Part shown: in pieces, positions 1 to 43,270 of the stretch
How the letters are laid out: each line of letters starts with the position of its first letter
How positions within the stretch are numbered: position 1 is the stretch's first letter
Source of the DNA: Hyphomicrobiales bacterium
GTDB taxonomy: Bacteria; Pseudomonadota; Alphaproteobacteria; Rhizobiales; Rhizobiaceae
Assembly: GCA_900467685.1 (NCBI GenBank)
Contig: UBQX01000026.1
Span: 102,625-145,894, forward strand
Direction of reading: 5' to 3'
DNA: 43,270 nucleotides
The notes under the pieces: generated by a model
What the model was told of the DNA's origin: nothing
What the model saw: only the letters and a program-made list of their open reading frames with translations
Databases searched by the model: none
Made by a program: the position numbers and the translations under genes

Positions 1-70
1 GCGCGTCTGCCGTCGTCGCAAGAGAAACGGCCGCCAAACAGCCCGCCATCAGAATCCTGAATATCGTCAC
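1..70 (-). CDS. 5' end of a possible exported protein (partial, runs off the window)
   Basis: Read on the minus strand, a GTG at 70 opens a frame that runs off the left edge of the window. The first residues (V/M)TIFRILMAGCLAAVSLATTADA look like a signal peptide: one basic residue, a hydrophobic stretch and small residues before an Ala-x-Ala-like end. An ATG lies in frame at 49-47, but the purine-rich GAGGGA at 81-86 sits 10 nt before the GTG and favours it. Only about 23 residues are visible, so neither family nor function can be given. It would start just after the stop of the possible small ORF at 85-231. Confidence 0.4.
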   Translation of the reverse strand, partial: MTIFRILMAGCLAAVSLATTADA

Positions 71-84
71 GTCGAGTCGCTCCC

Positions 85-231
85 TCAATCGTCGGGTGCC
101 AATTCGTAGCAGGTGATTTCTGTATCCCGGCTGAACGAGCCGACGCTCTCCCATGACAGCATCTTGATGGCCGCAAGAGCGTCAGAATTATCGGACGGCT
201 TGAGGACCGATGCGATCAACAATACGCTCAC
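85..231 (-). CDS. possible 48-residue hypothetical protein
   Basis: A minus-strand frame from a GTG at 231 to TGA at 85 encodes 48 residues ending ITCYELAPDD. A stop codon lies three codons before the GTG, so no longer form exists. Its stop overlaps the GAGGGA sequence that could serve the downstream exported-protein start at 70, which would fit coupled translation. There is no convincing ribosome binding site before its own start and I recognise no family. It could be noncoding space between the tRNA gene and the next gene; composition and spacing are the only support. Confidence 0.3.
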   Translation of the reverse strand: MSVLLIASVLKPSDNSDALAAIKMLSWESVGSFSRDTEITCYELAPDD

Positions 232-273
232 ATCGCTCTATGCAAACTGCAATCTATGCTCTGAAGGAAGAAA

Positions 274-350
274 TGGCGCACCCGAAGAGATTCGAACTCC
301 TGACCCCCAGATTCGTAGTCTGGTGCTCTATCCAGCTGAGCTACGGGTGC
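274..350 (-). tRNA. tRNA-Arg (anticodon ACG)
   Basis: The reverse complement of 274-350 folds as a 77-nt tRNA with encoded CCA. The acceptor stem pairs GCACCCG with CGGGTGC, the D-arm carries AGCTCAGCTGGATAGAGC, the anticodon arm is CCAGA-CTACGAA-TCTGG with anticodon ACG, and the T-arm contains GTTCGAATC. ACG (wobble A, normally deaminated to inosine by TadA) reads CGU, CGC and CGA arginine codons. The gene lies between the left-edge ORFs and the histidine kinase, on the same strand. Confidence 0.96.
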
Positions 351-455
351 GTACCGCGCGGCGCTTCTTGTTGAAGCGGCGGTGTGGGGCTCTCCTAAAG
401 CGTTGCTTTCCGGAATGCAAGCGGGAATCGGAAAAAAATTTGTGCCAGGCGCGTT

Positions 456-1967
456 TTACGATCCGGAGGAAGGATTGGGCGTACCTTGCGCCGGGTGGCG
501 GCGGAAGCCGTCGATGGCGATGGGGCGGTCGGGGATCTCGATGCGGAAGAGCGTTCCCGGCTGCGCCTTTTCAACGAGTGCGATCGTGCCGCCATGGGCG
601 AGCACGAGTTCGCGGGCAATCGCCAGACCCAGCCCCGTGCCGCCCGAGCGGACGGAGCCACGGAAGGCCTTGAAGAGGTTTTCCCGCGCCTTCTGCGGCA
701 TGCCGGGGCCTGTGTCATCCACCGAGATCGAGACGACGCTGCCGGTGCGGTAGGCCGAAACCGTCACCTGCTTGATCACCGCCTCGTCTTCCGGCTCGTT
801 CATCAGCGCCTGAACGGCATTGCGCGCCAGATTGTGGATGACGCGGAAGAGCTGGTCGGGGTCGGCATCCACCGTCAGGTCGTCGGGCACGCGAATGTCG
901 ACATCGATGCCGTTTTCGGCGCCGACGCCGGTCAGCACGTCGCAGACATCCTGCACGACGGTCTTGAGCCGCAGAAGCCTGCGCTTCGGCTCGGCCTCGC
1001 TCGCCTTGCCGAAGGACAGCACGCTGTCGGAATAGCTCACGGCCCTGTCGATGGTGCGGAGCAGCTTCGGCGCGAGGCGCTTCACCATCGGGTCCTCGGT
1101 GTCGCCGAGGCGGTCGGAAATCAGCTGCGCGGAGGCAAGAATGTTGCGCATGTCGTGATTGATCTTGGACACGGCAAGACCGAGCTCGGCGAGGTTCTTC
1201 TGCTGGCGCAGCGTCTTTTGCAGTTCCTTCTGCATCTTCTGCAGATGGCGGCCGGCAACGGCGAGCTCGTCCGAACCCTTGCCCGGCTCGAAAATGCTGT
1301 CGGCGGCCTCCGGCTGTTCGGAGAAGCGCTCGATGCTGTTGGTCAGACGGCGGATGGGGCGGATCATGACGCGGTTGATGGCCATGAAGATGAGACCCGC
1401 CGAAATCAGCGAGATTGCCAGCGAGATCAGAAGCACATTCTGCGAATAGGTGATCATGGCCGCGCGCAGGCCGGCGTCCGCCATCACAACCTCGATCTTC
1501 ATCGTGCTCTTGTTGATCGGACAGAAGACGCGAATGACGCGATCGCCGCCGAAAATCAGCTGATCGAATGCGTCGTAGATGGCGCGCGGCAGCGAGACAT
1601 TGTCGAGGTCGTATTGATAATCCACCGTCGGCGGCATGTCGGCGACAGCGATCAGGTGGCGCATGCCGTCCTTGGTCAGCACGATGGCCTTCGTGTCGGT
1701 GGCCATCAGCGTGTCGTCGCGCACCGGTTTCGGCAGCACGACATCCTTCAGCCCGTCCACCACGACGGAAGCGGCGGCGGCCGTGTTCAGCCGGTCCGAG
1801 AGCCAGTTGAGCCGCATGTTGGCAATCGCCGGCAGGAAAATCAGGATCTCGGCCAGCGTGACAAAGATGAAGGTCAGCAAGAGCAGACGGCCGGACAGTC
1901 CATTCCACAGACGGACCTTGCCGTCTTGGGCCACAGCCGCTGTCGTTTCCTGCCTGCCGTGCGCCAC
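456..1967 (-). CDS. membrane sensor histidine kinase (HAMP-HisKA-HATPase)
   Basis: A 503-residue inner-membrane kinase. A first membrane span at about 25-49 and a second at about 177-198 enclose a periplasmic sensor region of some 125 residues. A HAMP-like segment follows (about 199-250), then the phosphoacceptor helix with His271 in INHDMRN, and an ATP-binding domain with N-box (HNLARNAVQAL, 379-389), G1 (DDTGPGM, 417-423) and G2 (GGTGLGLA, 442-449). All catalytic boxes are present. The H-box is HDxRN rather than the common HExxxP. The start is a GTG at 1967 preceded by a GAGGCGGGC purine-rich stretch. No response regulator is encoded in the window, so it is an orphan here and its signal is unknown. 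Confidence 0.88.
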   Translation of the reverse strand: MAHGRQETTAAVAQDGKVRLWNGLSGRLLLLTFIFVTLAEILIFLPAIANMRLNWLSDRLNTAAAASVVVDGLKDVVLPKPVRDDTLMATDTKAIVLTKDGMRHLIAVADMPPTVDYQYDLDNVSLPRAIYDAFDQLIFGGDRVIRVFCPINKSTMKIEVVMADAGLRAAMITYSQNVLLISLAISLISAGLIFMAINRVMIRPIRRLTNSIERFSEQPEAADSIFEPGKGSDELAVAGRHLQKMQKELQKTLRQQKNLAELGLAVSKINHDMRNILASAQLISDRLGDTEDPMVKRLAPKLLRTIDRAVSYSDSVLSFGKASEAEPKRRLLRLKTVVQDVCDVLTGVGAENGIDVDIRVPDDLTVDADPDQLFRVIHNLARNAVQALMNEPEDEAVIKQVTVSAYRTGSVVSISVDDTGPGMPQKARENLFKAFRGSVRSGGTGLGLAIARELVLAHGGTIALVEKAQPGTLFRIEIPDRPIAIDGFRRHPAQGTPNPSSGS

Positions 1968-2044
1968 GTTCGCCCGCCTCTTCTCACCGACGCTTCGCGC
2001 CCCGCATCGTGCATTATAGCGGCTTCAATTTCTTATTCCACCGC

Positions 2045-2075
2045 AATTGAAAACGCCCGGCGCTGTGGCCGGGCG
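2045..2075 (-). terminator. rho-independent terminator of the chemoreceptor gene
   Basis: On the minus strand, 8-bp perfect arms CGCCCGGC / GCCGGGCG (2068-2075 and 2054-2061) enclose a 6-nt loop and are followed by TTTTCAATT. It lies 31 bp past the chemoreceptor stop at 2107 and separates it from the kinase gene. Confidence 0.8.
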
Positions 2076-2106
2076 TGGTCATGTCGTGCGATCGGGAGGC
2101 AAAGCC

Positions 2107-4113
2107 TCAGAACTCCTCCCAGCCCTGGCTGCTGCCACCTCCGGCCACCTTCAGCGGCCTGGGCGCAGGTGCTGCGGCGGCAATGCGCCGGGGCGCTGCC
2201 GGGGGGGTGGCGACGGCGGGACGCGTCGCAGGTGCAGTCGGCGCCCGATCGGCCGCTTCGGCGAGGCGGAACCAGGCGATCATCTCGGCAAGACTTGCCG
2301 CATCCTGCGACAGCTTGTGGGTAGCTGCCGAGGTTTCTTCCACCATGGCCGCGTTCTTCTGCGTCACCTGGTCCATCTGGTTGACGGCCGTGTTGACCTC
2401 GGCCAGCCCGACGGACTGCTCCTGCGCTGCGGTGGCGATCGACTGGATATGGCCGTTGATGTCGCTTACCTGGCTTTCGATCTTCTGCAGCGCTTCGCCC
2501 GTCTTGTGCACGAGCTTGACCCCTGCGCCGACCTCCTCGCCGGATTTGGTGATCAGCGTCTTGATGTCCTTGGCGGCATGCGCCGAGCGCTGCGCCAGTT
2601 CGCGCACTTCCTGCGCGACGACGGCGAAGCCCTTGCCTGCGTCGCCGGCGCGGGCGGCCTCGACGCCCGCATTCAGCGCCAGGAGGTTTGTCTGGAAGGC
2701 GATCTCGTCGATCACGTTGATGATCTGGCTGATCTCGCTCGATGCCTGCTCGATACGACCCATGGCCTCGACCGCGTCGCGGACGATCACGGCGGAATGG
2801 GCGGCATCCGAGGTCGCCTCGCCGACCATGCGGCTTGCTTCCTGGGCGCGCTGCGAGGAAGTCTTGACCACGGCGGTGATCTCGTCGAGCGCAGCAGACG
2901 TTTGCTCCAGTGCCGCGGCCTGCTGTTCGGTGCGACGCGACAGATCGTCGGTGGCTGCGCGCAGCTCGCGGGTGCTGTCATCCATGCTGACGGAACTGCC
3001 GCGCACGTTCCCTATGATGCCCGACAGCGCCTCGAAGGTCGCGTTCACGTTCTTCTGAAGCTCGGCGAAGGCGCCTTCGAAATGGCCGCTCATGCGGCGG
3101 GTGAGGTCACCGCCGGCCAGCAGGGCCACAGCACCGCCAGCTTCGCTGAGGCCATGATCGACATTCTCGACGAGGCGGTTGACGTTTTCGGCCAGCCGGT
3201 TGAGTTCCGGATGACCGAAATCGCCGGAGATGCGGCCGGTGAAGTCGCCGGCGGCGGCGCGGGCGGTGGCTTCGGTAATGGCGGCCTGAAGGCGGGAAAC
3301 GTTGACGCGCTCTTCTTCCTTGGAAAAGTTGAGTTCGCGGACGGACAGGCCGTTCTGACGGAAGACCTCGACGGCGCGCGCCATGTCGCCGATTTCGTCG
3401 GCGCGATCCGCGAAGGCGACGTTGCGGCTGTAATCGCCGGCCGCCATTTCGGTCATCTGGTTGGTCAGTGTCAGGATCGGATCGGCAAGCGAGCGCTTGG
3501 CGATCACGAAGGCGAGGAGGAGCCCGACGGAAATGCCGCCGACGGCCATTGCCGCCACGATGGACAGCATAAGGCTGCGGAAGCTCGCGACCTGGTCGGT
3601 GATTTCGTCGAGCGCCTTGCGGTCGACATCGACGATCTTGTCGATTTCAGCCTGGAAGGCCTTGCGATTGGCGCGGTTGGCTTCGTTGTTGCCCTGCTTG
3701 TTGGCTTCTGACGGGGAGACTTCGGTGCCGAGGCGAGCGGTTTCCATGCGGAATTCGCGGAACTCCCTGGCGCGGGTCGCCATGGCGTCGAAAGCTTTTG
3801 TCTGCTCCGCCGCGACGAGCGGCCGCCACTTCGCAATCACGCCATCGATATCTGCAAGGCGCTTTGTCAGGCCCTCGGCGAACTGCTTGGCCTTTTCGGT
3901 ATCCGGCGCGGCATAAATTCCGCGCGCCTCCATGACGACCGCCGTGATCAGACGGTTCAGCTTCTCGCCGAGATAGGCGCGTTCGGAAACGTTCTGGAAC
4001 TCGGAGAGCCGATTGTTGTATTTCTCGACGACAAAGATTCCGACGCCACCCAGCATGAACGCAACCACGCTCATGATTGCGACAAGCGACAGGATTCTAA
4101 CCTTGATTTTCAA
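2107..4113 (-). CDS. methyl-accepting chemotaxis protein (membrane chemoreceptor)
   Basis: A 668-residue chemoreceptor of the inner membrane. A membrane span at about 9-28 and another at about 187-207 enclose a mostly helical periplasmic sensor domain. HAMP repeats follow, then the cytoplasmic MCP signalling domain whose tip carries the near-invariant [20 protein letters not shown]. It would relay ligand binding to CheW/CheA. The protein ends in GWEEF, matching the xWxxF tether used by CheR/CheB, after a Pro/Ala linker, so it probably belongs with the high-abundance, self-adapting receptors. The start is a TTG at 4113, supported by GGAG 7 nt upstream. Ligand unknown. Its own terminator lies at 2045-2075. 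Confidence 0.93.
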   Translation of the reverse strand: MKIKVRILSLVAIMSVVAFMLGGVGIFVVEKYNNRLSEFQNVSERAYLGEKLNRLITAVVMEARGIYAAPDTEKAKQFAEGLTKRLADIDGVIAKWRPLVAAEQTKAFDAMATRAREFREFRMETARLGTEVSPSEANKQGNNEANRANRKAFQAEIDKIVDVDRKALDEITDQVASFRSLMLSIVAAMAVGGISVGLLLAFVIAKRSLADPILTLTNQMTEMAAGDYSRNVAFADRADEIGDMARAVEVFRQNGLSVRELNFSKEEERVNVSRLQAAITEATARAAAGDFTGRISGDFGHPELNRLAENVNRLVENVDHGLSEAGGAVALLAGGDLTRRMSGHFEGAFAELQKNVNATFEALSGIIGNVRGSSVSMDDSTRELRAATDDLSRRTEQQAAALEQTSAALDEITAVVKTSSQRAQEASRMVGEATSDAAHSAVIVRDAVEAMGRIEQASSEISQIINVIDEIAFQTNLLALNAGVEAARAGDAGKGFAVVAQEVRELAQRSAHAAKDIKTLITKSGEEVGAGVKLVHKTGEALQKIESQVSDINGHIQSIATAAQEQSVGLAEVNTAVNQMDQVTQKNAAMVEETSAATHKLSQDAASLAEMIAWFRLAEAADRAPTAPATRPAVATPPAAPRRIAAAAPAPRPLKVAGGGSSQGWEEF

Positions 4114-4441
4114 CGCAATTCTCCACCAAAACCCGCGAGACCAGCTCGCGGACCGTCAATATTAGGAGAACACTAGGTATGATTGGGTTAGAAAATACTT
4201 AATTTAGCGCCCGAGGATTACCCCTTAAAAGGCCAGGGTTTTTCACACACGGGATGATCCCGCCCTTCCGATTCCGGAAATTGCCGCGCAACGCCTGCAG
4301 GAATTGACTTTCCGCCGGATTTATATCAATAAGCCGCCACGTCGATGGATCGATGGCGCTTGGCGCCCTCTTTCCGGGCGAAACGCTCCTTGCAAAACTT
4401 TGCAAATTCAAGAAGGGCCGCACACCGCGGTGTTAAAATAA
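4114..4441. promoter_or_regulatory. 328-bp divergent intergenic region between the chemoreceptor and rpmH
   Basis: No gene seen. On the minus strand, a 7-bp hairpin CCGCGAG-ACCAG-CTCGCGG (4133-4151) followed by GTTTTGG lies in the chemoreceptor leader, about 20 nt before its TTG. On the plus strand, TTGACT at 4304-4309 with an AT-rich stretch 16-18 nt on (TCAATAAG) is a plausible promoter for rpmH-rnpA-yidC. I see no DnaA-box cluster that would mark an origin here. Confidence 0.4.
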
Positions 4442-4582
4442 ATGTCTACGAAGCGTACATTCCAACCCTCCAAGCTTGTTCGCAAGCGTCGTCACGGCTT
4501 CCGCGCCCGCATGGCTACCGCCGGCGGTCAGAAGGTTCTTGCAGCTCGCCGCAACCGCGGCCGCAAGCGCCTGTCGGCCTGA
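4442..4582 (+). CDS. rpmH: 50S ribosomal protein L34
   Basis: Forty-six residues, with the family signature [20 protein letters not shown] and the C-terminal [10 protein letters not shown] typical of L34. This very basic protein sits near the bottom of the large subunit. It is two residues longer at the N-terminus than the 44-residue bacterial norm (MSTKRTF for MKRTF), as is common in rhizobia. It heads the conserved rpmH-rnpA-yidC block; rnpA starts 16 bp downstream. No strong ribosome binding site precedes the ATG, only an AGAAGGG about 25 nt upstream. Confidence 0.97.
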
Positions 4583-4598
4583 CAAGCGGTCCCGCCCG

Positions 4599-5015
4599 AT
4601 GGAAACGCACGGGCAGGACGCCTCTATCCAAGTTAAAAAACCTGCGGGGCGGCTGAAAAGCCGGCCCCAGTTTTTGCGTGTCCGCGAGGGAGAGCGCCGC
4701 AAGGGTCCGTTCTTCATCGTCGAGGTCCTCGACCGGAAGGAACCGGACGAAGCGCCACGCGTCGGCTTCACGGTGACGACCCGCCAGGGCAACGCCGTCG
4801 AACGCAACCGCATGCGGCGCAGGCTGAAAGAGGTTGTGCGGCTTTCCGCGCAGTTTGCAATGAAGCCCGGACACGACTATGTGATCGTCGCGCATCGGGA
4901 CATGCTTTCCGCTCCCTTCGAGCGGCTGACCCAGGCCATGTCGGCGCGCATTGCCGGCACTGACATCAAGAAGCGGCCGCGACCGGCCAGCTCGGGAAAA
5001 TCTGATGGAAAATAA
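4599..5015 (+). CDS. rnpA: ribonuclease P protein component
   Basis: A 138-residue basic protein that binds the RNase P RNA and helps mature the 5' ends of tRNAs. The core [28 protein letters not shown] contains the RNR motif of the RNA-binding cleft, and the family segment [21 protein letters not shown] lies upstream. The frame is open further upstream to 4476, but that stretch overlaps rpmH in another frame, so the ATG at 4599 is the reasonable start. The last codons overlap the start of yidC by 11 nt, which suggests translational coupling. A short basic tail ([15 protein letters not shown]) follows the domain. Confidence 0.95.
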
Positions 5016-6849
5016 CCGCAACTATATCGTCGCGATCGTGCTTTCGGTCCTGATCCTGTTCGGCTGGCAGTATTTCTACATGGGTCCGCGCATGGAAGCC
5101 CAGCGCCAGGCCGACCTCGCCAAGCAGACGGCCCAGGACGTCGCGACCCAGCCGTCCGCGAATGGCAATGCAGCCGCACCGGCCGCGACGCCTAACGGCG
5201 CCGTGCCCCCCGCCGGCACGACCGCAGGCGCCGTCAGCCGCGACGCAGCGCTTTCTTCGAGCGGCCGCGTCGTCATCGACACGCCCGACCTCTCCGGCTC
5301 GATCAATCTGCGCGGCGCGCGCTTTGATGACCTGAAGCTGAAGAAGTATCGCGAGACGGTCGCCAAGGACAGCCCGAACATCACGCTGCTCAACCCGGCC
5401 GAGACCGCCGATGGCTACTTCATCGAACTCGGATACATTGGCGGCACGGCACTTCCGGGTCCTGCCACCGAGTGGAAGGCCGACGCCAATGCGAAGCTGA
5501 CCCCGACGACGCCGGTGACGCTCACCTATACGAGCCCCGACGGCCTGACCTTTGCCCGTACCATCTCCGTCGACCAGAACTACATGTTCACGATCTCCGA
5601 CAAGGTGACGAATGGCGGCCAGCAGGCAGCTTCGATTGCCGGCTATGGCCGCGTGACGCGCTACAAGGAGCCGCTGGAGCCTTCGACCTATGTTCTGCAT
5701 GAAGGATTCATAGGCTGGCTCGGTTCGAACGGCCTGATCGAAGAGAAGTACAAGGCGTCCAAGGACAAGCCGCTGACCTACGAGCGCACCGCGACCGGCT
5801 GGCTCGGCATGACCGACAAGTATTGGGCGACGACCATCATTCCGCCGCAGGCCATCGACTATGACGCCCGATTCACGCATTTTGAAGATGGCACGCCGCG
5901 CTTCCAGGCGGACTACAAGGGCGCTGGCGTTTCGCTGGCTCCGGGCGCGTCCACGGAACTGAAGAACCTCGTTTTCGCCGGCGCCAAGGAAGTCCCGGTT
6001 GTCGATGGCTATGCCAAGGACGATTCCTGGTTCGGCCGGATGACCAACGGTCTCATCGGCACGAAGACGGTCGAGAAGGGCTATGACGTTCCGCGCTTCG
6101 ATCTTCTGATCGACTGGGGCTGGTTCTACTTCTTCACCAAGCCGATGTTCGCGCTGATGGACTTCTTCTTCCGCTATTTCGGCAATTTCGGCCTGGCGAT
6201 TCTCGCGACGACCATCGTCATCAAGGCTCTCTTCTTCCCGCTCGCCTCGAAGCAATATGCCTCGATGGCCAACATGAAGAAGATCCAGCCGAAGATGGAA
6301 GAGCTGAAGGCCAAGCATGGCGACGACCGCATGGCCCTGCAACAGGCGACCATGCAGCTCTACAAGGAAGAGAAGATCAATCCGGTTGCCGGCTGCTGGC
6401 CGGTCCTGTTGCAGATCCCGGTCTTCTTCTCGCTCTACAAGGTGATCTACGTCACGATCGAAATGCGCCAGGCGCCGTTCTTCGGCTGGATCAAGGACCT
6501 GTCCGCTCCGGACCCGACCTCGATCGTCAACCTGTTCGGCCTCCTGCCCTTCGACGCGCCGACCATCGTGCATCTCGGCGTCTGGCCGCTGATCATGGGT
6601 GTCACCATGTTCCTGCAGATGCGCATGAACCCGACGCCTCCGGATCCGGCGCAGGCCATGATCTTCACCTGGATGCCCGTCGTCTTCACCTTCATGCTGG
6701 CATCGTTCCCGGCTGGTCTGGTGATCTACTGGGCCTGGAACAACACGCTCTCGATCATCCAGCAGGCGATCATCATGAAGCGCCATGGCGTGAAGGTGGA
6801 GTTGTTCGACAATCTCAAGGGCCTGTTCAAGCGAAAAACCAAGGCCTGA
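5005..6849 (+). CDS. yidC: membrane protein insertase YidC
   Basis: A 614-residue Oxa1/YidC-family insertase that places proteins in the inner membrane, alone or with SecYEG. One N-terminal span (about 7-23, [17 protein letters not shown]) is followed by an Ala/Pro/Thr linker and a large periplasmic beta-sandwich domain to about residue 360. The conserved five-helix core follows: [19 protein letters not shown], the cytoplasmic helical hairpin with [16 protein letters not shown], then [21 protein letters not shown] and the C-terminal spans ending [17 protein letters not shown]. Length is normal for Gram-negative YidC. The ATG at 5005 starts within rnpA. A strong terminator follows at 6872-6905. 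Confidence 0.97.
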
Positions 6850-6871
6850 CGGCCGCAAGCCCGCTGAAAAA

Positions 6872-6905
6872 AGAAACCCCGGTGCCGAAAGCGCCGGGGT
6901 TTTTC
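6872..6905. terminator. bidirectional rho-independent terminator between yidC and the GT41 gene
   Basis: AAGAAA, then 9-bp arms CCCCGGTGC / GCGCCGGGG with one T-G pair and a short CGAAA loop, then TTTTTCTTT. The runs on both sides allow termination of yidC (plus) and of the glycosyltransferase gene (minus), which converge here. Confidence 0.9.
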
Positions 6906-6914
6906 TTTGCCCCG

Positions 6915-8645
6915 TCAGGCGAACGGGCCCTGACGCGGCGGCAGTGCCGGAACATCGAAGGCTTCCGGCGGCAGTCCCTTTGAAGCGCGTTCGACCATCA
7001 TTTCGAAGGCCGTTTCCAGGTGGCGGGTGAAGCGCTCGGTATCGAAGAGCGGCATGCGCAGGCGGTTCTGTTCGAGCCGGGCTTTCAGCGCCCGCCGGCG
7101 CAGCGGGCTGCGCGCCATCATCAAGGCCGTGTCGACGAAGGCCTGTTCGTCATGGGCGACGAGTTCAGGGAGACCGATCGCGGTGAGAAGGCTCTCCGAG
7201 ACGCGCGAGGCGAAGTTCGTTCCCTTGAGTGCCACGACCGGCACACCGGCCCAGAGGCAGTCGGACGTCGTCGTGTGGCCGCTATAGGGGAAAGTGTCCA
7301 GTGCGATATCGGCGGCGCCCATGCGCGCCATATGCTCGGCATAGTCGGCGCGCGGCATGTAGATGATGCGCGACGGCGCGATGCCGAGGCTTTGCATGTG
7401 GGCGGTGAAATTCTCGCGCGCCGGTCCCGGCTGGCAAAGCATCCACAGGACGGAGTCCGGCACTGCGGAAAGGACCCTCGCCCAAAGGGCGGCGACGCTC
7501 GCCGTTATCTTGGCCTGCTTGTTGAACGAGCCGAAGACCACCGCCCCGTCGGGCAGGCCCAAGGACGCGCGCGGTGGCGGCTCTGGCCTCGGCCGGGTCT
7601 TGCCGTCATTGCATTGATAGGTCTCGGGCAGCCGGCAGAAAAGTTCGCGATAATGAGGCTCTGACCCGTCCGGCAGCACGATGGGGTCGCCGACGATATA
7701 ATCGCAATCGATGCCGTAGCAGGTGCCCGGAAAGCCGAGCCAGGCAACCTGTACAGGGGCAAGGCCGCGATTGACGAGATCGACGCGAGCGTCGCGCGTA
7801 TGGCCTTTCATGTCGACGAGTATGTCGATGCCGCGCGCGCGGATGAGTTCGGCCGCCGCATCGTCGTCGAGATCGCGGATGACCACGAGATTGGGATAGC
7901 GCTTGCGGAAGCCGAGATCGGTCGCGGCCAGATCGGATTCCGTGTGGCAGAAGAGCGTGATCTCGAAGCGCTCCGGATCATGCGCTTCGAGCACACCCTG
8001 AAACAGGATCATCGTCGGATGCTGGTCCGACACGTCGCTGGAGAGATACCCCACCCGGATCTTTTCGCCATAGCGATGCGGACGGGCGCGGCGGGCGGCG
8101 CGGGCCTCGGGCGTGAACGGTTTGCCGGCCGGCATGTGCCGTACGAGGCTGTTGAGACGCTCGTCGCCGCACCACATGAGATGGAAGAGCGGGTCCTCGT
8201 TGTCGAATGCCCAGGCCTCGCCGTCGAGCATGGCGCGGTGCACCTGCGCGTCGAGGCGGGCAAGTTCGGACAGCGCCAGCCGCGGTCGCAGGATCTTGCG
8301 AAGCGTCGACAGCGCCTCGACATTCATGGGGCCGAGCGCCTGAGCCCGGCGGATCAGCGACAGCGCCTTGCTCTCCTCGAAGAGCTGGACACGGATGCGG
8401 GCGGCGAGTGTGAGCAGAAGCGAGGCTTCCGCCGGCATAAGGTCTGCCGCCATTTCATAGAAATAGGCGGCCTCCGGCATATGGCCGAGGCGGGAATAGG
8501 ATTGGGCGGCAGCAAGCAGAATGGGGGCGGGCGCGCTGCCGGCAGTCAGAAAGGGCGCGGCGCGCGTCAGGCACAGATGCCAATCGCCCGCGCTGAAGGC
8601 CTCGAGGACCTCTCCCACTTCATCTTCCGTGCTCATTCCACCCAT
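6915..8645 (-). CDS. TPR / GT41 protein O-glycosyltransferase (SPINDLY / O-GlcNAc transferase-like)
   Basis: A 576-residue cytoplasmic protein. The N-terminal 130 or so residues are helical and TPR-like (APILLAAAQSYSRLGHMPEAAYFYEMAADLMP). The C-terminal part is a two-lobed GT41 catalytic domain: IRVGYLSSDVSDQHPT, DYIVGDPIVLPDGSE, VFGSFNKQAKITASVAALW, and the nucleotide-sugar site DIALDTFPYSGHTTTSDCLW followed by GVPVVALKGTNFASRVSESLL. GT41 enzymes move GlcNAc from UDP-GlcNAc, or fucose from GDP-fucose in SPY, to Ser/Thr. Sugar and target cannot be read from the sequence. The TPR array is much shorter than in eukaryotic OGT, as usual for bacterial members. A second ATG (MSTEDE, 8636) is an alternative start. 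Confidence 0.87.
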   Translation of the reverse strand: MGGMSTEDEVGEVLEAFSAGDWHLCLTRAAPFLTAGSAPAPILLAAAQSYSRLGHMPEAAYFYEMAADLMPAEASLLLTLAARIRVQLFEESKALSLIRRAQALGPMNVEALSTLRKILRPRLALSELARLDAQVHRAMLDGEAWAFDNEDPLFHLMWCGDERLNSLVRHMPAGKPFTPEARAARRARPHRYGEKIRVGYLSSDVSDQHPTMILFQGVLEAHDPERFEITLFCHTESDLAATDLGFRKRYPNLVVIRDLDDDAAAELIRARGIDILVDMKGHTRDARVDLVNRGLAPVQVAWLGFPGTCYGIDCDYIVGDPIVLPDGSEPHYRELFCRLPETYQCNDGKTRPRPEPPPRASLGLPDGAVVFGSFNKQAKITASVAALWARVLSAVPDSVLWMLCQPGPARENFTAHMQSLGIAPSRIIYMPRADYAEHMARMGAADIALDTFPYSGHTTTSDCLWAGVPVVALKGTNFASRVSESLLTAIGLPELVAHDEQAFVDTALMMARSPLRRRALKARLEQNRLRMPLFDTERFTRHLETAFEMMVERASKGLPPEAFDVPALPPRQGPFA

Positions 8646-8692
8646 CCGCTGTCCAACCCTTGTAGAAACAGCGGCTTGCGTGAGACTGAAAC

Positions 8693-8719
8693 CAGCCCGG
8701 CGCAGGTGGCGCCGGGCTG
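8693..8719. terminator. strong GC hairpin downstream of the quinone-reductase-like gene
   Basis: Perfect 11-bp arms CAGCCCGGCGC / GCGCCGGGCTG with a 5-nt loop (AGGTG). On the minus strand it is followed only by GGTTTCAG, so the U-tract is weak. It could end transcription from the gene at 8818-9708 with some readthrough into the GT41 gene, or be part of an intergenic repeat. Confidence 0.5.
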
Positions 8720-8772
8720 TTCACGTCAGGTCAGGCCGACGGGGCGTTGCCACCCCATCGTTATTTGCGAGC

Positions 8773-8816
8773 GCAATTCCGAACGGAAAACCGGTTCCCA
8801 CTTTTCCTGGAATTGC
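8773..8816. repeat. RIME-like rhizobial intergenic palindrome
   Basis: A 44-bp palindromic element: outer arms GCAATTCC / GGAATTGC (8 bp), inner arms GGAAAA / TTTTCC (6 bp) and the core CCGGTTCCCAC. This form matches my memory of the short palindromic mosaic elements scattered between genes in Rhizobiaceae. It ends 1 bp from the stop codon of the gene at 8818. Confidence 0.65.
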
Positions 8817-8817
8817 T

Positions 8818-9708
8818 TCAGGCCGCGAGGAACGCGTCCTTGGTGGCTTCGAAGAAGGTCTTGAGCGTGATCGGGGCCTTGCCCGTCAGCTTCTCGATGT
8901 CGCCGGTCACCGTTGCCAGCTTGCCGGCGCGGGTGTTGGTGTCGAAGGAGAGATAGGTGGGCGCCACGAATTCCGGCACGCCGGCGGCGATCATGCCCTG
9001 CAGCAGGCCTTCGTCCGGAACATGGACAACCTGGATCGGCTTGCCGATGATCTGCGAAGCCAGCGCTGCGATCTCGTCATTCGAGAGCGCTTCGACGCCG
9101 CTCAGCGTGTAGGTGTTGCTGGACGTGTCGGAGGAAGCGAGAACGGCGGCGGCCGTGCGGGCGAGGTCTTCGCGGGCCACGTAAGCCGTCTTGCCCTGAC
9201 CGGCCGCGGTGAACCACTGGCCGGACTTCAGCGCGTTCGGGATCGAGGCGAAGAGGTTTTCCATGTACCAGCTGTTGCGCAGGATCGTGTAGCCGAGGCC
9301 AGAGGCCTTGATGGCCTTTTCCGTGCCGAGATGGTCGGGCGCGAACGTGACGAGCGATTCTTCCGGCATCGGCATCGAGGTGTAGATGATGTGGCCAACG
9401 CCGGCGGACTTGGCGGCGGCAACGGCAGCCGTGTGCTGGCGCAGGCGACGGTCGGTGCCGTCAAGCGCATCGGTGGAGACGATCAGCAGGCGATTGACGC
9501 CCGCGAAGGCCTTTTCCAGCGAGGCTGCGTCGTCGAAATCGGCAGCAACGGTCTTCACACCCTTGGCCGCAATATCGGCAAGCTTCGACGTGTCGCGGCT
9601 GGCGGCAATGATGGAACCGGGTGCAACACCCTGCGTTTCGAGAAGGTGCTTGATGACGAGGCGGCCGAACTGGCCGGAGGCGCCGGTGACGAGAAGCGTG
9701 TCGGACAT
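8818..9708 (-). CDS. NmrA/SDR-family NAD(P)H-quinone oxidoreductase-like protein (QorB/YtfG type)
   Basis: A 296-residue Rossmann-fold protein. The dinucleotide-binding motif GASGQFG lies at about 9-15 and an Arg (SRDTSKL, about 38) suits NADPH. HIIYTSMPMPE and YTILRNSWYMENL are typical of the NmrA / atypical SDR group that includes E. coli QorB (YtfG), which reduces quinones with NADPH. Residues after about 200 form the small C-terminal lobe. It is divergent from an HxlR regulator at 9891, the same pairing as ytfG-ytfH in E. coli, so induction by quinone-like electrophiles is likely. The start is supported by AAAGGATGGA before the ATG. The exact substrate is not certain. Confidence 0.85.
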   Translation of the reverse strand: MSDTLLVTGASGQFGRLVIKHLLETQGVAPGSIIAASRDTSKLADIAAKGVKTVAADFDDAASLEKAFAGVNRLLIVSTDALDGTDRRLRQHTAAVAAAKSAGVGHIIYTSMPMPEESLVTFAPDHLGTEKAIKASGLGYTILRNSWYMENLFASIPNALKSGQWFTAAGQGKTAYVAREDLARTAAAVLASSDTSSNTYTLSGVEALSNDEIAALASQIIGKPIQVVHVPDEGLLQGMIAAGVPEFVAPTYLSFDTNTRAGKLATVTGDIEKLTGKAPITLKTFFEATKDAFLAA

Positions 9709-9775
9709 GGTTCCATCCTTTCAATGGCTGACGGGCAAAGTCGTGTTGCCAGGGGCTGTTCTACCCCGGGAAGAT

Positions 9776-9804
9776 GACAATAGATGCATAAACGCACTAT
9801 TGTC
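9776..9804. promoter_or_regulatory. operator-like inverted repeat in the QorB-like / HxlR divergent region
   Basis: Perfect 8-bp arms GACAATAG (9776-9783) and CTATTGTC (9797-9804) are separated by 13 bp (ATGCATAAACGCA). It lies between the divergent oxidoreductase and HxlR genes, 68 bp from the former start. Size and symmetry suit a dimeric winged-helix regulator such as HxlR. Confidence 0.6.
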
Positions 9805-9823
9805 TCTTTCAGTAACCAGGGCT

Positions 9824-9858
9824 ACAATGCGCTTGTAGGTATGTAAAGTAGGCATTGT
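9824..9858. promoter_or_regulatory. second inverted repeat in the same divergent region
   Basis: Perfect 7-bp arms ACAATGC (9824-9830) and GCATTGT (9852-9858) are 21 bp apart. The arms share ACAAT with the dyad at 9776-9804. It ends 32 bp before the HxlR start, so it may be the autoregulatory site. Confidence 0.4.
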
Positions 9859-9890
9859 TTATGCCCCTAGGCACAGAAAGGTAACCGCCG

Positions 9891-10292
9891 ATGAGTGAGC
9901 AGCAGGCCCGGAAGGTAGGCGACATCCGCGCGCGGTATGAGAGTTTCGATGCCAATAATTGTCCGGTGCGTGACGTGCTGGGCCAGCTGGGCGACAAATG
10001 GAGCACGCTGATCATCGGGCTCTTGGGCGAGAAGACCCATCGTTTCGGCGAACTCCGGCGGTCGATCCCCGATATCTCGCAACGGATGCTGACCCAGACG
10101 CTGAAGGATCTGCAGCGTGACGGGCTCGTCGACCGTACCGTCTTTGCCACCGTGCCACCCAGCGTGGAATACAAGTTGACGCCGCTCGGCCGGTCTCTGC
10201 TGAGCCCTCTTGGCATGCTGATCGAATGGGCGGAAATGCATCACGGCGCCATCCGTCTGGCGCGTCAGGCCTATGAGGCCGAAAGCGCCTGA
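9891..10292 (+). CDS. HxlR-family transcriptional regulator (YtfH/QorR type)
   Basis: A 133-residue winged-helix regulator. The HxlR signature [19 protein letters not shown] begins at Cys24, then [30 protein letters not shown] forms the recognition helix and wing, and [11 protein letters not shown] follows. Cys24 is the conserved N-terminal cysteine that acts as a thiol switch in quinone- and disulfide-responsive relatives (YodB, HypR, QorR). It is divergent from the QorB-like gene with two dyads between them, so it most likely represses that gene until Cys24 is modified. An AGAAAGG sits about 10 nt before the ATG. Confidence 0.9.
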
Positions 10293-10314
10293 GGCTTCAG
10301 GCAAATTTGCCATT

Positions 10315-10361
10315 CAATCGATATAAATCGATTGACACATGCGCAGCATTGTTGGGAATAA
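10315..10361 (+). promoter_or_regulatory. palindrome overlapping a probable tal promoter
   Basis: CAATCGAT-ATAA-ATCGATTG (10315-10334) is a perfect 8-bp inverted repeat. Its right end overlaps TTGACA (10332-10337), a consensus -35. GAATAA at 10356-10361, 18 bp on, is a fair -10. A protein bound to the palindrome would occlude the -35, so this could be a repressor site for transaldolase. A 7-bp hairpin AGCCGGC-TCGC-GCCGGCT (10397-10414) lies just before the ribosome binding site. Confidence 0.5.
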
Positions 10362-10430
10362 GGTCACAAACAGCGTCGGCTTTCAGCCGGTGCGGCAGCC
10401 GGCTCGCGCCGGCTTAGACGGGAGAAGAAC

Positions 10431-11384
10431 ATGACATCCAAGCTGGAACAATTGCGCGCAATGACCACAGTCGTTGCCGACACGGGCGACATCGAAGCCG
10501 TTGCGCGGCTGAAGCCTGTCGATTGCACGACCAATCCTTCGATCGTGCTGAAGGCGCTGGGCACGGACATGTTCAAGGACGTGTTTGCAGAAGCCGTCGC
10601 CTGGGGCAAGAAGTCGAGCCTGTCGCATGACGAGGCCGTCGCTGCCGTTTCCGACCGTCTGGCCGTATCCGTCGGCGCCGAACTCACCAAGCTGGTGCCG
10701 GGTCGCGTTTCGACCGAAGTGAACGCGGATCTCTCCTTCGACATCGAAGGTTCGATCGCCAAGGCGCGCGAAATCATCGCGGACTACAAGGCGCGTGGCA
10801 TCGAGAAGGATCGCATCCTGATCAAGCTCGCCTCGACCTGGGAAGGCATCCGCGCGGCGGAAGTGCTGGAGAAGGAAGGCATCAACTGCAACCTGACGCT
10901 TCTCTTCTCGATGGCCCAGGCGGTCGCCTGCGCTGACGCCGGCGTCTTCCTCATCTCGCCCTTCGTCGGCCGCATCCTCGACTGGTACAAGAAGTCGACC
11001 GGCGAAGATTATACGTCCGAGACCGATCCGGGCGTCGTCTCCGTCCGCGCGATCTACAATTACTACAAGGTCCACGGCATCAAGACCGTCGTCATGGGCG
11101 CCTCGTTCCGCAATATCGGCGAAATCGAAGCGCTGGCCGGTTGCGACCGCCTGACGATCTCGCCCCAGCTGATGGACGAACTGGACGCCGACAAGGGCAC
11201 GCTGAAGCGGGTTCTGTCGGAAGACAAGACGACGTCCGTCGAGAAGATCGCGATGGACGAGAAGACGTTCCGCTGGATGATGAACGAGGACGCGATGGCG
11301 ACCGAAAAGCTTTCCGAAGGCATCCGCGCCTTTGCCAAGGACCTCGGCAAGCTGCGCGAAATCGTCGCCAAGGCGATGGCCTGA
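10431..11384 (+). CDS. tal: transaldolase (TalB class)
   Basis: A 317-residue cytosolic enzyme of the non-oxidative pentose phosphate pathway. It moves a dihydroxyacetone unit from sedoheptulose-7-phosphate to glyceraldehyde-3-phosphate, giving erythrose-4-phosphate and fructose-6-phosphate. The signature [13 protein letters not shown] is at 31-43. The Schiff-base lysine is Lys132 in [13 protein letters not shown], the same position as in E. coli TalB, and CNLTLLFS follows. Length and motifs fit the long (TalA/B) class rather than short TalC-type enzymes. GGGAGAAG precedes the ATG and a terminator follows at 11422-11450, so it is probably transcribed alone. Confidence 0.96.
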
Positions 11385-11421
11385 TCAGCAAGGTCTCTCG
11401 ACCTGTCAGGAACGAGACTGG

Positions 11422-11450
11422 GAGCCGCCTTCGGGCGGCTCTTTGCTTTT
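11422..11450 (+). terminator. rho-independent terminator of tal
   Basis: Perfect arms GAGCCGCC / GGCGGCTC with a TTCG tetraloop, then TTTGCTTTT. It ends 10 bp before the stop of the convergent c-di-GMP gene. Confidence 0.88.
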
Positions 11451-11460
11451 CTCGGGTTGC

Positions 11461-13959
11461 TTATCCGGCAACGGTCGCGTGCTGGAGGCTGCGCGTATCG
11501 CCCTCGCTGCGGATCTTCGCGATGATCTGCTCGGCCGGCTGGGGACGGCTCCAGAGATAGCCCTGCCCCGTCTGGCAGCCGAGCTGCTTCAGTCGCGCCG
11601 CGATCTCTTCGGTCTCGATGCCTTCTGCAACGGTCTTGAGACCGAGCCCCTGCGCCATGGAGATGATGGCACGGCACAGCACGCTGTTCTTGTCGTTGCT
11701 GCCAAGATCGCGCACGAAGGACTGGTCGATCTTCAAGGTCGTGATCGGGAACCGGGCCAGATAGCTCAGCGACGAATAGCCGGTGCCGAAATCGTCGATC
11801 GTCAGGGACACTCCGAGACGGATGATGGCGTCCAGCGTCTCGCTGATGTTGCTGTCGTCGCCAAGCAGCAGGCTTTCGGTGATCTCCAGTTCGATCCAGC
11901 TGCAATCGCAGCCGGTTTCCTCCAGGCAGGCGCCCAGAGTGCCGATAAAGCCTCCGAACAGCAATTGTCGAGCTGAAACGTTGACCGAAACCGCCAGCGG
12001 CTCGGCGCGTTCGCTATTGACCCGAACCGCAAGCCGGCACGATTCAAGAAGCACCCGTCGACCGATTTCGATGATCTGGCCGGTTTCCTCCGCCACGGGG
12101 ATGAATTCCGCCGGCGAGATGAACCTGCCGTCCGGCCGGATCCAGCGACAGAGCGCCTCGGCGCCGTTGATCGCGCCGGTTTCCAGGCTGACCTTCGCCT
12201 GGAAGTAAGCGTGAAACTCGTCGTGGCGCAGGCCCTCGTTGATCATCGCTTCCAGCTCGAAACGGCGTTCCGCCTGGGCGGCCATGGTATAATCATAGAC
12301 CGTGGTGCGCGCTCGTCCGGCTGCCTTTGCCGCATAAAGCGCCATGTCGGCGAAGCGGAAGAGCGCATACTGATCCAGCGTCTCGCCCGCGCCGAACGCG
12401 ATGCCGATACTGGTGGTGATGGCGATTTCATCGACGCTGACGTTGATAGGCTCATCCAGGGCATTGTGGATCCGCTGGCACAGGCCTTCCGCATCGCAGG
12501 GTGCTGCAAGAACCGGCATGACCACGGCAAACTCATCGCCACCAAGCCTGCACACATGCCCGTCGGAGCCGACCGCCTTCACCAGTCGCTGCGCAAACTG
12601 GAAGATAAGCTCATCGCCGACCGCATGGCCCAGCGTGTCGTTGACATATTTGAACCGGTCGATGTCGAGCAGCAGGAGCGCGCTCAGATTGTTGGCCGTA
12701 TGCGCTTCATCGAGGACCGTCTGCAGCAGGCTCTGAAACGAACGACGATTGTGCAGGCCGGTCAGGCTGTCGCGGAAGGCCAGTGCGTGGAGTTCGGCTT
12801 CGCTCTCGGCGAGCCGCTTTTCCATCTCCTTCCGATCCGTGACATCGCGGCCGATGGCCAGAACGCTGTCGACGGTCCCGTCGGGGCCGAATTCCGGAAA
12901 GAAGCGAATCTCGTGGATCAGGCGTTCGCCGTTGCGCCCGGTAAATTCCAGCTCAAGGGTGGTGGAGCGGCCTGTTTCGAAGACACTGTCCATCGCGAGC
13001 TTGATCTCAAGAGACTGGCGACCGTTCACGGTGTCTTGGTCAAGCTCGTCCAACTCGCTGGGCATTGGGAAGTCGATCGTGTGAAAGAACTCCCGCATCG
13101 CGCGGTTCGTGTGAAGATAGGTACCCTTTGGACCGAAACGGATCAGGCGGTCGGGAATGTTGTCAGCGAGAGATCTGTAGGCGAGTTCGCTCTGACGCAA
13201 CTCATTGACCAGGCGGCGCCATTCGGTTGTCTCGCGAGCCGTCCCCAGGATAGCGATGGGAGCACCTTCATCGTCTCTCAGCGCGAGTTTTCTGACATCG
13301 AAGAAGCGCGGTTCCCCATCGGCACCGGACACGGCGTGCTCGAAGGTGACCACGTCGCTGGTATGCAGCGCCATCCGGTCGGTCTCGTCGTGAACGACGG
13401 CTCTCTTGCCCTGCTCTGTCTCGCGGGCGGTCTTGCCGATCAGCTTCGCGCTCGGGACATCGTTGAAACGGTCGAACATCTCGTTGCAAAGGACGTAGCG
13501 ACCTTCTTCGTCCTTCAGCCACACCATGTCGGGGAAAAGGCGAACGGTTGCGCTCAGGATCGCTTCGGCCTTGCGCTGGGCTCCCAGTCGCTCCACTTCG
13601 GTGCAGTCGCGAATATAGCCAGCGAGACGAAGACCCGTCGCGCCCTCCGTGACCTCGCCGCGCATTTCGATGTTGAGAACGATGTCCCCAAGCATGATTT
13701 CCAGGTATTCGCTGATCGGACCTCGACGGAGAAAAACACCGCGCAATCTGTCGAGAAATATGAGGCGCCTGTTTGCCGGCATCGATGCAAGGGCGGTGTC
13801 GAACAGGGCCTGCGTGGTGGCCGGGTCATTGAAAGCGACGGGACCGAGAACGCCGTGGGCTTCCTCAAGGGCATAGGTTTCCCCGGACTCCTTTCGAAGC
13901 ACGAAGATCACGCCCTCAAGATATCGCGCTGCCTCCGGCAACCGCGTCGCGGTGTTCAT
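11461..13959 (-). CDS. PAS-PAS-GGDEF-EAL cyclic-di-GMP protein
   Basis: An 832-residue soluble signalling protein with no membrane span. Two PAS domains are visible (about 130-250, FPDMVWLKDEEGRYVLCNEMF; about 255-378, ending LAIGRDVTDRKEMEK), after a possible degenerate one at 1-120. GGDEF follows (about 390-555): RDSLTGLHNRRSF and an intact RLGGDEF at 471-477. EAL is at about 565-820: EAL at 601-603, LEITES, DDFGTGYSSL (722-731), LKIDQSFV, EGIET and QGYLWSRP. Both active-site motifs look intact, so it may both make and break c-di-GMP. There is no RxxD inhibitory site at the expected place before GGDEF. GAGGGG precedes the ATG. Confidence 0.93.
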   Translation of the reverse strand: MNTATRLPEAARYLEGVIFVLRKESGETYALEEAHGVLGPVAFNDPATTQALFDTALASMPANRRLIFLDRLRGVFLRRGPISEYLEIMLGDIVLNIEMRGEVTEGATGLRLAGYIRDCTEVERLGAQRKAEAILSATVRLFPDMVWLKDEEGRYVLCNEMFDRFNDVPSAKLIGKTARETEQGKRAVVHDETDRMALHTSDVVTFEHAVSGADGEPRFFDVRKLALRDDEGAPIAILGTARETTEWRRLVNELRQSELAYRSLADNIPDRLIRFGPKGTYLHTNRAMREFFHTIDFPMPSELDELDQDTVNGRQSLEIKLAMDSVFETGRSTTLELEFTGRNGERLIHEIRFFPEFGPDGTVDSVLAIGRDVTDRKEMEKRLAESEAELHALAFRDSLTGLHNRRSFQSLLQTVLDEAHTANNLSALLLLDIDRFKYVNDTLGHAVGDELIFQFAQRLVKAVGSDGHVCRLGGDEFAVVMPVLAAPCDAEGLCQRIHNALDEPINVSVDEIAITTSIGIAFGAGETLDQYALFRFADMALYAAKAAGRARTTVYDYTMAAQAERRFELEAMINEGLRHDEFHAYFQAKVSLETGAINGAEALCRWIRPDGRFISPAEFIPVAEETGQIIEIGRRVLLESCRLAVRVNSERAEPLAVSVNVSARQLLFGGFIGTLGACLEETGCDCSWIELEITESLLLGDDSNISETLDAIIRLGVSLTIDDFGTGYSSLSYLARFPITTLKIDQSFVRDLGSNDKNSVLCRAIISMAQGLGLKTVAEGIETEEIAARLKQLGCQTGQGYLWSRPQPAEQIIAKIRSEGDTRSLQHATVAG

Positions 13960-14001
13960 ATATTCCCCTCAAATCTCTGGACGCGATAATTCACGAAAAT
14001 A

Positions 14002-14017
14002 TTTAGGAATTCCTAAA
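14002..14017. promoter_or_regulatory. 16-bp perfect palindrome upstream of the GGDEF-EAL gene
   Basis: TTTAGGAATTCCTAAA is fully self-complementary and lies 42 bp before the GGDEF-EAL start (minus strand), inside an AT-rich stretch unlike its surroundings. It probably lies in the promoter, as an operator or part of a core element. Confidence 0.45.
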
Positions 14018-14158
14018 CTGTGCCGTTGTGAACGGGTCACGACTCGCCGAAGTTGCCGGGGACGGCGCGCTCAAGTACGGCGCGCGGCCGGTTTTGCTTG
14101 ACATTTGCGGTCAAAACATCAATTCCCGCCTGACCTGCCCTTATCGCTGGAGATCACC

Positions 14159-14812
14159 ATGGAACAACACGCAAAGGCTGGAGACGCCGTTCTCTTCGGC
14201 AGGCCATGGGTTTTCATCCGCGGCGTGCCGGCGCTGAAATTCCTGCCGCCGGAAGGCCCGCCGGAGATCGCCTTTGCCGGACGCTCGAATGTCGGCAAGT
14301 CGTCGCTGATCAACGCGCTGACAGGCGTCAAGGGCCTGGCCCGCACGTCGAACACACCGGGCCGCACGCAGGAACTCAACTATTTCGTTCCCGACGGGTA
14401 TTCCGGCGAGGATGGCGACCTGCCACCCGCCGCCATGGTGGACATGCCGGGCTACGGCTACGCCCAGGCGCCGAAGGAAACGGTCGACAACTGGACCAAG
14501 CTCGTCTTCGATTACCTTCGCGGCCGCGCCACGCTGAAGCGCGTCTATGTGCTGATCGACAGTCGCCACGGCATCAAGAAGAATGACGATGAGGTTCTGG
14601 ACCTGCTCGACAAGGCGGCCGTCTCCTATCAGGTCGTGCTGACCAAGAGCGACAAGATCAAGCCGCCGGCCGTCGTCAAGCTTCTGGCCGAGACGGCCGA
14701 GAAGATCAAGAAGCGCCCCGCGGCCTATCCCTTCGTTCTCTCCACCTCTTCCGAGAAAGGCGACGGGATGATCGAGCTGCGCGATGCGATCGTGACGGCG
14801 TTGCGCACCTGA
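14159..14812 (+). CDS. engB: ribosome-biogenesis GTP-binding protein EngB/YihA
   Basis: A 217-residue Era-like GTPase needed for assembly of the 50S subunit. The G1 P-loop is GRSNVGKSS (41-49), G2 lies in [12 protein letters not shown]3 is DMPGYGYA, G4 is TKSDK and G5 is STSSEKGDG. Length is normal. The frame is open upstream to 14105, but the ATG at 14159 has GGAG 7 nt before it and starts at the usual place. In many rhizobia engB sits next to yidC and argB; here about 7 kb separates it from yidC. Confidence 0.96.
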
Positions 14813-14867
14813 AGCAAGAAAGCTCCGTCGCGATCGCGGCGGAAGCGGTTCCATCGCATGCGATGCA

Positions 14868-14904
14868 TACAAAGAGCCCGCCGCAAGCGGATTGCGGCGG
14901 GCTC
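14868..14904 (-). terminator. terminator of the fasciclin gene
   Basis: Perfect 13-bp arms GAGCCCGCCGCAA / TTGCGGCGGGCTC (14874-14886, 14892-14904) around a 5-nt loop. On the minus strand they are followed by TTTGTATGC. It lies 27 bp past the fasciclin stop and may also block readthrough from engB. Confidence 0.8.
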
Positions 14905-14930
14905 GATCGTGTCAGTTCAACTGACCGGGA

Positions 14931-15482
14931 TTACTTCGGCAGAAGCACGTGGTCGATGACGTGGATCACGCCGTTCGACTGCTTGACGTCGGCGATCGTC
15001 ACCTTGGCGACATCGCCCTTCTCGTCGGTGATCGTGATCTTGTCGCCCATCGCCTTGGCCTTCAGGATGCAGCCGCCGACGGTCTTGATGTCATGGGTGC
15101 CGCCATCGTCCTTGATCATCTTGGCGAGAGCCGAAGACATGACGTCAGCAGCCACGACGTGGCAGGTCAGGATCTTCGTCAGCTTTTCCTTGTTTTCCGG
15201 CTTCACGAGCGTCTCGACCGTGCCCTTCGGCAGCTTGGCGAAGGCTTCGTTGGTCGGTGCGAAGACGGTGAACGGGCCCTTGCCCGAGAGCGTCTCGACG
15301 AGGCCGGCAGCCTTCACGGCAGCAACGAGCGTCGTGTGATCCTTGGAATTGACAGCGTTTTCAACGATGTTCTTGTCGGGATACATCGCGGCTCCGCCGA
15401 CCATCGGATTGGCGGCAAGTGCCATGGCCGGAACGGCGGCGATGCTGGTCACGGTGAGGATACGGATCAGTTTCTGCAACAT
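14931..15482 (-). CDS. exported fasciclin (FAS1)-domain protein
   Basis: A 183-residue secreted or periplasmic protein. Residues 1-24 are a signal peptide (LIRILTVTSIAAVPAMALA, cleavage after about 23). One FAS1 domain follows (about 35-183): TLVAAVKAAGLVETLSGKGPFTVFAPTNEAF (H1 region), ILTCHVVAADV and the C-terminal NGVIHVIDHVLLP (H2 region). FAS1 domains mediate adhesion. Two cysteines (in LTCHVV and GGCILKA) could form a disulfide. It lies just downstream of an RskA/SigK-like pair on the same strand, an arrangement known for the FAS1 proteins MPT70/MPT83, so control by that sigma factor is likely. AGGAG precedes the ATG. Confidence 0.92.
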   Translation of the reverse strand: MLQKLIRILTVTSIAAVPAMALAANPMVGGAAMYPDKNIVENAVNSKDHTTLVAAVKAAGLVETLSGKGPFTVFAPTNEAFAKLPKGTVETLVKPENKEKLTKILTCHVVAADVMSSALAKMIKDDGGTHDIKTVGGCILKAKAMGDKITITDEKGDVAKVTIADVKQSNGVIHVIDHVLLPK

Positions 15483-15776
15483 TGTCGACTCCTGTTTTGA
15501 TGCGGACCCAAAGTCCTGCGTTTCGATTTGCTTCCTCCCCCACTACAACTTCACAATTTTGCCATATTGAACAAAATCGTCCGCAGTACTTCATAGTAAT
15601 ACAAAGCTCTTTCACCAACGGCACCTGCCGAAAGTGTTCTTTGCATTGGGGTAACGGGAACATCTACGCAGCTATTGCGCGACAAGTTTCAAAATTATTC
15701 GAAATATATTTTTTTATTGAAACTGATCCATCAAGCCCGGAGATCGTAGCTTGAGTCTTTTGGAGCCTTTGACGCC
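15483..15776 (-). promoter_or_regulatory. 294-bp AT-rich region upstream of the fasciclin gene
   Basis: No gene seen; it is much AT-richer than its surroundings, with a run of A/T at 15700-15722. On the minus strand AAGAACACTTTCGG lies about 16 nt before CCGTTGG, loosely like an ECF -35 (GAAC) and -10 (CGTT) pair, but one element is imperfect. It is the only long gap in the sigma/anti-sigma/fasciclin cluster, so it should hold the fasciclin promoter. Confidence 0.35.
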
Positions 15777-16490
15777 TTAGGCGCCGATCTTGCCGCTGGC
15801 CACAACGGGGCCCGTCGGCTTGCCGGTCGGCGAGCCGCCGAAGGGTTCCAGCGAGACGGCAAGGGTCACACCGTCCTTGAGACGGTTGCGCATGTCCGGC
15901 GGGATGACGATCGAACCATCGCCCTGATCCGGAAACACGCCCAGCGGCACGGGGGCGCTGTCGCCCTCGATCAGCCAGAGTTCGAGCGACTGCGACTTGG
16001 CCGCACCCGCAGCCACAGGCGTCACCTTGAGGCGGCCCGTCTGTCGGTCGAACAGGGTGACAAGGCTGATGGAAGATGTTCCCGAACCCAGCATCGCGAC
16101 CACGGAGGGTTCTGCGGCCGGCTTACGGAACAGGCCACCGGCACTCGCGGCGAAGAACACAGCGGCGGAGAGCGTGACCAGCGTCAGCCCGCGCCAGAAG
16201 GTCAGCGAGGACCAGATCAGCCCCTTGGGCTGTTCGGGAGCACCCTTGTTGAAGAGCTTCGTTTCGACGGCCCCATAGAGCCATGAGGGCGGCGCTTCGG
16301 CAGCGTATTCCGTGTTGAAGCTCGCCAGATTTTCCTGCCAGCGCGCCACGATCGCCTGAAACGCCTTGTCGTCGCGGAGCCGATGCTCGACGCGCAGCCG
16401 GTCAGGGAGCGGCAAGACGCCGAGGACATATTCGCCAGCCAGCACCTCGTCGCGGCTGCGGTCGCTCCTCTTGTTTTCCGGCGTCGTCAT
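15777..16490 (-). CDS. RskA-like membrane anti-sigma factor
   Basis: A 237-residue single-span membrane protein. The cytoplasmic N-terminal part contains AGEYVLGVLPLPDRLRVEHRL (18-38), the usual sigma-binding start of this family. One span lies at about 98-120. The extracytoplasmic C-terminal domain has LWLIEGDSAPVPLGVFPDQGDG and ends GSPTGKPTGPVVASGKI, the hallmark of the anti-sigma-K (RskA) domain. It should hold the adjacent ECF sigma factor inactive until cleaved by membrane proteolysis. The ATG at 16490 overlaps the sigma stop as ATGA, which decides the start; the frame stays open further upstream only inside the sigma gene. Confidence 0.92.
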   Translation of the reverse strand: MTTPENKRSDRSRDEVLAGEYVLGVLPLPDRLRVEHRLRDDKAFQAIVARWQENLASFNTEYAAEAPPSWLYGAVETKLFNKGAPEQPKGLIWSSLTFWRGLTLVTLSAAVFFAASAGGLFRKPAAEPSVVAMLGSGTSSISLVTLFDRQTGRLKVTPVAAGAAKSQSLELWLIEGDSAPVPLGVFPDQGDGSIVIPPDMRNRLKDGVTLAVSLEPFGGSPTGKPTGPVVASGKIGA

Positions 16491-17044
16491 CGGTCCATGC
16501 ACTCTCTCAGTTTGATCAGGCTGCGGCGCAGCCACGTTCGCATCGTGTTCAGCGGAACCCCGTACAGGCCGGCCAGTTCCAGATAGCTCATGCCCTCGAC
16601 ATAGGCGCTGCGGACAGCCGCCGCGCGATCCTCTTCGAGTTCCCGCATGCAATCCTCGATCCGGCGGCCTTCCGATGTCAGCACGGCCGTCTCTTCCGGC
16701 CCCGCCTGCGGATCTGCAATCTCGCCGGCCTCGTCCAGTTCGACTGCGGCCTGTCGTCTGCGCCTCAGCATATCCAGGGCGTGGTTGCGCGCAATGGCAA
16801 TCAGCCATGTCATCGGTCGGCCCATGTCGGCGCGATAGGCACCCGCATTGTTCCAGACCTTGATATAAATCTCCTGCAGCGCCTCTTCGGCATCTGCCCT
16901 GTCCTGCAACATACGCAGGCAGACACCGAATAGTTTCCGGCTCGTGCGCTGGTATAGCGCCGCAAACGCCTTACGGTCGGCAAGCGCCACCCGAGCGATC
17001 AGCCGGGCGACCTCTGCCTCATCCCTGTCATCGTTGCCCGCCAA
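16487..17044 (-). CDS. ECF-family RNA polymerase sigma factor (SigK-like)
   Basis: A 185-residue sigma factor with only regions 2 and 4. Region 2 runs from about 25 to 95 (FAALYQRTSRKLFGVCLRML, DAEEALQEIYIKVW, MTWLIAIARNHALDMLRRRR). Region 4 runs from about 125 to 183 (AAAVRSAYVEGMSYLELAGLYGVPLNTMRTWLRRSLIKLRECM), with the helix-turn-helix for the -35. The start is TTG at 17044, supported by GGAAGAGG five nt upstream. It is followed in an ATGA overlap by its RskA-like anti-sigma factor and then by a fasciclin gene. It is divergent from argB. Regulon and signal are not known. Confidence 0.92.
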   Translation of the reverse strand: MAGNDDRDEAEVARLIARVALADRKAFAALYQRTSRKLFGVCLRMLQDRADAEEALQEIYIKVWNNAGAYRADMGRPMTWLIAIARNHALDMLRRRRQAAVELDEAGEIADPQAGPEETAVLTSEGRRIEDCMRELEEDRAAAVRSAYVEGMSYLELAGLYGVPLNTMRTWLRRSLIKLRECMDR

Positions 17045-17147
17045 GAATACCTCTTCCCCACCGCCTGAGAATATTCCGCTCGGGATTATTCACATCGTCG
17101 TGGAAACACACTAAACAATCGCCGACCAATTCCCAAGAGGCCATTTG

Positions 17148-18035
17148 ATGTCCGAAACAGAAAGCGAAATGCAAGCCAGGCTTCTGGCGCAGGCCCTGCC
17201 CTTCATGCAGCGCTACGAGAACAAGACGATCGTCGTGAAATATGGCGGTCACGCCATGGGCAATGCCGAACTCGGCAAGGCATTCGCGGCCGACATCGCG
17301 CTTTTGAAGCAGTCCGGCGTCAACCCCATCGTCGTCCATGGCGGCGGCCCGCAGATCGGCGCGATGCTGACCAAGATGGGCATCGAAAGCCGCTTCGAGG
17401 GCGGCCTTCGCGTCACCGACCAGAAGACGGTCGAGATCGTCGAAATGGTGCTGGCCGGCTCGATCAACAAGGAGATCGTGGCGCTCATCAACCAGACGGG
17501 CGAATGGGCGATCGGCCTGTGCGGCAAGGACGGCAACATGGTCTTCGCCGAAAAGGCCAAGAAGACCATGGTCGACCCGGATTCGAACATCGAGAAGATC
17601 CTCGACCTCGGCTTCGTCGGCGAAGTGGTCGAAGTTGATCGCACGTTGCTTGACCTGCTCGCCAAGTCCGAGATGATCCCAGTCATCGCGCCGGTCGCAC
17701 CGGGCCGCGACGGCCATACCTACAACATCAACGCCGACACGTTTGCCGGCGCCATTGCCGGGGCGCTGCATGCTTCGCGCCTGCTGTTCCTCACCGACGT
17801 TCCGGGCGTTCTCGACAAGGACAAGCAGCTCATCAAGGAGCTTTCGGTCGCAGAAGCCCGCGCCCTCATCAAGGACGGCACGATTTCCGGCGGCATGATC
17901 CCCAAGGTCGAGACCTGCATCGAAGCCATCGAAGCCGGCGTGCAGGGCGTGGTCATCCTCAACGGCAAGACCAGCCATTCCGTGCTGCTCGAACTCTTCA
18001 GCGAACAGGGCGCCGGTACGCTGATCGTGCCGTGA
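17148..18035 (+). CDS. argB: acetylglutamate kinase
   Basis: A 295-residue cytosolic enzyme that phosphorylates N-acetyl-L-glutamate with ATP, the second step of arginine synthesis. The amino-acid-kinase fold shows KYGGHAM (31-37), [36 protein letters not shown] and [12 protein letters not shown]. The N-terminal extension before the kinase core (about 25 residues) is the type seen in arginine-inhibited hexameric enzymes. An in-frame TTG lies one codon upstream, but the ATG at 17148 with AAGAGG 7 nt before it is the better start. A bidirectional terminator follows. Confidence 0.97.
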
Positions 18036-18057
18036 CCTGACGGTTTCTCGCAATACG

Positions 18058-18091
18058 AAAAAGGCCGCGGATCGCTCCGCGGCCTTTTTTT
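18058..18091. terminator. bidirectional terminator between argB and the efflux pump gene
   Basis: AAAAA, then 9-bp perfect arms GGCCGCGGA / TCCGCGGCC around TCGC, then seven T. A-run and T-run on opposite sides serve argB (plus) and the convergent MFS gene (minus, stop at 18114). Confidence 0.93.
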
Positions 18092-18113
18092 GTCTTGGGC
18101 TATGCCCGAGCCT

Positions 18114-19607
18114 TCAGTCGACCATCACAGGTGCCGCGGGTGCGCCACCCGGCATCTGGATGCGCGGCGGGTTTTTCAGAACCAGGACGCCGAGGATGAC
18201 GAGCACGTAGGCGACGAGATTGTAGATGACTGCGGTCATCAGGGACGTGCTGTAGGCGGCAACCGGCTGCGCGCCGGACGCCAGTTGCGCCGTCAACGCG
18301 CGGAAGAAGATTTCGCTGACGATGGCAACGCCGAGCGCGCCGCCTGCCTGCTGGATGGCCTGCAACGATCCCGAGCCCGAACCGGCATCCTTGACAGGCA
18401 CGCCGGCGAGGATCGTCTGGAACAGCGAGGAGATCGAGATGCCGAGACCGATGCCGGCGGCCAGCAGCGGCGCGACGAAGACGCCATAATGCAGGCTTTC
18501 GCCCAGCCCGCCGACGATCATGCGAAGCGCGAAGATGCCGACAAACATCAGGGCGACGCCGCCGGCGATGCGCTGGCGCTGCCAGCGGAAGCCGAGCCGT
18601 CCCGAGATGATGGAGGCGACCAGAACCCCGACGGAGAAGGGCAGCGTCGTCATGCCCGACCAGAGCGGCGACAGGCCGTAGCCCGACTGCAGATAGAGCG
18701 CGAAGATCAGGAAGAAGGGTGGCATGGCCGAGAAGAAGATCAGCGACATGAACGCGCCGATCATGAAATTGCGGTTCTTCATGAGATCGACGGGAAGAAG
18801 CTGCGGCGCGCCTGTGCGGCTCTGCCGGCGCTCCCAGAGCACGAAGGCCACGAAGAGCACGGCGGAGGCGGCAAGCATCGCGAAGCACCAGGCCGCCCAG
18901 TGATAGTTGCGGCCCTCGATCAGCGGGAAGACCAGCAGGAACATGGCAGCCGAGACGATGAGAATGCCGCCGAAATCGTTCTTCATGCCCGGGTTGCCGG
19001 GGATTTTCGGGATGAACCTGGCGCCGAGGATCAGTGCCAGAATGCCGATGGGCACGTTCATGAGAAAGATCGGGCGCCAGGCGAGGCCGCCGAGATCCGC
19101 ACCGATGATGAGCCCGCCGAGAACCGGCCCGATGACCGAGGCGAGGCCTGCCGTCAGCCCGAAGAGAGAGAAGGCCGTGGCGCGCTCATGCGGCGGGAAG
19201 ATCGTCTGGGCGATGGAGAGCACCTGCGGCGTCATGACCGCGCCGCCCATGCCCTGCAGCAGGCGGGCGATGACGAGGAACTCGATATTCGGGGCAAGGC
19301 CGCACATGATCGAGGCGGTCGTGAAGCAGCCGACGCCGATCAGGAACATCTGCTTCTTGCCGACGATGTCGCCATAGCGGCCGAAGGGCAGAAGCCCGAG
19401 CGCGAAAGTGAGGATGAAGCCGGCCACCACCCATTCGATGTCGGAAGAGCTGGCGCCCATGTCATGCTGCAGCGTCGGCAGCGACACGTTCACGATGGTG
19501 ACGTCGAGCAGGTTCATGAAGCTCGCCATCAGGATGATGGCCATGGCGGACCAGCGTTTTTCGTAGGTCGGATAGGGCTGGTGATCGTTTGGGGGCGCGG
19601 AAGTCAT
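18114..19607 (-). CDS. MFS drug efflux pump, DHA2 (EmrB/QacA) family
   Basis: A 497-residue inner-membrane proton antiporter with about 14 predicted spans. The first span (MAIILMASFMNLLDVTIVNVSLP) holds the DHA2 motif with the membrane-embedded Asp. GRYGDIVGKKQMFLIG is motif A, and GPVLGGLIIGADLGGLAWRPIF matches motif C of exporters, next to NVPIG. Substrates are typically lipophilic or cationic drugs. The frame is open to 19655, but the ATG at 19607 begins 10 bp after the TetR stop, with GAGAG overlapping that stop, so tetR and the pump form one operon. Confidence 0.93.
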   Translation of the reverse strand: MTSAPPNDHQPYPTYEKRWSAMAIILMASFMNLLDVTIVNVSLPTLQHDMGASSSDIEWVVAGFILTFALGLLPFGRYGDIVGKKQMFLIGVGCFTTASIMCGLAPNIEFLVIARLLQGMGGAVMTPQVLSIAQTIFPPHERATAFSLFGLTAGLASVIGPVLGGLIIGADLGGLAWRPIFLMNVPIGILALILGARFIPKIPGNPGMKNDFGGILIVSAAMFLLVFPLIEGRNYHWAAWCFAMLAASAVLFVAFVLWERRQSRTGAPQLLPVDLMKNRNFMIGAFMSLIFFSAMPPFFLIFALYLQSGYGLSPLWSGMTTLPFSVGVLVASIISGRLGFRWQRQRIAGGVALMFVGIFALRMIVGGLGESLHYGVFVAPLLAAGIGLGISISSLFQTILAGVPVKDAGSGSGSLQAIQQAGGALGVAIVSEIFFRALTAQLASGAQPVAAYSTSLMTAVIYNLVAYVLVILGVLVLKNPPRIQMPGGAPAAPVMVD

Positions 19608-19617
19608 GACGGGTCTC

Positions 19618-20217
19618 TCAGGTCGGTGCAGCAGCAAATGAACGGATAATTTCATCGGCCACGTGATCGAAGACCTGCAGCAGATGTCTTGGCTTGTACT
19701 GGAAGGAAACGAGCGCGCCGATAACGATATGCGCGCTGGCCTCCGGATCGAGGTTTGAGCGGAACTGGCCCGCCGCGCGACCTTCCTCCAGAATGGTCAC
19801 GAAACGGCGATGCCAATTGATACGCATGGCGCGCACCTTCGGTTCCAGGAGAGGATCGAGACGGGCGCGCTTTGCGATTTCCTCGATCAGCGGAAGCAGA
19901 TCCGGCTTGTGGATCAGCAGGCCCTTGTATTCCTCGATTTCGAGCTTGAGGCGGCCCAGCGGATCGAGTGCAATCTGGTTCACGCGCTGGCCCTGTTCGA
20001 TGAACTCCTCCTGAAGAGTGTCCACGACGAGGCCCAGAAGGGCCTCCTTGCTCGGCACGTGGTAGTGGAGCGTCGCGATATTGATGCCGACGCGCGCCGC
20101 AACGTCGCGGGTGCGCAGGCCGTCTATGCCCTTCTCCACGATGAGCGCGCGCACCGCCGCCGCAATCTCGCGGCGTCGCGTGTCAGTGCTCACGTATTTC
20201 GGGCTCGGCTCCATCAT
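19618..20217 (-). CDS. TetR-family transcriptional repressor of the adjacent efflux pump
   Basis: A 199-residue repressor. The helix-turn-helix (about 12-58: RREIAAAVRALIVEKGIDGLRTRDVAARVGINIATLHYHVPSKEALL) is canonical, and the remaining helical part is the ligand-binding and dimer domain. It is the first gene of an operon with the DHA2 pump and sits beside a 20-bp dyad (20219-20238) that overlaps its own start region, as expected for an autoregulated local repressor. Two adjacent ATGs (20217 and 20214) and a TTG at 20220 are possible starts; there is no ribosome binding site upstream of any of them. Confidence 0.92.
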   Translation of the reverse strand: MMEPSPKYVSTDTRRREIAAAVRALIVEKGIDGLRTRDVAARVGINIATLHYHVPSKEALLGLVVDTLQEEFIEQGQRVNQIALDPLGRLKLEIEEYKGLLIHKPDLLPLIEEIAKRARLDPLLEPKVRAMRINWHRRFVTILEEGRAAGQFRSNLDPEASAHIVIGALVSFQYKPRHLLQVFDHVADEIIRSFAAAPT

Positions 20218-20218
20218 C

Positions 20219-20238
20219 AATCAATCAGTTGATTGATT
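20219..20238. promoter_or_regulatory. TetR-type operator dyad
   Basis: Perfect 9-bp arms AATCAATCA / TGATTGATT with a 2-bp spacer (GT). It abuts the tetR start codon, where a bound TetR dimer would block initiation. An upstream TTTGACT on the minus strand (20249-20255) could be the -35. Confidence 0.7.
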
Positions 20239-20287
20239 CAGAATTTAAAGTCAAACGAAGTTTTTGCGACCGATAACGCTTTTCCGC

Positions 20288-20319
20288 TTGATCTGGAGTG
20301 CACTCCAGAAATTATCAAA
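20288..20319 (+). promoter_or_regulatory. MerR-type promoter and operator
   Basis: CTGGAGTGCACTCCAG (20293-20308) is a perfect 16-bp palindrome placed between TTGATC (20288-20293) and TATCAA (20314-20319). The spacing is 20 bp, longer than the usual 17. An operator within an overlong spacer is the hallmark of promoters activated by MerR-family twisting. It drives the merR-CMD operon. Confidence 0.7.
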
Positions 20320-20353
20320 GCCGGGTCTCAACATCTGAAGGCGCGAAACAGTC

Positions 20354-20767
20354 ATGAAAATCGGCGAACTGTCGGAACGCACCGAGCTCAGCATCGATAC
20401 GATCCGCTATTACGAGAAGATCGGCCTGATCACGCCGCCCTGGCGCAATGCCGGCGGCACGCGGGTCTACGATCCCGAAATACTGGTCTGGATCGACTTC
20501 CTGAAGGCGTTGAAGGCGACGGGGATGCCGCTGTCCGACATGCAGGCCTATGCCGGCATGCGCTCCCGCGGCAACGCCACAGCCGCGCCGCGACGTCTCA
20601 TGCTGGAAAAGCAGCGCGAGATCGTCAAGGCGCGGATCGCGGAGCTGACGGCCTGCCTGACGCTCCTCGACTACAAGATCGCCAACTATCACGACATCGA
20701 ACGCGCGCATGCGGTGGCCGACGAGGCCACGGCCCTGCGCACCGGCCGAAGGAGCCAGACACGATGA
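20354..20767 (+). CDS. MerR-family transcriptional regulator
   Basis: A 137-residue regulator. The N-terminal winged helix is complete (MKIGELSERTELSIDTIRYYEKIGLI, then GGTRVYDPEILVWIDFLKALKATGMPLSDM, 1-68). The rest is the antiparallel coiled-coil dimerisation helix (about 80-118). There is no C-terminal metal-binding Cys cluster, so it groups with the aldehyde/electrophile or oxidative branch rather than metal sensors; that assignment is inferred. Its stop overlaps the next start as ATGA. The palindrome at 20293-20308 lies in its own promoter. Confidence 0.9.
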   Translation: MKIGELSERTELSIDTIRYYEKIGLITPPWRNAGGTRVYDPEILVWIDFLKALKATGMPLSDMQAYAGMRSRGNATAAPRRLMLEKQREIVKARIAELTACLTLLDYKIANYHDIERAHAVADEATALRTGRRSQTR

Positions 20768-21159
20768 CCGAGACCCAAACGACAAACACCGCTCTCGAAC
20801 GCGGCGAGGCGCTGAGCCGCCGCCTCAATCCGGAGCTGCGCGCCGTGCTCGAAGCCCGCTATGACGGCCTCGTTCCGGGCTTTACCGACACGCTGATCGA
20901 ATTCGCCTATGGCCGGCTCTACGCCCGCGACGGCCTTGATCTCAAGACACGCCAGATCGCCACCGTCGCAGCGCTGACCGCACTGGGCGGCCAGACCGGA
21001 CCGCAATTGAAGATCAATATCGACCACGCGCTGGCCGCCGGAGCCTCGGAGATCGAAATCACCGAAGTCATCTTCCAGATGGCCGTCTATGGCGGCATGC
21101 CGGCGGCAATCAACGGGCTGAATGCAGCGATGGAGGTGTTTGCGGCGCGGGCGGCGTGA
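20764..21159 (+). CDS. carboxymuconolactone decarboxylase-family protein
   Basis: A 131-residue all-helical protein of the CMD/AhpD fold (LDLKTRQIATVAALTALGGQTGPQLKINIDHALAAGASEIEITEVIFQMAVYGGMPAAINGL). It lacks the CxxC pair of AhpD peroxidases, so it resembles the PcaC-like branch; the His in NIDHAL is at the place of the family's conserved His. No other beta-ketoadipate gene is nearby, so true PcaC activity is doubtful. It is translationally coupled to the MerR gene (ATGA) and preceded by AAGGAG. It is probably the MerR regulator's own target. Confidence 0.87.
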   Translation: MTETQTTNTALERGEALSRRLNPELRAVLEARYDGLVPGFTDTLIEFAYGRLYARDGLDLKTRQIATVAALTALGGQTGPQLKINIDHALAAGASEIEITEVIFQMAVYGGMPAAINGLNAAMEVFAARAA

Positions 21160-21247
21160 CCCCGAACATAGTCACGTGCGAGCGTGGTGAGGGCGGCGAA
21201 GAAGAATCCGATTTTCTTCCCGCCCCGGCTCTGTCATAAGGGCCGCC

Positions 21248-21961
21248 ATGACCGCGACGCTTCCCAGACCTTCCGTGCCGAACCCCGCCGATTTCGCCCA
21301 TGTACGCGAATGGGTGTTCGATCTCGACAACACGCTTTATCCGCACCGGATCAATCTCTTCGCGCAGATCGACCGCAACATGACAGCGTTTGTCGCCAAT
21401 CTTCTGGGCATGGACCCGGCGGAGGCGAAGACACTGCAGAAGCGCTATTATCACGATCATGGCACGACGCTGAAAGGCCTGATGCTGCATCACAATGCGG
21501 ATCCGAGCGCGTTCCTGGAAGCAGCCCATGCGATCGACTATTCCGGCATTCCGGCCGATCCGGAGCTAGGCGACATGCTAAAGGCGCTGCCGGGGCGCAG
21601 GTTCATCCTGACGAACGGGACTGTGGCGCATGCGGAGGATACGGCCCGCGCGCTCGGCATTCTCGATCATTTCGACGACATTTTCGACATTGTCGCCGCC
21701 GATTACGTGCCGAAGCCTGCGGGCGAGACCTATGACAAGTTCATGGCCATGCACCGCATCGACACGACCCGCGCCGCCATGTTCGAGGACCTGCCGCGCA
21801 ATCTCCTTGTCCCGCATGCGCTGGGCATGAAGACCGTCCTGCTCGTGCCGGAAGTCTTCGAGACGGGCTTCGTCGAGGCCTGGGAAAAGGCCGGCGAGGA
21901 CGACGCCCATATCGGCTACATGACGCACGACCTCAAGGGCTTCCTCAAGGCCTTGCTCTGA
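21248..21961 (+). CDS. HAD-superfamily pyrimidine 5'-nucleotidase
   Basis: A 237-residue cytosolic phosphatase. HAD motif I is FDLDNTLYP (24-32, nucleophile Asp25, acid/base Asp27), motif II is ILTNGT, the motif III lysine lies in VPKPAGETYDKF and motif IV is in AAMFEDLPRNL. The sequence fits the SDT1/pyrimidine 5'-nucleotidase subgroup that removes phosphate from UMP/CMP. In rhizobia this gene commonly lies between argB and dapD, as here. It converges with the LOG-family gene, leaving 9 bp between stops and no clear terminator. Confidence 0.87.
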   Translation: MTATLPRPSVPNPADFAHVREWVFDLDNTLYPHRINLFAQIDRNMTAFVANLLGMDPAEAKTLQKRYYHDHGTTLKGLMLHHNADPSAFLEAAHAIDYSGIPADPELGDMLKALPGRRFILTNGTVAHAEDTARALGILDHFDDIFDIVAADYVPKPAGETYDKFMAMHRIDTTRAAMFEDLPRNLLVPHALGMKTVLLVPEVFETGFVEAWEKAGEDDAHIGYMTHDLKGFLKALL

Positions 21962-21970
21962 GCCTGCAGA

Positions 21971-22846
21971 TCAGGCTCCGCCATTGCCCGACTGGCGGTA
22001 ATGCCGCTCCACGATCGCCCAGGCCTCGTCCGCCGTTTCGACGAAGTTGAGCAGCTTGATGTCGTCCGGCGCGATGGTGCCGAAGTCGGCGAGCGCATCG
22101 AAATTGACCATGGTGCGCCAGAATTTTTCGCCGAAGAGGATCAGCGGGATCCGTTCCATGCGGCCCGTCTGGATCAGCGTCAGCGTTTCGAACAGCTCGT
22201 CCATCGTGCCGAAGCCGCCGGGGAAGACGGCGACGGCCTTGGCCCGCATCATGAAATGCATCTTGCGGATGGCGAAATAGTGGAAGTTGAGGCTGAGCTC
22301 CGGCGTGACATAGGGGTTTGGCGCCTGTTCGTGCGGGAGCACGATGTTGAGGCCGATGCTGGGCGCGTTGACATCATGTGCGCCGCGATTACCCGCCTCC
22401 ATGACGCCCGGCCCGCCGCCGGTGACGACGACGAATTCGCGGTGTTCATACTCTGCCGAATATTCGGAGCAGAGGCGGGCGAACTTGCGCGCCTCGTCAT
22501 AATAGACCGAGGCTGCTTCCAGGTTCTGGCGCTGGGTCTCGTTCTTCGCTGCCCAGGCCGGGCGGCCGGGCTCGGGAATGCGGGCGCCGCCGAAGAGCAC
22601 GACGGTGGAGCGAATGCCGGCTTCATCGAGGATCATGCCGGCTTTCAGAAGCTCAAGCTGCAGGCGCACCGGGCGGAGTTCGCGACGGCAGAGGAAGTCG
22701 TCGTCGGCGTATGCCAGCCGGTAGGAGGGCGAGGCGGATTGGGCGGTGACCGGCACGGCTTTCGTGTGAGCGCGGTCTTCCCGGTTGTCGCGCAGCGGCT
22801 CCCATTCCTGCTGTTTCGTCTTGCCGTTCCTGCTGCCATTCGCCAT
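21971..22846 (-). CDS. LOG-family protein (TIGR00730; probable nucleoside-monophosphate phosphoribohydrolase)
   Basis: A 291-residue Rossmann-type protein. The nucleotide site carries VTGGGPGVMEAGNRGA, and the catalytic PGGxGTxxE motif appears as PGGFGTMDELFETLT. LOG proteins release free bases such as cytokinins from nucleoside 5'-monophosphates. This one belongs to the longer group with a polar N-terminal extension of about 60 residues before the fold. The frame stays open upstream to 23365, but that stretch lies over dapD and its promoter on the other strand; the ATG at 22846, with GAGAG upstream, is the sensible start. Specificity is not readable. Confidence 0.88.
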   Translation of the reverse strand: MANGSRNGKTKQQEWEPLRDNREDRAHTKAVPVTAQSASPSYRLAYADDDFLCRRELRPVRLQLELLKAGMILDEAGIRSTVVLFGGARIPEPGRPAWAAKNETQRQNLEAASVYYDEARKFARLCSEYSAEYEHREFVVVTGGGPGVMEAGNRGAHDVNAPSIGLNIVLPHEQAPNPYVTPELSLNFHYFAIRKMHFMMRAKAVAVFPGGFGTMDELFETLTLIQTGRMERIPLILFGEKFWRTMVNFDALADFGTIAPDDIKLLNFVETADEAWAIVERHYRQSGNGGA

Positions 22847-22958
22847 TGCTGCGCTCTCTTCAAGATTGACGGGCAAGCCCCCGTCGCATAGGACTGACGC
22901 CCGGTATCCCGGACCTCGATCCGGTCGATGATAGACAGCGAAGTTTAAGGAATTTCCC

Positions 22959-23813
22959 ATGCACGCAGCCGATCTTGCCGGGCTCGAAAAGACGATCGAA
23001 GCCGCCTTTGACAACCGCGACAGCGTCAACACCTCGACACGCGGCGAAGTGCGTGATGCGGTCAACGAAGCGCTGAACCTGCTCGACGGCGGCAAGGCTC
23101 GCGTCGCCACCCGCGGCGAAGACGGCGCATGGACCGTGCACCAGTGGCTGAAGAAGGCCGTGCTCCTCTCCTTCCGCCTCAACCCGATGGAAATCGTCAA
23201 GGGTGGTCCGGGTGAATCGAGCTGGTGGGACAAGGTGCCCTCGAAGTTCGACGGCTGGTCGGCGCTCGAATTCGAGAAGTCCGGCTTCCGCGCCGTGCCC
23301 AACTGCGTCGTGCGCCGCTCGGCCTTCATCGCGCCCGGCGTGGTGCTGATGCCCTCCTTCGTCAATCTCGGCGCCTATGTCGGCGAGAACAGCATGGTCG
23401 ATGCCTGGGCAACAGTCGGCTCCTGCGCGCAGATCGGCAAGAATGTGCACCTCTCCGGCGGTGTCGGCATCGGCGGCGTTCTGGAGCCGATGCAGGCGGG
23501 CCCGACGATCATCGAGGACAATTGCTTCATCGGCGCCCGTTCGGAAGTCGTCGAAGGCTGCATCATCCGCGAGGGTTCGGTGCTTGGCATGGGCGTCTAT
23601 ATCGGCAAGTCGACGAAGATCGTGAACCGTGCCACGGGCGAGATCAGCTATGGCGAGGTTCCCCCCTATTCGGTCGTCGTGGCCGGCACCCTGCCCGGCA
23701 AGCCCTTCCCGAACGGCGAACCCGGTCCGAGCCTCTATTGCGCCGTCATCGTCAAGACGGTGGACGAGCGCACGCGTTCGAAGACGGGTATCAACGAACT
23801 GCTGCGGGACTAA
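22959..23813 (+). CDS. dapD: 2,3,4,5-tetrahydropyridine-2,6-dicarboxylate N-succinyltransferase
   Basis: A 284-residue trimeric enzyme of the succinylase branch of lysine and diaminopimelate synthesis; it transfers succinyl from CoA to tetrahydrodipicolinate. An N-terminal helical domain (1-100) is followed by a left-handed beta helix built of hexapeptide repeats ([51 protein letters not shown]). The loop [15 protein letters not shown] and the C-terminal [13 protein letters not shown] are typical of DapD. AAGGA precedes the ATG. The next enzyme but one of the pathway, dapE, is encoded about 8 kb downstream on the other strand. Confidence 0.97.
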
Positions 23814-24673
23814 GTCCGGCTCTCTATTGCGATCCGGCCTGGTGAGGCGGGCGCCTCCTTCACTCTCCCCCCTTGAGGGGGAGATGCCCGGCAGGGCAGA
23901 GGGGATATGGTCCGGCATAGTCAGCCCTCATTGAGCGTTCTTCCTTGTGGCACCCCCCCTCTGTCAGCTTCGCTGACATCTCCCCCTCAAGGGGGAGAGT
24001 GGCGTACCGCCACGCCAAAACTCTCGGGAAAAACCTCTCCCGAGTTTGCCTCCGGTCTTATCGCTTCCGCCCCTGTCTCTGGACGTCAGCTTCCGGAGAG
24101 CCACGCTGACGCGCCGCCCTGATTGAGTATTAAAATAACGGCGGAGCGCCAGCGCGACCCGTCGAGATTACCGAGGGGAGCCTCATCCGACTCCATTCCT
24201 CAAGCGCGGGCCGCCTCGCTAAACCGCCTGCGGAGGCAGACGGGTTCTCTGGCGTAGCCAGGCCGCCGAGCTATTCGCAGCCCATCGGGGGAGTCGTTTC
24301 GAGGGATGTGTCGCATCCATCGCCGCCCGCGCCCCCTGATGACATCCTCCGCACGTTACGAAAAACATCACCAGGCTCTCCTCCCGCCTGAACCCGTCGT
24401 CGCGGGCCCATCCGGTGGCGGAAGGGGTATAGGATAAGGGAGGTTGGCGAGGGCGGGGAAAACGGAAAATGCTGGGTTAGCCTCTCCCCTTGTGGGAGAG
24501 GAAGGAAAATCAGCACCTTAGCCGAAGGCTAAGTGCTAGATTTTCCAGGTGAGGGGGCTGTTTTGTCCCCGCCAACGGACCCCCTCACTTGCAAAATCTA
24601 CGACTTAGCCTGCGGCTAAGACCGTGATTTTGCTTTCTCCCCCACCAGGGGGAGATTGGAGTGCGCGGCACTC
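23814..24673. repeat. 860-bp intergenic mosaic of palindromic repeats
   Basis: No convincing gene. Two inverted copies of a 25-26 bp palindrome built on TCTCCCCCTTGAGGGGGAGA occur at 23861-23886 and 23977-24001, with divergent hairpins beside them (GCCCGGCAGGGC; GTCAGCTTCGCTGAC). An imperfect hairpin lies at about 24019-24049 (ACTCTCGGGA / TCCCGAGTTT). The 24050-24480 stretch is GC-rich and without clear structure; its open frames are low-complexity (Pro/Arg/Gly). A complete nested-palindrome element fills 24481-24660. Confidence 0.7.
24481..24660. repeat. nested-palindrome intergenic element, copy 1
   Basis: From the outside in: a 21-bp near-palindrome at 24481-24501 (CCTCTCCCC...GGGAGAGG); a 43-nt hairpin at 24504-24546 (GGAAAATC, GCAC, TTAGCC, loop GAA and complements); a 9-bp inverted repeat GTGAGGGGG / CCCCCTCAC at 24549-24557 and 24580-24588; a second hairpin at 24591-24634 (GCAAAATC ... 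CTTAGCC-TGC-GGCTAAG ... GATTTTGC); and a diverged right end. The left 75 bp is nearly identical to 39117-39192. It ends 13 bp from the rbsK stop. Confidence 0.8.
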
Positions 24674-25567
24674 TCAACCATCCACCTCGGCCGCCATCGG
24701 AATCGCGGGCTGAGCGCCGGGCTTGAGGCAGGCGAGCGAGCCCGCCTTCGCCGCGCGGGCGAGTGCGGTGTCGAAGTCCAGCCCCGCATCGAGGCTGGCG
24801 ACGAGGTAGCCGCAGAACGTGTCCCCTGCCCCGACCGTGTCGACCGGGGTGATCTTGAGGCTGGCGGCCTTGTGGAGCTTTCCGTCGCGCACGGCGACGA
24901 CGCCATCGGCGCCCAGTGTGACGATGAGGGTCTGGCCGGTTTTCGTCGCCAGATCCTGCATGGCTGCGATCCGCGCATCCGCAGACAATCCGCTCTTGCC
25001 GATCAGCAGTTCGAATTCGGTTTCGTTGGAAATGACGATATCGGCCAGCGCCGAAAGCCGCACCGCATCCGCCGTCAGCGGGGCGGTGTTGATGACTGTC
25101 ATCACGCCCTTCGCCTTGGCAAGCGTGAGCGCTTTTTCGACGGAGGCCGGCGGAACTTCGAGCTGGAGCATGAGATAGCCGCCCTTGTCGGTAGCGGCGA
25201 CGGCCTTTTCGGCGTCGGCTTGCGAGACTTCGCCATTCGCGCCGGGTACGACCACGATCACGTTCTCGCCATCGCCGCCGACGAGGATATGGGCCGTGCC
25301 GGTAGGCACGGCTGCGGTCTTGGTCAGAGACAGGTCCGCCCCGCCTTCGGCGAGCAGCGCCAGCGCATCCTTGGCGAAGGCATCGTCGCCAACGGCGCCG
25401 GCCATCTTGACGGACGCGCCCGCACGTGTGGCGGCGAGCGCCTGATTGGCGCCCTTGCCGCCGGCAGCGGTGGCGAAGGAGCGGCCGGCAACGGTTTCGC
25501 CCGGCTTCGGCAGGCGGTCGGTGGTGGCGATGAGGTCCATGTTGATGGAGCCGAAAACGGTAATCAT
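24674..25567 (-). CDS. rbsK: ribokinase (PfkB family)
   Basis: A 297-residue sugar kinase that phosphorylates D-ribose to ribose-5-phosphate for the pentose phosphate and nucleotide pathways. MDLIATTDRLPKPGETVAG and GGKGANQALAA (36-46) form the PfkB N-terminal signature and ribose site. DTVGAGDTFCGYLVASL (243-259) is the second signature, with catalytic base Asp249. Length and motifs fit RbsK rather than fructokinase or adenosine kinase. It lies 45 bp downstream of rmuC on the same strand; no ribose transporter is in the window. Confidence 0.92.
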   Translation of the reverse strand: MITVFGSINMDLIATTDRLPKPGETVAGRSFATAAGGKGANQALAATRAGASVKMAGAVGDDAFAKDALALLAEGGADLSLTKTAAVPTGTAHILVGGDGENVIVVVPGANGEVSQADAEKAVAATDKGGYLMLQLEVPPASVEKALTLAKAKGVMTVINTAPLTADAVRLSALADIVISNETEFELLIGKSGLSADARIAAMQDLATKTGQTLIVTLGADGVVAVRDGKLHKAASLKITPVDTVGAGDTFCGYLVASLDAGLDFDTALARAAKAGSLACLKPGAQPAIPMAAEVDG

Positions 25568-25612
25568 GCGCGTACTCTTCTATGATGAATGCGCGGCAGA
25601 TTGCATTTGCGC

Positions 25613-26845
25613 CTAGTCTTCGTCAACCACGCGGAGTTTCAGCATTCCGGTGCGGCTTTCGACGTGCCGGGAGGGGGCGGCGTCCTCGGCAGTAACCTCC
25701 CCCGGAGACAGCGTCTCGAACTCCATTTCCTCGATCTTCGCGCCCCGCTTCATCAGCTTCGAGGTGGAAGTGGCGATCAGTTCGACATCCTTCTGGGTCT
25801 GACCGAAATGCGTCTGCAGCTTCTGGACGCGCTCGTCGAGCCGGCTCAAGTCTTCCATCAGACGAACCACCTCGCCCTGGATCAGATGCGCCTGTTCGCG
25901 CATGCGCTGGTCCTTCAGCACCGACTGAATGACCTGAAGGGACAGCATGAGCAGCGAGGGGGAGACGATGACCACGCGGGCCCGGTGCGCCTTCTGCACC
26001 ACGCTTTCGAAATTCTCGTGGATCTCGGCGAAGATCGATTCCGAGGGAACGAACATGAACGCGATGTCCTGCGTCTCCCCCTTGATCAGATATTTGCGGG
26101 CGATGTCGGAGATGTGGATGTCGAGATCGCGGCGGAAATTCTGCGCGGCGAGCTTGGCCGCCTCCGGCGACCCGGCGTCGCGGATGGCGTTATAGGCTTC
26201 CAGCGGAAACTTGGCGTCGATCACCAGCGAGGGCTGGCCGTTGGGCATGCGCACAAGGCAATCGGGCCGCGACCCGTCCGACAACGTCGCCTGGAATTCA
26301 TAGGCGCCCATGGGCAAGCCATCGGCAATGATGGTTTCCATGCGCGACTGGCCGAAGGCGCCGCGCGTCTGCTTGTTGGAGAGGATTGCCTGAAGGCCGA
26401 CGACATCCTTGGCGAGCGACTGGATGTTGTTCTGCGCGGTATCGATGACCGCCAGCCGCTCCTGCAGACGCCGCAGGTTCTCATGGGTCGCCTTGGTCTG
26501 CTCGGTCATGGAGGTGCCGAGCCGGTGCGTCATGCCGTCCAGCCTCTCGCCAATCGCCCTGTTGAGCTCCGCCTGCCGCGTGCCGAAAATCTCGGCCATG
26601 GAGGACATGCGCCCCTGCATTTCGGCCTGCGCCCGTACGATCTCGGCAAGCCGCGCTTCTGCTGCCTGCGCCTGCAAAGCCAGCAGTTCGCTCAGATCCT
26701 CGGCGGACCGGCGACTTCTCGCCGCTGCCGTCGCTAGCGCGAGCGCAAACACGACTATGAGAAGCGCGCCGGCAAGCAATGCGGGGCTGACGGGCACGCC
26801 GGAAAGCGTGAAGAGCGGAGCGGTAAGGGACGGGTCTGTCTGCAT
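25613..26845 (-). CDS. rmuC: DNA recombination protein RmuC
   Basis: A 410-residue protein. One N-terminal span (about 20-42, PALLAGALLIVVFALALATAA) is followed by a coiled-coil segment (about 45-150) and the RmuC core with a PD-(D/E)xK-type nuclease fold (SRPDCLVRMPNGQPSLVIDAKFPLEAY, later QDIAFMFVPSESIFAEIHE). RmuC limits inversions at short inverted repeats in E. coli; its biochemical role is not well fixed. The Lys of IDAKFP is the expected catalytic lysine. It lies upstream of rbsK and is divergent from the globin-coupled receptor gene. Confidence 0.94.
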   Translation of the reverse strand: MQTDPSLTAPLFTLSGVPVSPALLAGALLIVVFALALATAAARSRRSAEDLSELLALQAQAAEARLAEIVRAQAEMQGRMSSMAEIFGTRQAELNRAIGERLDGMTHRLGTSMTEQTKATHENLRRLQERLAVIDTAQNNIQSLAKDVVGLQAILSNKQTRGAFGQSRMETIIADGLPMGAYEFQATLSDGSRPDCLVRMPNGQPSLVIDAKFPLEAYNAIRDAGSPEAAKLAAQNFRRDLDIHISDIARKYLIKGETQDIAFMFVPSESIFAEIHENFESVVQKAHRARVVIVSPSLLMLSLQVIQSVLKDQRMREQAHLIQGEVVRLMEDLSRLDERVQKLQTHFGQTQKDVELIATSTSKLMKRGAKIEEMEFETLSPGEVTAEDAAPSRHVESRTGMLKLRVVDED

Positions 26846-26998
26846 GCCGCGACATTAGCAGATTCGAACGGATGTTCCATCTCTGTTCTCGTTGCTTTTC
26901 TAGCATCCGCGACTGGGCACCCGCCCAGACAGATACATGAATTTCCATGTATTTTTGCCGGTCGCGACTTCTCGCCAGTGAAATTAGATGTTTGTTAA

Positions 26999-27028
26999 TT
27001 AGCACGCGCGAATTGTTCATCCTATAAT
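26999..27028 (+). promoter_or_regulatory. probable promoter of the globin-coupled chemoreceptor
   Basis: A perfect TATAAT at 27023-27028 lies 20 bp before the ATG at 27048. TTAGCA at 26999-27004, 18 bp upstream, is a fair -35. The surrounding 26935-27025 stretch is AT-rich compared with flanking genes. Confidence 0.45.
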
Positions 27029-27047
27029 TGAAAGCTTGGTGGGCAAT

Positions 27048-28556
27048 ATGACCGACACGAATTCGACTGCCGCGCTTCGCGAGCGCCTGGCGTTTCTTGG
27101 TATTGATGAGACAGCGCTGGCACGCCTTCGGGGCATGGAAAGCGACATCGTCGCCTCGCTGTCACCCGGTCTTGAACGCTTCTATGGTCTTATGATCCAG
27201 CACCCGCAGATGGCGGCGTTTTTCCGTGATGCCCGGCACATCGAATTTGCGAAGGGCCGGCAGAAGGAACACTGGAGCAAGGTCGCGGCCGGCGCGTTCG
27301 ACGCCTCCTATGTCGAGGGCGTGACGGCAGTCGGTCATGCACATGCGCGCATCGGGCTCGAGCCGCGCTGGTATATCGCCGGCTATGCACTGCTGCTGGA
27401 AAGCATGATCGGTCATGTCGTGAAAGCCCGCTGGCCCTCGCGCTTCGGCAGAAGCGGCGCAGAGCAGATCGGCGCGGAAGTTGCCGTGATGGTCAAGTCG
27501 GCTCTTCTGGACATGGACTACGCCATCTCCGTCTATCTTGCCGAACTGGACGCGCGCCGGCAGGCCGCCGAAGCAGAGCGCCGGCGCAACGAGGAAGCAC
27601 AGGACATCGCCATTGCCGCGCTGAATTTGGCACTCTCTGCCATGTCGAACGGCGATCTCGAATATCGCATGGAAGAAGGCGGCGATGGGCTTTTCGGGCG
27701 CATGGCGGAGAGCTTCAACGCGAGCGCCGAACGCCTGCGCCAGACGCTGGGTCTGGCTCAAACGATTACCGAGGAAGCGAGCAGTTCGATTGCCGGTATT
27801 TCGGTTTCAGCCGACCAGCTTGCCGAGCGCACCGAACAACAGGCCGCAGGCATCGAGGAAAGCTCGGCCGCCCTGCATGAACTGACGCAGAGCGTGGCCA
27901 CCAGCGCCAGCGGCGCGCATTCGGCTGCCAAGGTGGCATCCGTCGCGCTGGACGTGGCGCAGGAGTCCGGCCGGGTCGTCGCCGAGGCCGTGTCGGCCAT
28001 GGGCGAGATCGAACAGTCGTCCCAGAACATTTCGAAGATCATCGGCGTGATCGACGAAATTGCCTTCCAGACCAACCTTCTGGCGCTCAATGCCGGTGTC
28101 GAGGCGGCCCGTGCGGGCGAAGCCGGACGCGGCTTCGCCGTCGTGGCGCAGGAAGTCCGGGAGCTTGCCCAGCGCTCGGCCTCCGCCGCCAAGGAAATCA
28201 AGACGATCATTTCGGCAAGCTCGAGCCAGGTGCAAACCGGTGTGGCACTGGTCAACAAGTCGGGCTCGGCGCTGGAGAACATCACGGAGCGGATTTCGGA
28301 GCTCAACCGCATCATTTCCGGCATCTCGGTTGCCGCCGCCGAGCAGTCGAGCGGGTTGCAGGAGATCAACCAGGCGATTGCCGCGATGGACGGGATCACG
28401 CAGAAGAATGCGCATATGGTGGAAAGCACGTCCAGCAACACGCATCAGCTGAGCGAGCTTATCGACAAGCTGGCGCAATCGCTGCACGGGCTGAAGACGC
28501 GCGATCCCCGCGCAACAGCTGAGGGCAAGCCGCAGCCGCTGCGTCGCGCGAGCTAA
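27048..28556 (+). CDS. globin-coupled chemoreceptor (HemAT-like aerotaxis transducer)
   Basis: A 502-residue soluble receptor without membrane spans. Residues 1-165 form a protoglobin-type sensor domain; [18 protein letters not shown] (96-113) matches the proximal-histidine helix (pattern HxRIGLxPxWY), giving His99 as haem ligand. A charged linker rich in Ala, Glu and Arg (about 170-195) leads to a degenerate HAMP-like stretch and the MCP signalling domain with [44 protein letters not shown]. It should sense oxygen or another gas and signal to CheA. There is no C-terminal xWxxF tether. An in-frame TTG lies at 27036, but the ATG at 27048 with GGTGGG before it is better. Confidence 0.92.
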
Positions 28557-28610
28557 CGATTTGCCGCGCATCCAGTTGAAAGCCTTTGCTTCATGGGCTA
28601 ATTGAGGCCC

Positions 28611-29135
28611 ATGACGATCAAGCCTCTCATCATTCTGCCCGACCCCGTTCTCCGCCAGGTTTCCAGGCCGCTGGAGAAGGTGGATTCGAGCGTCCTCAAG
28701 CTCGCCGACGACATGCTGGAAACCATGTATGACGCGCCGGGCATCGGCCTTGCAGCAATCCAGATCGGCGAGCCGCTGCGCCTGCTGGTGATCGATGTCG
28801 CCAAGGAAGAGGAAGGCAAGAAGCCGCAGGTCTTCATCAATCCCGAGATCGTCGGTTCATCCGACGCCCGCTCGACCTATGAAGAAGGCTGCCTTTCCAT
28901 CCCCGGCTATTATGCCGAAGTCGAGCGCCCGGCAGCGATCACGGTGAAATACATCGACCGCGAAGGCAAGCAGCAGGAACTCGCCGCCGAAGGCCTGCTC
29001 GCCACCTGCCTGCAGCACGAGATCGACCACCTCGACGGCGTCCTCTTCATCGACCACATCTCACGGCTGAAGCGCGACATGGTGGTGAAGAAGTTCACCA
29101 AGGCCAGCAAGACGGGCGGCCTGCCGAAGTTCTAA
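28611..29135 (+). CDS. def: peptide deformylase
   Basis: A 174-residue metalloenzyme that removes the formyl group from new polypeptides. Motif 1 is [10 protein letters not shown] (44-53), with Ile where many enzymes have Pro; motif 2 is EGCLS (92-96, metal ligand Cys94); motif 3 is QHEIDHLDG (His136, Glu137, His140). All metal ligands and the catalytic Glu are present. A TTG-initiated form three codons longer is possible, but GAGG directly before the ATG at 28611 favours the shorter. It leads def-fmt-truA, where the formylation and deformylation enzymes lie side by side. Confidence 0.96.
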
Positions 29136-29167
29136 AAGCCTGCGGGCCAAGCGACAGGAGCCGAGCC

Positions 29168-30103
29168 ATGCCGCTTCGCATCATCTTCATGGGCACGCCC
29201 GATTTTTCCGTTCCGGTGCTGCGCGCGCTTCACGCGGCGGGCCACGAGATCGTGGCGGTCTATTCGCCGCCGCCGCGGCCGGCGGGGCGGCGGGGGCTGG
29301 AGCTGAAGGCTTCGCCCGTGCATGAGGCGGCGCAGGCGCTGGGGATCGAGGTTCGCACGCCGGTCAATTTCAAGGCGGAAGAGGGTCGCGAGGCCTTTCG
29401 GGCGCTGAACGCCGATGTCGCGGTGGTCGTGGCTTATGGTTTGCTGTTGCCGAAGGCGATCCTCGAGGGGACGCGGCTTGGGTGCTATAACGGCCATGCC
29501 TCGCTGTTGCCGCGCTGGCGTGGGGCGGCACCGATCCAGCGGGCGATCATGGCGGGTGATGTCGAGACCGGCATGATGGTCATGAAGATGGATGTCGGGC
29601 TGGATACCGGGCCGGTGGCGCTGACGGCGCGCGTGGCGATCGGCGAGACGATGACGGCGGGCGAGCTGCACGATGCGCTCTCCGAGACCGGCGCGGCGCT
29701 TATGGTCGAGGCGATGGCAAAGCTCGAAGCCGGCGATCTGCCGCTGACGCCGCAGGCCGAAGAGGGGGTCGTCTACGCCGCCAAGATTTCCAAGGAAGAG
29801 ACGCATATCGATTTCTCCAAGCCCGCGAAGGACGTGCATAACCACATTCGCGGCCTTTCGCCCTTTCCGGGCGCTTGGTTCGAGGCGGAGATTGGCGGCA
29901 AGGTGGAGCGGATCAAGGTGCTGGCCTCCGCGCCCGCCGAGGGTTCCGGTGCGGCCGGTACTGTGATCGGCGAGGATGCCACAATTGCATGCCGTGACGG
30001 CGCGGTGCGGCTCGTGCGGCTGCAGAAGGCCGGCGGGAAGCCGCTCCCGGCGAAGGAGTTTCTGCGCGGGACGCCGTTGCCCGCCGGGCTGAGGCTCGCC
30101 TGA
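29168..30103 (+). CDS. fmt: methionyl-tRNA formyltransferase
   Basis: A 311-residue cytosolic enzyme that formylates initiator Met-tRNA with 10-formyl-tetrahydrofolate. The Rossmann catalytic domain (1-205) begins [15 protein letters not shown] and carries the signature [20 protein letters not shown], with catalytic Asn108, His110 and Asp146 ([10 protein letters not shown]). The C-terminal tRNA-binding barrel follows, with [12 protein letters not shown]. Gly replaces the usual Val between Asn and His. AGGAG precedes the ATG, and the stop overlaps the truA start by one base. Confidence 0.96.
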
Positions 30104-30885
30104 TGCCGCGTTATTTCTTCACGGTCGAATATGATGGCACGCCCTATGTGGGCTGGCAGCGGCAGGACAATGGCAAGTCGGTGCAAGGGGCCATCGAGAC
30201 GGCGATCCTGAAGGCGACCGGCGAGACGGTGACGCTGGGCGGCGCGGGACGCACGGATTCGGGCGTGCACGGGCTGGGCCAGGTGGCGCATTGCGATCTG
30301 TCTAAAGCCTGGAAGCCTTATGTGCTGCGCAATGCGCTGAATGCGCATCTGCAGCTGGCCGAGGAGCGCGTATCGATCCTTGAGGCGGCGGAGGTGGCCG
30401 AGCAATATGACTCGCGCTTTTCCGCCACCAAGCGGCATTATCTCTATCGCATCATCAACCGCCCTGCCCCTCTCGCGGTCGAGGCGAACCGGGCTTGGTG
30501 GGTGAAGAAGCATCTCGACCACGAAGCAATGCACGAAGCCGCCCAACGGCTTGTCGGACATCACGACTTCACCACCTTCCGCTCCGCCCATTGCCAGGCG
30601 AAGAACCCGGAACGGACGATGGAATTCCTGGACGTGAAGCGTCGCGGCGAGGTGATCGAAATCCGCGCCTCGGCGCAGAGTTTCCTGCACAACCAGATCC
30701 GCTCCTTTGCCGGCACGCTGAAGCTCGCGGGCGAAGGCAAGTGGACGCCGGACGATGTGACGGCGGCGCTGGAAGCGCGGGACCGGACACGCTGCGGCCC
30801 GGTGGCACCGCCGTGGGGGCTTTATTTTCTCAAGGTGGATTACCGGGACGGGCTGGATCTCAGGACGCCGGATTTGCGGGGCTAA
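30103..30885 (+). CDS. truA: tRNA pseudouridine(38-40) synthase TruA
   Basis: A 260-residue enzyme that isomerises uridines 38-40 in tRNA anticodon arms. [18 protein letters not shown] opens the first domain; the catalytic aspartate is Asp52 in [26 protein letters not shown] and [18 protein letters not shown] mark the second domain. Length is typical. The start shares its A with the fmt stop (TGATG), so translation is coupled. A palindromic repeat rather than a classical terminator follows. Confidence 0.96.
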
Positions 30886-30896
30886 CATCTCCACTG

Positions 30897-31004
30897 CCGT
30901 CATCCTCTGGCTTGTCCAGAGGATCTGCACCGGAAGAATTTCTGCTGCACCGTCAATTGCTTGGCTTCGTTCGTAGATCCTCGGGACAGGCCCGAGGATG
31001 ACGG
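30897..31004. repeat. 108-bp intergenic element with imperfect 32-bp terminal inverted repeats
   Basis: The left end (30897-30928) begins CCGTCATCCTCTGG and the right end (30973-31004) finishes CCGAGGATGACGG; they are complementary over 32 positions with a few mismatches. Each end is itself palindromic (CCTCTGG..TCCAGAGG; CCTCGGG..CCCGAGG). GTCATCCTCGGG-type palindromes are, to my knowledge, common between genes in alphaproteobacteria. It separates the convergent truA and the membrane-protein gene. Confidence 0.7.
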
Positions 31005-31020
31005 ACGAAAGGTTTAAGCC

Positions 31021-31614
31021 CTAAAGCGAAACCCCGAGAAAATCATTCAGCCAAACCGAGGCCAGCATCGACGGGATGACGGACGCCGCCGTCAGCACGG
31101 CGGCCTCGCTCCACTGCCGTTTCGCCAGCATGTAGAACACCGCAAATTGCGCGGCGACGATGGCGATGAGCTGCATCTGGAGGACATAGTACCAGAAGGC
31201 GAGCGGGAGCGGCAGAATGAGTTCGAGGATCGCGACGCTGCCGGTGACGACATAGATCGCCACGTTCAGCCAGTTCATGACGACGATCATGGGATCGAAG
31301 AGGCGGCTCGTGCCCCGCAGATACATGGCGAGCCCCACCGTCAGATAGGGCAGGAACCAGAGGCTGAGTTCGATCAGCGCCATGCGCAGATAAAAGAGCC
31401 CGCCGGAAACCGCGCCGGGGACGGAATAATCGACGAAGATGCCGTGCCACCAGATCCAGTTGGGGATCATCAGCGGGAAGCACCAGAGGATCGCCCAGAA
31501 GGAGCGGCGCAGGCCGCGCTCGCTCAGGTCCAGCCACTGGAAACCCTGCGGCTTCAGGCTGACGAGCAGCCGGATGCCCTTGAGATAATGCAGGACTTCC
31601 TCAAGCGGCGGCAT
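31021..31614 (-). CDS. conserved multi-span membrane protein of unknown function
   Basis: A 197-residue, strongly hydrophobic protein with four or five predicted spans: FWAILWCFPLMIPNWIWW, LFYLRMALIELSLWFLPYLTVGLAMYL, VVMNWLNVAIYVVTGSVAILELILPLPLAFWYYVLQMQLIAIVAAQFAVFYML, and AAVLTAASVIPSMLASVWL. I recognise no catalytic motif. The ATG at 31614 overlaps the dapE stop by 14 nt; a TTG at 31623 is an alternative. As it is coupled to dapE it is probably co-expressed with it. In other rhizobia I recall a similar uncharacterised membrane protein beside dapE, but this is from memory. Confidence 0.8.
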   Translation of the reverse strand: MPPLEEVLHYLKGIRLLVSLKPQGFQWLDLSERGLRRSFWAILWCFPLMIPNWIWWHGIFVDYSVPGAVSGGLFYLRMALIELSLWFLPYLTVGLAMYLRGTSRLFDPMIVVMNWLNVAIYVVTGSVAILELILPLPLAFWYYVLQMQLIAIVAAQFAVFYMLAKRQWSEAAVLTAASVIPSMLASVWLNDFLGVSL

Positions 31615-32803
31615 GCGCGGCAAACCATTCGCGGATGAAGGTCTCGTAGATCTGGGTCAGCGTTTCGAGATCGGCAAGCGCCACGCATTCATCGACCATA
31701 TGCATGGTCTGGCCGACAAGGCCGAATTCCACCACCGGGCAATAATCCTTGATAAAGCGCGCATCCGATGTGCCGCCCGTCGTCGAAAGCGCCGGCTTGC
31801 GGCCCGTCACGCGCTCCACCGCGGCAGAGAGCGAAGCGATCAGCGGCTCGTTGCGCGTCAGGAACACATGGCTCGGCCGCTCCGACCAGGTGATGTCGAA
31901 GCGCACGGGCGGGCGGCCCTCGCGAAGCGCACCCTCGGCCGCGGCCTTGTTGAGCCGGCGAAGGATCTCTTCCTTCACGCTGTCTGCCGTCCAGGTGTCG
32001 TTGAAGCGGATGTTGAAGATGGCGCTGGCGCGCGCAGGAATGACATTCGTCGCCTTGTTGCCGACATCGATGCTGGTCACTTCCAGATTGGTCGGCGGGA
32101 AGGCGTCGGTGCCGGCGTCAAACGGCGGATCCATCAGCGCCTGGGTGAGCTGCAGAATGCCGCGCACGGGATTGTCGGCGAGATGCTGATAGGCCGCATG
32201 GCCCTGCACGCCATGCACGGTGAGAAACCCTGAGACCGAGCCGCGCCGGCCGATCTTGATCATGTCGCCTAAGCAGTCCGGATTGGTCGGCTCGCCGACA
32301 AGGCAGGCATCCCAGCGCTCGCCGGCGGCTGCCATGCGCTCCAGAAGCTTGACCGTGCCATTGACCGCCGGCCCCTCCTCGTCGCCGGTGATGAGGAAGG
32401 AGACGGAGCCTTTCGGCGCCCCATCCTTCGCGATCACGCGGGCAAGGGCCGCGACGAAACAGGCAACGCCGCCCTTCATGTCGACCGCGCCGCGGCCATA
32501 CATCATGCCGCCGGCAATCTCGGCCGCAAAGGGCGGATGCGTCCACGCCGCCTCGTCGCCCACGGGCACGACATCGGTATGCCCCGCAAACATCAGATGC
32601 GGCCCGGACGTGCCCAGCCGCGCATAAAGATTCTCGATATCCGGCGTCCCCGCCTCCCGCTCCACCGCCCGCGTCACCTTGAAACCCAGGGGTTCCAGCA
32701 TAGAAGCCAACGCCGACAAAGCTCCGCCTTCGGCAGGCGTGACGGACGGGCAGCGAATGAGGGAGCTGAGGTTTTCGGCGGGATCGGAGAGGGTGTTCGT
32801 CAT
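31601..32803 (-). CDS. dapE: succinyl-diaminopimelate desuccinylase
   Basis: A 400-residue dizinc hydrolase of the M20 family that frees LL-diaminopimelate and succinate in lysine and peptidoglycan synthesis. FAGHTDVVP (His75), GRGAVDMKGG (Asp108) and TGDEEGPA (Glu142 catalytic, Glu143 ligand) form the metal centre. TTGGTSDARFI and GLVGQTMHMVDECV complete it. The frame is open to 32878, but the ATG at 32803 (MTNTLSDPAENLSSLIRCPS) aligns with usual starts; neither has a convincing ribosome binding site. Together with dapD it points to the succinylase route. The membrane-protein gene follows in overlap. Confidence 0.95.
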   Translation of the reverse strand: MTNTLSDPAENLSSLIRCPSVTPAEGGALSALASMLEPLGFKVTRAVEREAGTPDIENLYARLGTSGPHLMFAGHTDVVPVGDEAAWTHPPFAAEIAGGMMYGRGAVDMKGGVACFVAALARVIAKDGAPKGSVSFLITGDEEGPAVNGTVKLLERMAAAGERWDACLVGEPTNPDCLGDMIKIGRRGSVSGFLTVHGVQGHAAYQHLADNPVRGILQLTQALMDPPFDAGTDAFPPTNLEVTSIDVGNKATNVIPARASAIFNIRFNDTWTADSVKEEILRRLNKAAAEGALREGRPPVRFDITWSERPSHVFLTRNEPLIASLSAAVERVTGRKPALSTTGGTSDARFIKDYCPVVEFGLVGQTMHMVDECVALADLETLTQIYETFIREWFAAHAAA

Positions 32804-32932
32804 GGGAAGAGGGTTAGCCGATTGGGGCTTGGGTGTCATCAGGGATTTTGGGGGTGGGTGGTGCCGCAGGTGAGGCATTCAACATATTCGCCCAACGCGG
32901 ACAAAAACTCAGGTGGGCGGAAACACGCAGCG

Positions 32933-32987
32933 TGTAAAGTTTAGGGGTTTACAACCACTTGTCAAATCAAACCGTTACGTGTGTAAT
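32933..32987 (+). promoter_or_regulatory. promoter of the NACHT gene, with an adjacent dyad
   Basis: TTGTCA (32959-32964), a 17-bp spacer and TGTAAT (32982-32987) give a sigma70-like promoter with five of six matches in each hexamer. The likely start of transcription is near 32994. Just upstream, TGTAAA / TTTACA (32933-32938, 32948-32953) form a 6-bp inverted repeat with a 9-bp spacer, a possible operator. Confidence 0.6.
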
Positions 32988-33004
32988 TCCAGAATCAGCA
33001 ACAG

Positions 33005-36000
33005 ATGTCTGGTTTAGTAGAGATCATGTCCACGTCCGGTCCCCGCCTTCCTCCTCTTCCACCACTTAGCCAAATCCTTCCCGATGGAACAGAAGGCGGA
33101 AAAGAGTTCGGGCGGATTATAGATCTTCTTCTTTTCAACGAATGGAGAGGCGAAGGGAATAAATTCCAGCCGCTTGACGATGCATCAGGAGATTTTCGTG
33201 GCCTGGACAGTTATCGCTATGGCAGACGCGGCAACAAGATAACCGGATATCAGTATAAATTTTACAAATCGCCTCTTAGCGATCAGCATCGAAGCCTCAT
33301 CGCGAAGGCAATTGAGCAGGCGGCTGAGAACTCGGAAAACAAGATGTCGACGTACGTACTGGTAACTCCAGACGACTTGACAAACTCAGCGAAGCGAAAA
33401 ACTGGAGGCGACATAGTTTGGTTTGAAAAACTTCGGGAAAAGTATCGTTCTCGCTTTCAGATCGAGCATATTGGGCACACAAAAATTATCGCGATGTTCT
33501 TAAAGGCTAGGCATCTCTGCCTATTCTATTATCCTTCTCTTGTTCAACTCGGCGAAGCTCGGATAAAATCGATACAGGAGGTTAGATCTCAATACGATGA
33601 CAACATGCGACGCAGATTTGGCCGTATCGAATTTGTCGGCATGTCAGTCTACAAAGAAGAAGCTTCTCGCCGCGTTCCTTTAGAAAAGATTTACATCCCA
33701 TTATCTCTCGTTCCCGAAGCTTCGCCAGAAGAAAACGACGACACACCTCGAATCGAACCTCCTTCACTGCTTGCTCCGGGAAATAAGGCTGTTATTCTTG
33801 GCGATCCGGGCTCTGGAAAATCGACCCTTGTTTCATTTCTTTCGCTAGTTGGGATAACTCCCGCGCTTCAGCAGCGATGTGAGGGTGCCGCTGATAATCG
33901 TCTACCCATTGTCATAACATTAAGACGATACGCCGACGAAATAAAGACACGCAGAAATCTATCGATAATAGATTATATTGTTGAAAGCGTTCAGGCGGAC
34001 TTCAATATAGTTGCGGCAAGTAAGGACTTTTTTGAAGCCTACATTGAAAGTGGCAGAGCTATAATTTTCTTCGACGGACTCGACGAACTTCCGGGGGCTC
34101 ATTTCAAGGGACTGATGAGGCGCCGGATAGATTCTTTCTGCACTAGTTACCCTGTCAATACCGTCATAGTGACTTCTCGTATTGTTGGCTACGAAGCGGA
34201 TATTCGCTTCGATACCCCATATCGACACTATAGGGTTGCCAAGCTTCGTCTAAACGAAATCGAGTCATTTGTTTCGGACTGGTACAGTCAAAGGATCACT
34301 GAAGATGTTGAGCGGGATAAAAACATCAATGACCTTGTTAAGGTAATAAAAAATCCAGATAACGACGCTATCCGAGATTTATCCAGGAATCCGCTTCTTC
34401 TGACAATAGTTACGCTCGTTCACAGGATAGACGCAGTTCTACCAGATCAAAGAGTTGTATTATATCAGAAATGCACGGAAACCTTGCTTAATACATGGAC
34501 TAAGGCAAAAAGACAGAATGATGAGCCTGTAAAAGGCCGCATCGAACAACGTAATCGGCTAAGAGTCGAAGCCATCGCCTACTGGATGCATCGAAATAGT
34601 CTTCAAGCCAAAGGTCGCGCTGTCGCTCCGCATGATGAAATCGTAAAATTTTTGACTGAGCATATTGAAAAGAAAGAAAAAAAGCGCGATCGCGACGAGC
34701 CTTCTGAGGATCAAGCCGAAGAGTTTTTTGCCTTTGTAAAGTCATCGGCTGGCCTGATGATCGAAGCTGGCGACGGCCTTTACAGCTTTATTCACCTGAC
34801 ATTCCAAGAATATCTGTCTGCCACTTATCTAACCACATACGGGGAGGTTGGCGGAGCGCAATCTATTTGGAATGAGTTGGACGGCGATCTAGAAAATCCC
34901 CGCTGGCGAGAGGTCGTAAGGTTGCTCGTCGCCAGCCTAAAGTCTGCAGCTGCTCAGGGCTTTTTCGTAGAGAAGCTATGTGAAGCGAACCTTCAAAATC
35001 CTTCACGTGACTGCACATTGTTACTGCTCGGGCTTCTCAGGGATGGAATTGAACCGGCCGAAGAGAAATCTGAACAAATCTGCATTCAAGTGTTTGATAT
35101 TCTTCTAAAGACGCCGTCCTCTGACGATATACGCACTATAAACACAGCTCTGAGGTCTTGGACACAAAAGGAACAATCGAACCTCGACACCGCCAGATTT
35201 GTTTTTAACCGCAAGTTTCAAGAAGTGGCCGCACCTGAAAAGCTCACTTTGGCGTTGATTAACCAAAGCGCCGAGCTCGGGCCGCTCGATGTGGAGCTTC
35301 GGTCCGATATCGACTATGGCAACAACAGAGTTGTAGAGCCTCTTCTATTTGGGTCGGGCGGGACCAGATCGGCCGCGCCGATTTGGGGCGAAATGTATTT
35401 AAGGCAGACTATCGATGCGTTTCACGATCCCGATTCGAATGCAGCTTCAGCAATTGGTTTAGGAATTTCGATCTTACTCGATCCGACTGAAGTGCCAGCG
35501 CGATTATTGGGTCGCAGTCTCAGCCTTCTAAGTAGTATCGGGCGTGGTCCACATCACGACTATGCCATGAATCTAATTGCACTGGCCGGAGATGCCAATC
35601 TTCATTCATCGTTGCGAGATTCCCTATCGTATTGCCTCAACCCAAAAAACGGATACGACGAGCGAATCGAGCGCGGTCATCTAATTGATGAGTTCTTTAA
35701 ATTTTGGTTGAGTCGCTCTCCAGAATTTGGCGGCGCTCGCGATGAGCATTCACTAAGCGAAGCTGTCCAGCAGCGCTTGCGGCTTTTTTATAGAAAGCCA
35801 AGAAGTAGAGCCGGACTTCCCGGAACGCCAAAGGATGGCACGCCCAAACGCACTCGCGAAATGAGCATGATTAGACGCTCCGTCAAGACTGTAAGCCTGG
35901 ACGCAGGGATTTATACACGTATGATCTTGGCGTCTGACGTGATGAGGGAAGGGATAGTACCCTCGATTGTAAAAGAAATGAATTTGGCCCCAGCGGGTCA

Positions 36001-36400
36001 TTGGGAAGAAGCTCTGAAAGCGACGTTGAGCACATTGGTGCCACAAGCTATTAGCAAATATCTGGATTTCTCAGAGTGGCAAGCTCTCGGGATGCGTTTG
36101 TCAACAAGCGATGCCACAGAAGATGATCTGAATTGGGCTTCTTGGCTGGTATTGTTGGATATTTGGATTCGCGCTAACCGTGCTTCTTCAACTGAGGAGC
36201 CAACTGGATTGGAGGACCTGCTGAGTGTTTCGAAGGCATGCACCTACGACCCGCTACAGTTTGCTCTAGCGTTCAGAGACATGTACTTAGGCTACGACTC
36301 CAGCCTCAAGAATGCCCTGGAAATTTGCGAGAAAAGTGGTTCGCTTGCCTATAAGTTATTGGTCTCAGCAGGTTGGCCAGAGTGGGTCAGTTTTTCCTGA
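33005..36400 (+). CDS. NACHT-domain STAND NTPase with Mrr-like N-terminal region (candidate NLR-like antiphage protein)
   Basis: A 1131-residue protein. Residues 30-180 resemble a restriction-endonuclease-like domain: [13 protein letters not shown] (Glu34), DFRGLDSY (Asp68) and GYQYKFY (Gln83-x-Lys85), the D-QxK pattern of Mrr enzymes. The NACHT core spans about 255-470: Walker A GDPGSGKS (266-273), [10 protein letters not shown] (353-362), [10 protein letters not shown] (sensor 1) and [10 protein letters not shown] (461-469). [15 protein letters not shown] (595-609) is the winged-helix end typical of NACHT proteins. Residues 640-1131 are helical, without a recognisable family, and probably sense the trigger. 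Codons are AT-richer (TTA, ATA, AGA frequent) than in all neighbours, indicating transfer. A later ATG (33026) may be the true start given the promoter. Antiphage function is inferred. Confidence 0.85.
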
Positions 36401-36560
36401 GCATAGCAATAAGCTAGATGGTTCGAAGCTTTTTCGCTTTGTCTCCTTTCTTATAACATATGCCGGACATCCTCCAACCCGGTGCCCCACTCACCCACTC
36501 TTGCCTTCCCTCCCCCACCCCACAAAACCCTTCCGCACCACCACAACCGGAGACCGCCCC
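36401..36560 (+). promoter_or_regulatory. leader region of cmk
   Basis: 160 bp between the NACHT stop and cmk. The first 60 bp are AT-rich with TATAAC at 36452-36457, a possible -10 without a clear -35. The second half is C-rich, a composition break that may mark the edge of the inserted NACHT gene. GGAG 9 nt before the cmk ATG is its ribosome binding site. No terminator is evident for the NACHT gene. Confidence 0.35.
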
Positions 36561-37184
36561 ATGCCAGTCATCGCCATCGACGGACCCGCCGCAGCAGGCA
36601 AGGGCACGCTTTCGCGGCGGATTGCGGAGGACTATGGGTTTCATCATCTCGATACCGGGCTGACCTATCGCGCCTGCGCCAAGGCGCTGCTGGATGCCGG
36701 GTTGCCGCTGGATGATGAGGCCCAGGCGGCCGACATGGCGGCAAAGGTGGATCTTGGCGGGCTCGATCGGTCTGTGCTGTCGGCGCATGCGATTGGCGAG
36801 GCGGCGTCGAAGATTGCGGTGATGCCTTCGGTGCGGCGCGCGCTGGTCGAGGCGCAGCGGGCGTTTTCAGAACGCTTGCCCGGCACTGTGCTGGACGGGC
36901 GCGATATCGGGACGGTGGTGTGCCCGGATGCGACCGTGAAGCTCTATGTGACGGCCTCTGCGGAAGTGCGGGCGAAGCGGCGGTTTGACGAGATCGTGGC
37001 GGGTGGCGGTGAGGCTGAGTTCGAGGCGGTTCTCGCCGATGTGGTCAAGCGCGACGAGCGCGACATGAACCGCGCCGACAGCCCTTTGAAACCGGCGGAC
37101 GATGCGCACTTGATCGATACGACCGAAATGGGTATAGAGGCCGCATTCCAGGCGGCGAAACGTCTCATCGACGCTGCCTTGTAA
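36561..37184 (+). CDS. cmk: cytidylate kinase
   Basis: A 207-residue cytosolic NMP kinase that converts CMP and dCMP to diphosphates. The P-loop is GPAAAGKGT (8-16), then the family segment [35 protein letters not shown] is the signature of bacterial CMP kinases, followed by RRFDEI and the LID arginines ([25 protein letters not shown]). The open frame extends upstream, but GGAG before the ATG at 36561 and the family alignment fix the start. It precedes rpsA, the usual cmk-rpsA order; the commonly upstream aroA is not present here. Confidence 0.95.
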
Positions 37185-37317
37185 TAATTTCAGGTCAAGC
37201 CTTCGCGGTTTTGCCTGCATAGCATGAAATGAGCCGCAGACCGTCCCCGCGCCGGATTGCCCTTCCAGAAGGGCGGATGTGTTCCTGTGGTTGTCAACAA
37301 CGCTAACCCCCGGCGCA

Positions 37318-37342
37318 GTGCCTCGTGAGGCACATTTTGGAG
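37318..37342 (+). promoter_or_regulatory. palindrome next to the rpsA ribosome binding site
   Basis: GTGCCTCGTGAGGCAC (37318-37333) is fully self-complementary and lies directly before TTTTGGAG, the rpsA Shine-Dalgarno. Folded in mRNA it would put a hairpin beside the ribosome binding site. rpsA translation is autoregulated in E. coli through leader structure, so a similar role is conceivable. Confidence 0.4.
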
Positions 37343-37347
37343 TTTCC

Positions 37348-39048
37348 ATGTCTGCTACATCCAAGATGGAGGACTTCGCGTCCCTCCTCGAAGAATCCTT
37401 TGCAAAGAACGACCTCGCTGAAGGTTACGTTGCCAAGGGCATCATCACTGCCATCGAAAAGGACGTCGCCATCATCGACGTCGGTCTGAAGGTCGAAGGC
37501 CGCGTTCCGCTGAAGGAATTCGGCGCCAAGGCACGTGACGGCTCGCTGAAGGTCGGCGACGAAGTCGAAGTCTTCATCGAACGCATCGAAAACGCACTCG
37601 GCGAAGCCGTTCTCTCGCGCGAAAAGGCTCGCCGCGAAGAGAGCTGGGGTCGCCTGGAACAGAAGTTCGAAGCCGGCGAACGCGTCGAAGGCGTCATCTT
37701 CAACCAGGTCAAGGGTGGTTTCACCGTCGATCTCGACGGCGCTGTTGCCTTCCTGCCGCGCTCGCAGGTCGACATCCGTCCGATCCGCGACGTCACGCCG
37801 CTCATGCACAACCCGCAGCCCTTCGAAATCCTCAAGATGGACAAGCGCCGCGGCAACATCGTGGTTTCGCGCCGCACGGTTCTCGAAGAGTCGCGTGCCG
37901 AACAGCGTTCGGAAATCGTCCAGAACCTCGAAGAGGGTCAGGTTGTTGAAGGCGTCGTCAAGAACATCACCGATTACGGTGCGTTCGTTGACCTCGGCGG
38001 CATCGACGGCCTGCTGCACGTCACCGACATGGCATGGCGCCGCGTCAACCATCCGTCGGAAATCCTGAACATCGGCCAGTCGGTCAAGGTTCAGATCATC
38101 CGCATCAACCAGGAAACCCACCGCATCTCGCTCGGCATGAAGCAGCTCGAGTCCGATCCGTGGGATGGCATCTCGGCCAAGTATCCGGATGGCAAGAAGA
38201 TCAAGGGCACCGTCACGAACATCACCGACTACGGTGCGTTCGTCGAGCTGGAGCCGGGCATCGAAGGCCTCATCCACATCTCCGAAATGTCCTGGACCAA
38301 GAAGAACGTACACCCCGGCAAGATCCTGTCCACGAGCCAGGAAGTCGACGTTGTCGTTCTCGAAGTCGACCCGTCCAAGCGCCGCATCTCGCTCGGCCTC
38401 AAGCAGACGCTCGAGAACCCGTGGCAGGCCTTCGCGCACAGCCATCCGGCTGGCACGGAAGTTGAAGGTGAAGTCAAGAACAAGACCGAATTCGGCCTGT
38501 TCATCGGCCTCGACGGCGACGTCGACGGCATGGTTCACCTCTCCGACCTCGACTGGAACCGTCCGGGCGAACAGGTCATCGAGGAATACAACAAGGGCGA
38601 CGTCGTCAAGGCTGTCGTTCTCGATGTGGACGTCGACAAGGAGCGCATCTCGCTCGGCATCAAGCAGCTCGGCAAGGACGCTGTCGGCGACGCCGCAACG
38701 TCTGGCGACCTGCGCAAGAACTCGGTCGTTTCGTGCGAAGTCACGGCTGTCAACGACGGTGGCATCGAAGTCAAGCTCGTCAACCACGAAGAGCTGACCT
38801 CGTTCATCCGCCGCGCTGACCTGTCGCGTGACCGTGACGAACAGCGCCCCGAGCGTTTCCAGGTTGGTCAGGTTGTCGACGCCCGCGTCATCAACTTCTC
38901 CAAGAAGGACCGCAAAGTCGGCCTGTCGATCAAGGCTCTCGAGATCGCAGAAGAGAAGGAAGCCGTCGCACAGTTCGGTTCGTCCGACTCTGGCGCTTCG
39001 CTCGGCGACATCCTGGGTGCAGCCCTCAAGAACCGCGACAACGGCTAA
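37348..39048 (+). CDS. rpsA: 30S ribosomal protein S1
   Basis: A 566-residue ribosomal protein with six S1/OB-fold repeats; it delivers mRNA to the 30S subunit. The first two repeats (about 30-180) are the ribosome-binding ones; repeats 3-6 carry near-identical stretches such as NITDYGAFVDLGGIDGLLH, NITDYGAFVELEPGIEGLIH and NKTEFGLFIGLDGDVDGMVH, and each ends in a KRRISLGLK-like strand. GGAG 6 nt before the ATG at 37348 sets the start. Codon use is strongly biased (CTC, GGC, AAG), as expected for high expression. A strong terminator follows. Confidence 0.97.
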   Translation: MSATSKMEDFASLLEESFAKNDLAEGYVAKGIITAIEKDVAIIDVGLKVEGRVPLKEFGAKARDGSLKVGDEVEVFIERIENALGEAVLSREKARREESWGRLEQKFEAGERVEGVIFNQVKGGFTVDLDGAVAFLPRSQVDIRPIRDVTPLMHNPQPFEILKMDKRRGNIVVSRRTVLEESRAEQRSEIVQNLEEGQVVEGVVKNITDYGAFVDLGGIDGLLHVTDMAWRRVNHPSEILNIGQSVKVQIIRINQETHRISLGMKQLESDPWDGISAKYPDGKKIKGTVTNITDYGAFVELEPGIEGLIHISEMSWTKKNVHPGKILSTSQEVDVVVLEVDPSKRRISLGLKQTLENPWQAFAHSHPAGTEVEGEVKNKTEFGLFIGLDGDVDGMVHLSDLDWNRPGEQVIEEYNKGDVVKAVVLDVDVDKERISLGIKQLGKDAVGDAATSGDLRKNSVVSCEVTAVNDGGIEVKLVNHEELTSFIRRADLSRDRDEQRPERFQVGQVVDARVINFSKKDRKVGLSIKALEIAEEKEAVAQFGSSDSGASLGDILGAALKNRDNG

Positions 39049-39073
39049 GCGTCTCGCGTTTCACTCATTGAAG

Positions 39074-39109
39074 AGCCCGCGTGGAGCGATCCACGCGGGC
39101 TTTTTGTTT
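39074..39109 (+). terminator. rho-independent terminator of rpsA
   Basis: Perfect 12-bp arms AGCCCGCGTGGA / TCCACGCGGGCT with a GCGA tetraloop, followed by TTTTTGTTT. It lies 26 bp past the rpsA stop. Confidence 0.93.
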
Positions 39110-39116
39110 GGGTCCA

Positions 39117-39309
39117 CCTCTCCCCTTGTGGGAGAGGACGGAAAATCAGCACCTTAGCTTTAGCTAAGTGCTAGATTTTCCAGGTGAGGGGGTCGTTTTC
39201 GGGGCGATCGAGTGATGCTTAGAGTGGGAGCAGTTCCCCCTCACCAAGATCGCCATGCCAATCGGCTTCGCCTCTTGGGGCGATCTATCCTCTCCCACAA
39301 GGGGAGAGG
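39117..39309. repeat. nested-palindrome intergenic element, copy 2 (complete, 21-bp terminal inverted repeats)
   Basis: A 193-bp element whose ends (39117-39137 and 39289-39309) are perfect 21-bp inverted repeats, CCTCTCCCC...GGGAGAGG. Inside are a 42-nt hairpin at 39140-39181 (GGAAAATC, GCAC, TTAGC and complements), the pair GTGAGGGGG / CCCCCTCAC (39184-39192, 39236-39244), and AGATCGCC / GGCGATCT in the right half. The left 76 bp is nearly the same as 24481-24557. It begins 7 bp after the rpsA terminator and ends 8 bp before the next gene's stop. Confidence 0.85.
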
Positions 39310-39317
39310 AAGGGGCG

Positions 39318-40886
39318 TCAGAACCCGCCGAACCTTTGATACATGTGCAGCGCCCGCTCGGCATCCGTCGGATTGCGCTTCAGCGGCTCTTCCGCGTCGA
39401 AGGGGCGTTCCTCGATTTCCGGTTCCTCGCGGCGTTCGGCCTGTTCGCCGTCGCCGTGCCAGAGCGACTGGCCGTCTTCGCCCGTCATCTCCTCACCGTC
39501 CTCATCCCCGCCGGCCGGTTCGCCAAAGCCGCGGCGGCGGCGCTTTTCTTCCTCTTCGCGGACGAAGGGATAAGGGACCTGCGCGAAGGGCACGGGTTCC
39601 GGCAGGCGTGCTTGGGCTGCGGCGAGTGCAAGTTCGGGCAGGCGGGCGGGATCGACCTTGGCCGCCGTCTGCTGGGCGATGTGGATCAGACGGTCGATAT
39701 CGACCGTTTCGGCGTCTTCCGCGCCGGCAGGCCGCGCGAAGAGCGGGATCACCCTGCCCTCCATGGCGCGCGCCGCCTCATGCGCCTTGCCGGCGATCAC
39801 CGGAGCGGGTTCGACAGGAAGCTCGGGCTTCACGCCTTGCGCGGGGATGATGGATTTGCCGCCTGTCTGCGCGGTTGCCTCGGCGGCAGGCGCGAAGACC
39901 TGCGCCGCCTCGGCCTCAAGGGCGAGTGCCGCAACGCTCTTCAGCACCTCGGTGGCGCGGCTCGCGACATTGGCGACGACGACATTGAAGCCGCGCAGAA
40001 CCTGCATGGTCGGCTGGCCTTCGTCGCGGTCGGCGGACGCGCCCTGCAACAACTCGGCGGCGACCTGAGCCTTGGCCTGCTCGGCGGGACGGATGGCAGT
40101 CGCGGCTGCGGTCTCGGGCCGGAGAACATTGGCCGGGGCCGTCGCCGGCTGGCGCGGGTTGCTGGCGGGATCAGGCGCTGACGCCCGGCCCGGTTCCCGC
40201 GGCGTCGCCGCCCCCGTCGCGTTTGCCTCGGCCTCTGCAGACGCACCAGGCTCGGCGCCGGCCGACGCCTCACCGGTTTTCGCCGGGGCGCCCATTGCTG
40301 CCGCCTTCTGTGCGGCAATGGTGTTTGGCTGAGGCGCGGGCGCGTTCGGGCCTGCGTTCTGCTCATAGCTTTCGATCGCCGCCTTCAGGACCTGCTGCAG
40401 CCCATGGGCGCTTGGATCTTCGGCCATGGCGACAAGTCGCGCGGCGGCTGGCGAGGCGGGATCGGCAAGGGCCGCGGCAAAGGCCTGCGGCTGGATGTTG
40501 AGCGTGCCGAGGTTCGAAGCCTTCTGCGCGGCCAGGAGCGTCGCGGCGGGCAGCTGGCGGATCAGGGCGGCCAGCCTTTTGGAGAAGTCGCGCGGCGCCT
40601 CATCGGGCAAGGGTGCCTCGCCGAGTGCGGTGGCGAAATCGATGGCAAGCCGCGTCAGGATATCTTCGGCATCCACCTGCTGCGAGGCCAGAAGATCGGC
40701 AAGCTGGCGCAAGGATGCAAGCGTTTCGCTGGCAGCACCCTGCTGTGTCGTCGTCGCGGTGGATGTCGTTGTGGGGGTCTGCGCCTGTCCGACAGCAGCG
40801 GGCCCGTCAGGCCGCGCTTCCCTCTGCCCGATGGCGGGGGCGGTGATCGGCTGCGCCGCTATCGAGGCATTGACGGGAGGAAGCAT
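39318..40886 (-). CDS. large Ala/Pro-rich protein of unknown function
   Basis: A 522-residue protein of strongly biased composition. The N-terminal 50 residues are Ala/Pro/Thr-rich, and residues 55-190 look helical (ASLRQLADLLASQQVDAEDILTRLAIDFATAL; DFSKRLAALIRQLPAATLLAA). A long disordered Ala/Pro/Glu linker follows (about 200-300), then another helical part (MQVLRGFNVVVANVASRATEVLKSVAALALEAEAA). The acidic and arginine-rich tail ends DAERALHMYQRFGGF. No signal peptide or membrane span is seen. The general look, helical ends around a disordered linker, is shared by flagellar hook-length proteins, but I see no Flg_hook motif and do not assign it. The ATG at 40886 has GAGG/GAGGG before it. Confidence 0.7.
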   Translation of the reverse strand: MLPPVNASIAAQPITAPAIGQREARPDGPAAVGQAQTPTTTSTATTTQQGAASETLASLRQLADLLASQQVDAEDILTRLAIDFATALGEAPLPDEAPRDFSKRLAALIRQLPAATLLAAQKASNLGTLNIQPQAFAAALADPASPAAARLVAMAEDPSAHGLQQVLKAAIESYEQNAGPNAPAPQPNTIAAQKAAAMGAPAKTGEASAGAEPGASAEAEANATGAATPREPGRASAPDPASNPRQPATAPANVLRPETAAATAIRPAEQAKAQVAAELLQGASADRDEGQPTMQVLRGFNVVVANVASRATEVLKSVAALALEAEAAQVFAPAAEATAQTGGKSIIPAQGVKPELPVEPAPVIAGKAHEAARAMEGRVIPLFARPAGAEDAETVDIDRLIHIAQQTAAKVDPARLPELALAAAQARLPEPVPFAQVPYPFVREEEEKRRRRGFGEPAGGDEDGEEMTGEDGQSLWHGDGEQAERREEPEIEERPFDAEEPLKRNPTDAERALHMYQRFGGF

Positions 40887-41060
40887 GGGCGCCCTCGTCC
40901 TCGTTTGAATGAAGGAAACGCATGGATCACACGCATGAGCGCTTGAGCGAACGTCGCCCGCAATCGTCACGGTTTGCCATCTTCCGCCGCGACTGTGTCG
41001 CTCGATGCCGTCACGACATCCGGAAAAGCAAAACCTGATTCGTAAGGCTATGCCTCAAAA

Positions 41061-41097
41061 GTTAACAAAAGGTTAACGCCGCGATCCGGCGTTAACC
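41061..41097 (-). terminator. terminator of the RNase D-like gene
   Basis: Perfect 11-bp arms GGTTAACGCCG / CGGCGTTAACC (41071-41081, 41087-41097) with a 5-nt loop; on the minus strand they are followed by TTTTGTTAACTTTTG. It lies 36 bp past the stop at 41133. Confidence 0.85.
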
Positions 41098-41132
41098 TCT
41101 CTGTCATGATTGGCCAAATCCATGAAATTTGC

Positions 41133-41759
41133 TCAGCTGTGCGCGAAGATGTCGGTTTCTTCCCAGCCGAGCAGGTCGAGCTTGGAGCGGGTCGGCAGGA
41201 ATTCGAAGCAGGCCTTTGCGTGATCGACGCGGCCGTCGCGAACAAGGCGCTGGGTCAGCTTGTCCCGCAGCGCATGCAGATGCAGCACGTCGGAGGCGGC
41301 ATATTCGAGCTGCGCCTGGCTCAGCGTCTCGGCGGCCCAGTCAGACTGCTGCTGCTGCTTGGAGACGTCGACGTCGAGCAATTCCTTCAGATTGTCCTTC
41401 AGGCCGTGACGGTCCGTGTAGGTGCGGGTGAGGCGCGAGGCGATCTTGGTGCAGAAGACCGGGGCGGTGGTCACGCCGAAGGTGTGGAACAGGACCGCGA
41501 TGTCGAAGCGGCCGAAATGGAAGATCTTCTCGCGCGCCGGATCGGCCAGCATGGCGACGAGGTTCGGGGCTTCCTTCTGGCCGGGCGCGATGCGGATCAC
41601 GTCTGCCGTGCCATCGCCCGGCGAAAGCTGCACGACGCAGAGCCGGTCGCGGCGCGGGATCAGCCCCAGGGTTTCCGTGTCGATGGCGATCGCGCCGGTG
41701 TAGCGGGCGGCGTCTGCCGCCGAAATGTCGCCTTCGTGATAGCGGATGGGGCTCGTCAT
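41133..41759 (-). CDS. RNase D-like 3'-5' exonuclease (DEDDy, single domain)
   Basis: A 208-residue exonuclease. Exo I is AIDTETLGL (Asp27, Glu29), Exo II is HFGRFDIAVL (Asp86), and Exo III is YAASDVLHL (Tyr153, Asp157): the complete DEDDy set. KDNLKELLDVDVSKQQQQSDW is the family's substrate-loop region. It lacks the HRDC domains of E. coli RNase D, as do the short alphaproteobacterial forms, so its targets (tRNA 3' ends or other structured RNA) are uncertain. GGAGACGC precedes the ATG, and its terminator is at 41061-41097. Confidence 0.92.
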   Translation of the reverse strand: MTSPIRYHEGDISAADAARYTGAIAIDTETLGLIPRRDRLCVVQLSPGDGTADVIRIAPGQKEAPNLVAMLADPAREKIFHFGRFDIAVLFHTFGVTTAPVFCTKIASRLTRTYTDRHGLKDNLKELLDVDVSKQQQQSDWAAETLSQAQLEYAASDVLHLHALRDKLTQRLVRDGRVDHAKACFEFLPTRSKLDLLGWEETDIFAHS

Positions 41760-41897
41760 ATTGCGTCTCCGATTGCGTGTTCGAAACGGCTATAATCCGA
41801 AACGCCGTTCACGTCCAATCGGCTGGACAAGCGGGCTGGCAATCCCCATATCTTCCATCACATCGGTGTGGGCGGGCAGCGGTGACAGGAAAACAAG

Positions 41898-42233
41898 ATG
41901 TCGAAACCGATCATGCGTCTCATAGCCGCCCTTCTTCTTACGCTTGCCGGCACTTCCGTCTGCCTGGCGGCGGAAAAGAACATGTTCAAGGATCTGCCTG
42001 GCGTTGTGCCGCCAAAGGGTTTCTCCACGCAATCGGAAGACAGGTCGAACTGCTCGTCGCAGATCGTCTCACCCTATTATGAAGGGCGAAGACAGCTTCC
42101 CGTGCGGATGTATTCCTGCAAGAACGGTCTCGTGACCTATGAAAGCACCCTCTCGCCGGGCTTCAATCCGCCTGCGGGCGATCCTTATGTGCATGGTGAG
42201 AACATGCAGGGCTTTCCCGGCACGCCGAACTGA
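41898..42233 (+). CDS. small exported protein of unknown function
   Basis: A 111-residue protein with a clear signal peptide (MSKPIMRLIAALLLTLAGTSVCLAA, cleavage near residue 25). The mature part of about 86 residues is polar, with two cysteines (SNCSSQ and YSCKNG, possible disulfide), and ends GENMQGFPGTPN. There is no lipobox. AGGAAAAC before the ATG is an adequate ribosome binding site. I recognise no family. It converges with the EAL gene, with 21 bp between stops. Confidence 0.72.
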   Translation: MSKPIMRLIAALLLTLAGTSVCLAAEKNMFKDLPGVVPPKGFSTQSEDRSNCSSQIVSPYYEGRRQLPVRMYSCKNGLVTYESTLSPGFNPPAGDPYVHGENMQGFPGTPN

Positions 42234-42254
42234 CACTGCGCCTCATGCTCTGGC

Positions 42255-43001
42255 TCAGGCGTCAAACTGCGGCGTGACAATCGTCTCGAAGGCGGGGCGG
42301 GCGAGAAGATATCCCTGCATCAATCCAACGCCGAGTTCCTGCAGGATTGCCAGTTCTGCGGCCGTTTCCACGCCTTCGCACAAGGGCGTCACGCCCAGCT
42401 CTTCCAGCATGCGCAGGGTGTGCCGGACGATGATCTGCTTGGAGGTGTCGGTGTCGATATTTCGAATAAGGTCCATGTCGAGCTTGACGATATCGGGCTG
42501 GAACTTTGCCAGCAGCCCCAAACCGGCATGACCCGCGCCAAAATCGTCAATCGCCGTGCCAAAGCCAATTTCGCGGTAGGTCTCCAGAACACGCAGGACA
42601 TGATCCGTATCCATCTTTTCGTTCTCGGTGAATTCGAAGATGATGTTCCTGAGGGGGAAGTTAAGCCGGTCGGCCGTCGCCAGCGTCTGGCGGATGCAGG
42701 CACGCGGCTCATAGACCGCGTTGGGCATGAAATTGATCGAGAGCTTGAGGTTCTCGTCGGCCGGATAAAGGCTCGCCGCCAGGCCGATCGCCTTCACCCG
42801 GCATTGCTGGTCGAAATAGTAGCGGTTTTCGTCCGTGACCTTCGACAACACGCTCCATGCGCCCTCGCCTTTCGGCCCGCGCACCAGCGCCTCGTGCCCG
42901 AAGGTGCGGCGCGTGCGCACATCCACGATGGGCTGGAACGCGATGGAAAAGGGAAGGTCAAAGGTTTCGCCGCGCTGGCAGCCTTCGCATCCGGTCGACA
43001 T
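42255..43001 (-). CDS. EAL-domain cyclic-di-GMP phosphodiesterase
   Basis: A 248-residue stand-alone EAL protein. FSIAFQPIVDVRTRRTFGHEALVRG contains EAL at 37-39; LSINFMPNAV, IIFEFTENE, TAIDDFGAGHAGLGLL, DIVKLDMDLI, LCEGVET and MQGYLLARPAFE give the remaining metal and substrate motifs, so it is probably active in degrading c-di-GMP to pGpG. The first ten residues hold two cysteines (CEGC), possibly a redox or metal site. There is no sensor domain or membrane span. Together with the GGDEF-EAL protein at 11.5 kb it suggests ample c-di-GMP control in this organism. Confidence 0.92.
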   Translation of the reverse strand: MSTGCEGCQRGETFDLPFSIAFQPIVDVRTRRTFGHEALVRGPKGEGAWSVLSKVTDENRYYFDQQCRVKAIGLAASLYPADENLKLSINFMPNAVYEPRACIRQTLATADRLNFPLRNIIFEFTENEKMDTDHVLRVLETYREIGFGTAIDDFGAGHAGLGLLAKFQPDIVKLDMDLIRNIDTDTSKQIIVRHTLRMLEELGVTPLCEGVETAAELAILQELGVGLMQGYLLARPAFETIVTPQFDA

Positions 43002-43270
43002 GGTAATCCTCGTGCAAAATGCGAACGCCCGTCATTATCGAACGCGCTCAAGCTTGTGAGAATACGTCGGCAGTCGCAATCGATCGAGACAGCGGCCAGA
43101 AATACCGCGCAGATGTTTAGGAAGTCTGAACCATCCGACCGGCAAATCGCCAGACGCTCACTCGCTTGCCTGCCTGCTTTGGCACCCACTCGCGATCCCT
43201 CCAGCCCGGAGATGCACCCCAGCGGAATGACCTAGCCCCAGGAAAAGGCAACAAGTCACGACCTCCACCA
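43002..43270. other. right-edge noncoding stretch
   Basis: Upstream of the EAL gene. It probably holds its promoter and the start of whatever lies further right. I find no convincing open reading frame or RNA gene in it; the CCACCA at the very end is not preceded by a tRNA T-arm. Confidence 0.4.

Follow-up and report, generated by a model that had tools for sequence, protein, structure and literature searches.

A NACHT protein with a predicted nuclease effector in a variable dapE-cmk interval of a Rhizobiaceae genome

What is a single large gene of unusual composition doing between dapE (minus strand) and the cmk-rpsA pair (plus strand) of a Rhizobiaceae genome? The window analysed here, 43,270 nucleotides of a Hyphomicrobiales bacterium contig, carries at this place an intact reading frame of 1131 amino acids with an ATG start, which an initial annotation made from the letters alone had taken for a horizontally acquired, one-gene antiphage system built on a NACHT ATPase. 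Our analysis leads to a similar reading. With a probability of roughly 0.8, the gene encodes a stand-alone NACHT (STAND-type) immune ATPase that is related to the animal NLRs, carries a nuclease effector, was horizontally acquired and is of the same kind as bNACHT25 and bNACHT32. Computation gave a three-part protein with a nuclease fold and motif, a conserved switch and a diverging C-terminus, sporadically distributed and located at a variable site.

The reading frame itself is real, as had been claimed: it runs from ATG to stop over the whole of 33005-36400, and no open run longer than 188 codons arises when this stretch is base-shuffled 300 times. Translation may instead start at M8 (33026), near which the relatives have their first residue. 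The AT-richer codons reported for the gene are also borne out, since its GC3 is 0.462 (overall GC 0.475) and that of the nine other reading frames measured in the window is 0.605-0.833, and the sliding GC content drops from about 0.63 to 0.45-0.50 across the gene. The features of the locus are as follows.

33005-36400, plus strand: gene for the nuclease-NACHT-helical (presumed) sensor protein, 1131 amino acids (reading frame, profile matches, alignment)
33086-33529, plus strand: predicted PD-(D/E)xK nuclease-fold effector, residues 28-175 (Avs2 profile, model, fold matches, alignment)
33791-34291, plus strand: NACHT ATPase, residues 263-429 (Walker A, DGLDE and TSR motifs)
34787-34816, plus strand: ten-residue winged-helix stretch common to NLRP3, residues 595-604 (alignment, profile match)
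34922-36397, plus strand: all-helical C-terminus in the model, presumed sensor, residues 640-1131 (model helices; residues 701-1131 least conserved)
36424-36441, plus strand: terminator-like hairpin 3' of the NACHT stop codon, weak (8 such sites in the region against 3.7 expected)
31601-32878, minus strand: dapE, left flank, with its likely start codon at 32803
36561-37184, plus strand: cmk, right flank (reading frame, profile match)
32832-32861, no strand: left boundary of the variable interval, 5' of the likely dapE start codon (comparison with congeners)
36494-36532, no strand: right boundary of the variable interval, 5' of cmk (comparison with congeners)

The central part of the protein is a NACHT switch. 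The Pfam profile PF05729 matches it at 31.2 bits against a cut-off of 26.7, and Walker A (GDPGSGKS, 266-273), DGLDE (357-361), TSR (390-392) and the ten-residue stretch lie at the positions first given for them. This is the only full-length profile match to the protein, which counts against the immune reading; NACHT is matched in eight of the nine family members at E<=0.5 in a Pfam scan, and the gene is the sole NACHT match above the cut-off in its own genome, where a second match falls below it. A structure model of the whole protein (pLDDT 72.1, pTM 0.53) finds its best folds among the animal NLRs, with 36 chains at E<=0.001 (best 6e-7) that include NLRP3, NOD2, NLRP1, NLRP7, NAIP5 and NLRC4 as well as Avs4, so that the NACHT/NLR-like identity proposed for the protein is upheld by profile and model together. 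Two points count against the immune reading: among the matches listed, the TM-scores with NLRs over the whole length reach only 0.13-0.20 by query, which is low, and the NACHT part of the model is of modest confidence.

The likeness to the animal NLRs NLRP3, NOD2 and NLRC4 consists of the order of folds, from NACHT to winged helix to HD2, and of the ten-residue stretch, which the switch still has in common with NLRP3 and to which the match of our family profile with the NLRP3 sequence is confined (E 0.0022). The NLRC4_HD2 profile is weakly matched in two of the nine members (best 0.0095). The differences are at the two ends: where animal NLRs have a death-fold domain, the bacterial protein has a predicted nuclease, and where they have leucine-rich repeats, its C-terminus is all helical in the model and therefore has none.

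By fold and motif, the model indicates that residues ~28-175 are a nuclease-type effector of the PD-(D/E)xK class. The structure check proposed for residues 1-190, which we ran with AlphaFold on residues 1-194 (pLDDT 77.4, pTM 0.76), returned this fold, with a helix at 29-50, strands at 53-56, 69-72 and 79-84, a helix at 93-109 and a strand at 114-120. Foldseek matched it to EcoT38I (4.2e-4), Avs4 (6.6e-4) and EcoO109I (1.8e-3), and more weakly to Cdn1, DdmD, HerA-DUF, Hjc, Kpn2I and Cap4 (0.017-0.1); unrelated chains appear in the list from rank 9 on. The PADLOC Avs2 profile matches residues 49-139 (E 2.4e-5) and is matched by four of the nine family members, and a profile of the N-terminal part found no match at E<=10 among the sequences of solved structures. 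In the N-terminal alignment of eight members, from which one relative lacking this part (locus L009) is absent, E30, E34, D63, D68, Q83 and K85 are invariant in all eight.

The C-terminus is of another character. From about residue 598 on the whole-protein model is helical; block confidence there mostly exceeds 70, the exceptions lying near 781-800, 881-890 and 931-970 and in the last residues. The mean identity of the six diverged members to our protein drops from 0.40-0.81 in residues 1-700 to 0.12-0.32 in residues 701-1131, which suggests that across the family the effector and switch stay constant and the presumed sensor changes. The claim that this region has no recognisable family stands, as none was matched in the searches run and it remains an unclassified helical region; a profile of it gave only two weak matches among solved-structure sequences, both to multiprotein-bridging factor 1 (E 0.96 and 1.6). 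A Pfam scan of the nine members gives 17 families, with no NACHT-associated C-terminal one among them, in a Pfam copy that may not include NCH1. Short tandem residue repeats, such as ALDRALALDRA, occur in the variable C-terminal part of two relatives (L007 and L009), perhaps a fast-changing segment. Near-constant nucleases and switches with variable C-termini make the family well suited to studies of sensor specificity.

The overall plan, in which a central NACHT lies between an N-terminal effector and a C-terminal presumed sensor, is by model and alignment that of bNACHT proteins. As described in PMC12169576, bNACHT25 and bNACHT32 (clade 6) combine an N-terminal PD-(D/E)XK DNase, a central NACHT and a helical C-terminus in one gene, mutation of their nuclease abolishes protection, and DNA is degraded on activation. 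The 1131-residue protein has a predicted N-terminal PD-(D/E)XK domain as clade 6 does, by fold and motif; the C-terminus of bNACHT25/32 is NCH1, and the likeness to them is judged from their described domain plan. Avs2 and Avs4 have the same order of nuclease, STAND and sensor, and their N-terminal profile and fold, respectively, match the effector, whereas our protein is shorter. Membership of known families was rejected in each case: the Avs2 match is limited to the N-terminus (31-117 of 1499 profile positions), Avs4 scores 10.3 bits against an NCBIfam equivalog cut-off of 1500, and EruA, a NACHT protein that NCBIfam annotates as antiphage, scores 18.2 bits against an equivalog cut-off of 1000 over residues 243-276 only. 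The class is a known one; no full-length model in Pfam, NCBIfam or PADLOC covers the family or its C-terminus.

From these studied relatives we infer how the protein may work. The helical C-terminus would hold it inactive and would sense a product of infection by phage or other foreign DNA. Once a trigger is bound there, the NACHT modules would exchange nucleotide and drive an ATP-dependent oligomerisation, gathering the N-terminal PD-(D/E)xK domains, which would then cut DNA, probably that of phage and host alike; a passage of PMC12931631 describes the Avs1-4 nucleases as cutting both genomes. Such cleavage would have an abortive outcome, and protection against phage is the role that analogy suggests for the 1131-residue protein.

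Relatives are thinly but widely spread. Eight loci in the genome contigs searched encode them: the nearest copy, from Agrobacterium bohemicum, is 81% identical, those of Reyranella, Undibacterium, Pseudomonas, Ktedonospora (Chloroflexota) and Hatepunaea are 47-49% identical in the best segment, a Magnetococcales copy is 38% identical and a partial one from Aminicenantes 49%. The alignment of nine members is collinear except for L009 and its missing N-terminal part. At E<=1e-60, matches occur in four of 398 Pseudomonadota genomes, counting the window's own; of the remaining three, G239 seems, from its position and the length of its frame, to be the Magnetococcales locus that the alignment already contains. 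The only match among 394 genomes of the same family, and among 61 genomes of relatives, is the window's own. Among plasmids 93 records match, every one below 60% identity and short of 80% query coverage; in the 20 listed, the matched parts all fall within residues 138-695, and neither the N-terminal nor the C-terminal part alone has a plasmid match at E<=0.01. Phage records hold one match to the NACHT core at 21.7% identity, and a search of IMG/VR with the protein and the family alignment found no relative, which counts against our reading. With these relatives, the nuclease-armed bacterial kin of animal NLRs gain a coherent family.

In the tree, the window's copy pairs with that of A. bohemicum (100/100) and the six Pseudomonadota rows form one group (100/100), inside which the mixing of classes is modestly supported (81/82); the tree alone does not prove transfer between phyla. 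The A. bohemicum copy has other genes downstream (HTH_66/DUF433 and PIN_10) and a contig end about 0.9 kb upstream, and the two closest copies are therefore in different places. Synonymous change between them is saturated and pN is 0.115 (effector 0.102, switch 0.063, C-terminus 0.161), a pattern that speaks for purifying selection.

Selected neighbours of the relatives were scanned, a check of homologues and neighbourhoods that had been proposed, and some of the relatives lie beside defence genes. At L006 the relative lies 76 bases after an HKD-SNF2 helicase whose gene overlaps that of a type IIG enzyme, with an MkoA-like helicase further on, and at L009 an IetA-like ATPase (1.1e-75) lies about 0.8 kb downstream. 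L005 has a PDC-S36-like NOV_C protein, a ParA-like ATPase and a RelA/SpoT protein nearby, and at L049 the relative follows, after 225 bases, an AAA ATPase with generic PADLOC matches only. A HEPN/nucleotidyltransferase-like pair lies about 4 kb from the relative at L007, and a toxin-antitoxin-like pair is near that at L002. On the other side of the account, two neighbours scanned at L003 gave no defence match, the one scanned at L008 is not a defence gene, and the genes scanned at L004 include no specific defence neighbour, only an ABC-type protein with generic ATPase matches. A further relative, L050 (G112:C131, 7427-12395), precedes a subtilase gene by 41 bases and keeps the switch (228/555, 41%, query 182-726) with an N-terminus that has no similarity to ours, an apparent effector swap judged from sequence.

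The position of the gene in the genus adds to this picture. The five other genomes of the genus that we examined do not contain it, and in the congeners homology ends at window positions 32856-32861 and starts again at 36494-36518, with differing content between. Both the single-gene layout first suggested for the gene and a recent acquisition gain support from its absence there and from the other cargo in the same interval; the contrary picture, of a gene of normal composition at the same place in all relatives, with neither a defence link nor a NACHT match, is not what we found. In four of the six genomes (G000, G001, G004 and G005), dapE and cmk lie on the same contig with a single interval between them. 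In G000, the window's own genome, the interval is the NACHT gene. That of G005 holds an AAA ATPase and an HNH-like protein (PADLOC PDC-M01A 1.5e-228 and PDC-M01B 5.1e-106), followed by a 192-base partial copy of the 5' end of cmk and an oleate hydratase-family gene (PF06100), a non-defence cargo that counts against the immune reading. G004 has a DUF7380 protein (PDC-S39 3.6e-98) and, by eye, acetyltransferase-like reading frames, and G001 a 752-residue reading frame of about 45% GC (L035:2768-5026) that has no match in Pfam, PADLOC, plasmids or IMG/VR and is a candidate defence gene of unknown type. The alternative intact intervals thus carry a PADLOC candidate system, which is what its PDC entries denote, in two of three cases and a protein without a match in one. 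The G002 interval is broken by a contig end, with acetyltransferase-like and oleate hydratase-like reading frames before cmk (by eye), and in G003 the order is rearranged, with a Hypoth_Ymh protein (PADLOC PD-Lambda-3_B 1.5e-17) upstream of cmk. An empty site was not found among the six genomes.

If the protein is an immune ATPase with a nuclease, its target might be plasmids or integrating elements more than phages. L005 and L049 share an element backbone (a DUF927 protein 84% identical, 4.4 kb at 76%) with NACHT genes, 50% identical to each other, in the same slot, where they could serve against competitors. Yet phage proteins are what the nuclease-bearing NACHT and Avs relatives that have been studied respond to (PMC12169576, PMC12931631), and we consider such a preference unlikely. 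It is also conceivable that the protein has no immune role and serves in STAND signalling or in a stress response, its nuclease fold acting in regulation or in programmed death under stress. STAND proteins also have other roles, and the relatives at L003 and L004 lie among metabolic or unrelated genes. It would, however, be unusual for a housekeeping regulator to be sporadically distributed and foreign in composition, to carry a nuclease effector and to lie in a variable interval that holds candidate defence genes, which makes this explanation quite improbable.

The N-terminal domain could in turn have lost its nuclease activity and bind DNA or act as a scaffold, with another effect downstream. 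What favours this is the residue before xK, which is Q where (D/E)xK usually has D or E, and which we count against a nuclease-armed protein; but QxK is kept in all eight members that have the region, D68 and K85 are invariant, and QxK is usual in Mrr-type nucleases. We hold a loss of activity to be very improbable, and we retain the immune ATPase with a nuclease effector as the best explanation. A bolder version of it is tentative and, in our judgement, somewhat short of an even chance: this would be an undescribed NACHT family with a swappable effector (as in G112), whose C-terminus detects an infection signal other than those to which known Avs or bNACHT proteins respond, and the dapE-cmk site of the genus would be an unrecorded defence hotspot, with the 752-residue protein of G001 as a further system. 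Titles and abstract openings of the literature, a scope that leaves some main NACHT/AVAST papers outside, name neither the family nor the site. In either case the dapE-cmk interval is a small, well-defined place in which to seek further defence genes in the genus.

As to how the interval is filled, a tRNA as integration site was rejected for the window, whose only tRNA is at 274-350. The two edges resemble an imperfect inverted repeat, CCCACCCC-C-AAATCCCT. Shuffling attained its score twice in 3000 trials for G005 and 155 times in 3000 for G000, and of 2980 window pairs 0 and 4, respectively, did so; because the stretch is C-rich, the repeat is suggestive only. A dispersed genomic repeat as the insertion signal was rejected as well, as a 19-base edge pattern, matched six times in five genomes, falls at cmk or its partial copy in five of these cases; the reversed control gave two matches. 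Extra partial copies of the 5' end of cmk occur at L034:4660-4850 (G005; the 192-base copy, 93%) and at L037:2028-2093 (G002; 73 columns, 78%), and are perhaps footprints of serial insertion at the site. Elsewhere in the window, a repeat of ~105 bases after truA (about 30897-31005) has many copies in the same genome and in relatives.
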